The position numbers and the translations under genes were made by a program. From the IMG/VR virus record IMGVR_UViG_3300005914_000030, positions 1 to 36,694 of that record: a stretch of 36,694 nucleotides of DNA. The stretch is one strand, 5' to 3'. This document shows positions 1 through 36,694 of the stretch, in pieces; position 1 is the first letter of the stretch, and every line of letters begins with the position of its first letter. This DNA is from a virus. The notes beneath the pieces were generated by a model. That model did not search any database. It had not been told where the DNA came from and saw nothing but the letters and a program-made list of their open reading frames with translations.

Positions 1-2614
<2,614 letters not shown>

Positions 2615-2625
<11 letters not shown>

Positions 2626-3019
2626 AGAGCATCTCCAACCTATCTTTGACCTTTTCTAAGTCATCTTGTGTACCGAATATTTCTACCTTGGCAATGAGCG
2701 GTACTCCTGTTTTGCTAGATATCATGTGCGCTGCTTTACAAAAGTCTTCTCCAAAGTTGGTATTGCCGAAGCCAACTACCCCCTGGAGATGTTCACGATT
2801 GTTTCTGTTATTTAAGAATCTTCGAACTTGTCTTGGGATTGCGTGTGTATCACTACCGCTACCATAAGTCGGTACAAACAATACATAAGGGCTATCCATA
2901 AGAAGGACCCCGTCACTGCTAGACTTAATAGGAATAGGAATAGAGCTTCCATTTAGCTTCTCCGCAAATCTCTTGGTGTTTCCTGAATAGTTTGAAAAAT
3001 ATACAATTTTAATAGACAT
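2615..3019 (-). CDS. nrdI: NrdI flavodoxin-like RNR maturation protein
   Basis: NrdI is a small FMN protein that supplies oxidant to assemble the manganese-tyrosyl radical cofactor of NrdF. The 134-aa product shows the N-terminal FMN phosphate loop (SNYSGNT, residues 9-15), a TYGSGSD segment (51-57) and the [12 protein letters not shown] loop (83-94) typical of NrdI. I start it at the ATG at 3019 because AAAGG lies 8 nt upstream. A TTG six bases earlier (3025) would leave almost no spacing after that ribosome site. It ends inside the start of nrdE (11-nt overlap) and follows terL by 14 nt, so it probably shares a transcript with terminase. Confidence 0.94.
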
Positions 3020-3033
3020 ATACAAGCCTTTGG

Positions 3034-4812
3034 TTATAACATATTGAATTGACTTAGGTATTCATCAATTTGTTTTTCGCTAGGTTTATAGTGTATCACA
3101 TTATTAGTTTTTTCCCCAGCCGTGAGCTCGAGTGGCCTATCCTTAAAGGAATGAATCTCAACTTCTTGGTTAAGGTTCTTTGGTGTGTGAGCTATGGCAC
3201 CATAGATTGCTCCGCAAACTGCGTCTGCAAGGTCTTTGGAGGATTTTCTAGGGTGGTCAACCTTGTTCCCCTTCATAATCTTAAGCTCTGTAAGCTCTTC
3301 GAACAAGAGATCAATAGCAGGCATAGCAAGTCTTTCCTCATAGATTAACATTGCCATGTCTTCGTAATGTTTCTTAGCGACTGAGACTGTCTCGGTTCTT
3401 ATGCCTACCTGCTTTAGCTCGTTCTGAATATCAAATGACTGCCAACGGTCAAAGCTAACCATTCCTATGTCGAACCCTATCCTCCTAAGGTTTTGAATCC
3501 ACTGCTTGACCTCGGATAGATCCACTGGACCCTCCACCTTAGGCTCCCAGTAAGCTACAGCATCGACAACTACTACAGGGGCGACCTGTTCGTAGTCTTT
3601 AATTACCTGAATATTTACCCACTTCTCTACGTGAGCTATAGCTACGGCACACTTGTCATGCCTTTGGGCGAGGTCGGCGTGAACAAAATACTTCTTGGTA
3701 GGGTCAGGGATAAAGGTGTCATCAAATCTTCTGAACTGGTCTAAGGGATTTCTGATTGTCATGGCGTCCTGGACCTTGTCACGCTGCTTGAAGAATGCGT
3801 CGGAAGCAAACGTAGGGACACAAGCAAACCTCTGCATGGCGTCGCCAAGATCTGTGTAAAAGGAAACCTTAAAGTCATCAATGCTTCGAGTAGGGTTTAT
3901 CACCCAGGTTGGTCTCTTAAGTGCAAACATCCCTGGGAATTTATAACTTATGATTGTGTCTTCGTCCCAAGAAATTTCTAGAGAGTTTCCTGCAGCGTCG
4001 GCTGGCAGCTCTTCGTTCATGACAAACGTGTGGTGCTTGGTTATAACTTCTTTCTCAGCAATGACATCATCATACCTTTGAGAGATAAAGTCTCCTGGGT
4101 AACGGGGAAAGGACAGCAGGGCTACTTTTCCCAAGTCTGGAAATCTAGAATCAACTGAGGCACGGAAGGCTTTATATATGTTGTCTGCGGTCTTACCTTG
4201 GTCATTGCCAGTTCCTACCTCAGCAGCGAAGCCTGAGATCTCGTCCAGTACTGCAAGCAATAGGTTTAGTCCCTCGTGAGACTCACGCTCTGAGTGACCA
4301 GAGTAAACTGTTATGGAGTGATCAAACTCTATGCTATCCATCTTTGAATAGTACTTTCCTTGGAACCAAGGAGATCTTTCAATCTTAGATTTAAATCCCT
4401 TGAAGAAAACGTTCTTTGCCTGCTGAGCGTTGATAGCAATGTTAATAATGTCTATAGCGTCTCCAGCTGGCTTTCCGAAGTATCTTGCTGGGTCCTTTAG
4501 GCATAGAAGCTTGTACACAATGTATGCACAGGCTACAGTAGAGGTAAAGTCTTTTCCGCTACCCTTTCCAAGCTGTAAGATAACCTCATTCTTAGTATAT
4601 TTTTTGTAGTACTGACTTCCCTCTTCGAATCCCATCAGGGAAACAAGATCTGCTTTCCTGTATATTTGACTCATAGCTTCTACGATGTCATACTGGCTAG
4701 GAGATAGGGGAGGCAACCCCAGGAAGTCTACTCCCTCTGCAAAGGTCTTTGCATCTACGGGTATCTCTGCAAAGGGTGTGTCCTCAAGGGCTTCTAAGAA
4801 ATCATCAAACAT
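3034..4812 (-). CDS. terL: Terminase large subunit (packaging ATPase-nuclease)
   Basis: Motor protein that translocates DNA into the prohead and cuts it. The 592 aa contain an ATPase half and a nuclease half. A P-loop of the form GKGSGKD (82-88) is followed by a hydrophobic Walker B strand ending in Asp190-Glu191 (LAVLDE). The RNase H-like nuclease half shows Asp380 (VHADLA), Asp455 (VSFDRW) and Asp527/Asp530 near HPRKSSKDLADAV as candidate metal ligands. The start ATG shares one base with the TAA stop of the preceding gene (TAATG). Unusually, no portal gene is nearby: the next gene downstream is nrdI, and the structural genes lie at least 13 kb upstream. Confidence 0.94.
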   Translation of the reverse strand: MFDDFLEALEDTPFAEIPVDAKTFAEGVDFLGLPPLSPSQYDIVEAMSQIYRKADLVSLMGFEEGSQYYKKYTKNEVILQLGKGSGKDFTSTVACAYIVYKLLCLKDPARYFGKPAGDAIDIINIAINAQQAKNVFFKGFKSKIERSPWFQGKYYSKMDSIEFDHSITVYSGHSERESHEGLNLLLAVLDEISGFAAEVGTGNDQGKTADNIYKAFRASVDSRFPDLGKVALLSFPRYPGDFISQRYDDVIAEKEVITKHHTFVMNEELPADAAGNSLEISWDEDTIISYKFPGMFALKRPTWVINPTRSIDDFKVSFYTDLGDAMQRFACVPTFASDAFFKQRDKVQDAMTIRNPLDQFRRFDDTFIPDPTKKYFVHADLAQRHDKCAVAIAHVEKWVNIQVIKDYEQVAPVVVVDAVAYWEPKVEGPVDLSEVKQWIQNLRRIGFDIGMVSFDRWQSFDIQNELKQVGIRTETVSVAKKHYEDMAMLIYEERLAMPAIDLLFEELTELKIMKGNKVDHPRKSSKDLADAVCGAIYGAIAHTPKNLNQEVEIHSFKDRPLELTAGEKTNNVIHYKPSEKQIDEYLSQFNML

Positions 4813-5342
4813 TATTCATTCACAATCGTTATTGTCTCTCCTGGCTTTGTAGCATGAGATAGACGAGCCATGATCTTATCCCTGATCTCTGGATGCTGTG
4901 AAGCAACATCTTTTAATATCTGAATAAGAATCTGCTGGCGTTCTTCAATTTCAACCATCTCTTCTGCTAATTCTTTATTTTCTAGCAGTCCAGCTTTCTG
5001 AAGCATATCTATACGACGAGACTCTAGATCCATGACTAACTTGATACCTCCAGTTTTGGCCTGTAGGTTTCCCATCATGGTAGACTCGTCAATAACTTCG
5101 TAGGCTTTTTCTATAAGCTTAGAGTAATGGGTGTCTGCACCGACAAGAGCTTCCTTAGCTCTAGCACGGATAGCAGCGTTGTCTGAAGCCATTGCTCGCC
5201 ACTCATTGATATACCCAACTACCTTTTGCCTAGGCATGGCCAAGTCTTTAGATATCTTGGTGGGATCGCTACCCTTTAAGTACTCCGTAACTACAGAGTT
5301 AACTTGATCCAGGTGTACTACTAAATCAGATTCCGTTGACAC
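4812..5342 (-). CDS. terS: Probable terminase small subunit
   Basis: Likely DNA-recognition subunit of terminase, from its place directly before terL and its architecture. The 176-aa protein starts with a helix-turn-helix-like stretch (about residues 18-50: YLKGSDPTKISKDLAMPRQ, then KVVGYINEW). A long helical, charged region (about 55-165) follows, fitting the oligomerisation core of TerS rings. The start is a GTG at 5342 that lies 17 nt inside the preceding gene; a GAGAG-type ribosome site sits upstream and no better ATG exists. TerS proteins are weakly conserved, so the call depends largely on context. Confidence 0.75.
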   Translation of the reverse strand: MSTESDLVVHLDQVNSVVTEYLKGSDPTKISKDLAMPRQKVVGYINEWRAMASDNAAIRARAKEALVGADTHYSKLIEKAYEVIDESTMMGNLQAKTGGIKLVMDLESRRIDMLQKAGLLENKELAEEMVEIEERQQILIQILKDVASQHPEIRDKIMARLSHATKPGETITIVNE

Positions 5343-5619
5343 GCTTGGCTCTCTTTCCTCTTTGAGGCACTCTCTTAATTCTGTCTATCTTAAACGCTCT
5401 AAAAGCTGAGGCTTGGCCACGAATCATCTCAAAGGTGTCTATCCATTGAGCCCCAGTCTCTGTGTTGGTAGTTAGTCCACGAACCTTAAACTTTGTCCCA
5501 TATTCGCCCTTAACCTTTACGAGGTCACCAGCAGTTATTAGAAAGCCGTTGAGCTCAAAGCTGGGTTTCGTTTCAAAGATACTGTGGTGAACTACGGTTG
5601 ATAGCTTGCGTCTACCCAT
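5326..5619 (-). CDS. Small basic phage protein of unknown function (possible SH3/KOW-like fold)
   Basis: I do not recognise a characterised family. The 97-aa protein has a central stretch rich in beta-type residues (LITAGDLVKVKGEYGTKF, then KVRGL), which reads like a small SH3-like or KOW-like barrel. It ends in a strongly basic tail (RIKRVPQRGKRAKRVNG), so nucleic-acid binding is plausible. The start ATG at 5619 overlaps the stop of the preceding gene by one base and is preceded by an excellent AAGGAGA site about 8 nt upstream. It sits directly before terS, overlapping it by 17 nt, so a packaging accessory role is possible but unproven. Confidence 0.6.
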   Translation of the reverse strand: MGRRKLSTVVHHSIFETKPSFELNGFLITAGDLVKVKGEYGTKFKVRGLTTNTETGAQWIDTFEMIRGQASAFRAFKIDRIKRVPQRGKRAKRVNGI

Positions 5620-5882
5620 TATGATCTCTCCTTTGCGATCTTTAATAGTACCAGATATCCGATTAGGTCGTCGATCTCGTTGTCGCCAGGCCAGTCGTGA
5701 CCGTTCTGAATCCTTGATAGCTTGTCGTCAATTCGAACCAAAAGTTGCTCAACGTTGTCTGACTTGGAGAAGATCCTGCTGGGGTGCAATGCTGAGTCAC
5801 CGTAGGATCGATTCTTAGCCACTAGGAGTTCTTTTACCTGGTTAGCTACCCGTTCAATATCTTGTTCTGTTTGTAAGCTCAT
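5619..5882 (-). CDS. DUF1599 / Nmad1-like, MazG-related small protein
   Basis: The 87 aa contain the signature KNRSYGDSALHPSRIFSKSD followed by QLLVRIDDKLSRI and EIDDLIGYLVLLKIA. This pattern is typical of the phage DUF1599 family (nucleotide modification associated domain 1), a compact all-helical relative of MazG-type nucleotide pyrophosphohydrolases. The acidic Glu/Asp pairs in the last helix (NEIDDL) could bind metal, but the substrate is not predictable. The start ATG at 5882 overlaps the preceding 50-aa gene by four bases (ATGA). Its position with nrd and replication genes fits nucleotide-pool housekeeping; a link to base modification is only a hypothesis. Confidence 0.72.
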   Translation of the reverse strand: MSLQTEQDIERVANQVKELLVAKNRSYGDSALHPSRIFSKSDNVEQLLVRIDDKLSRIQNGHDWPGDNEIDDLIGYLVLLKIAKERS

Positions 5883-6031
5883 CTACGTGATTTCCTTAAT
5901 CCGTGTTTTGCAAGATATACATATATGGTTTCAAGACTGGCTCCACACTCTTTTGCAATCTCTTGTGGTGTCTTTTTATCCATTACGTATCGCTTCGTTA
6001 GCCACACCTTGCTTGTATATAGTTTAGCCAT
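5879..6031 (-). CDS. 50-aa helix-turn-helix DNA-binding miniprotein
   Basis: A complete short reading frame encodes 50 aa: an ATG at 6031, the core KKTPQEIAKECGASLETIYV and a basic C-terminus LRKSRR. The core has the spacing of a helix-turn-helix with a turn glycine (AKECGAS), resembling small resolvase- or sigma-like HTH domains in phages. AAGGA lies a few bases before the start, the gene overlaps the next start by ATGA, and it fills the only gap between its neighbours, all of which support expression. It may be a transcription regulator or an accessory DNA-binding factor. The target is unknown. Confidence 0.72.
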   Translation of the reverse strand: MAKLYTSKVWLTKRYVMDKKTPQEIAKECGASLETIYVYLAKHGLRKSRR

Positions 6032-6049
6032 TTTTGTCCTTGTTGTCAA
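6021..6049 (-). promoter_or_regulatory. Possible sigma70-type promoter inside the resolvase/HTH junction
   Basis: TTGACA (6049-6044) is followed by a 17-nt spacer and TAAACT (6026-6021). The predicted transcript would begin inside the 50-aa HTH gene and serve the DUF1599 and terminase genes. The -35 is perfect and the -10 is only a partial match (4 of 6), so this is a candidate rather than a call. Confidence 0.35.
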
Positions 6050-6642
6050 GTCCCTAACTTATCCCAGTTATTGATAGCATAGTGTCCCACACCTACGGCA
6101 TCGGCTACATCATTATCAGTAATGGTTTTATTATAGTGGATGTTTACTAGTCTGATTGTTCTTTGCTTCCTGAAATCTCTGTCATATGCCTTGTACCAGG
6201 AAGTAGACTTCTCTGGGAACTCTTTCATGATGGCAAGCTTTTCTTCTTGGCTAAGCTTCTTGTTTCCAAGATATGTTTGCCAAGCGATGGGATTGATTGA
6301 CCCTGCCGTTGGAACTCCACTCTGGCCTGCAGCTCCTAGCATAGCTCCCTGCACTAAGGCTAAGTCAGCAGCTGTTTTTGGACTATTAATAAAGATCGTA
6401 TGTTCTATAACTATTGCATCTATCTCAAATAGCTTAAAGAATGATCCTGACTTCTTTGCTGCGTCAACGAGTTTTTCGTATGCGTTGTTGCCTTCGAATT
6501 CAATCTTGCCTACGTGTGTCAGCTTTACATCATCGAAGATTGCAAAAGCAAGGCTATTTGTGCTAGCGTCAATTGAGCAGATTCTCCTTGGCTTAGGCCT
6601 AGTATTAATCTTCTTTTTTGACAGCTTGACTATCTTTTCCAT
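6046..6642 (-). CDS. RuvC-like Holliday junction resolvase
   Basis: RNase H-fold nuclease that should resolve branched recombination or replication DNA before packaging. In 198 aa, the acidic residues expected of RuvC-type enzymes appear in order. They are Asp25 in the first strand (ICSIDAST), Glu80 ending the fourth strand (AIVIEHT), and Asp178/Asp181 in the C-terminal helix (NDVADAVGVGHYA). The start ATG at 6642 lies 38 nt inside the preceding zinc-finger gene, after an AAGGGG ribosome site; no later ATG precedes the catalytic strand. It clusters with the Cas4-like nuclease and, further upstream, RecA. Confidence 0.85.
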   Translation of the reverse strand: MEKIVKLSKKKINTRPKPRRICSIDASTNSLAFAIFDDVKLTHVGKIEFEGNNAYEKLVDAAKKSGSFFKLFEIDAIVIEHTIFINSPKTAADLALVQGAMLGAAGQSGVPTAGSINPIAWQTYLGNKKLSQEEKLAIMKEFPEKSTSWYKAYDRDFRKQRTIRLVNIHYNKTITDNDVADAVGVGHYAINNWDKLGT

Positions 6643-6919
6643 TTGCCAACCCCTTCAGGTCTTTTATAGCGATGCCAAGATCTTTTGGATTTATGGTGCA
6701 CCGTGCACAAACTGGGTCATCGTTATAGATAGAAAGATTGGCATTACAATTTTTGCACAACCTTGTTTTGCCAATCCTTCTATTGGTTCTAGTCTGCACA
6801 TATCGTGCTGCTATTTTTTCTTTTGTGGCTGCCTCACGGCATTCTACCGAGCAATAAACTTGATAGGATATTACGGAGGCAAAGGTGTTATCACACCACT
6901 GACAGTGCTTGCTCTTCAT
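6605..6919 (-). CDS. Double zinc-finger protein
   Basis: Small protein (104 aa) with two four-cysteine clusters. The first is Cys6-x2-Cys9 with Cys23-x3-Cys27, a treble-clef-like pattern. The second is Cys55-x2-Cys58 with Cys71-x2-Cys74, a zinc-ribbon pattern. A basic linker (TRTNRRIGKTR) joins them. No catalytic residues for an HNH nuclease are evident, so a DNA-binding or adaptor role is more likely. It overlaps the Cas4-like gene by 29 nt and the resolvase start by 38 nt, implying tight co-expression with both. GGAG precedes the ATG. Confidence 0.75.
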   Translation of the reverse strand: MKSKHCQWCDNTFASVISYQVYCSVECREAATKEKIAARYVQTRTNRRIGKTRLCKNCNANLSIYNDDPVCARCTINPKDLGIAIKDLKGLANGKDSQAVKKED

Positions 6920-7706
6920 TTATAGGCTCCAGGGATAATAGTTTGATGTCTCCCTTGCCAGCAAGATCGCAAGTAGCCTTTACAGGGCATGTCTTGCAAA
7001 TCCTTGAGTTTGACCTGTAGTTCTTTTCAGGCAATGTCCTGTCTGTCCATGCCTTACGAACTGACCTTAACCAGTCAAACGTGCCATTAACCCACTTAAT
7101 GTAATAATCGTTGAGGACTACTGGTAAAATCAGTAGCTCATGATTGTTTTTGTTTTCATAAATAAGGACTGCTTCTTCCTTACCTAAGATTTTCATGTAA
7201 ATTAGAAGCTGTACTAGGTGACCAGTCTTAGGTCTTCCTGCTGCCTTACGATACTCGAATCCCTCATTAGGCATAGTCTTGATCTCACCCAATAGTTCTT
7301 TACCGTCTACGTTTAGAATAACGTCTCCAAACCCAAAGATGGGTGGATCGTTAGCTGTAATCCTAAACTCAGAGTCAACCAAAAAGTCTGGGACGTTGCC
7401 CATAGCTTCCTGTATTCTCTCGTGAGATTTTGTACCAGCTGTCATGTTAGCTCCACCGTAGGCATCGGCACTGTCGCTAAAAGTTGTACCGTCAAAAGCT
7501 ATGTACCAGTATCTAGGACATTCTCCGTGGCCGTAAGCTACGGTAGATGGAGCAAAGGTTTTCTTCTGGGTGTGCTTGGACACACGCTTAATTGTATATC
7601 CAGTCTTAATCTTTTCACTTAGGGCATCAACGTCAACGAACGACCTCTTGTAGGCAGTTGCTTCCGAAGCCTTTATCATAATTTGATCTAGTAAGTTTTT
7701 AGCCAT
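6891..7706 (-). CDS. Cas4/RecB-like iron-sulfur PD-(D/E)XK exonuclease
   Basis: Likely single-strand exonuclease acting in recombination. The 271 aa show the PD-(D/E)XK core Asp128 (FGFGDVI), Glu141-x-Lys143 (LGEIKT) and Gln166 (VQLLIYM), with His95 upstream. Four cysteines placed as in Cas4/AddB-type Fe-S nucleases flank it: Cys63 before the core and Cys237, Cys240 and Cys246 (ICKTCPVKATC) at the C-terminus. I start at the ATG at 7706, seven bases after the previous stop; a TTG 39 bases earlier is in frame but would overlap the upstream gene. No CRISPR repeats occur in the window, so this is a phage recombination nuclease rather than part of a CRISPR locus. Confidence 0.85.
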   Translation of the reverse strand: MAKNLLDQIMIKASEATAYKRSFVDVDALSEKIKTGYTIKRVSKHTQKKTFAPSTVAYGHGECPRYWYIAFDGTTFSDSADAYGGANMTAGTKSHERIQEAMGNVPDFLVDSEFRITANDPPIFGFGDVILNVDGKELLGEIKTMPNEGFEYRKAAGRPKTGHLVQLLIYMKILGKEEAVLIYENKNNHELLILPVVLNDYYIKWVNGTFDWLRSVRKAWTDRTLPEKNYRSNSRICKTCPVKATCDLAGKGDIKLLSLEPINEEQALSVV

Positions 7707-7713
7707 AACGTGT

Positions 7714-8019
7714 TTAGCGAATAATATACTTGAGTGCAGATACAAGATTGTTAATTGATTCTGCTGCTGTGAAGTAGATGTTCTTCTTCGCTCTATCTCC
7801 TTTATCTACGTTTACCATCCAGGTAGCCCTGAAGGACATTTTTGCTGCAATTGCTTGCAGCCTAACAATTTCTATTACCGCAACATTCATGGGAATGTCT
7901 GGTCTCAACACTAACTTTGATATGGTCACTAAGGCTTTTGTCAGCTCTTCGTCTTCCATGAAATCTGCGATCTCACTTAGCCCATTGAGCATATCAATTG
8001 TTGTAGTTTCTTTATCCAT
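7714..8019 (-). CDS. Hypothetical protein between oxygenase and Cas4-like genes
   Basis: No family recognised. The 101-aa product is mostly helical, with an acidic N-terminal half (IADFMEDEELTKALVTIS) and a segment (AIAAKMSFRATWMVNVDKG) followed by a helical C-terminus. It has no signal peptide, transmembrane segment or cysteine motif. The ATG at 8019 starts 3 nt after the preceding oxygenase stop, and the gene ends 7 nt before the Cas4-like start, so it is part of the recombination operon. A small nuclease or polymerase accessory protein is conceivable, but nothing in the sequence establishes this. Confidence 0.6.
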   Translation of the reverse strand: MDKETTTIDMLNGLSEIADFMEDEELTKALVTISKLVLRPDIPMNVAVIEIVRLQAIAAKMSFRATWMVNVDKGDRAKKNIYFTAAESINNLVSALKYIIR

Positions 8020-8022
8020 TAG

Positions 8023-8595
8023 TTAACTTTCATTATTGTATATCTGTATTAGTTTATCACACCTTGCTATCAATGGCAAGTAGTGCTCATCTCCTAGAGA
8101 GTTTTGCTCATCATCGACAAACGAATAATGACAAAATACCATGTCCAGGTATTGCCCCTCTAGAAAAGTAGTCTTGGGCCTCCAGTGAATTTGGTGGGTT
8201 CCTGCAAAAGTTAAGGCTTGGTTATTTTCTAAAGTAAACTCCGAGCCTTCTACTGAGATTGGCCATAGAACGTTACCGCCAATCTGAAGATCAAAGGTTA
8301 GCCTTTGCTCCTTAAACCCTGAATCTAAATGTGGCTGAAGTCTAGGAGATAGCTCGTGACTATACCTGGCAAAAGAAAGCTCTCTAAGCTCAAGGCCTCT
8401 TTTTGTAGTGGATTGGGCTACTGATGTAAGCTTGTCTACTACGCTCTGGGGCAACCAGCTATGGTATGCTCTGTGACCTATATGGTTTATTACCTGTGTC
8501 TTATCTACTGGTGTGTTATTTATGTGCTCATATACCGAATAGATCTCAGCATCGGACAAGACGTTAGATATAATTAGATTTTGCTGAATAGTCAT
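8023..8595 (-). CDS. 2OG-Fe(II)-dependent oxygenase (copy 1)
   Basis: Predicted non-haem iron oxygenase that would hydroxylate or demethylate an unknown substrate using 2-oxoglutarate. The 190-aa protein carries His89-x-Asp91 (QPHLDSG) and, 46 residues later, His137 with Arg139 (QIHWRPK). These are the usual iron ligands and the 2-oxoglutarate-binding arginine of a double-stranded beta-helix fold. The C-terminal half matches that of the next gene upstream (8604-9392), with shared patterns ending in HxRPK and xEG, so the two are paralogues. A TATAAT box ends 7 nt before the ATG, with no ribosome site, suggesting a leaderless mRNA. Substrate unknown. Confidence 0.82.
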   Translation of the reverse strand: MTIQQNLIISNVLSDAEIYSVYEHINNTPVDKTQVINHIGHRAYHSWLPQSVVDKLTSVAQSTTKRGLELRELSFARYSHELSPRLQPHLDSGFKEQRLTFDLQIGGNVLWPISVEGSEFTLENNQALTFAGTHQIHWRPKTTFLEGQYLDMVFCHYSFVDDEQNSLGDEHYLPLIARCDKLIQIYNNES

Positions 8596-8602
8596 AATAA
8601 CT

Positions 8603-8608
8603 ATTATA
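8603..8608 (-). promoter_or_regulatory. -10 box TATAAT 7 nt before the copy-1 oxygenase start
   Basis: TATAAT overlaps the stop codon of the upstream gene and is separated by 7 nt from the ATG at 8595. Transcription would begin at or next to the start codon. No -35 match and no ribosome site are visible. Confidence 0.5.
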
Positions 8609-9392
8609 CACTATCCAACGAACCGTGAGTGTTTGTGTCATAACCCAGGGCCGTGCCTAACTGATTATACAGTGACCATGCGCTTTGCATCTTGGGCTCA
8701 TTGGAAAGAGCTTTGTGGTATGCTGCAATCCTACCCTGAAACTTTAAGGGGTCAAGAGGGAAATCTTGATTTAAGAATCTCCAATCTGTTAGGGGAGAGT
8801 AATCAAAAGTAAGGATTTTTACGAACTCCCCTTCTTTCCAGTTACGCTTTGGCCTGAAGTGAGGCTGATTTACTGCACTAAACATTATGGCATCTCCGAC
8901 CTTTAGATCGTAGGACTTGCCATCAATATAAATCTCCCAATCAATGTTTCCGTCTAGCATGTAGTTAAACGTAACCAGTGTCTCAGTGTTGTCTATATGT
9001 GGAGGTAGGGAGGGAGCATATTTCCCATCTCCATGAACTGGGTTGTAGTCTATGTAACTGTAGTGGCATAGCTTAATTTCATCTTGGTGTAGGTGCTTGG
9101 CATACTTGTCCATGGTTAATTCGAGGTCCACTGGGGCTAAGAACTCTACCATCTCTCTGGACATGTGAGAAACTTTCTTTGGGTCATACCAGTTTTTACC
9201 ACGGTATTCTTCTTGTCCACCTGGAACAAGGTAATGTTCTGGTTTTGCGTTAAGAAGGTTTTCTATGATAGCTTTGACCCTGTCTACCTGATCTTCAGAG
9301 AATGGCTTTTCCACGTAGATTGGCAAGGTTTCATTGAACTTACTCATATTTGTTAGGTAATCCCACATGCCAGGGGCAGTAAATTTATTCAT
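8604..9392 (-). CDS. 2OG-Fe(II)-dependent oxygenase (copy 2, with N-terminal extension)
   Basis: Second predicted iron/2-oxoglutarate oxygenase, 262 aa. His132-x-Asp134 (PPHIDNT) and His178 with Arg180 (QPHFRPK) give the same 2-His-1-Asp plus Arg set as copy 1. It adds about 50 residues before the core (NLLNAKPEHYLVPGGQEE region) and 60 after it, so it may bind a different or larger substrate. I take the ATG at 9392, 4 nt after the upstream stop and exactly 6 nt after a TATACT box. A GTG at 9407 is in frame but would overlap the neighbour and lacks usable ribosome-site spacing. Related oxygenases are common in aquatic phages, usually without known substrates. Confidence 0.82.
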   Translation of the reverse strand: MNKFTAPGMWDYLTNMSKFNETLPIYVEKPFSEDQVDRVKAIIENLLNAKPEHYLVPGGQEEYRGKNWYDPKKVSHMSREMVEFLAPVDLELTMDKYAKHLHQDEIKLCHYSYIDYNPVHGDGKYAPSLPPHIDNTETLVTFNYMLDGNIDWEIYIDGKSYDLKVGDAIMFSAVNQPHFRPKRNWKEGEFVKILTFDYSPLTDWRFLNQDFPLDPLKFQGRIAAYHKALSNEPKMQSAWSLYNQLGTALGYDTNTHGSLDSV

Positions 9393-9396
9393 ACTA

Positions 9397-9684
9397 TTAG
9401 TATACACCCTTAACTAGCTGGTCTAAGATCTCAAACTCAATAACTGCAAGCCTGACCTTCTGGTTTCCTTCTCCTAGCACAAGGATGAGAGCTGGGTCTT
9501 TGCCCTGTGTCATAGCGTCTGTTACAGCTTTGGCCCAGATGTCTTTGTTTACGGTTATGCCTTTAGGATACTCCTTAAAGTCAACAACGAAGTTTTCCCA
9601 GCTAGCATCACCCTTGACCATGTTTCGTCCTGAGTTCTTGTGCTGCTTAGCACCAATGCGCTTTGACTCTCCTCGTTCACTCAT
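9397..9684 (-). CDS. Possible small PD-(D/E)XK / Holliday-junction-resolvase-like nuclease
   Basis: 95-aa protein beginning MSERGESKRIG. A basic stretch KQHKNSGRNMVKGD is followed by VVDFKEY, so Asp26 and Asp35-x-Lys37 could form a minimal PD-(D/E)XK site. A strand-helix-strand pattern follows (DIWAKAVTDA, then PALILVLG and VRLAVIEF). This resembles the small resolvase-type nucleases of archaea and phages, but the signature is short and the assignment tentative. I use the ATG at 9684, preceded by AGGA; a TTG 27 bases earlier is in frame but has no ribosome site. It overlaps the 58-aa zinc-ribbon gene by 8 nt. Confidence 0.6.
   Translation of the reverse strand: MSERGESKRIGAKQHKNSGRNMVKGDASWENFVVDFKEYPKGITVNKDIWAKAVTDAMTQGKDPALILVLGEGNQKVRLAVIEFEILDQLVKGVY
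9399..9404 (-). promoter_or_regulatory. -10 box TATACT exactly 6 nt before the copy-2 oxygenase start
   Basis: TATACT lies 6 nt before the ATG at 9392, the distance expected if transcription starts on the A of ATG. It overlaps the end of the upstream gene. No consensus -35 is seen. Confidence 0.45.
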
Positions 9685-9853
9685 AATTTTTCCTGCTTTT
9701 CTTTTGAGCAAAAGACACAGAAGACAAGTGCCTCTCAGGGCACAGCCAGGTAGTTTCTTTTGTATCTACATAAAGCCTAAGGCTTTTGACTATTACCTTG
9801 CATGTATGGCATGGGAACTCACCAACGATGATCTCATACTTCCCGTTAGCCAA
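9677..9853 (-). CDS. 58-aa zinc-ribbon miniprotein with TTG start
   Basis: A short frame encodes (TTG read as Met) MANGKYEIIVGEFPCHTC and onward to QKKSRKNYE. Cys15-x2-Cys18 and Cys38-x3-His42 (CPERH) form a plausible zinc site, and the C-terminus is basic. The TTG start overlaps the recA stop by 8 nt, and a very strong AAGGGGG ribosome site stands just upstream within the end of recA. The downstream nuclease-like gene begins inside its last codons. It exactly fills an otherwise empty gap. A single-stranded or structured DNA-binding accessory to RecA or the nuclease is possible, but function is unknown. Confidence 0.7.
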   Translation of the reverse strand: MANGKYEIIVGEFPCHTCKVIVKSLRLYVDTKETTWLCPERHLSSVSFAQKKSRKNYE

Positions 9854-10853
9854 GGATCTTCCCCCTTAACTCTTCTTGGTACTCTGGGTTTTCTTTTACG
9901 TACTTGATAAAGGCATCTCTACCCTGAGCTTTTTCACCGTTAGGAAGCTTGTACCAAGCTCCTCCACGCTCTGTTAGCCCCATCATCTCTGCTGTGTCTA
10001 CTAGGTCTCCAACGGTATCTATTCCTATAAGGTCTCCCTTAAAGTAGAAGTCGTACTCTGCGGTCTCTCCTGGAGCAGATGTCTTTGAGTGGGTTACTTC
10101 CCAGCGCACCTTTCGGCCAACCTTCTGCTCGATAAGCTTGTCTCCTACGGGAATCTTATGCTTGATAGCATTGTTATCAGAAGTTGAAGAGAATAGCTTT
10201 ATGATTGTCGAGGACATGAACTGAGTAGTCTGACCACCAGATGGCTGCTGAGTAGCATACAGCCCACCAATGTTAGTCCTAGACTGAGAAATTGCCATGA
10301 TCAGTGCTGGCTTTTCTCTGTTGTTCGCATAGTTGATCATTAACCAAGCATGCTTCAAGTCTTTAGATTCTGCACCTATCTGCTTTGTATTCTCCAGCTG
10401 CTTTAGCTCATCAGAATCTTTTTCAAAGTATACCGCTGGCAGAAGAGAACTAATACTATCAATGACAATCATATCGACTCCTGCATTTAGAAGACCGACT
10501 ACTACATCGACCATGTCGTTAGTGCTTCTGGCCTCAGAGTATATTAACTGTGAGGTGTCTACTCCTAGAGCCATTGCCCACTCTTCATCGTAAGACATCT
10601 CGGCATCTACCCATGCGCAAAGCTTTCCATCCTTCTGTGCCATCGCTACTGTCTGAAGACATAAAGATGACTTGGCACTGGACTTGCTACCCCAGAGAAG
10701 AACCTGCCTTCCATAAGGCAGTCCGCCACCTAAGGCCTTATTCAGGCCCATACTAGGGGTAGCCTGGAATTCAGTTTTAATGCCAATACCTGACGCAACC
10801 TTCTTCCTAAGCTTCGGGTTGAGCATTGCTAGAGCTTCTTCAAACGTTGTCAT
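9846..10853 (-). CDS. recA: RecA/UvsX-type recombinase
   Basis: Strand-exchange ATPase that pairs homologous DNA during replication restart and genome concatemer formation. In 335 aa, the P-loop is GSKSSAKSS (55-63), followed by the DAE motif (Asp83-Ala-Glu85), Walker B DMIVID (127-132), the MAISQSRTN sensor segment and a glycine-rich loop-2 region (PSGGQTT). The P-loop departs from the usual RecA GPESSGKTT: Ala60 replaces Gly and Ser63 replaces Thr, but the catalytic Lys61 is kept. It lacks the long acidic C-terminal tail of bacterial RecA. The ATG at 10853 overlaps dnaE by 14 nt, so the two are probably translated together. Confidence 0.93.
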   Translation of the reverse strand: MTTFEEALAMLNPKLRKKVASGIGIKTEFQATPSMGLNKALGGGLPYGRQVLLWGSKSSAKSSLCLQTVAMAQKDGKLCAWVDAEMSYDEEWAMALGVDTSQLIYSEARSTNDMVDVVVGLLNAGVDMIVIDSISSLLPAVYFEKDSDELKQLENTKQIGAESKDLKHAWLMINYANNREKPALIMAISQSRTNIGGLYATQQPSGGQTTQFMSSTIIKLFSSTSDNNAIKHKIPVGDKLIEQKVGRKVRWEVTHSKTSAPGETAEYDFYFKGDLIGIDTVGDLVDTAEMMGLTERGGAWYKLPNGEKAQGRDAFIKYVKENPEYQEELRGKILG

Positions 10854-13800
10854 CTAATACATCCTCCAAAATAATTGTTCCATCTTTGGTTTTTCCTAGA
10901 GAGAACCTATAAGCTGTTCCTTCTTTAATCTTCATGTATGCCTTTGGAAATGCCGTAGGAAATACAGTGACTGGGTGGAGGTCACGTGAAGCATCGGCAA
11001 GGGTGAGGGATCCCATTTTCTTGCCTGCTTTCGTAACCCTGGTGTTAAATGCTACAACGTACAACTCATCGTCCTTAAAGGGCAATGTCTTGTAGTTTAA
11101 GAACCTAATAATTGAGGCCTTAGAATCATTTATCTCAGCTGCTGGTATAGCTGTAACAATTCTGTTATCACTTGCTAACAACAGGTAAGTCTGTCCTGGC
11201 TCAATAGTGGTGTCCTCATCGTCAAAGATACCTACGCTTCCAGTTTTATCCAAAAGCTCTACCCTAGACCAACCCTTTCCACGCTTTATGCTCTTGACCA
11301 TTCCCATTAAGACAAAAGATCCCTTTTCTTCGAAGTCACATACCTCGTCCATAAAGGCGTGGTAGTGCGAAGGCACAGGAATATTAAACTCTGGCAAGTT
11401 TAAGTACTCGTATAGATTCTCTTTAATCTCTTCGTCATTCCTAGGATTATCATCGAAGGTTGCTCCTCCAATAATCTTTAGAGATGATAGGGCTCTAGTG
11501 TTTACCCCGTTACCCTTTGAGGTTGTGAATTCCTGAAGTTCCTTGTACGATGAAAATGGCCTGGCTTCCATAAACTTTCCAGCAATGTTGTCGGATATAT
11601 ACTTTATAGCGGTTAGACCAAATCTTATTCCTTTGCCTTCAATTTTAAAGTCGGCATCAGAGTCGTTTATGTGAGGAAGCCTTACGGGAATATTCATACG
11701 CTTAGCCTCGATAAGATACTCAGTCCTGGCATCCTTATCTTTTTCATTCTTGAGCACTGAATACATGAACTCTAGAGGATAGACATACTTTAGCCATGCA
11801 GTCCAGTATGAGAGCGTCGAGTAAGCCACGGCGTGAGACTTATTGAAAGAGTATCCTGCGTGGGCCTCAAAGTCGCTCCAGAGGTCTCCTGCGACGTTTG
11901 GGGATACAAACTGAGATGCTCCCTTTACAAACTTATCCCTAAACTGGTCAAACTCTTTGGCATCCTTCTTTTTTCCAATGATCTTACGAACAGTGTCTGC
12001 TTCTGCCATTGTCATTCCTCCAAGGTGGACACACGCTTGCATGACCTGCTCCTGGTACAAGATACAACCATAAGTCTCTTCCGTGAACTCCTTGAACACT
12101 TTGTGGTGGTAGCTAATACTCTGCCTACCCTGCTTGCGAGCAATGTAATCTTTACCAATAGTATTTGCAGCGCCAGGGCGGACCAAGGCATTAGAAGCTG
12201 CTAGCTCTGAGAAGTTCTTCACCCCCATCTTAACTAGAAGATTTGTATATGGAGTTGCTTCACACTGGAAGACACCCTTTGTGTGACCATCGGACAGCAT
12301 GGCGTATACATTTTTGTCATCCATATCTATATCATGGAGGTCAATCTTCTTACCAGTCCTACTAGCGACAATCTTAAGTGTATCCTGAATCACGGACAGA
12401 GTCTTGAGGCCTAGAGCGTCAATCTTAATTAGACCAATTCTCTCTGCCTCAGCCATGTCTACAGCGACTACAGGAATTCTTTCTTTAGTTCCTGGAGAGG
12501 TTCTTGTTTCTAGAGGGGCATATTTAAATATTGGCTCCTTAGAAGTTACAACACCAGCAGCGTGAATTCCTGTGCCTCGGATCCGACCACGGAGTTGGTT
12601 ACCATATACCTCTACCTCTGGATACTTTTCACGAAACCACGCAGACTGCTTAGACATAGTAAAGTCTTCCCAGTCATCGACAAGTTTAAGAAGCTTGTTC
12701 ACATCCATCAAGGGGATATTGAGGACACGTGAAATGTCTCTAATCATTCCCTTACCACGAAACTCGAGGAAGGTCGCAATAGATGCCACGTGGCGATACT
12801 GCCTAGTCAGGTAATCCTTAACTTCTTCTCTTCTGGTGTCCTGAATGTCAGTATCAATATCTGGGAAGTCATTACGGTCTGGGTTAATAAACCTAAAGAA
12901 TAGGAGCCCATGAACTATAGGATCTATATCTGTAATCTCTAGAGCATAGCAAAGCAAAGAGCCAGCAGCAGAGCCTCGACCAGGCCCAACCATGATATCT
13001 TCTTTCTTAGCCCAAGCAATCATAGACCTTACGACTAGGAAGTAAGGACCAAACTTCTTGTCCTTAATAACTTTCAGCTCTACATCCAAACGGTCAAGGT
13101 ACTCTTGGTTTGTATCTAGGCCTCTGATCTTTAGTCCTGCAATTGCTAGGTCATAAAGTTCTTTGTCTGGGTTCTGATACTGTACTGGCAAGAGGTCTTG
13201 GTGGTCTCTAATGTCGTAGTCTTCTACCTTTGCAACAATGTCTCTAGTTGCTTGGTACATGTCTTCTCGGTCAATACCCTGAGCCTTCATGGCTGTGTGC
13301 ATCTCTTCGTCAGACAGTAGGTATATATCAAATCGCTTAAAGGTCATTGGGCGATCTGCGCCGTACAGGTAATCTAGACGGTCGTTTAGCTTCTCGTGCT
13401 TAGTTGACTTCTCATAAGTAACATCTTTAAGAGTCTTATTAGAGTAGGAATTTAGGATTAACTTTAGCTCCTGGACGTCTTTCTGCCCTGGATCTGAGTG
13501 GTGGCAATCAGGTGTGACTACTGGAGTGACTCCAAACTCATCTGCGAGTGCCAAAAGAGTCTTGTTGATCTCTGGTGGGTTGTGAGGCATTACCTCTATG
13601 TAGTAGTCATCTCCAAAAGTCTTCTTGCACCACTGGACATGCTCTTTTGCGTAGGCTAGCTCGTCGGCCTCGATAGCTTTTGCTAGGACACCAGAGAGAC
13701 ATCCAGAGGTTACGATCAGTCCTTCTTTGTACTGTTCCAGTATTACCCAGTCAATACGAGGCTTACGATAAAATCCTTCAGTCCAAGCAAGTTCGTTTAG

Positions 13801-14124
13801 CTTATTTAGGTTCTCTAAACCCTTGTCATTCTTTGCAATAATAATTAGGTGGTTGTAGTTCAGGTCTAGTGGATCATTCAAGTGCTTCTTGTCTTCGTGG
13901 AGAAGGCGATCCTTAGTAATGTATCCCTCGATTCCGAGGATGGGCTTGATGCCTGCTGCCTTTGCAGCACGATACATCTCACGGTGTCCAGAGAGACTTC
14001 CGTGGTCGGTAATGGCAATGGCTGGCATACCCAGCTCTACGGCTCTGTCGACATACTCTTGTGGAGTAGCAATACCGTCGAATAGTGAATAGTGCGTGTG
14101 TACGTGTAGTCCAGCGTAACTCAT
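10840..14124 (-). CDS. dnaE: DNA polymerase III alpha-type replicative polymerase (DnaE-like)
   Basis: Replicative DNA polymerase of the C family, 1094 aa, near the bacterial DnaE1 length. The N-terminal PHP domain (about 1-230) keeps all nine expected metal ligands: His7, His9, Asp16, His41, Glu66, His92, Cys142, Asp206 and His208. The palm holds GPGRGSAAGS (380-389) and catalytic Asp422 and Asp424 (FPDIDTD), with Asp569 in GLIKIDALGL. Next are HAAGVV, SFNKSHAVAYS and a C-terminal OB-fold (about 940-1010). A complete PHP site suggests built-in 3'-5' proofreading, since no separate exonuclease subunit is visible nearby. AAGGA stands 5 nt before the ATG. A consensus promoter sits just upstream, and recA overlaps its 3' end. 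Confidence 0.96.
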   Translation of the reverse strand: MSYAGLHVHTHYSLFDGIATPQEYVDRAVELGMPAIAITDHGSLSGHREMYRAAKAAGIKPILGIEGYITKDRLLHEDKKHLNDPLDLNYNHLIIIAKNDKGLENLNKLNELAWTEGFYRKPRIDWVILEQYKEGLIVTSGCLSGVLAKAIEADELAYAKEHVQWCKKTFGDDYYIEVMPHNPPEINKTLLALADEFGVTPVVTPDCHHSDPGQKDVQELKLILNSYSNKTLKDVTYEKSTKHEKLNDRLDYLYGADRPMTFKRFDIYLLSDEEMHTAMKAQGIDREDMYQATRDIVAKVEDYDIRDHQDLLPVQYQNPDKELYDLAIAGLKIRGLDTNQEYLDRLDVELKVIKDKKFGPYFLVVRSMIAWAKKEDIMVGPGRGSAAGSLLCYALEITDIDPIVHGLLFFRFINPDRNDFPDIDTDIQDTRREEVKDYLTRQYRHVASIATFLEFRGKGMIRDISRVLNIPLMDVNKLLKLVDDWEDFTMSKQSAWFREKYPEVEVYGNQLRGRIRGTGIHAAGVVTSKEPIFKYAPLETRTSPGTKERIPVVAVDMAEAERIGLIKIDALGLKTLSVIQDTLKIVASRTGKKIDLHDIDMDDKNVYAMLSDGHTKGVFQCEATPYTNLLVKMGVKNFSELAASNALVRPGAANTIGKDYIARKQGRQSISYHHKVFKEFTEETYGCILYQEQVMQACVHLGGMTMAEADTVRKIIGKKKDAKEFDQFRDKFVKGASQFVSPNVAGDLWSDFEAHAGYSFNKSHAVAYSTLSYWTAWLKYVYPLEFMYSVLKNEKDKDARTEYLIEAKRMNIPVRLPHINDSDADFKIEGKGIRFGLTAIKYISDNIAGKFMEARPFSSYKELQEFTTSKGNGVNTRALSSLKIIGGATFDDNPRNDEEIKENLYEYLNLPEFNIPVPSHYHAFMDEVCDFEEKGSFVLMGMVKSIKRGKGWSRVELLDKTGSVGIFDDEDTTIEPGQTYLLLASDNRIVTAIPAAEINDSKASIIRFLNYKTLPFKDDELYVVAFNTRVTKAGKKMGSLTLADASRDLHPVTVFPTAFPKAYMKIKEGTAYRFSLGKTKDGTIILEDVLDDNV

Positions 14125-14154
14125 TGATTTCCTTCTATGTTTTGTATTATTAAG

Positions 14155-14183
14155 ATTATGACACAGTTGTTTGTTATTGTCAA
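14155..14183 (-). promoter_or_regulatory. Consensus sigma70-type promoter of dnaE-recA operon
   Basis: TTGACA (14183-14178), a 17-nt spacer and CATAAT (14160-14155) lie between the terminator of the ssb-like gene and dnaE. Transcription would begin near 14148, giving a leader of about 24 nt that contains the AAGGA ribosome site. The intergenic region 14125-14244 holds only this promoter and the terminator. Confidence 0.85.
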
Positions 14184-14199
14184 GGGGCTGAAGAGAGAC

Positions 14200-14229
14200 A
14201 AAAATGGGGGCAGCGTGATTGCTACCCCC
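14200..14229 (-). terminator. Intrinsic terminator after the ssDNA-binding protein gene
   Basis: On the minus strand GGGGGTAGC, a 6-nt loop AATCAC and GCTGCCCCC form a 9-bp stem (one G-U pair), followed by ATTTTTGTC. It starts 16 nt after the stop codon of the ssb-like gene and ends before the dnaE promoter, so it separates two transcription units. Confidence 0.88.
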
Positions 14230-14244
14230 AAGAATGTTAGTTAA

Positions 14245-14898
14245 TTACCAATCAATGTTGGCGGATGTGACTGATGGCTGATCAAAGCCTAGGTAGAAGG
14301 CTTCTTGTTCTGCATAAGGAACTTCCCGAACAACCTTCTCTAGGTCTGGAAGCTCAAGGTCAGGCCATGTGTACGGCTCTGAGTCTGGCTTTGTAGGAAG
14401 GAGCGTGTAGTTAGTCTCAGTTCCGACTCCGTTACGCTTTAGCTTCCACTCCAGGTTTGACACGCTACCAGTTTCTAGGGCGTACTCCCGAATCGTGTTA
14501 AAGGCTGATTGCTTCGAGACACCCTGAGACCATACGGCTACGTAAGGCTCTTCCATTCCATCGTCCATAAGAACGTTGCAGTAAAAGCGGAGCTTGTTTC
14601 TCCAACCAGCTTTAGGCTCTTTACGAGACATCTCACAAGCAAAGCAGCGACCTTCTGTTTCCTGGGTACAAGCAGCTTTTCGCTTGTAGTCTTTTGGATT
14701 GGTGTGCTCTGAAATAACTACTGACAGTCCCCTGTCATCGTTATAGTTTGCTGATTCTGTGTCAAGCTCTTCTACAAAACGGATCTTTGCTGCTTGACCG
14801 TCTGCTAGTTTTACCCAACGGATCTTCTGACCTGTTGATTCATACTTTGGCTTATCAAGTATTGCATTGATATCTTTTAGCCCTTTGATTACGCTCAT
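14245..14898 (-). CDS. Probable single-stranded DNA-binding protein (gp32-like, zinc-containing)
   Basis: 217-aa protein placed between primase and polymerase. His65, Cys77, Cys85 and Cys88 (GRCFACEM) reproduce closely the spacing of the zinc ligands in T4 gp32 (His64, Cys77, Cys87, Cys90). Basic and aromatic residues around them (DYKRKAAC, GWRNKLRFYCNVL) fit an OB-fold that binds single-stranded DNA, and the C-terminal third is acidic, as in SSB tails. It has its own consensus promoter, an AGGAGA ribosome site 5 nt before the ATG and an intrinsic terminator. That monocistronic arrangement fits a protein needed in large amounts. Other zinc-binding OB proteins are possible. Confidence 0.77.
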   Translation of the reverse strand: MSVIKGLKDINAILDKPKYESTGQKIRWVKLADGQAAKIRFVEELDTESANYNDDRGLSVVISEHTNPKDYKRKAACTQETEGRCFACEMSRKEPKAGWRNKLRFYCNVLMDDGMEEPYVAVWSQGVSKQSAFNTIREYALETGSVSNLEWKLKRNGVGTETNYTLLPTKPDSEPYTWPDLELPDLEKVVREVPYAEQEAFYLGFDQPSVTSANIDW

Positions 14899-14928
14899 GG
14901 TTTTCTCCTGTTAGTTTTTCAGTTGTTT

Positions 14929-15873
14929 TTATTGTAGCATGCCCTCTATAGATTTGTCAAACGCAATGTCTAACTTTTTAATCTCTTCGTCTGGCATGTC
15001 TCCAACGTCTTTATATTTTTTGTCTATCTTTATTACGGATACACGGCCCTTAAGCTTATCTTGAAGCTTAGTTACCATATTCCCCCCTGCCTCATCGTTA
15101 TCTGCAATAACAAAAATATTATTGAAGTACTTTTGAAGAAGTCCTATTTGTATTGAGGATACGTTAGATCCTAGAGTAGCAACTGCTGGTAGGCCACACT
15201 GATCAAGCCTAATGACATCAAAGGATGACTCGACAACATACACACTGTTGGATGTTTTTATCCTATGAAGGTTGAACAATACTTTACTTTTTGGCAGACC
15301 TGGAGTGTTCTTAAATGACTTCCCCTCTACCGACCTACCCACAAACCCAATGCTAGTTCCGTCTGGTGCTGCGACTGGGACTGTCACCATGTCCTGCCTC
15401 TCAGAGAATCCAAGTCTAAACTTTCGCATAGACTCTTCTGTAATTTTTCTACCAGAAAAGTATTCCTTAGCTCGTGTGGACTCTAAAGCTTCTGAGGAGA
15501 GCCTTATGATCTGAAGGTCGTCGTAGGGAACATATAGGGGCTTTACGTATAGCTGCCTGTCAATCTCCATAGCGAGATTAATCTCAGTCTCTTTACTCTT
15601 AATAAATCTAGCAGACTCAAAATATGTTCTGGAGGATGTGTGCATGACTAGCTCTATCAAGTCTGCAACTTTGTGACATGAAAAACAAAAGAAGGTTCCC
15701 TTTGATTTATCGACTTCTCCAGCTGGGGTGCGATGGTTTGGATGGAATGGGCAAAAAAGGAGAAAGTCTACGTCGACTTCACCCTCTATAGTTAGGCCTG
15801 CTCCTGTGAGAACTCGTTTGATTTGCTCTTCGGAGTATAGATGACCTGTGTTGCGTTTACTGACTCTATCCAT
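14929..15873 (-). CDS. dnaG: DnaG-type primase
   Basis: Makes RNA primers for lagging-strand synthesis. The 314-aa protein has the CHC2 zinc site Cys41-x2-His44 and Cys63-x2-Cys66 (CPFH ... CFSC), then an RNA-polymerase domain. In its Toprim core, Glu215 and Asp219 lie in VVESSFDVI, with Asp258/Asp260 in ADNDEAG. The usual EGxxD appears as ESSFD, a mild variation. It lacks the C-terminal helicase-binding domain of bacterial DnaG (about 580 aa), so contact with DnaB must differ. The ATG at 15873 lies 82 nt inside the preceding gene. No alternative start exists before the conserved zinc region, so the long overlap is probably real. Confidence 0.92.
   Translation of the reverse strand: MDRVSKRNTGHLYSEEQIKRVLTGAGLTIEGEVDVDFLLFCPFHPNHRTPAGEVDKSKGTFFCFSCHKVADLIELVMHTSSRTYFESARFIKSKETEINLAMEIDRQLYVKPLYVPYDDLQIIRLSSEALESTRAKEYFSGRKITEESMRKFRLGFSERQDMVTVPVAAPDGTSIGFVGRSVEGKSFKNTPGLPKSKVLFNLHRIKTSNSVYVVESSFDVIRLDQCGLPAVATLGSNVSSIQIGLLQKYFNNIFVIADNDEAGGNMVTKLQDKLKGRVSVIKIDKKYKDVGDMPDEEIKKLDIAFDKSIEGMLQ
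14931..14960 (-). promoter_or_regulatory. Consensus sigma70-type promoter of the ssDNA-binding protein gene
   Basis: TTGACA (14960-14955), 18-nt spacer and TACAAT (14936-14931), embedded in the last codons of primase. The predicted transcript starts about 25-30 nt before the ATG and includes the AGGAGA ribosome site. Confidence 0.82.
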
Positions 15874-16118
15874 TCACTCTTTTTCTTTCCTGTGTATATT
15901 CCATATAGTGTTAGTTCGAAGTTGTAGTACTCTGTTTTTTCATTATACCCTATTGTGAAGTCTGGGTCAATATCTACTCTTTGTACATAGCCAGAAAGTC
16001 TCATCTCGCTTTTTAGTAAGTTTACGTATTCTATTTTTAATCTTATGAAAGAGGCATCGTCGTGAATTGTTCCCTCTAACGAGAACTTCTTTATCGGCTT
16101 GTGATGCAAGTAATCCAT
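15792..16118 (-). CDS. Hypothetical protein overlapping primase
   Basis: 108-aa protein with no recognised family, located between dnaB and primase. The sequence alternates strand-like segments (FIRLKIEYVNLL, SGYVQRVDIDPDF, YNFELTLYGIYTG), suggesting a compact beta-rich fold. Its last 27 codons overlap the primase start in another frame. The ATG at 16118 lies exactly 6 nt after a TATAAT box and has no ribosome site, suggesting a leaderless transcript starting here. A replisome accessory role fits the location but is not demonstrated. Confidence 0.6.
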   Translation of the reverse strand: MDYLHHKPIKKFSLEGTIHDDASFIRLKIEYVNLLKSEMRLSGYVQRVDIDPDFTIGYNEKTEYYNFELTLYGIYTGKKKSEWIESVNATQVIYTPKSKSNEFSQEQA

Positions 16119-16124
16119 GCATCT

Positions 16125-16130
16125 ATTATA
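16125..16130 (-). promoter_or_regulatory. -10 box TATAAT exactly 6 nt before the 108-aa gene
   Basis: TATAAT follows the dnaB stop codon directly and ends 6 nt before the ATG at 16118. It would provide a leaderless transcript for the 108-aa gene and primase. No -35 consensus is present. Confidence 0.5.
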
Positions 16131-17351
16131 CTAGCTTTCTTGATAGTCTTTGTACTTATACCAACCTTTATCAAAATCAGCTTGAACTAAAAACTCGCCC
16201 ATGAACCCATTACGGTTCTTTCTGAACACACATTCTATGACATCGGAGTTAGGTCCCCTACCCAGAGCAAGCACCCAGTCGGCATCGTAGGCGATTTGAC
16301 GGCTCCAGGCAGTTTGACCTAGGGTTGGGACTGTGTCTAGCTTGGTGACGTCGTCAGGGGTCGCTGAGGATATAGCCAGGATTGGGATCTCCTCTGAAAT
16401 AGCCATTAGCTTCAGCTCACGAGAAAGATTCTTCATTCTTACAGTCTCATTCTCAGATTTCTGGTTAGGAGACATTAGCTGAAGGTAGTCAACAATAATA
16501 AAATCTGGCTTGTACTGGTCAATCTTTCCACGAAGAACTGATGGGGTTACTTCTCCACCAGAGTCATTAGATATGATATGAAACTCAGGCTTGCCCTCAA
16601 GCTTGCTCTTGTGCCAATTCTTAAGATCTTCAATCTCAATTTCACCAGCAGATAGCTTACGATGAGACCAGAGCCCTTCACCCATAATTGTAAATACACG
16701 ATTACGAACTTCTGTCTCGCTCATCTCTAGGCTTACTACCATAGGAGTCTTACCGAGCTTCCATGCCTGTACCGCAAAGTATAGGGACAACCAAGACTTG
16801 CCGATACCTGGATACGCAAGGAACACTCCTAGTTGCCCAGGGGTAATCCCTGCTGGGAGGTAATCGTCAAATCCTGGCAAGCCAGTTCTGATTCCCTGGA
16901 TACCCAAGGCAGCCATCTTCTTTGCGTTTTCGTAATAGGCAACAGCATCTCCGAGGTCAGTAGCATCAATGTCTCGGACGGTGGATGCGTTTTTCTTTAA
17001 CTCTGCAGTCTTTGAAATTAAAAGCTCTAAGGCTTCTGGAGACTTATCTGACTGAATGTCTGCTGCTGCATTACGGATAAGCTCTTTAAGGCTTGAGTTC
17101 ATAAACTCAGACTGTAGCTCTTCTAGGTGATACTTTGTTGCTCCGATGCCGTCCTCTGGAATAAAGTCTCTAAACTTATCAACGACTAGATCAACAGGTG
17201 GAGTGGACCCGTTGCGCTCGAAATATGTTCTTATAAATTCCCAGATATCTCCGTGAGTTACCATCAAGTTCTGAACGTTCGCCTGTAGCAAAACGTGAAC
17301 CTGCTTGTCTTTTAGGACTGCGGATATGACTTTGGACTCTGCGTTACTCAC
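16131..17351 (-). CDS. dnaB: Replicative DNA helicase, DnaB family
   Basis: Hexameric helicase that unwinds the phage fork. The 406-aa product has a short N-terminal domain (about 1-130). The RecA-like motor domain follows, with Walker A AYPGIGKS (179-186), SLEMSETEV (207-215) and Walker B FIIVDYLQLM (284-293). A late DWVLALGRG segment precedes the C-terminal FRKNRNG, where the arginine finger region is expected. The length is somewhat below bacterial DnaB (about 470 aa), as usual for phage versions. The ATG at 17351 overlaps the preceding gene by 8 nt. It heads a helicase-unknown-primase run driven by the promoter at 17934-17962. Confidence 0.94.
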   Translation of the reverse strand: MSNAESKVISAVLKDKQVHVLLQANVQNLMVTHGDIWEFIRTYFERNGSTPPVDLVVDKFRDFIPEDGIGATKYHLEELQSEFMNSSLKELIRNAAADIQSDKSPEALELLISKTAELKKNASTVRDIDATDLGDAVAYYENAKKMAALGIQGIRTGLPGFDDYLPAGITPGQLGVFLAYPGIGKSWLSLYFAVQAWKLGKTPMVVSLEMSETEVRNRVFTIMGEGLWSHRKLSAGEIEIEDLKNWHKSKLEGKPEFHIISNDSGGEVTPSVLRGKIDQYKPDFIIVDYLQLMSPNQKSENETVRMKNLSRELKLMAISEEIPILAISSATPDDVTKLDTVPTLGQTAWSRQIAYDADWVLALGRGPNSDVIECVFRKNRNGFMGEFLVQADFDKGWYKYKDYQES

Positions 17352-17652
17352 TTAACCACTTCTTCGCTGCAACTCTGCGTTGCTGTCTGTCGTATAAATC
17401 TTGCTGGTATTGATTACGCTTATCGTTAATGTTCTGTGCGTAATTTGCAAAATATTTCCATGTCGGATTTTGGGCTACTTCGAAGTAATAGTCTAGCAGA
17501 TCATAACAGAATTGTAAACCGTAAGATTCTACTAGGGCATCTGAGGCCCATTGTTCTACGTTTAGGTTTAGTTGGGACCTTGCCTCATACTTCAAAGCGT
17601 GGAGCTTAGCGTATCGACTCAGCAAGGCAAACCTTTCCTTGCGGTCTGCCAT
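17344..17652 (-). CDS. Hypothetical protein preceding dnaB (possible helicase-loader-like factor)
   Basis: The 102-aa product is helical and strongly charged, with a hydrophobic aromatic middle (FCYDLLDYYFEVAQ and NPTWKYFANYAQN) and a basic Gln/Arg-rich tail (YDRQQRRVAAKKWLSE). I do not recognise a named family. The aromatic WKYFANYA segment recalls DnaD-like replisome organisers, but the resemblance is slight. Its stop overlaps the dnaB start by 8 nt and its start overlaps the preceding stop by one base (TAATG). This is the genomic position in which phage helicase loaders are often found, so a loader is a reasonable hypothesis. Confidence 0.55.
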   Translation of the reverse strand: MADRKERFALLSRYAKLHALKYEARSQLNLNVEQWASDALVESYGLQFCYDLLDYYFEVAQNPTWKYFANYAQNINDKRNQYQQDLYDRQQRRVAAKKWLSE

Positions 17653-17861
17653 TACTTGTTTTCTAGCTCAGCGGAGGCTTCCTTGACTTTTTCTGCCAGA
17701 CGATCCTCTACGAATGCGTATACACGATCAAAGGCTTCTGTTGTGTTTTCGCCCTCACGCTTGTTATCTGTAATCTCTAGGTCAATACGTAACGATTGAA
17801 AGTTACCGAGGTTAAGAGTGTATCCTAGCCCAACTTTGACTTTGGTGATTTCGTTTTCCAT
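17652..17861 (-). CDS. Small hypothetical protein, first gene of the helicase operon
   Basis: 69-aa acidic protein with two beta-like segments (ITKVKVGLGYTLNLGNFQSL, then RIDLEIT) followed by a helix (AFDRVYAFVEDRLAEKVKEA). No known domain, cysteine pairs or membrane segment. An AGAGAGAAG purine stretch precedes the ATG. It is the first gene after the consensus promoter at 17934-17962 and would be the most promoter-proximal product of the replication operon. Function unknown. Confidence 0.6.
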   Translation of the reverse strand: MENEITKVKVGLGYTLNLGNFQSLRIDLEITDNKREGENTTEAFDRVYAFVEDRLAEKVKEASAELENK

Positions 17862-17875
17862 AACAACTTCTCTCT

Positions 17876-18415
17876 CTAAATTGATTCAGACCAAACTGGA
17901 ATGAATCTCCCATCTTCTGTTCTTGTATATGTCAGTATACCATCGCCCATTCGTCTTGTCAACTCTTGCTTATTGGGTGTCATGTTATTTGTGATCAACC
18001 CATCTTTGCGTGGCTGGCCGATGTGGTAGGATGCAAGTATATCACGAATCTCGTGGACTTGGGTTTCTGAGTAATAACTTCTTACTTGCCAAGCAGTGCC
18101 TCCCCCCTTTTGTGATCCAGTTGCTGGAGGGATGACGCCTCTCTTAACTAGAGATGGCATGTACTTTTTGTGTCGGTTAACTAGCTCTGCGGTCTGCCCT
18201 ACAGTAAAAGCTTTCTTTCTATTCTTCTTAAAGTCTCCTATTAGGCAGCTTTCAATTCTATCTTCAACTATGTTATACACGGACATAATTCCGTTTGACT
18301 TGTTTATGTGGTGAGATCTTACTAGGTACCCGTTAAGAAACCAAACTCTCTTGCTACCAAGAATAGCTGGCTTAGAGTTATACTCCTCGTCCTCAATACT
18401 ACCTTTACGATTCAT
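17876..18415 (-). CDS. Winged-helix/MerR-like DNA-binding protein
   Basis: 179-aa protein with a probable DNA-binding region at residues 68-135. KAFTVGQTAELVNRHKKYMP forms a helix-turn-helix of the MerR/excisionase type, followed by KRGVIPPATG and a wing-like basic segment. The N-terminal 60 residues (KRVWFLNGYLVRSHHINKSN region) look beta-rich and may be a separate domain. I use the ATG at 18415, 4 nt after the preceding stop; a longer frame would overlap the tail gene. The promoter for the replication operon lies inside its 3' end, and it sits at the tail/replication boundary, so it could be a regulator. Its targets are unknown. Confidence 0.65.
   Translation of the reverse strand: MNRKGSIEDEEYNSKPAILGSKRVWFLNGYLVRSHHINKSNGIMSVYNIVEDRIESCLIGDFKKNRKKAFTVGQTAELVNRHKKYMPSLVKRGVIPPATGSQKGGGTAWQVRSYYSETQVHEIRDILASYHIGQPRKDGLITNNMTPNKQELTRRMGDGILTYTRTEDGRFIPVWSESI
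17934..17962 (-). promoter_or_regulatory. Consensus sigma70-type promoter of the helicase-primase operon
   Basis: TTGACA (17962-17957), a 17-nt spacer and TATACT (17939-17934) match the consensus almost perfectly. They lie within the last codons of the HTH gene and drive the genes starting at 17861. The predicted leader is about 65 nt. Confidence 0.82.
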
Positions 18416-18419
18416 AGTT

Positions 18420-18863
18420 TTATAGGGGTACGCCCACGGCAATGATATCAACCTTAGCTGCGATTGTACCACCAGTGTTGAAGGTAACGCTACCGTCCAC
18501 TCTTGAAGTTGTAATACTAGTTATGATAACAGACATGTCTTGACCAGCCGATGTGCCCTCGATCAGAACAGGCGTAGCTGTTACGATTGGAGGATACTTA
18601 TACTCGCCCTTGAATGAATAAGAAAACGCTTTGGAAGTCTTTGCTGTGATAGACGTCAAGGTTGGATATACCGCAATCTCACCTGCGGTAAGACGGGTTT
18701 CCGTCATAAGGATGTTCTGGGCTCCAGAGGTAGTATCTATGGAGGCATACTTATAAGTTGATGAAGACGCCAGGTTAGCAAGTTCGTTGATTGCTTCAAC
18801 GATCTGATAGATGTACGATACGTCGAGAGGTTGTCCTCTTGTGGGTGTTGGTATTCTAGCCAT
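18420..18863 (-). CDS. Tail fibre/tail tip-associated protein
   Basis: 147-aa protein at the end of the tail module. The N-terminal 30 residues (RIPTPTRGQPLDVSYIYQ, then IVEAINELANL) form a possible trimer-forming helix. The remainder is a Thr/Ser-rich beta region with YKYPPIVTATPVLIEG, as in small carbohydrate-binding or fibre-tip domains. No enzymatic residues stand out. It would be one of the last tail proteins made and could be a receptor-binding or decoration protein. A TATAAT box ends 8 nt before the ATG without a ribosome site. Confidence in the gene is good; the precise role is inferred from position. Confidence 0.65.
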   Translation of the reverse strand: MARIPTPTRGQPLDVSYIYQIVEAINELANLASSSTYKYASIDTTSGAQNILMTETRLTAGEIAVYPTLTSITAKTSKAFSYSFKGEYKYPPIVTATPVLIEGTSAGQDMSVIITSITTSRVDGSVTFNTGGTIAAKVDIIAVGVPL

Positions 18864-18871
18864 AGTAGTTA

Positions 18872-18877
18872 ATTATA
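18872..18877 (-). promoter_or_regulatory. -10 box TATAAT 8 nt before the 147-aa tail protein gene
   Basis: TATAAT in the 28-nt gap between tail genes, ending 8 nt before the ATG at 18863. Only a weak -35-like hexamer (ACGACA, 19-nt spacing) precedes it, and there is no ribosome site. The transcript would be leaderless or nearly so. Confidence 0.45.
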
Positions 18878-18891
18878 GCACAAGGCGATGG

Positions 18892-19323
18892 CTATATGTC
18901 GTATAGCTTAAACTTTGGGATTTCTGTAGGGGGGTTAGTCTTGTGGTAGATTCTCACAGCGTTTGCTGTTGCAGAAGCAGGCTTTAAGATATTCGCATAC
19001 GTTACAGGAGTTGATCCGTAAAACTCGTAGTCAGATCCGTTCCAGCTAACCCATATATCATAGTTGTTCACTAGCCTAACGTTCTCTTCGTCAATAACAA
19101 TATTTACTGCATCCCAAGATACTGTGAGAATTGAACCTGACACGGTGAGAGCTGCTACACCCAAGTCATAAACGTAATCAGGGTCTAGGGAGTATACAGG
19201 TGACCACGCAGAGGTTCTGTTCTTATCTTCAGACACAACTCGAAACCTAAACAGATACCCCTCGGTTTCTGCGTTGATAGCTGGGAGCTGGGATGCTGGG
19301 AACTTGGCTTTTTTGATTGCCAT
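18892..19323 (-). CDS. Tail protein with fibronectin type III-like region
   Basis: 143-aa beta-rich protein. The segment FRFRVVSEDKNRTSAWSPVY resembles the end of a fibronectin type III repeat, and a second beta-sandwich-like region (ALTVSGSILTVSWDAV to NNYDIWVSWNGSDYEFYG) follows. FN3-like modules are common in phage tail-tip and fibre proteins, where they aid surface adhesion. A GGGGGT ribosome site precedes the ATG, which overlaps the stop of the preceding minor tail gene by one base. Likely part of the tail tip complex; no enzymatic motif visible. Confidence 0.65.
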   Translation of the reverse strand: MAIKKAKFPASQLPAINAETEGYLFRFRVVSEDKNRTSAWSPVYSLDPDYVYDLGVAALTVSGSILTVSWDAVNIVIDEENVRLVNNYDIWVSWNGSDYEFYGSTPVTYANILKPASATANAVRIYHKTNPPTEIPKFKLYDI

Positions 19324-20471
19324 TATTCTACCCCCAGGCCAAACCTAAACTCTACCAAGTTTGCCGTATTGGCAAATTTTGTAATTGGCGTAGCGTCCAA
19401 AGTCTGAATCACGGAGTATCCAGAAAGTCCATATAGAGGATTAAAGCTTGTTACGTTCTCAAGCCTAAGGCCGTCAAGAGCGATGTAGAAATCATTTGTG
19501 GCTACCCCACCCACCTCTGCGGAAGCGTAGACCTTAACTGTCGACACATTCTGCCAGGAAAAGCCTTCACTGGTACTCAGGTCATTTAGCTGAATAGTAT
19601 AGTTAACATATCTGTCATTTGTAAAGTCATGCTTTTGGGTTGAGGCATCCGAGGAAGAGATGTCATCCACGACAACTTCCATCCTAGCCCAGTCTCCCGA
19701 TTCTAGTGAAGTGTCTGCAGAGGTGAACTCAACTATAATCTTTACTGAGTCGGGAATGAGAGCTGAGTTAGCCTCTCTGTTGACTACAGAAAATACTAGC
19801 CTTAGCTCATCCTCTGGAGAGTTCTTATTGTAGTCTGCAGAAATACCTGTAATGTGTACATGGCTACCGCTGGTTGGTGTCAGGTGTGTTCCATCATAGG
19901 TTAAAGTGGAGGAGTTTCCTGCTATAAAAAGAGTACTGTTTAAGTACCTGGGGGTCTCGTTTCTACCTATCCTGGCAGTGTTAGACATTGTCTTATTGTC
20001 TGCGTTAGTAAAGAATGCATTAGCAGTTTGTACAATGTTATAAGTTGTTACTTCGTCTCCTAGAGATACCAAAATGTTTGGTATTTGAGAGACGGTTTCT
20101 CCTGTGTGCTGTTCCCAACTTTCGTTGCTGCTAAAGGCATAGACCATCCTGGAGTCGTAAGCTCCTGCTGAAGGGTTTGAGCCTGCTGAATAAACTCCAA
20201 GCTCGGTGATTTCGTACCTGTCAGAGGTCGGTAGCTCTGCCGTCAAAACTATCTTCGATACTCCATCATCCTGTACGTAACCCCTAGAGATTATGGGAAC
20301 TCTGAACATCTCAAAGTCTAAGCTTGTCTTTACTGCAAATTCTTCTGAGGGGATTACGTCTGTTTTCAAGAGTGCGTTTGGTCCGCAACCTACTGCAATA
20401 TACGAGGCATAGGCAGGTGCTTGGCCAATAAGATATTTGGCAAGTATAGTTTTTCCAGTATTAGTAATCAT
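19323..20471 (-). CDS. Minor tail protein (tail tip/fibre)
   Basis: 382-aa protein. Its N-terminus (MITNTGKTILAKYLIGQAPA, then YASYIAVGCG) resembles the attachment region of phage tail fibre/collar proteins that dock onto the baseplate. A later region (HVHITGISADYNKNSPEDEL through IIVEFTSADTSLESGDWARM) is rich in strands like a jelly-roll or carbohydrate-binding module and ends with FRFGLGVE. No catalytic residues are evident. An AGGA ribosome site lies 7 nt before the ATG, and a TATACT box sits 10 nt upstream of the ATG. Probably contributes to host surface recognition. Confidence 0.72.
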   Translation of the reverse strand: MITNTGKTILAKYLIGQAPAYASYIAVGCGPNALLKTDVIPSEEFAVKTSLDFEMFRVPIISRGYVQDDGVSKIVLTAELPTSDRYEITELGVYSAGSNPSAGAYDSRMVYAFSSNESWEQHTGETVSQIPNILVSLGDEVTTYNIVQTANAFFTNADNKTMSNTARIGRNETPRYLNSTLFIAGNSSTLTYDGTHLTPTSGSHVHITGISADYNKNSPEDELRLVFSVVNREANSALIPDSVKIIVEFTSADTSLESGDWARMEVVVDDISSSDASTQKHDFTNDRYVNYTIQLNDLSTSEGFSWQNVSTVKVYASAEVGGVATNDFYIALDGLRLENVTSFNPLYGLSGYSVIQTLDATPITKFANTANLVEFRFGLGVE

Positions 20472-20479
20472 AGTTGTTC

Positions 20480-20956
20480 CTAGTATATTGTATCATTAAA
20501 TAGCCTTGTAGATGAAATAACCTGGATCTCTACTTGCTCATCTTGGGAAATATTGTTTAAGTTTATGACGATATCTCCAGTAACATCCTCGAAGTATCCC
20601 ACTGGGTACTCTTCTGTAGGAAGCTTTTCATCTATGTTAATTGCAAAGTTTTTAAAGAGCTCGTCAGAAGAGCCCGATAGGGGAACTAATGATCGAGGGC
20701 TATACTGCAAGGCTATACTGTTCATGTTTCTTATGGGCTGGTAGGACACATCTTGCCCGTTGAGCATGTCATGCCTACTAAGACTAATTAGCTCTTGCCC
20801 ACCTATCTCTTCAAAGATTAGGTTTGTCATTAGCTCTATAGTTACTTCTGAACTATCAAGCATTAGGTCTATCGTAGCTGGCTTTAAAAAGTCTTCGCTG
20901 GATGTAGCATATGTCTTTGCAATAATCTGGGGAAGTTCTGGTGTTGCTGAAGCCAT
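20480..20956 (-). CDS. Small tail-module protein, function unknown
   Basis: 158-aa protein without a recognised domain. It has strand-rich stretches (PATIDLMLDSSEVTIELMTN, DVTGDIVINLNNI, QVEIQVISSTRLF) and no membrane or signal sequence. It begins one base after the stop of the 1448-aa hub protein, with GAGG in the ribosome-site position, and precedes a minor tail gene by 8 nt. Its placement indicates a tail-tip component, perhaps a connector between hub and fibre. The function is not visible in the sequence. Confidence 0.58.
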   Translation of the reverse strand: MASATPELPQIIAKTYATSSEDFLKPATIDLMLDSSEVTIELMTNLIFEEIGGQELISLSRHDMLNGQDVSYQPIRNMNSIALQYSPRSLVPLSGSSDELFKNFAINIDEKLPTEEYPVGYFEDVTGDIVINLNNISQDEQVEIQVISSTRLFNDTIY

Positions 20957-20957
20957 C

Positions 20958-23900
20958 TTATCCTACCTCACTTAGGTATAACATCATAGAGGAACTGTCT
21001 CCACTATTCTTTGTGTATGATATTGAGTATACTACAAGCTGAATAGTTTCTGGCAAGATTCTGTCCGTACCGTCAGAGTCTTTGTAGTATATGTTTACGA
21101 TATCTCCCAGCTGTATCATAGGGTTAGGGAATATATCTACTCCTACAGCCAATCTCTCCTTAGATACTTTTGACATGACCCATGACATCATTGACCTTGC
21201 GTCTTCATTTGTCTGCAAGTAGTTTGCGTCAAGAGTGAACTCTCTTCTTCCATACTTCATTCTGCTATCTTTTATGTTCTTGTATTCTTCTTTTACTAAT
21301 AGCGGAGACCTGATTTCTGGATCATTGACAAACGAGGTGTCTCTTAGGTCGCTGTGCTTTTGGTAGAACTCGTCTACGGATAATGCAGTCTGGCCTGACT
21401 GGGTAAAAGTAACACCCTGGATCCTTAGGTAGTTTCCACTTGTCTCATCTAGGACTAACTGTGTATCTGTAGCGTTAAAGATTAAGAACTCTGCCCCATA
21501 GGGGTTTCCTTGGAATCCAGATACCACGTAGCCTCTTAGCTTGTTAAACGTAGGAGATAGTCTGGCGTAGAGAGCTGGGTAAGCTTTATCATACTTTATG
21601 TCAAAGTAGGCTGCCTCTCTCATTATGGTCCCGAACTCATCGTAAAAAATATTGTACTTTGTTCCTGAGCTACTTATCCCAGACAGGTATGTCGACTGAA
21701 CTAGACCAGAGATAGAATACTTTCTAAAGGCTTCGTTTGAGGTTATTGACTGAGTTCCAAAGGCAGTGGAGATTGGAGCATCAATCTTTGAAGAGGGGTT
21801 CTCTCCGTAGTTATTTGACAAAGCAAACACATGCTCAAACATGCACCGTGAGGAACCCCTGACAAACATAGACATGTTCTGATATACAGGAAGGGGGTCT
21901 TTATCATCTACGGTTGCAATTTGGGTTCCGTTGATGTATAAGTAAAACCTTCTGTAGGAAGCAAAGTCTTCATACTCTACTGCCAGGTCGTATACTGTGG
22001 TGTTTTCTTCTGCTAAAATTCTTCCTTGTCCAGTAAACTTGCCGTCATCGACTAGGACACTAGAGAGTCCGTTCCAAAGGTAGTGAGTCTGGAACTGTAC
22101 CTTATTCCCTGATCCTGACTTTGTGCTTTTGTAAAAAGCTATGTTATAAATGTTTCCAGTGTCATAGTTCTCAATGTTTCTATCTGACAAGGCTGCTAGC
22201 TCAAAGTAGTATCCAGTTCCGTATGTTGGCTCTATCAGAACTCCTAGCCCACCTGATCCACCAGATATGGAGGCATCCTGATTTGCTGAGCCACCTGATA
22301 CTGTATAGTATGGCATGCCTCCTGCTGGGGACTGAGAGGTTGTCTCGCTGTTTTCTATCTTGCCAATAATCCTCATTCGAGTCCCAAAGCTTGTCATTGA
22401 AGTTTCTCTTCCTGCAAGAGACTTGTAGACATAAGATACGTGGTTCTTTGACAGTTGGTCAGATGCAAGGCTAGGTCCGTTAAAGACCAAAGCTGAAGCT
22501 TGCAGGGTGTCTGGGCTATAGAGAGCTTGGGAGTCAGTGGACTCCATCTCGTAGGTGTTAGACAAAAAGTTTTTGATGGTGCTTGACCTATAGGACTTAG
22601 AAGCTCTTGACTTAACCTCTAGGATATCTGTAGTTCCAGATGAACCAGTGTCAGACACGTTAATCGCAAAGGATGCTAGACCTGTAGCTTGTGCTGCGTC
22701 TAGGGCCCTCTTGCTGAATGGGTCAGAGACTGTTCCAGAAATTGAAGAAAGTCCTGTCCAGTAATTGTCTATTCCTGCAGAGTGGGAGGTCACCTCTGTT
22801 CCGAATTGGCCTCTACCATGCTTAGCCACTTCTCCATTTTTTAAGCTGACCAGCCCCTGGTTAGACTCAAAGTTAGGCTCTGCGTAAATCCGAATTCTTC
22901 CTGTTGGATAGATCTTTCCATTAAAAGGTAACTGGGAGAAATACTCTTTGTAGTCTTGTGTACTTGTTAGCCAAACGTTACTTGCTGAGGTGGCATTGTT
23001 ACTTGTCACTCTTTGAGGAACGCTGTACTCAACTGCATCAAATCTTATAATTTCTCCGTTAGCGTAGAAGTAACCACTATACCTAGATAGCCAGTAGACA
23101 GCTTCTCCAATGTCAATAATGTTATTCCTGACTTCTCCATTAGACACGTAGGGGATTACGTCCGTAACACTTGTATTAAGTGGCATAGCCCCTAGTACGT
23201 ACCCAGACTGAGTGGAAGAGCTTTCATTAATAGCCTTAGTTGTGTCCTCCGATGGAACTTCCCAGAGCAGCACTGGCTTATAGATCCAGGTCTTATCTTT
23301 GTCCATTACGTAGGCTTGCCTTATTGTTCCGTAACTCTTCTGAATATAGTTTACGGAGAAGTTTATGTTCCCGTCGTTAAAGACTTCCATTCCCTGCTGG
23401 GCTACGTCAATGATTGACTCTAGGTTTTTTGAGTCATCCTTGCTTCCGTAGATAACTGTATCCGAAAGTCTTTCCCCAGATCCTGGAAGCATGTAACCTC
23501 TGGAGCAAACTATGAAGTTGTTGTCCTCGTCAAAGTACATTGCTGACTGGGTAGACACCGCCAACTCATTAAGAATTTCGGCTACTGTCTTGTCTGGTGG
23601 AACGTAGAAGAAGGGGATTACAGGATCAGACTCTGAATCTAGTCTCTTGAATACGTAATTAGAAAATCCAATCGAGTCTAGCAATACTGATATTGCATAA
23701 GAGAGCGATATATCTGGGAGGAATACTTGTGGTGCCTGGAGGGACTCGAAATAGAAAAACTTGTCCCTTAGATTAATAGTTACTTTTCTGTTTGCGTGTT
23801 CTATCTGGGGGAATCCATCTGCGTATAGAGTCTTTATCGGAACGTAGTAATCGACCCCATCTACGCCAAAGAAGGCATCAAAGATTGATATGCTGAGGTT

Positions 23901-25304
23901 GTTTGCAGCATACTTAGAGATAAGACTTTTTTCATTGTTTTTGTCAAAGGCTCTGTCGGGGTCAAAGATTGTTATAGATCCCGTGGAGGCTAGTAGCTGT
24001 CCAACTGGCAAACCACTAATGCCTAAGTCTGAGGCGTTCTTTTGTATAGACAAAGCTTCTGTATAATCTGAGATATCCGCAACCAGCCTAGGCGATAGCT
24101 CGATAAGGTCAAAAGTGGAGTTTAGGTTATTCATGGTCTTGGCCACTACCCGAAGACCGTTGATGTACTTGAACTCTCTGTACTCTGGAAGTCCAGACAC
24201 GGAGACAAAGCTATCTGCGTTTACGATCTTGGATGTTATGATCTTGTAAGAGTCATTCTCATAGTCGGTGAGCCTCCAAGAATAACTTGAAGCAAATGAC
24301 ATGTAATACGTTCCTGTCCATACGTGGTATGTCCCACCGTCAGAAGCGTTATCCCTGACCAGGTATGCGTCTCCAACCCTGTCGGATGGCACTAAAGAAA
24401 GAAAGTCGGAAACTTCTCCCACCACGCTAAAACTTTCTACAAAAGCTTCTGGTATGTCTAGGCCGTATCCAATCTCCACATATCCGTCGGAACCGATGAT
24501 AGGAGACCCATCTCTTCTCCTGTCAGAGGATAAGAATGATAGTGCGTTTACCCAGGAGTTATCGGCATCTAAGTACTGGATTTCCCAGTCAACAGGTGTC
24601 GTCTGATAGAGCTCTCCGTATAAAGGATCATCTATTGCTCCGTCCTCTGTAGAGAAGGGTCCCATATCTATGGAACCAATATTCGTCTGCATCTTTACGA
24701 CAACTCTGTTAGCTGGCACAGGCTCTTTGTATACTACGAAGGGGGCTGCATCACTTATGTAGAACTTACTGCCCTGCTGATCATTAGCAATCCCATACTC
24801 TATGCCACCCTCTGTCCTGTATGACGTCCAGTACTTAAACTTGTCTTTCTTATCTGAAGCATAGTACCTTGGTCTCTGAGACATATGCATGTTTGCAGAG
24901 TGAGTATAGTTGTTATTTACTCCAATGCGAAGCTTGTTTATTCCAGACCTTGGCCTGAACCTTGCAAAGCAGTCATCTAAAGAATATAAAAGTTTTTCTT
25001 TTTGCTTTATAGAAAGAAAGGCTGTGGGAATTAACTCTTGACTGCTTAGTGTTTGGTCTAGGTATCCTCCTTGGATTACGACATCCGCATCGGTGGCGCT
25101 TGTATAGTATCCACCAGTGTCATAGGGATCAAAGGAATTAGGGATGTTTGAGAACTTTGTTTCATCCCTTGGACGAAATCTGTAGTTTCCTACCAAGTCT
25201 ATATTATCTGCAAAGTTCATATTCCACTCAGCCAAGATTAGGGTCTGAGACTTTATTGATGCAGATGTGTTTATGTGAGAACTAAGCTCTGGACTGTTAT
25301 ACAT
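20958..25304 (-). CDS. Large tail hub/receptor-binding minor tail protein with LamG-like domain
   Basis: 1448-aa protein in the usual place of the tail-associated hub (Tal-like) protein, after tape measure and distal tail genes. A hub-like block around residues 560-620 (DKTVAEILNELAVSTQSAMY, then FDEDNNFIVCSRGY) and a late segment LGDIVNIYYKDSDGTDRI (about 1405-1425) resemble baseplate hub proteins. Residues roughly 1020-1160 form a concanavalin/LamG-like jelly-roll (YDLAVEYEDF then RRFYLYINGTQIATV), suggesting glycan binding. No lysozyme or peptidase motif was recognised. The ATG directly follows the preceding TAA. The middle (about 200-550 and 640-1000) holds further beta-rich domains I cannot name. 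Probably the main host-recognition protein. Confidence 0.75.
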   Translation of the reverse strand: MYNSPELSSHINTSASIKSQTLILAEWNMNFADNIDLVGNYRFRPRDETKFSNIPNSFDPYDTGGYYTSATDADVVIQGGYLDQTLSSQELIPTAFLSIKQKEKLLYSLDDCFARFRPRSGINKLRIGVNNNYTHSANMHMSQRPRYYASDKKDKFKYWTSYRTEGGIEYGIANDQQGSKFYISDAAPFVVYKEPVPANRVVVKMQTNIGSIDMGPFSTEDGAIDDPLYGELYQTTPVDWEIQYLDADNSWVNALSFLSSDRRRDGSPIIGSDGYVEIGYGLDIPEAFVESFSVVGEVSDFLSLVPSDRVGDAYLVRDNASDGGTYHVWTGTYYMSFASSYSWRLTDYENDSYKIITSKIVNADSFVSVSGLPEYREFKYINGLRVVAKTMNNLNSTFDLIELSPRLVADISDYTEALSIQKNASDLGISGLPVGQLLASTGSITIFDPDRAFDKNNEKSLISKYAANNLSISIFDAFFGVDGVDYYVPIKTLYADGFPQIEHANRKVTINLRDKFFYFESLQAPQVFLPDISLSYAISVLLDSIGFSNYVFKRLDSESDPVIPFFYVPPDKTVAEILNELAVSTQSAMYFDEDNNFIVCSRGYMLPGSGERLSDTVIYGSKDDSKNLESIIDVAQQGMEVFNDGNINFSVNYIQKSYGTIRQAYVMDKDKTWIYKPVLLWEVPSEDTTKAINESSSTQSGYVLGAMPLNTSVTDVIPYVSNGEVRNNIIDIGEAVYWLSRYSGYFYANGEIIRFDAVEYSVPQRVTSNNATSASNVWLTSTQDYKEYFSQLPFNGKIYPTGRIRIYAEPNFESNQGLVSLKNGEVAKHGRGQFGTEVTSHSAGIDNYWTGLSSISGTVSDPFSKRALDAAQATGLASFAINVSDTGSSGTTDILEVKSRASKSYRSSTIKNFLSNTYEMESTDSQALYSPDTLQASALVFNGPSLASDQLSKNHVSYVYKSLAGRETSMTSFGTRMRIIGKIENSETTSQSPAGGMPYYTVSGGSANQDASISGGSGGLGVLIEPTYGTGYYFELAALSDRNIENYDTGNIYNIAFYKSTKSGSGNKVQFQTHYLWNGLSSVLVDDGKFTGQGRILAEENTTVYDLAVEYEDFASYRRFYLYINGTQIATVDDKDPLPVYQNMSMFVRGSSRCMFEHVFALSNNYGENPSSKIDAPISTAFGTQSITSNEAFRKYSISGLVQSTYLSGISSSGTKYNIFYDEFGTIMREAAYFDIKYDKAYPALYARLSPTFNKLRGYVVSGFQGNPYGAEFLIFNATDTQLVLDETSGNYLRIQGVTFTQSGQTALSVDEFYQKHSDLRDTSFVNDPEIRSPLLVKEEYKNIKDSRMKYGRREFTLDANYLQTNEDARSMMSWVMSKVSKERLAVGVDIFPNPMIQLGDIVNIYYKDSDGTDRILPETIQLVVYSISYTKNSGDSSSMMLYLSEVG

Positions 25305-25958
25305 TTAGGCCTCTTCCAGAGATACGGACAGATTCCAAAGATCTAAGTTTCCAGCACCCCTCTTTTGGATGCTATAGGTAAAGTCTGAAACGAACATTTC
25401 TTTTACCTGAGTGTACCTCTGTATAGCCAGGTCTGAGTATATGTCTGTTCCGTTAAAAACAGTGTCCTTGTAATTGTCGTAAGAGAGCATTACCCAAAAA
25501 GATCCTTGGTGATTGTTGTACCAATGAAGAAGCTCTGCCCCTCCTGCGCCACCGTCAGCCGTATACTCCGTGTCTGTTTTTCCTGGTACTCCAGAACCTC
25601 CAAGGTATTCGGTCTTTCCCTCGGAATCGAACTTAGGGTCTAAAGCGTAAGATTTTGAAGGAAGCATATCCCAAGACAAGGCTAGAGTTATCTTGTCTGC
25701 AATATGGTGAGATCGCATTCTTCCGTTAATAGTCCTTTGCCTGTTTTCTATTCTCTCTATAGCAACATCAATAGGTTGCCTGTTGTGGTCAGAGAGGATT
25801 ATGAACTCGTCATTGCCTTTGATCCAAGTATTAGAACCTGGCTCGGAACCCGATGGCAGGTATAACCCGTTTGTCAGAACAGGCTCTGTCTCTGACCAAA
25901 GCACAGCTTGAGGTCTTGCATACTTCTGCCTACCAGTAACATAAGCGTTGCTTGCCAT
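25305..25958 (-). CDS. Distal tail-like minor tail protein
   Basis: 217-aa protein between the tape measure and the large hub protein, the standard position for a distal tail (Dit) or tail-hub adaptor protein. Segments such as DKITLALSWDMLPSKSYALD and ELLHWYNNHQGSFWVMLSYD recall Dit-type tail proteins, and FTYSIQKRGAGNLDLWNLSV a final beta-sandwich strand pair. The ATG overlaps the tape measure stop (TAATG). Assignment rests on gene order and general fold, not on a diagnostic motif. Confidence 0.65.
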   Translation of the reverse strand: MASNAYVTGRQKYARPQAVLWSETEPVLTNGLYLPSGSEPGSNTWIKGNDEFIILSDHNRQPIDVAIERIENRQRTINGRMRSHHIADKITLALSWDMLPSKSYALDPKFDSEGKTEYLGGSGVPGKTDTEYTADGGAGGAELLHWYNNHQGSFWVMLSYDNYKDTVFNGTDIYSDLAIQRYTQVKEMFVSDFTYSIQKRGAGNLDLWNLSVSLEEA

Positions 25959-28900
25959 TACGACCTACCTCCACGTATTCTTTGAGAGTCTATACTCTTT
26001 ATTTTTTGCATCACTGCACTAGCAATCTGGTCAGGGTTGGCATCTGACTTAACATTTACGTTCAAGCTATAATTATACACTGAATCAGCTGAGGATGTTC
26101 CATTATTCATGGACTTCATCTTATCTACCCCGAAACTCTTTACTGCTGACTTGCGCATTACGAACTCTCCTGGAGTCAGCATTGCTGGAACAGTGTCAGA
26201 ACCCATAGCAAAGCCTCCGCTAGCAAAGTACTTGGGAACCATGCCTCCCATAGAATATCCTCTGACCACTCCACCCATGGCGTATCCTCTGCCACCCATA
26301 GTATTTTGATCTCCAGTCAAGCCTCTAACTTTTTTAATTCTTTCAATGTTTATGCTCTCGAGCCTTTTCCCCATGGCTGCATCTTCAAAGTTGCCACTAC
26401 GGACTCTGTCTCTAGTAATCTGAATTAGCCTGTTAAGCTCTGCTGTCTCAGAGTCGTTGGAGTTGCCCTTGTCTACGGGACCCATACCTAAGTCTACTTT
26501 ACCTCCAGTTAGTCCTGGAAGAAGAGCCAAAGCTTTCTTTATTGCCTCCATGTAAGACTCTGCTTCAACTCGAGCTAGGTTAGTTGCGTTCTCAATGTCT
26601 CCCCACTGCGTTTCTGTTCTACCCAGATAGGTCAGAGTTTCAAGCTGTGCGTCTCTTGCTTTTTCCGCTATGTTTAGAGACCTCTGGGCTGGGACCAAGG
26701 TATCGTGCTCAATTCTTTCAATCTCTTGCTTCCAGCCAGCAATCTGCTTCTCCAGCTCAACCCTCGTTTGGCCACTGGTCGAAGTTATGGAAGCTAACTC
26801 TCTTTCCTTAGCTGTGTCAATGTTTGCCTTCATCGTGTCAGCTTGGTCTGCAGCTGCCTGGGACCTGGCTTCCTGTACCGCCTGTGCTGCTGCAGCTATG
26901 TCACCACGAGACAGTGCGTCAGCTACGTTTAGAGACGCCTTCTCTTGTGACTGAATGAGCTTGTTTACGTTCTGAATTGCCTCCAGAGACTTAATTCTTG
27001 CTTCGTATTTTTCGTTGATAGCATCTTCAGACCTTTCTATTCCAGACAACTGGTATTCGTTTTCGCTTACTTTGTCTGTATAGGATTCGATAGCCTCTTC
27101 TGCTTCTTTTATTATTTTACCTGCAGCATCGAACCTAGGTCGGAACTGAATATCTATAGCTGCTTTCTTTGTTGCGAACCATTCTGAGATATTAGAAAAG
27201 GCTTCGCTTACAGCTGCTGCCTGACCTTCAGGAGTCGTAAGAGTTACCTGAATCTCAAGAGACTTCATCATTTCAATTTGCTTTAGGTAGTTTTTCAGTG
27301 CTGCAGCATCCAGCTTTCCATCTTTAAGGTCTGCAATGAAAGCCTTTGCTAAGTCTGCATTTCCAAGAATGTCGACTATGTCCTGTGCCTCAACCCCCAT
27401 CTTACTAAGAATCGGAACTATTTTTAAGAACTGAGATTGCATCTGAATCTGTTCTGACCTCTCACCAAGGAGTTCTCTCAAAGCATTCTTCTTGCTTACT
27501 GCGTCAAGCTCTTTTACAAGAGACAGGATCTCCTTATACTTCTTACTTCCTACTTTTGTAGTAGATAGAGCAAGAGCTAAGGTTGAGTCGGACGCTGCAT
27601 CAGAAGCTGCAGAAATATCCATACCAGCTTTACGTAGTAGTCCGTAAGCTTTTAGGCTATTCTTTATCTGGGATCTTTCTTCTTTTAACCCCTCTATTGC
27701 TTTTTGGGAAGCAGTTTTTTCTCCAGATCCTCCCGAGCCTTGGTCGGGGATATAGTTTTCTGCTGCGGTGTACTCTGCAATTTTCAAGATTAGGGCGTCG
27801 ACGGCGTCGGTGTTCTGATTTGCTGCGTCGGCTGCGAGGGCGTGGCCGTATGCCTCATACAGAAGAGCATTCCCCAAAACCATTGCAGCTCCTGCAGCTC
27901 CAAGAGAAGTCTCTTTTAAAACATCGTAGGCTAAATTCTTGTCTTTAAGATTTTCTATCTCTTGCTCTAAGTCAGTAAAATTAGCTTGGGCTGCTTCGAG
28001 TACCTTTTGCTCATCAAGTGCGCTGGCGATGAGATCCCTGTTCTTTTTATCTAACTCCATCTTTTCTTTAAAGCCTTTTATAAAGTCGTTCTGTGCCCTA
28101 TTTATTTTACTTTGCTCTTCAGGGTCAGCACCAGTAGCACCCATTAGGGCTATCATGTCGGGACTTACGCTAATCCCCATGGATAACATCTTAAGTGCAG
28201 TTAGTGCACCAGTTACATTAGTAATGTTTTCAAATAATTCACTATTCTCTATGCCCAGAGCTTTAGCTAGGTCTGGCAGGATTAGGGCTGCTGCTGCAGG
28301 TGGAATTTCTTCTAGGGAGCCCAGGAGCTTGTCTGTTTCGTAAGAAGCTGCGCTGGCAGAGATACCACCATTAACAAATTCTGTTCTTAAAGCTCCCAGG
28401 TTGCTTGCCAGGGTGGGGATTGTTTTTGTGATTCCTTCTACAGTTGCGTTGTATGCAAGTAAAGCTCTGTCCTTATCCGATGTCGCTTTTGAGTAGCTGC
28501 CTCCGTTTTTGATTATTGCATTCTCTGACTCTGCAAAAGCCTTGTTTATAGCCTCTGTATCAAATGATGAGTCATCGATTATGGTTGGTAGGGTTATGTC
28601 AATATCGGAAAAGTCTAGGCCTATATTTCCTTTGCCTGCAGCCATAGCAATTGATCTCAGCACCAGCTCTGCATCCTCTGACTCTAGTCCAGAAGCAGCT
28701 AAAGAGTTTGCCAAGGCCCTCATTATTTTTTTGCCCTCTTCTTTGCTAGCCGAAGATAGACCTGCTAGCTCATCCTTAAACTGTTCCTTTAGGGAGTCAC
28801 TCTGAGACATTTCCTCAACTTGAGATTGCATCTCTGCGCTACCACCGTTAAGGCCTCCGACTTGCCCTGATGAACTAGTCTTGATATCTTTTCCAAAAAG

Positions 28901-31900
28901 CGTACCCAGAGCTTGTAGCTTTTCTGCGCTAAAGTTTGAAGCTTTCCCTAGATTCTCTACCCTCTTTGCTGCTTCATCAGATTTTTTCTTAAAGTGCAGG
29001 AACACAGCGATAAGTCCTGCCACAGCTAGACCAGCTGCGACAAAAGCCATTTTCATAGGACCTCCAACGAAAGCGCTGATTCCTGCAAGCCCCTTCTTCA
29101 ATACTCCTCCACCTGCGACAGCGACCGTGGCTGCAGCTTCTGAGGCTGCTCTTTTTCTGTTGGCTACGGAAAGCAAGAAACTTTCTTTTGTAAGCATCTG
29201 AGTTATCTGGATTAAGGCAAAGAAGACTCCTGACAACTGGAAGACCTTCTGAGATACCTCTCCAAGCTTTCCACCTGCCATCATTCCTGCACCTGCAAGA
29301 GAGGTAAGAGCAAACATTCCTCCGCTTAGGGCACCTGACATCTTCTGAAGTCTTGCAGTGCTGTTTTTTGTAGCTGCGCTTTGGGCTTGGGTCGCTACAA
29401 CGGATTGCCTTTGTGCAACCGCAGCTCTCGCTGCATCTCCAGACGTGTTTTGCTGAGGAGCTGAGGACCTTCTTTTGCCTGCTGGCTTCTGACTTGCAGC
29501 ATCTACGATTCCAGACTGCCTCTGCTGGCTAGCACTTGAGGATCTCCTAGACCCAGACTTTACTCCCTGGTTGTAAGCTTTAGCGTCATCGGATCCATCT
29601 TTGGCAGCGAGCCTGTGTGGGCTCTTCCGATCTCTGTTCTGCATATACTGGTCTTGAGACTTGTTGCTTTGGACTCCCTTGTTATAGGCTTTTGTGTCTT
29701 CAGCTCCCTTTTTGATAAGGGCAGACTGGCTATTTGCTGGTGAAGACATCTGCTTATATCCTGTGTAGGACCTTTGTCCAGCTAGAGCTGTCGTTGAGCT
29801 ACTTACCCTAGAAGCAGCTGTGATCTCTCTTTTCTCCTGAGCAGATCTAGCAGCGTGAGCCCTATCAGCATCAGCCTTGTGCAGTTTGCCTTGAACGGCT
29901 CCATTTGAATCAACGAGAGTGACACCATTACCTCGAAGAGAAGTTTTTCCAGACCTAATGTTTTCCGCATTCATCTTTGATGATATTGCTGACCTAGTAG
30001 CTACTTGGGCTTTTTGTCTTTCTCTCAGAGCACTGCCTGCAGTTCCCGTATTCCCTGACTTAGACTCTGCTTTTCTGATTACGATGTCTGCAGCTTTTGC
30101 TAGCTCGGCGTCAGATACTAAACCGTCTACAGAGAGCTCGTGGGCTAATTTTCCTATTTCGTCATCAAGCTGTTGCATGGTAGCTACCATATCCGAAGAC
30201 ATAGATTCCCTGGGTCCTAGGGCTCCCGTCTGTCGCATGCCAGCTTCTCCTGCAGCGGTGAGGCCACCTTTTCTTGAAGAATACTCTTTTAAGAACTGAT
30301 CCTTATTCTGCCCAGTCCTAAGTGCTATGTTTTGCTCTCTGGACATTTCTCTGGTTAGACCAGAAAGACCCATAGATCCGTCTGCATTTTTTGTAGGCAG
30401 GGTAAGGTGAGCTCTCTGTACCTCGTTTGGGCCACCTTTTGGAGACAGGCCTCTGGCTCTGACCTCTGCTTTAAGGGCTGCTGCGGTTAATTTTGATTGG
30501 GCCTCTAGCTTATCCATAACAGAGGTCAGGGAGTCGAGGGATGTCCCTGCATCGGCGAGACCTTGTATTCTGGACTGCATGGCTCCTGAACTTCTTCCAT
30601 CTGGGACACCATACTCTTTGCCTCCGACGTTGACCTTACCTCCGAGAATTCCGCCTTTAGCAAATCCTGGGATTCCTCCTGAAATAAGCTTAGCAAAAAA
30701 TCCTGGATTCTTGCTTACTACCTTGGCTGGTATGATAGCTTCTCCATTAGAGACCTGCGCCAAGATAGAGTCTGAAGTCCCTGTTCCCTCACCTGAGATT
30801 ATTCCACCAGAAGCGTATCCTTTGACCGCACCTTTTCCGATGGATGTTGGCATGGGACGAACTGCTGTTAGTCTTGATGCAGCGAGAGCTGCTTTTTCGT
30901 ATGCTGCTGTCAATAGGGATACAGCTGTAGTCTCGGATGTGAACTGCTGAGTTAGCCTCATGTGTGACTGCTCAAGAGATGCTGATGCTGCGTTGGCTAT
31001 CAGTTGCTCCTGTGTAAGGTACTGAGTTTGGCTTCCCAGTACGCTGGTGTCCTGAGCTGTTCTTAGGAACATAGTTCTTAGAGCTGCAAAACCTTTAAGA
31101 ATGTTTGCTGCGCCGTTAGCAAGAAGACCAAACGTCATCAGAGCTACGGGGGCTATTAGTCCCAGGACAGCTGTTAAGACTACGACAAAGTTCTTTGCTC
31201 CGTCACCCATCTTATCGAATTGGCTAAGAAGTTTAGTAGCAAACTGAATAATAGGTGTGGCTGCTTTGATGAATTGCTCTCCAATAGGAGCAATGGCAAT
31301 CCTCAAGTCCTCAAAAGCCTTCTTGAATGCGAAGGTGGTTGACTCTGAAACAGCTCCAAGCTCTTTGGAAGATAGGTTTGCAAGCTCTTGAGTTGAAGCT
31401 CTAGTTAAATCTAGAACCCTTGCTGCCTGGCTACCCTCTTTTGTTATGTTCTGGAATAGGGTTGAGATTCTTGCGAACTGAAACTTTCCAAAAAGTTCTT
31501 CAATAGCTCTCGATCTTTGCAAAGGCTGCAATTCATCTAGCGCAAAAGCAAGCTCTGTTACGGTTGTCTTTATGTCTCCTGCGTTGCCCTCAACAATACC
31601 ATTAATGTTAATTCCCAGACCCTTCATCATTTCTGATGCTTTCATGGTTGGGTTAATTATTCTGGCAAGACCCGACTTTAGAGCGTTAGCTCCTTCTGAG
31701 GCATTGATGCCACCTTCTTTCATGGCGGTCAAGAAGTAGGCTAGGTCTTCTACGCTTCCACCAAGTTGTTGGATAACTGGACCAGCTTTTGGAATAGCTA
31801 TGGTTAAGTCTTCAATGGCCGTCACTGTCTGGTTCTCTACAGCGTTAAGAAAGTCTATCTTTCCTGCTAAGTCTTCTGCCGAGATTCCGAAAGCGTTTGT

Positions 31901-32815
31901 TACAGAGATCGTAGCCTCTAGGGCTTTTGCTTGATCCACAGATCCCAGCACGGACAGCCTTGTAGCTTCTGATACTTGGGCCATTAGGTCTGCCCCTGTC
32001 TTACCCATGGCAGCTACGTCTGAGGCTAGTGCCAGGGTTGATTCTAGGGATACTCCATACTGGGTAAACTCTGAGGCCAACTCTTTAAGCTGGTCAATCA
32101 TGGCGTTGGCTTCTTCTGGTGGGGTGAAGAGCTCTCCGTATACACGCCTAAATCTAATAGCTTCTTCTTCGACCTTCATGAATGTTTTACCAGCCATGGA
32201 TCCGAAGATTGCTAGAGGAATAGTAAAACCAACCATAAGCTGTCTACCAGCCCACTGAGTATTCTTTCCGAAGTTCAGTAGGTTGGTAGACCCCTGCCTA
32301 AGCAGTTGGTTAAAGATTTGTTGCTTCTGGGCTGCTATAGCTGTTTTAGTGGCGAGATTGTTCATGTCCAGACTCAAAGGTCTGACTGCTATAGATTGTA
32401 GTGCCCCATTAGCGTCTCGACCCATGGCAACGTATTGGGTCTGCAGGGTTTTTACACGTTCTCGTGCTACCTTGTTTATGGTGTTAAACTCACTAATGAA
32501 TTTACGACCAAAGGTTTTAGATGCCCCACCAGCGTATCTAAAGTACTGCCCCATAGACAGCTTGTTTTTCTCAAGAGCATTCGTGAAGTTCTCTGTGGTG
32601 GAATGCACTCTTTGCATACTGGCATTAAACTTACCAGATGAGTTTATGTCGGATATTAAGTTACGTTGTAGGTTCTGTTGGCTAGCAGTGTTGACTGCCG
32701 ACCCCTTTGCAAGCTGCCGATGAAAGGTTGATATTTGAGACTGAAGTTGCTTAATCGATGCAAGAGCTGCCGTTGTATCTATGTTTACGCCGAATTTAGC
32801 TTCGAAATCAGCCAT
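25958..32815 (-). CDS. Tape measure protein
   Basis: Sets tail length and is released during DNA ejection. At 2285 aa it is the largest gene. Residues about 180-500 carry the phage tail tape measure core (EEEAIRFRRVYGELFTPPEE; GGSVEDLAYFLTAMKEGGIN). Hydrophobic segments that could insert in membrane lie near 540-573, 1157-1205 and 1252-1275. A GTSDSILAQVSNGEAIIPAK motif near 665-700 recurs as GSDTVPAMLTPGEFVM near 2205-2230. Between about 950 and 1150 is a Ser/Lys/Gln-rich, low-complexity linker with a short duplicated AYN(K/Q)GV(Q/K)S unit. Later regions are alanine-rich coiled coil. GAGGTG precedes the ATG. It follows the tail-assembly chaperones, as expected. Confidence 0.93.
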   Translation of the reverse strand: MADFEAKFGVNIDTTAALASIKQLQSQISTFHRQLAKGSAVNTASQQNLQRNLISDINSSGKFNASMQRVHSTTENFTNALEKNKLSMGQYFRYAGGASKTFGRKFISEFNTINKVARERVKTLQTQYVAMGRDANGALQSIAVRPLSLDMNNLATKTAIAAQKQQIFNQLLRQGSTNLLNFGKNTQWAGRQLMVGFTIPLAIFGSMAGKTFMKVEEEAIRFRRVYGELFTPPEEANAMIDQLKELASEFTQYGVSLESTLALASDVAAMGKTGADLMAQVSEATRLSVLGSVDQAKALEATISVTNAFGISAEDLAGKIDFLNAVENQTVTAIEDLTIAIPKAGPVIQQLGGSVEDLAYFLTAMKEGGINASEGANALKSGLARIINPTMKASEMMKGLGININGIVEGNAGDIKTTVTELAFALDELQPLQRSRAIEELFGKFQFARISTLFQNITKEGSQAARVLDLTRASTQELANLSSKELGAVSESTTFAFKKAFEDLRIAIAPIGEQFIKAATPIIQFATKLLSQFDKMGDGAKNFVVVLTAVLGLIAPVALMTFGLLANGAANILKGFAALRTMFLRTAQDTSVLGSQTQYLTQEQLIANAASASLEQSHMRLTQQFTSETTAVSLLTAAYEKAALAASRLTAVRPMPTSIGKGAVKGYASGGIISGEGTGTSDSILAQVSNGEAIIPAKVVSKNPGFFAKLISGGIPGFAKGGILGGKVNVGGKEYGVPDGRSSGAMQSRIQGLADAGTSLDSLTSVMDKLEAQSKLTAAALKAEVRARGLSPKGGPNEVQRAHLTLPTKNADGSMGLSGLTREMSREQNIALRTGQNKDQFLKEYSSRKGGLTAAGEAGMRQTGALGPRESMSSDMVATMQQLDDEIGKLAHELSVDGLVSDAELAKAADIVIRKAESKSGNTGTAGSALRERQKAQVATRSAISSKMNAENIRSGKTSLRGNGVTLVDSNGAVQGKLHKADADRAHAARSAQEKREITAASRVSSSTTALAGQRSYTGYKQMSSPANSQSALIKKGAEDTKAYNKGVQSNKSQDQYMQNRDRKSPHRLAAKDGSDDAKAYNQGVKSGSRRSSSASQQRQSGIVDAASQKPAGKRRSSAPQQNTSGDAARAAVAQRQSVVATQAQSAATKNSTARLQKMSGALSGGMFALTSLAGAGMMAGGKLGEVSQKVFQLSGVFFALIQITQMLTKESFLLSVANRKRAASEAAATVAVAGGGVLKKGLAGISAFVGGPMKMAFVAAGLAVAGLIAVFLHFKKKSDEAAKRVENLGKASNFSAEKLQALGTLFGKDIKTSSSGQVGGLNGGSAEMQSQVEEMSQSDSLKEQFKDELAGLSSASKEEGKKIMRALANSLAASGLESEDAELVLRSIAMAAGKGNIGLDFSDIDITLPTIIDDSSFDTEAINKAFAESENAIIKNGGSYSKATSDKDRALLAYNATVEGITKTIPTLASNLGALRTEFVNGGISASAASYETDKLLGSLEEIPPAAAALILPDLAKALGIENSELFENITNVTGALTALKMLSMGISVSPDMIALMGATGADPEEQSKINRAQNDFIKGFKEKMELDKKNRDLIASALDEQKVLEAAQANFTDLEQEIENLKDKNLAYDVLKETSLGAAGAAMVLGNALLYEAYGHALAADAANQNTDAVDALILKIAEYTAAENYIPDQGSGGSGEKTASQKAIEGLKEERSQIKNSLKAYGLLRKAGMDISAASDAASDSTLALALSTTKVGSKKYKEILSLVKELDAVSKKNALRELLGERSEQIQMQSQFLKIVPILSKMGVEAQDIVDILGNADLAKAFIADLKDGKLDAAALKNYLKQIEMMKSLEIQVTLTTPEGQAAAVSEAFSNISEWFATKKAAIDIQFRPRFDAAGKIIKEAEEAIESYTDKVSENEYQLSGIERSEDAINEKYEARIKSLEAIQNVNKLIQSQEKASLNVADALSRGDIAAAAQAVQEARSQAAADQADTMKANIDTAKERELASITSTSGQTRVELEKQIAGWKQEIERIEHDTLVPAQRSLNIAEKARDAQLETLTYLGRTETQWGDIENATNLARVEAESYMEAIKKALALLPGLTGGKVDLGMGPVDKGNSNDSETAELNRLIQITRDRVRSGNFEDAAMGKRLESINIERIKKVRGLTGDQNTMGGRGYAMGGVVRGYSMGGMVPKYFASGGFAMGSDTVPAMLTPGEFVMRKSAVKSFGVDKMKSMNNGTSSADSVYNYSLNVNVKSDANPDQIASAVMQKIKSIDSQRIRGGRS

Positions 32816-32838
32816 TCACTAGCACCTCGTGTTAAGTA

Positions 32839-33153
32839 TTATGTTGCAAGAACATTGGCATCATCTAGGACTATGCCTGATGCTGCTTCTACCACCTTGT
32901 AAACAGTTGGAAGATCTAGGTTCTCTTCAAGAGCCTTTAGATCATCCGCTATTTCTGGCTTGTACTGACGCATTGCAATCTGCACACACTCCATAAGAAT
33001 GTCCATTGACTTGTCATTGTCTGTAGCAACCTCAGAAATTTCTCCAAACTTCTTCAAAAATGAGCGTAGCAGTGAAACCTTTAGGGGACGAACAGTTAGC
33101 TTAGTTCCATCCATTAGTTCGATCTCGGTTTGCCCGATAGTTGTTGTAGCCAT
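32839..33153 (-). CDS. Tail-assembly chaperone, short paralogue
   Basis: 104-aa protein just before the tape measure. It is clearly paralogous to the gene upstream: DG near 15-16, V-x-PLK (21-25), LR near 29-30, F36, and the signature EC-x2-I-x-MRQY-x-P (55-66) align with at most one gap. It ends after the shared domain, as the short G-type product of other phages does. Tail-assembly chaperones coat the tape measure before tube polymerisation. An AGAGG ribosome site and a separate TATAAT box at 33193-33198 precede it. No slippery heptamer joining it to another frame was found. Confidence 0.8.
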   Translation of the reverse strand: MATTTIGQTEIELMDGTKLTVRPLKVSLLRSFLKKFGEISEVATDNDKSMDILMECVQIAMRQYKPEIADDLKALEENLDLPTVYKVVEAASGIVLDDANVLAT

Positions 33154-33192
33154 TTGTGTTTACCTCTCCATAGACCTTTATTGGTCTACACA

Positions 33193-33198
33193 ATTATA
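33193..33198 (-). promoter_or_regulatory. -10 box TATAAT before the short chaperone gene, with hairpin leader
   Basis: TATAAT (33198-33193) would start a transcript near 33186 with a leader of about 33 nt. A 6-bp inverted repeat TAGACC/GGTCTA (33171-33188) lies at its 5' end, and AGAGG follows as the ribosome site. No -35 consensus is seen. The stem may stabilise the mRNA; it has no U-tract, so it is not a terminator. Confidence 0.4.
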
Positions 33199-33216
33199 GC
33201 ATAGTTAGGGGACGGA

Positions 33217-33909
33217 TTATCCGATCTTCTCATACGACAGGCCCATACCTATACCAAAACCAGCCTTTGCAGCGTTGTTTCCCTGTAAGGCTACAATATC
33301 GTCAGGGTCTGAGGTCTTTCCACGTGAGAATACTCTGGCCTTCATCTCTTCCCATGCGTTAGCTTCTTTCTTACCCGTCTGCTCATCCAGGTCAACACCC
33401 TGCATAGCTGCCAAGAACTTCTTCTCTGCGTAGTCAAGCTCTCTCTTCATCTCTATGGTCTTACTTAGTTCTGGCAAGGAGATAGAACTCTCCAACTCCG
33501 CATAGTCTTTCCAAATTCCCAGAAGAAAAGCTTCTGCCTCTAGACTGGCAAGGTCAAAAGTTTCCCAGCTTGCTTCTGACTCTTTAGCCTGATCAGATAT
33601 TGGCTCAGGCTTTTCTGTACTCAGACTGATGTCTGCTGCGTAATTGAGTATTTCGTAAAGAGTTTGAACATCAAAGTTGTCCTCGACTTCTTCGGATGTC
33701 TTTATTGAGGGGTAGTACTGTCTCATAGATATTCTTATGCACTCTATGAGATGCTTAAGAGCTACATCATCGTTAGAACCCTTAGAAGTCCTTACCTCTG
33801 CGAACTCAACCATGAAGTCACGGAGAAACTTTATTTTAAGTGGGGTTACGTAAATCTCTAGCCCGTCTACTGTGTAGACGTATCCTGAATTATATACTCT
33901 AGTTGCCAT
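33217..33909 (-). CDS. Tail-assembly chaperone, long paralogue
   Basis: 230-aa protein upstream of the short chaperone and tape measure. Residues 1-97 are the chaperone domain, paralogous to the 104-aa gene (V-x-PLK, LR, EC-x2-I-x-MRQY-x-P). Residues 110-230 form a C-terminal extension (SWETFDLASLEAEAFLLGIW; ALQGNNAAKAGFGIGMGLSY) typical of the long GT-type chaperone, here encoded in one frame without ribosomal frameshifting. It probably binds the tape measure through the first domain and tail tube subunits through the second. The ATG lies exactly 6 nt after a TATAAT box, with no ribosome site, and a terminator for the major tail gene stands immediately upstream. Confidence 0.8.
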   Translation of the reverse strand: MATRVYNSGYVYTVDGLEIYVTPLKIKFLRDFMVEFAEVRTSKGSNDDVALKHLIECIRISMRQYYPSIKTSEEVEDNFDVQTLYEILNYAADISLSTEKPEPISDQAKESEASWETFDLASLEAEAFLLGIWKDYAELESSISLPELSKTIEMKRELDYAEKKFLAAMQGVDLDEQTGKKEANAWEEMKARVFSRGKTSDPDDIVALQGNNAAKAGFGIGMGLSYEKIG

Positions 33910-33915
33910 GCTTCT

Positions 33916-33921
33916 ATTATA
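33916..33921 (-). promoter_or_regulatory. -10 box TATAAT exactly 6 nt before the long chaperone gene
   Basis: TATAAT starts 3 nt after the U-tract of the upstream terminator and lies 6 nt before the ATG at 33909, so transcription should begin on the start codon itself. No -35 consensus (AATGCT at the expected place) or ribosome site is present. Because a terminator precedes it, this element is probably needed for chaperone and tape measure expression. Confidence 0.55.
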
Positions 33922-33923
33922 GC

Positions 33924-33955
33924 AAAAGAAAACCCCCTAGCATTACACTAGGGGG
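33924..33955 (-). terminator. Intrinsic terminator after the major tail protein gene
   Basis: On the minus strand CCCCCTAG, a 7-nt loop TGTAATG and CTAGGGGG form a perfect 8-bp stem followed by TTTTCTTTT. It starts 25 nt after the stop codon of the major tail protein gene and would allow high expression of that gene alone. Confidence 0.92.
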
Positions 33956-33980
33956 AAATCTAACTAATCTTTTGGTCTGC

Positions 33981-34628
33981 TTACGCAGGCATTGCTAGTG
34001 TGCGGTCAACGATCTTTCCGTATGATGCAGCGTTGTTTGGTAGCAAGCGGAAGCTTACCTCAAACATTGTTGCTTCGTCACGCTTAGCTGATACTGTAAC
34101 GCTCTCGATTGAGAGTGCACGGTATGCAACATAGACTCGCTCAATTGCTGAACCAGCAGCACAGTCTCCTGTACCTGGACCAACAGCAACCAAACCACGC
34201 TCTACTGGACACTCACCGATGTCACCTGCGGACAGGTTTAGGGTGCTTAGTGTGGAAGATGTTCCACCTGTGCCGACTACGTCGACTAGGTCGTCATCCT
34301 GTCCAGCTACTGCAAACAGTAGGTTCTCTAGTGTTGCCTCTGCAAACGATGTATTCAGGTTAACCTGCATACCCTGCTTGTAAAGTTTTGCAACGTCTAG
34401 TACCTGGTCAACGCTTACTTCTCCGAAGTCTGGCTGGAACTGTAGCTCCAGTCCGTTGCTGGTGTAACCAACATTTCGGAAGTCAGCATCTGCCTCAAGC
34501 GTATCCTTTAGGGATTCGTTATCAACGTAGGCTGGCATGGCTGCGTCATTCAACTCGCCAAGTTCGTATGTAAATAGAGCTGCTGCACCAACAATGATGT
34601 TTGCACTCGTACCACGTGTATATGCCAT
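33981..34628 (-). CDS. Major tail protein (tail tube)
   Basis: 215-aa protein forming the tail tube, judged by position just before the chaperones and tape measure and by composition. It is Ala/Gly/Thr/Val-rich with beta-strand segments (LELQFQPDFGEVSVDQVLD, ALSIESVTVSAKRDEATMFE, VSFRLLPNNA), matching the tube fold. A loop with Gly/Ser/Cys (VGTGGTSSTLSTLNLS and CPVERGLVAVGPGTGDC) may be surface-exposed. A very strong ribosome site, AGAGGTGA 7 nt before the ATG, plus its own -10 box and intrinsic terminator, is what a gene for the most abundant tail protein should have. Sequence-level family identity is not certain. Confidence 0.78.
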   Translation of the reverse strand: MAYTRGTSANIIVGAAALFTYELGELNDAAMPAYVDNESLKDTLEADADFRNVGYTSNGLELQFQPDFGEVSVDQVLDVAKLYKQGMQVNLNTSFAEATLENLLFAVAGQDDDLVDVVGTGGTSSTLSTLNLSAGDIGECPVERGLVAVGPGTGDCAAGSAIERVYVAYRALSIESVTVSAKRDEATMFEVSFRLLPNNAASYGKIVDRTLAMPA

Positions 34629-34685
34629 ATTTCTTTCACCTCTTTTTCTTAATAGATAGAAAGGGCGTTTGTTTCCTCAATTACA

Positions 34686-34691
34686 ATTATA
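34686..34691 (-). promoter_or_regulatory. -10 box TATAAT of the major tail protein gene
   Basis: TATAAT lies in the 71-nt gap before the major tail gene, giving a leader of about 50 nt with the AGAGGTGA ribosome site. No convincing -35 is found at 17-18 nt (AGTAGT or GAGTAG). The leader holds nothing else that I recognise. Confidence 0.45.
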
Positions 34692-34699
34692 CCAGAGGT

Positions 34700-35257
34700 T
34701 TATGAAGAACTACTCTTATGCCAGTCATAGTCAATAATTATTTTATTACCTGCAAAGGTTCTGGCTGTGCCAAAATCAACAATATCTCTGCTCTCTTCAA
34801 GCTGGTAAATTTTTATCTTGTGAAAGAATGGAAGGGGGAGTGGGGTTCCTGAATCATCGACTAGAGGTGATGCTGAAGACTGCTTTGCTTTTATCCAAGC
34901 ATTAAGATCTTGAGCAGACTCATCCTCATTGTCTAGAAGGTCTTGAACCTTTTGAGCTAGCTCGATCATGAACGGAATGGGATTTTCTCCAGTTGCATAG
35001 AAGTAATAAAGCAGCTGCTCTGACTTGATGTGTGGGAATGGGGACCTTCTCATTTTCATCATTCTATCGTAGACTGCGAACTGCCCACCACCATCTGGAA
35101 AGCTTGCTGTCAAGTCTTCTATAGCTGTAGGACTGGTGGGGAAAAAGGGCAGGTTAGTGTCACCCGTAAACCCGTTGAGGGGATTCTCAGAAAAGTAATC
35201 CGTAATCTTTTCTTTCATGTATCCATTAATAAAAGCTGGTGGATAAAAAATTGTCAT
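34700..35257 (-). CDS. Probable tail terminator protein
   Basis: 185-aa protein directly before the major tail gene, the usual site of the protein that caps the tail tube. Features include FPHIKSEQLLYYFYATGENP and PFMIELAQKVQDLLDNEDES, followed by strand-rich FFHKIKIYQLEESRDIVDFG and NKIIIDYDWH. This alpha/beta layout is compatible with tail terminator (Tc1-type) proteins. The start shares one base with the preceding stop (TAATG), with GGAG upstream. Assignment by order and fold; no single diagnostic motif. Confidence 0.62.
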   Translation of the reverse strand: MTIFYPPAFINGYMKEKITDYFSENPLNGFTGDTNLPFFPTSPTAIEDLTASFPDGGGQFAVYDRMMKMRRSPFPHIKSEQLLYYFYATGENPIPFMIELAQKVQDLLDNEDESAQDLNAWIKAKQSSASPLVDDSGTPLPLPFFHKIKIYQLEESRDIVDFGTARTFAGNKIIIDYDWHKSSSS

Positions 35258-35934
35258 TATAGAGCTCCCTTTGATACGTTAACGATCCAGCGATAGCCTG
35301 TCTCAATACCTTTTGGCTTACCTAGACTCTTGCCCGATCTCATGTTATTCTTAAACATGGTGCCATTGCTAAAGTGTTTTGCTATACCACTATTATACAG
35401 GAATGCTTGAGTAAAGTATTGTCTCATAAACATGTCTAGCGTTCTTTCCAAAGATCCTTGGACTTCTACTCCACCTGGATTTTCTACTCTGATTTCTTTT
35501 TTTGTAAACACAGTCTCTCCATCCACGTCAAAAACTAGAACTTGAGATGAGACGGGCCTTATGGTAACAGGAATGCCCTCTTCCATGATTCTCGCCTTGT
35601 CATAAAATGGTACTTTCGATCCAGCTTTTACTGATGAAGACTGGCTAAGTGATGACTTAAAAGAGAGTCCCAAGTTACTAACTGTATAGTTTATATCAAA
35701 GAGTCTGGCTTCTGGGCTGCCGTTCTTGTACCACTCATATACGTGGTGAAGAGACTCTGGATTTATCCTAGCACTTGAGTCCACGAACTCTTTCATTATC
35801 TCTGTGGCGTTCTCTCCTAGGTTCCTCAGGAACATGGTCTTTCCCTTTTGGGCACCCTCGAGAAAGCCTATGGAGTAGTCTATGATGTTATTCATCTCTC
35901 TGGCAAACTTTGCCGTGTTATACGAGACCTTCAT
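35257..35934 (-). CDS. Tail completion/neck protein (HK97 gp10-like)
   Basis: 225-aa protein with an N-terminal helical part (KFAREMNNIIDYSIGFLEGA) and a central region HHVYEWYKNGSPEARLF, then strands (YTVSNLGLSFKSSL, VTIRPVSSQVLVFDVDGETV). It lies between head-closure and tail-terminator genes, the position of HK97 gp10-like tail-joining proteins, whose helix-plus-beta layout it shares. The start directly follows the preceding stop (TAAATG) and its stop overlaps the next start by one base. The product probably completes the head-tail interface. Confidence 0.65.
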   Translation of the reverse strand: MKVSYNTAKFAREMNNIIDYSIGFLEGAQKGKTMFLRNLGENATEIMKEFVDSSARINPESLHHVYEWYKNGSPEARLFDINYTVSNLGLSFKSSLSQSSSVKAGSKVPFYDKARIMEEGIPVTIRPVSSQVLVFDVDGETVFTKKEIRVENPGGVEVQGSLERTLDMFMRQYFTQAFLYNSGIAKHFSNGTMFKNNMRSGKSLGKPKGIETGYRWIVNVSKGAL

Positions 35935-36384
35935 TTAAATATCTACTGACTGGTTCTCAGATCTTTTAAGCATAACCTTGTAATACTCTACGTTGCCGAA
36001 AGGTCCTAGGAATGGCTCTTGACCAGCTACCTCAAATATGGTTGACTTCCCTATCCTAATGCCTGCTGTCTCGATATAGATCTGATTCCCATTCTTGTCA
36101 CAAAAATTACTAACTACGATGTTTGTTATTGAAGTCTTTGCAAGCTTACTGGAGACTCTCAGGTCTGTCTTCGTTCTTCCCACGAGGGTAACTTCTTGGG
36201 TGATGTTTACGTTTGGCTTGACATCCTCGCTCATGGCAGATCCCTGGCTGTTCATGCTCACAGCAACTATCCTGTCGGCTATCCACTGTTTCTTAATGTT
36301 TCCGTAGGCCCCCTGCTCAACTAAGGGGTAGAAAACTGTTGCCAATGTGGGGTACAAGAAATCTGGAGTCTCATTTACGGACAT
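35935..36384 (-). CDS. Head-tail stopper/connector protein
   Basis: 149-aa protein after the adaptor gene and before the tail-completion gene. Strand-rich composition with VEQGAYGNIKKQWIADRIVA and VTLVGRTKTDLRVSSKLAKT is consistent with small beta-barrel stoppers that close the head after packaging. AGGGG precedes the ATG, which lies 1 nt after the adaptor stop. No catalytic motifs. Assigned by order and general fold. Confidence 0.62.
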   Translation of the reverse strand: MSVNETPDFLYPTLATVFYPLVEQGAYGNIKKQWIADRIVAVSMNSQGSAMSEDVKPNVNITQEVTLVGRTKTDLRVSSKLAKTSITNIVVSNFCDKNGNQIYIETAGIRIGKSTIFEVAGQEPFLGPFGNVEYYKVMLKRSENQSVDI

Positions 36385-36385
36385 G

Positions 36386-36694
36386 CTACAGGACCCCTAG
36401 TCTAGTGATAGACTTGTAATACTTTGAAAGTATTTTATCTACCATTATGTTTCCTGTTCCTTCGAATACTCGGTTATCAAACTTTATCTTAAACTGGTCA
36501 GTGCTGTAATCTGATATGTACCTTTTGTAATAGTCCAACTTGCCACACGAAATATCCTCTACTAAAAGCTCGGTGGCTTTTACGATGTCTGATGGTACGT
36601 TTTTGTATCCTGCTGCCAAGATAACCTTATAGTCTGAATTCTTAACAAAGCCACTGTTGTAATATGTCATGTGGTTGGAGTCTGTAGCTGCTAG
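36386..36694 (-). CDS. Head-tail adaptor protein (N-terminus beyond window edge)
   Basis: The 102 visible codons read without a stop to the right edge (LAATDSNH before an internal Met at 36670), so the true start is probably outside. The helical pattern VPSDIVKATELLVEDISCGK and a beta hairpin (FKIKFDNRVFEGTGN) followed by IMVDKILSKYYKS fit gp6/gp15-type adaptors that dock on the portal. It precedes stopper, completion and terminator genes in the standard order. The ATG at 36670 is a less likely start because it lacks a ribosome site. Confidence 0.6.
   Translation of the reverse strand, partial: LAATDSNHMTYYNSGFVKNSDYKVILAAGYKNVPSDIVKATELLVEDISCGKLDYYKRYISDYSTDQFKIKFDNRVFEGTGNIMVDKILSKYYKSITRLGVL

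Follow-up and report, generated by a model that had tools for sequence, protein, structure and literature searches.

The DNA analyzed here, called the window below, is the whole 36,694-base stretch of IMG/VR record IMGVR_UViG_3300005914_000030 (positions 1 to 36,694). Its minus strand carries, in this order, a likely major tail protein gene, a hairpin, a long and a short putative chaperone gene, and a tape measure gene. In the order of transcription, the features of this region are as follows.

34628 to 33981, minus strand: likely major tail protein gene, 215 aa, the upstream neighbour (phrog_2175, E=2.7e-31, and annotation of homologs)
33955 to 33933, minus strand: terminator-like hairpin, which follows the tail protein gene and immediately precedes the -10 of the long gene
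33924 to 33916, minus strand: extended -10 of the long gene, TGCTATAAT, 6 nt before the ATG, leaderless type, directly after the hairpin
33909 to 33217, minus strand: long gene, putative tail assembly chaperone of 230 aa with G and T fused in frame (ORF, PHROG, BLASTP)
33909 to 33619, minus strand: G domain, residues 1-97 of the long gene product (aligned with the short one by BLASTP; phrog_10504)
33573 to 33220, minus strand: T part, covering roughly aa 113-230 of the long gene (PHROG 10474; SWETFDLASLEAEAFLLG matches the -1 frame of Streptomyces phages)
33201 to 33193, minus strand: extended -10 of the short gene, TGCTATAAT, 39 nt before the ATG
33169 to 33163, minus strand: Shine-Dalgarno-like GGAGAGG of the short gene, 9 nt before the ATG
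33153 to 32839, minus strand: short gene, putative tail assembly chaperone, G domain alone, 104 aa (ORF, PHROG, BLASTP)
32862 to 32854, minus strand: codons GAT GCC AAT in the short gene (D98-A99-N100), where frameshift relatives have GAC CCA AAY; the heptamer is gone
32815 to 25958, minus strand: tape measure protein gene, 2285 aa, the downstream neighbour (PhageMin_Tail, E=1.5e-26; phrog_10030, E=1.2e-96)

Paralogy and predicted folds of the two proteins

The preliminary description of this locus had proposed that two separate paralogous genes, one encoding a domain with an extension and one the domain alone, stand in place of a frameshifted chaperone pair, and the lengths, coordinates and order it gave were all correct. 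BLASTP aligned the two proteins with 33 of 97 residues identical (34%, 66.6 bits, E=2e-19) and 64 different, which bears out the proposed paralogy over about 97 residues; the alignment also contains the motifs named at the time, V-x-PLK, LR and EC-x2-I-x-MRQY-x-P. Both proteins matched PHROG 10504, and the C-terminal part of the long one matched PHROG 10474, while Pfam gave weak matches below the cut-offs for both and nothing stronger. By tblastn, 127 phage records match the long protein and 124 the short one, all of them Streptomyces phages; among the 40 matches listed for each (of 127 and 124), many are annotated as tail assembly chaperones and the others as hypothetical. A pattern-based scan of genome contigs from 84,980 species, one genome per species, confirmed no close relative of the long protein. 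Both genes lie between the major tail protein and tape measure genes, the position taken as a mark of chaperone genes. The best PHROG for the 215-aa gene (33981-34628) is a 'protein with Ig domain' (phrog_2175), and the homolog at the same place is annotated as the major tail protein in several Streptomyces phage records; on the other side, the ATG of the tape measure gene lies 23 bases past the stop of the short gene.

The predicted structures were compared with each other and with known folds. The model of the long protein reached a pLDDT of 80.4, with block means of 92-95 over residues 11-40 and 51-90, and that of the short protein 69.8. Over residues 9-92 the order of strands and helices is identical in both models, save a four-residue helix (66-69) of the short one, so the possibility raised earlier, that the two domains are structurally unrelated, found no support in these predictions. 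The HK97 chaperone 2ob9 was the top match of the long model (Z 4.6, rmsd 5.1 over 87 aligned residues) and, for the short model, came third (Z 4.0, rmsd 5.6, again 87 aligned), behind 5ir0 (Z 4.5) and 9lns (Z 4.2), a weak likeness in both cases, with low Z scores tied with those of unrelated chains. Foldseek gave no match of the long model to the PDB at E<=0.001, and the best hit of a PDB sequence search with the short profile (E=0.2) was taken as chance. In BFVD, the best match of the short model (E=3.7e-7) was an uncultured phage protein named tail assembly chaperone, followed by further tail assembly chaperones with weak scores. We consider it very probable that the long and short genes encode two tail assembly chaperones of a long-tailed phage, produced from two genes.

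Frameshift-type relatives and the slip site

Frameshifting from G to GT is widely conserved among long-tailed phages, and relatives of both arrangements were collected. Scans of a viral contig collection returned 267 relatives of the short protein and at least 595 of the long one, the best 80 being taken from each, and three frameshift-type G queries returned 34, 104 and 166 relatives, from which all 34, the best 80 of 104 and the best 80 of 166 were taken, with overlaps. The resulting 347 loci, which include the window and 10 Streptomyces phages, are a query-driven sample in which some loci share one contig and counts are not frequencies; in it, 193 loci have a G-T fusion followed by a separate G, 144 have G followed by T at -1, and the other 10 are incomplete loci, all of them cut by a contig end. 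Among the 347, we found no intermediate, that is, no locus with a frameshift T and a second G and no lone fusion away from a contig end. The 13 locus records examined each hold exactly two places matching the long protein; in 11 of them these are two paralogs, and in the frameshift-type L189 and L308 they are the G frame and the T frame of a single gene. Going by these sequences, the two-gene arrangement is common to many uncultured related phages. The record of one locus (L106) gives a 3741-aa open frame for the short match; in the locus, the short gene stops at its own stop.

In all 10 Streptomyces phage records opened, there is a single G gene with T in the -1 frame overlapping its end. The T frame of Muntaha reads SWEELDLAKLEAEAFLLG where the long gene of the window reads SWETFDLASLEAEAFLLG, in frame with its G domain. 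A search of related phages for an ancestral slippery site, suggested in the preliminary description, was successful. Of the 98 distinct G genes of the frameshift type, 85 carry C.CCA.AAY (60 as C.CCA.AAC, 25 as C.CCA.AAT), lying at a DPN motif 5-21 codons upstream of the stop of G. The remaining 13 gene ends were classified by eye; seven of them (L222, L223, L236, L237, L242, L255 and L259) have GGGAAAC at a like place, as G.GGA.AAC, which brings the slip heptamer to 92 of 98 and indicates that the slip site itself has turned over. The codons at this site are strongly fixed, the D codon being GAC in 85/85 genes versus 189/667 of the other D codons of the same genes, and the P codon CCA in 85/85 versus 203/271, counts that come from related sequences and hence are not independent. 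Six Boydwoodruffvirinae Streptomyces phages (L001, L343, L344, L345, L346 and L348) have CCCGGAA instead of CCCAAAY with T still at -1, and their slip mechanism may be different.

The two-gene loci lack CCCAAAY at the corresponding place. It is absent in every frame of 138 distinct short genes, and in 146 distinct long genes, read over codons 1-130, it occurs twice, neither time in the slip register; in the window, GAT GCC AAT of the short gene was placed against the site by eye through a shared GxxLxD motif. Neither gene of the window is organized as a frameshift-type G/GT gene, the long one being one open frame and the short one having neither a T frame nor CCCAAAY, and no T-like extension was found in any frame after the short gene in the window. 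Across 140 distinct two-gene stretches, 69 other-frame open stretches of at least 20 codons cross the short stop, running less than 90 nt beyond it except for one of 180-209 nt. No T-like frame follows the short stop in these stretches, which speaks against a frameshift product linking the short gene to another frame, named earlier as counting against two separate genes.

Recoding might still be used in another form, the long gene making a second, short product in the manner of dnaX, or the short gene slipping. In-frame X XXY YYZ heptamers, of varied make-up and place, occur in 70 of 100 distinct long genes and in 32 of 83 distinct short genes, some of the latter near the stop, in a scan that read up to 140 codons and so ran past the stops of the short genes; an A-run lies near the G-T linker (codons 93-107) in 10 of the 100 long genes. 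On sequence grounds such heptamers would permit slipping somewhere in some genes. However, none is conserved in place, and no T-like frame follows the short gene; in the window, as taken from the near-identical L006, L007 and L008, the long gene has a single heptamer, GGGAAAC, placed at codon 208 close to the C-terminus, and there is none in the short gene. We therefore regard continued recoding as very improbable. A dnaX-like second product of the long gene was considered in its own right and thought unlikely, its heptamers not being conserved in place.

Start signals of the long and short genes

The start signals claimed in the preliminary description, a leaderless-type -10 for the long gene and a ribosome site with its own -10 for the short one, are present at the locus as candidate elements. 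The extended -10 was recognized by conservation: a generic sigma-70 scan that also required a -35 called neither chaperone -10, and generic counts of -35/-10 promoters and terminators in the region were no higher than in shuffles. The 36.7-kb window contains four copies of the motif TGNTATAAT, each on the coding strand. Beside those of the two chaperone genes, TGGTATAAT stands at 34686-34694 (minus strand), 57 nt before the likely major tail protein gene, so that the tail protein, long and short genes each seemingly have their own promoter. The fourth TGNTATAAT, at 18872-18880 (minus strand), ends 8 nt before a 147-aa gene (18420-18863), a nearly leaderless position.

Conservation of these signals was examined in the 65 bases upstream of each start, every distinct sequence being counted once and starts within 70 bases of a locus end excluded, with an extended -10 allowed at most one mismatch to TATAAT and a Shine-Dalgarno site defined as a match of 4 or more. 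In 105 of 110 long genes, an extended -10 ends 5-9 nt upstream of the start codon, with a -10 at exactly 6 nt in 82, and a Shine-Dalgarno match occurs in none of the 110. Short genes have the -10 at 20-50 nt in 125/125 and a Shine-Dalgarno match in 125/125, and frameshift-type genes have it at 17-35 nt in 81/84 and the match in 84/84. Base-shuffled upstream DNA produced the pattern of the long genes in 0.14% of cases and a Shine-Dalgarno match of 4 in 17-22%. The share with a perfect TATAAT is 39/110 among long genes, 117/125 among short genes and 65/84 among frameshift-type genes. From these counts, the short gene appears to have kept the ancestral type of start, and the long gene lacks the leader and Shine-Dalgarno site and often a perfect -10. 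When a -10 hexamer ends 6 nt before the ATG, the transcript is expected to start at the A of that ATG. Leaderless mRNAs can be well translated in actinobacteria, and the leaderless start of the long gene therefore need not mean low output.

Trees, selection and a proposed history

In the G tree (110 rows), the long genes form one clade (100/99) and the short genes another (100/94). The short clade is nearest to the frameshift G of uncultured relatives (92/89), and the long clade lies outside both on a long branch (0.89); a second free G tree again placed it outside short and frameshift G. This placement is what one would expect if the long gene had come from another phage lineage with an already fused chaperone and the short gene were the old G gene minus T. 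The T parts speak against such an origin, those of the two-gene phages and of their near frameshift relatives forming one group against all others (100 SH-aLRT; 90/71 in the other set). In the free T trees, the two-gene T's alone are scattered around the frameshift ones and do not form one clade; constrained together, they give a higher likelihood and are not rejected (p 0.85 and 0.70 in the two sets). Joining long and short G as a single clade was likewise not rejected, the likelihood being 18.8 lower in the 110-row set (AU p 0.27) and 24.4 higher in the second set (AU p 0.81), and the faster evolution of the long G (median dN/dS 0.33 against 0.165 for the short) can pull it outward in a tree. 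We hence judge acquisition of the long gene from elsewhere unlikely.

The tail protein tree groups 23 of the 24 two-gene phages together (95 SH-aLRT), and the frameshift-type L222, L236, L242, L223, L255 and L259 attach to this group at 80. The exception is L239; its tail pick and that of L237 are probably wrong frames and were retained, with end branches of 1.14 (L239) and 10 (L237). Taken with the G and T trees, this is most simply explained if promoter, G and T were duplicated once, in tandem, in an ancestor that used frameshifting. The earlier proposal of duplication followed by loss of frameshifting gains support from the slip site in relatives, from the single clade formed by each gene, and from a single duplication not being rejected.

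Random pairs from 187 two-gene loci gave median dN/dS values of 0.33 for the G of the long gene (454 pairs), 0.165 for the short gene (255) and 0.18 for T (224), and in 87% of 4000 non-independent pairs the G of the long gene was the less conserved of the two G domains. By these rates, selection maintains both genes, and the G domain of the long gene is the looser one. Their unequal rates, together with G domains that differ at 64 of 97 aligned places, could also mean a division of labour, the long protein being the working chaperone and the short one having another task, with no fixed G:GT ratio. A similar hint comes from L037 (4225-5000), where a gene with an ELGCGSGYD motif, which we take to be methyltransferase-like, lies between the long and short chaperone genes, making strict coupling seem unnecessary; the short gene there keeps its own -10, leader and Shine-Dalgarno site. 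Such a division appears to us quite unlikely, since both proteins keep the same strand and helix order and their position before the tape measure gene, and the opposite start signals hold in 105/110 long and 125/125 short genes, the short gene retaining the leader of a frameshift-type G.

At the level of sequence, then, the two genes are paralogs, the long one is a fusion, both lack the slip site of their relatives, their starts are asymmetric, and each forms one clade. We consider it highly likely that programmed frameshifting was replaced through a duplication, probably in tandem, with one copy fused and the other truncated. The ancestor would have had one promoter, leader and G gene, with T reached from it by programmed frameshifting into the -1 frame, and this unit would have been duplicated. 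The upstream copy would then have joined G and T in frame and lost the slip site and the Shine-Dalgarno leader, leaving the present leaderless-type start, and the downstream copy would have lost T and the slip site and retained promoter, leader and Shine-Dalgarno site. Both proteins would be made; by analogy with lambda, the short G would coat the tape measure protein and the fused GT would also recruit the tail protein, and the asymmetric starts may make G exceed GT. More tentatively, and with limited confidence, we suggest that in this one clade a ratio set by recoding may have been replaced, once, by the asymmetry of the starts, with GT, the scarce form, read from a leaderless start behind a worn -10, and G, the abundant form, from an extended -10 that is mostly perfect together with a Shine-Dalgarno leader, and that the G domain of GT, relieved of bulk production, may have relaxed into a dedicated partner. 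The value of the system lies in related phages that differ in just the frameshift trait, with an order of events that can be proposed and opposite starts in nearly all sampled two-gene relatives; this contrast makes it testable whether a fixed G/GT ratio is needed or the mere supply of both forms.

The gene order of the window is that of lambda gpG/gpGT and of HK97. In lambda, G binds the tape measure protein and T the tail protein, with a G:GT ratio of about 30:1 obtained by frameshifting, according to the portion of PMC5009743 consulted; lambda uses -1 frameshifting, whereas the window has separate genes. As summarized in PMC10274946, citing Vladimirov et al. 2022, some T4-like phages reportedly have a separate short gene and a fused long gene, an arrangement that the window shares; on that account, a two-gene chaperone would be a kind already known. 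Poly-T frameshift signals in T4-like chaperone genes are mentioned in PMC12846349, also citing Vladimirov et al. 2022, and by that mention the chaperone case may differ among T4-like phages. The window case in Streptomyces phage relatives is probably independent of the T4-like one. Among the matches listed in the open-licence literature, we found no report of a two-gene chaperone in Streptomyces phage relatives; what the analysis adds is this case, its frameshift relatives still holding the slip site, and the asymmetry of the start signals.

The nearest named counterparts are the Stanwilliamsviridae phages Coruscant, Faust, Muntaha, Karp, Yaboi, Bmoc, Jay2Jay, LukeCage, Sham and Braelyn, which have homologous G and T at the same site between the tail protein and tape measure genes and a Shine-Dalgarno leader before G. 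They differ in that a single G gene is followed by T at -1 (10/10 records), in contrast to the fused long and separate short genes of the window. In 8 of the 10 Streptomyces phage records (among L001-L003 and L342-L348), T is annotated as a separate gene with its own start, and a joined G-T product is annotated in the Yaboi and Sham records.
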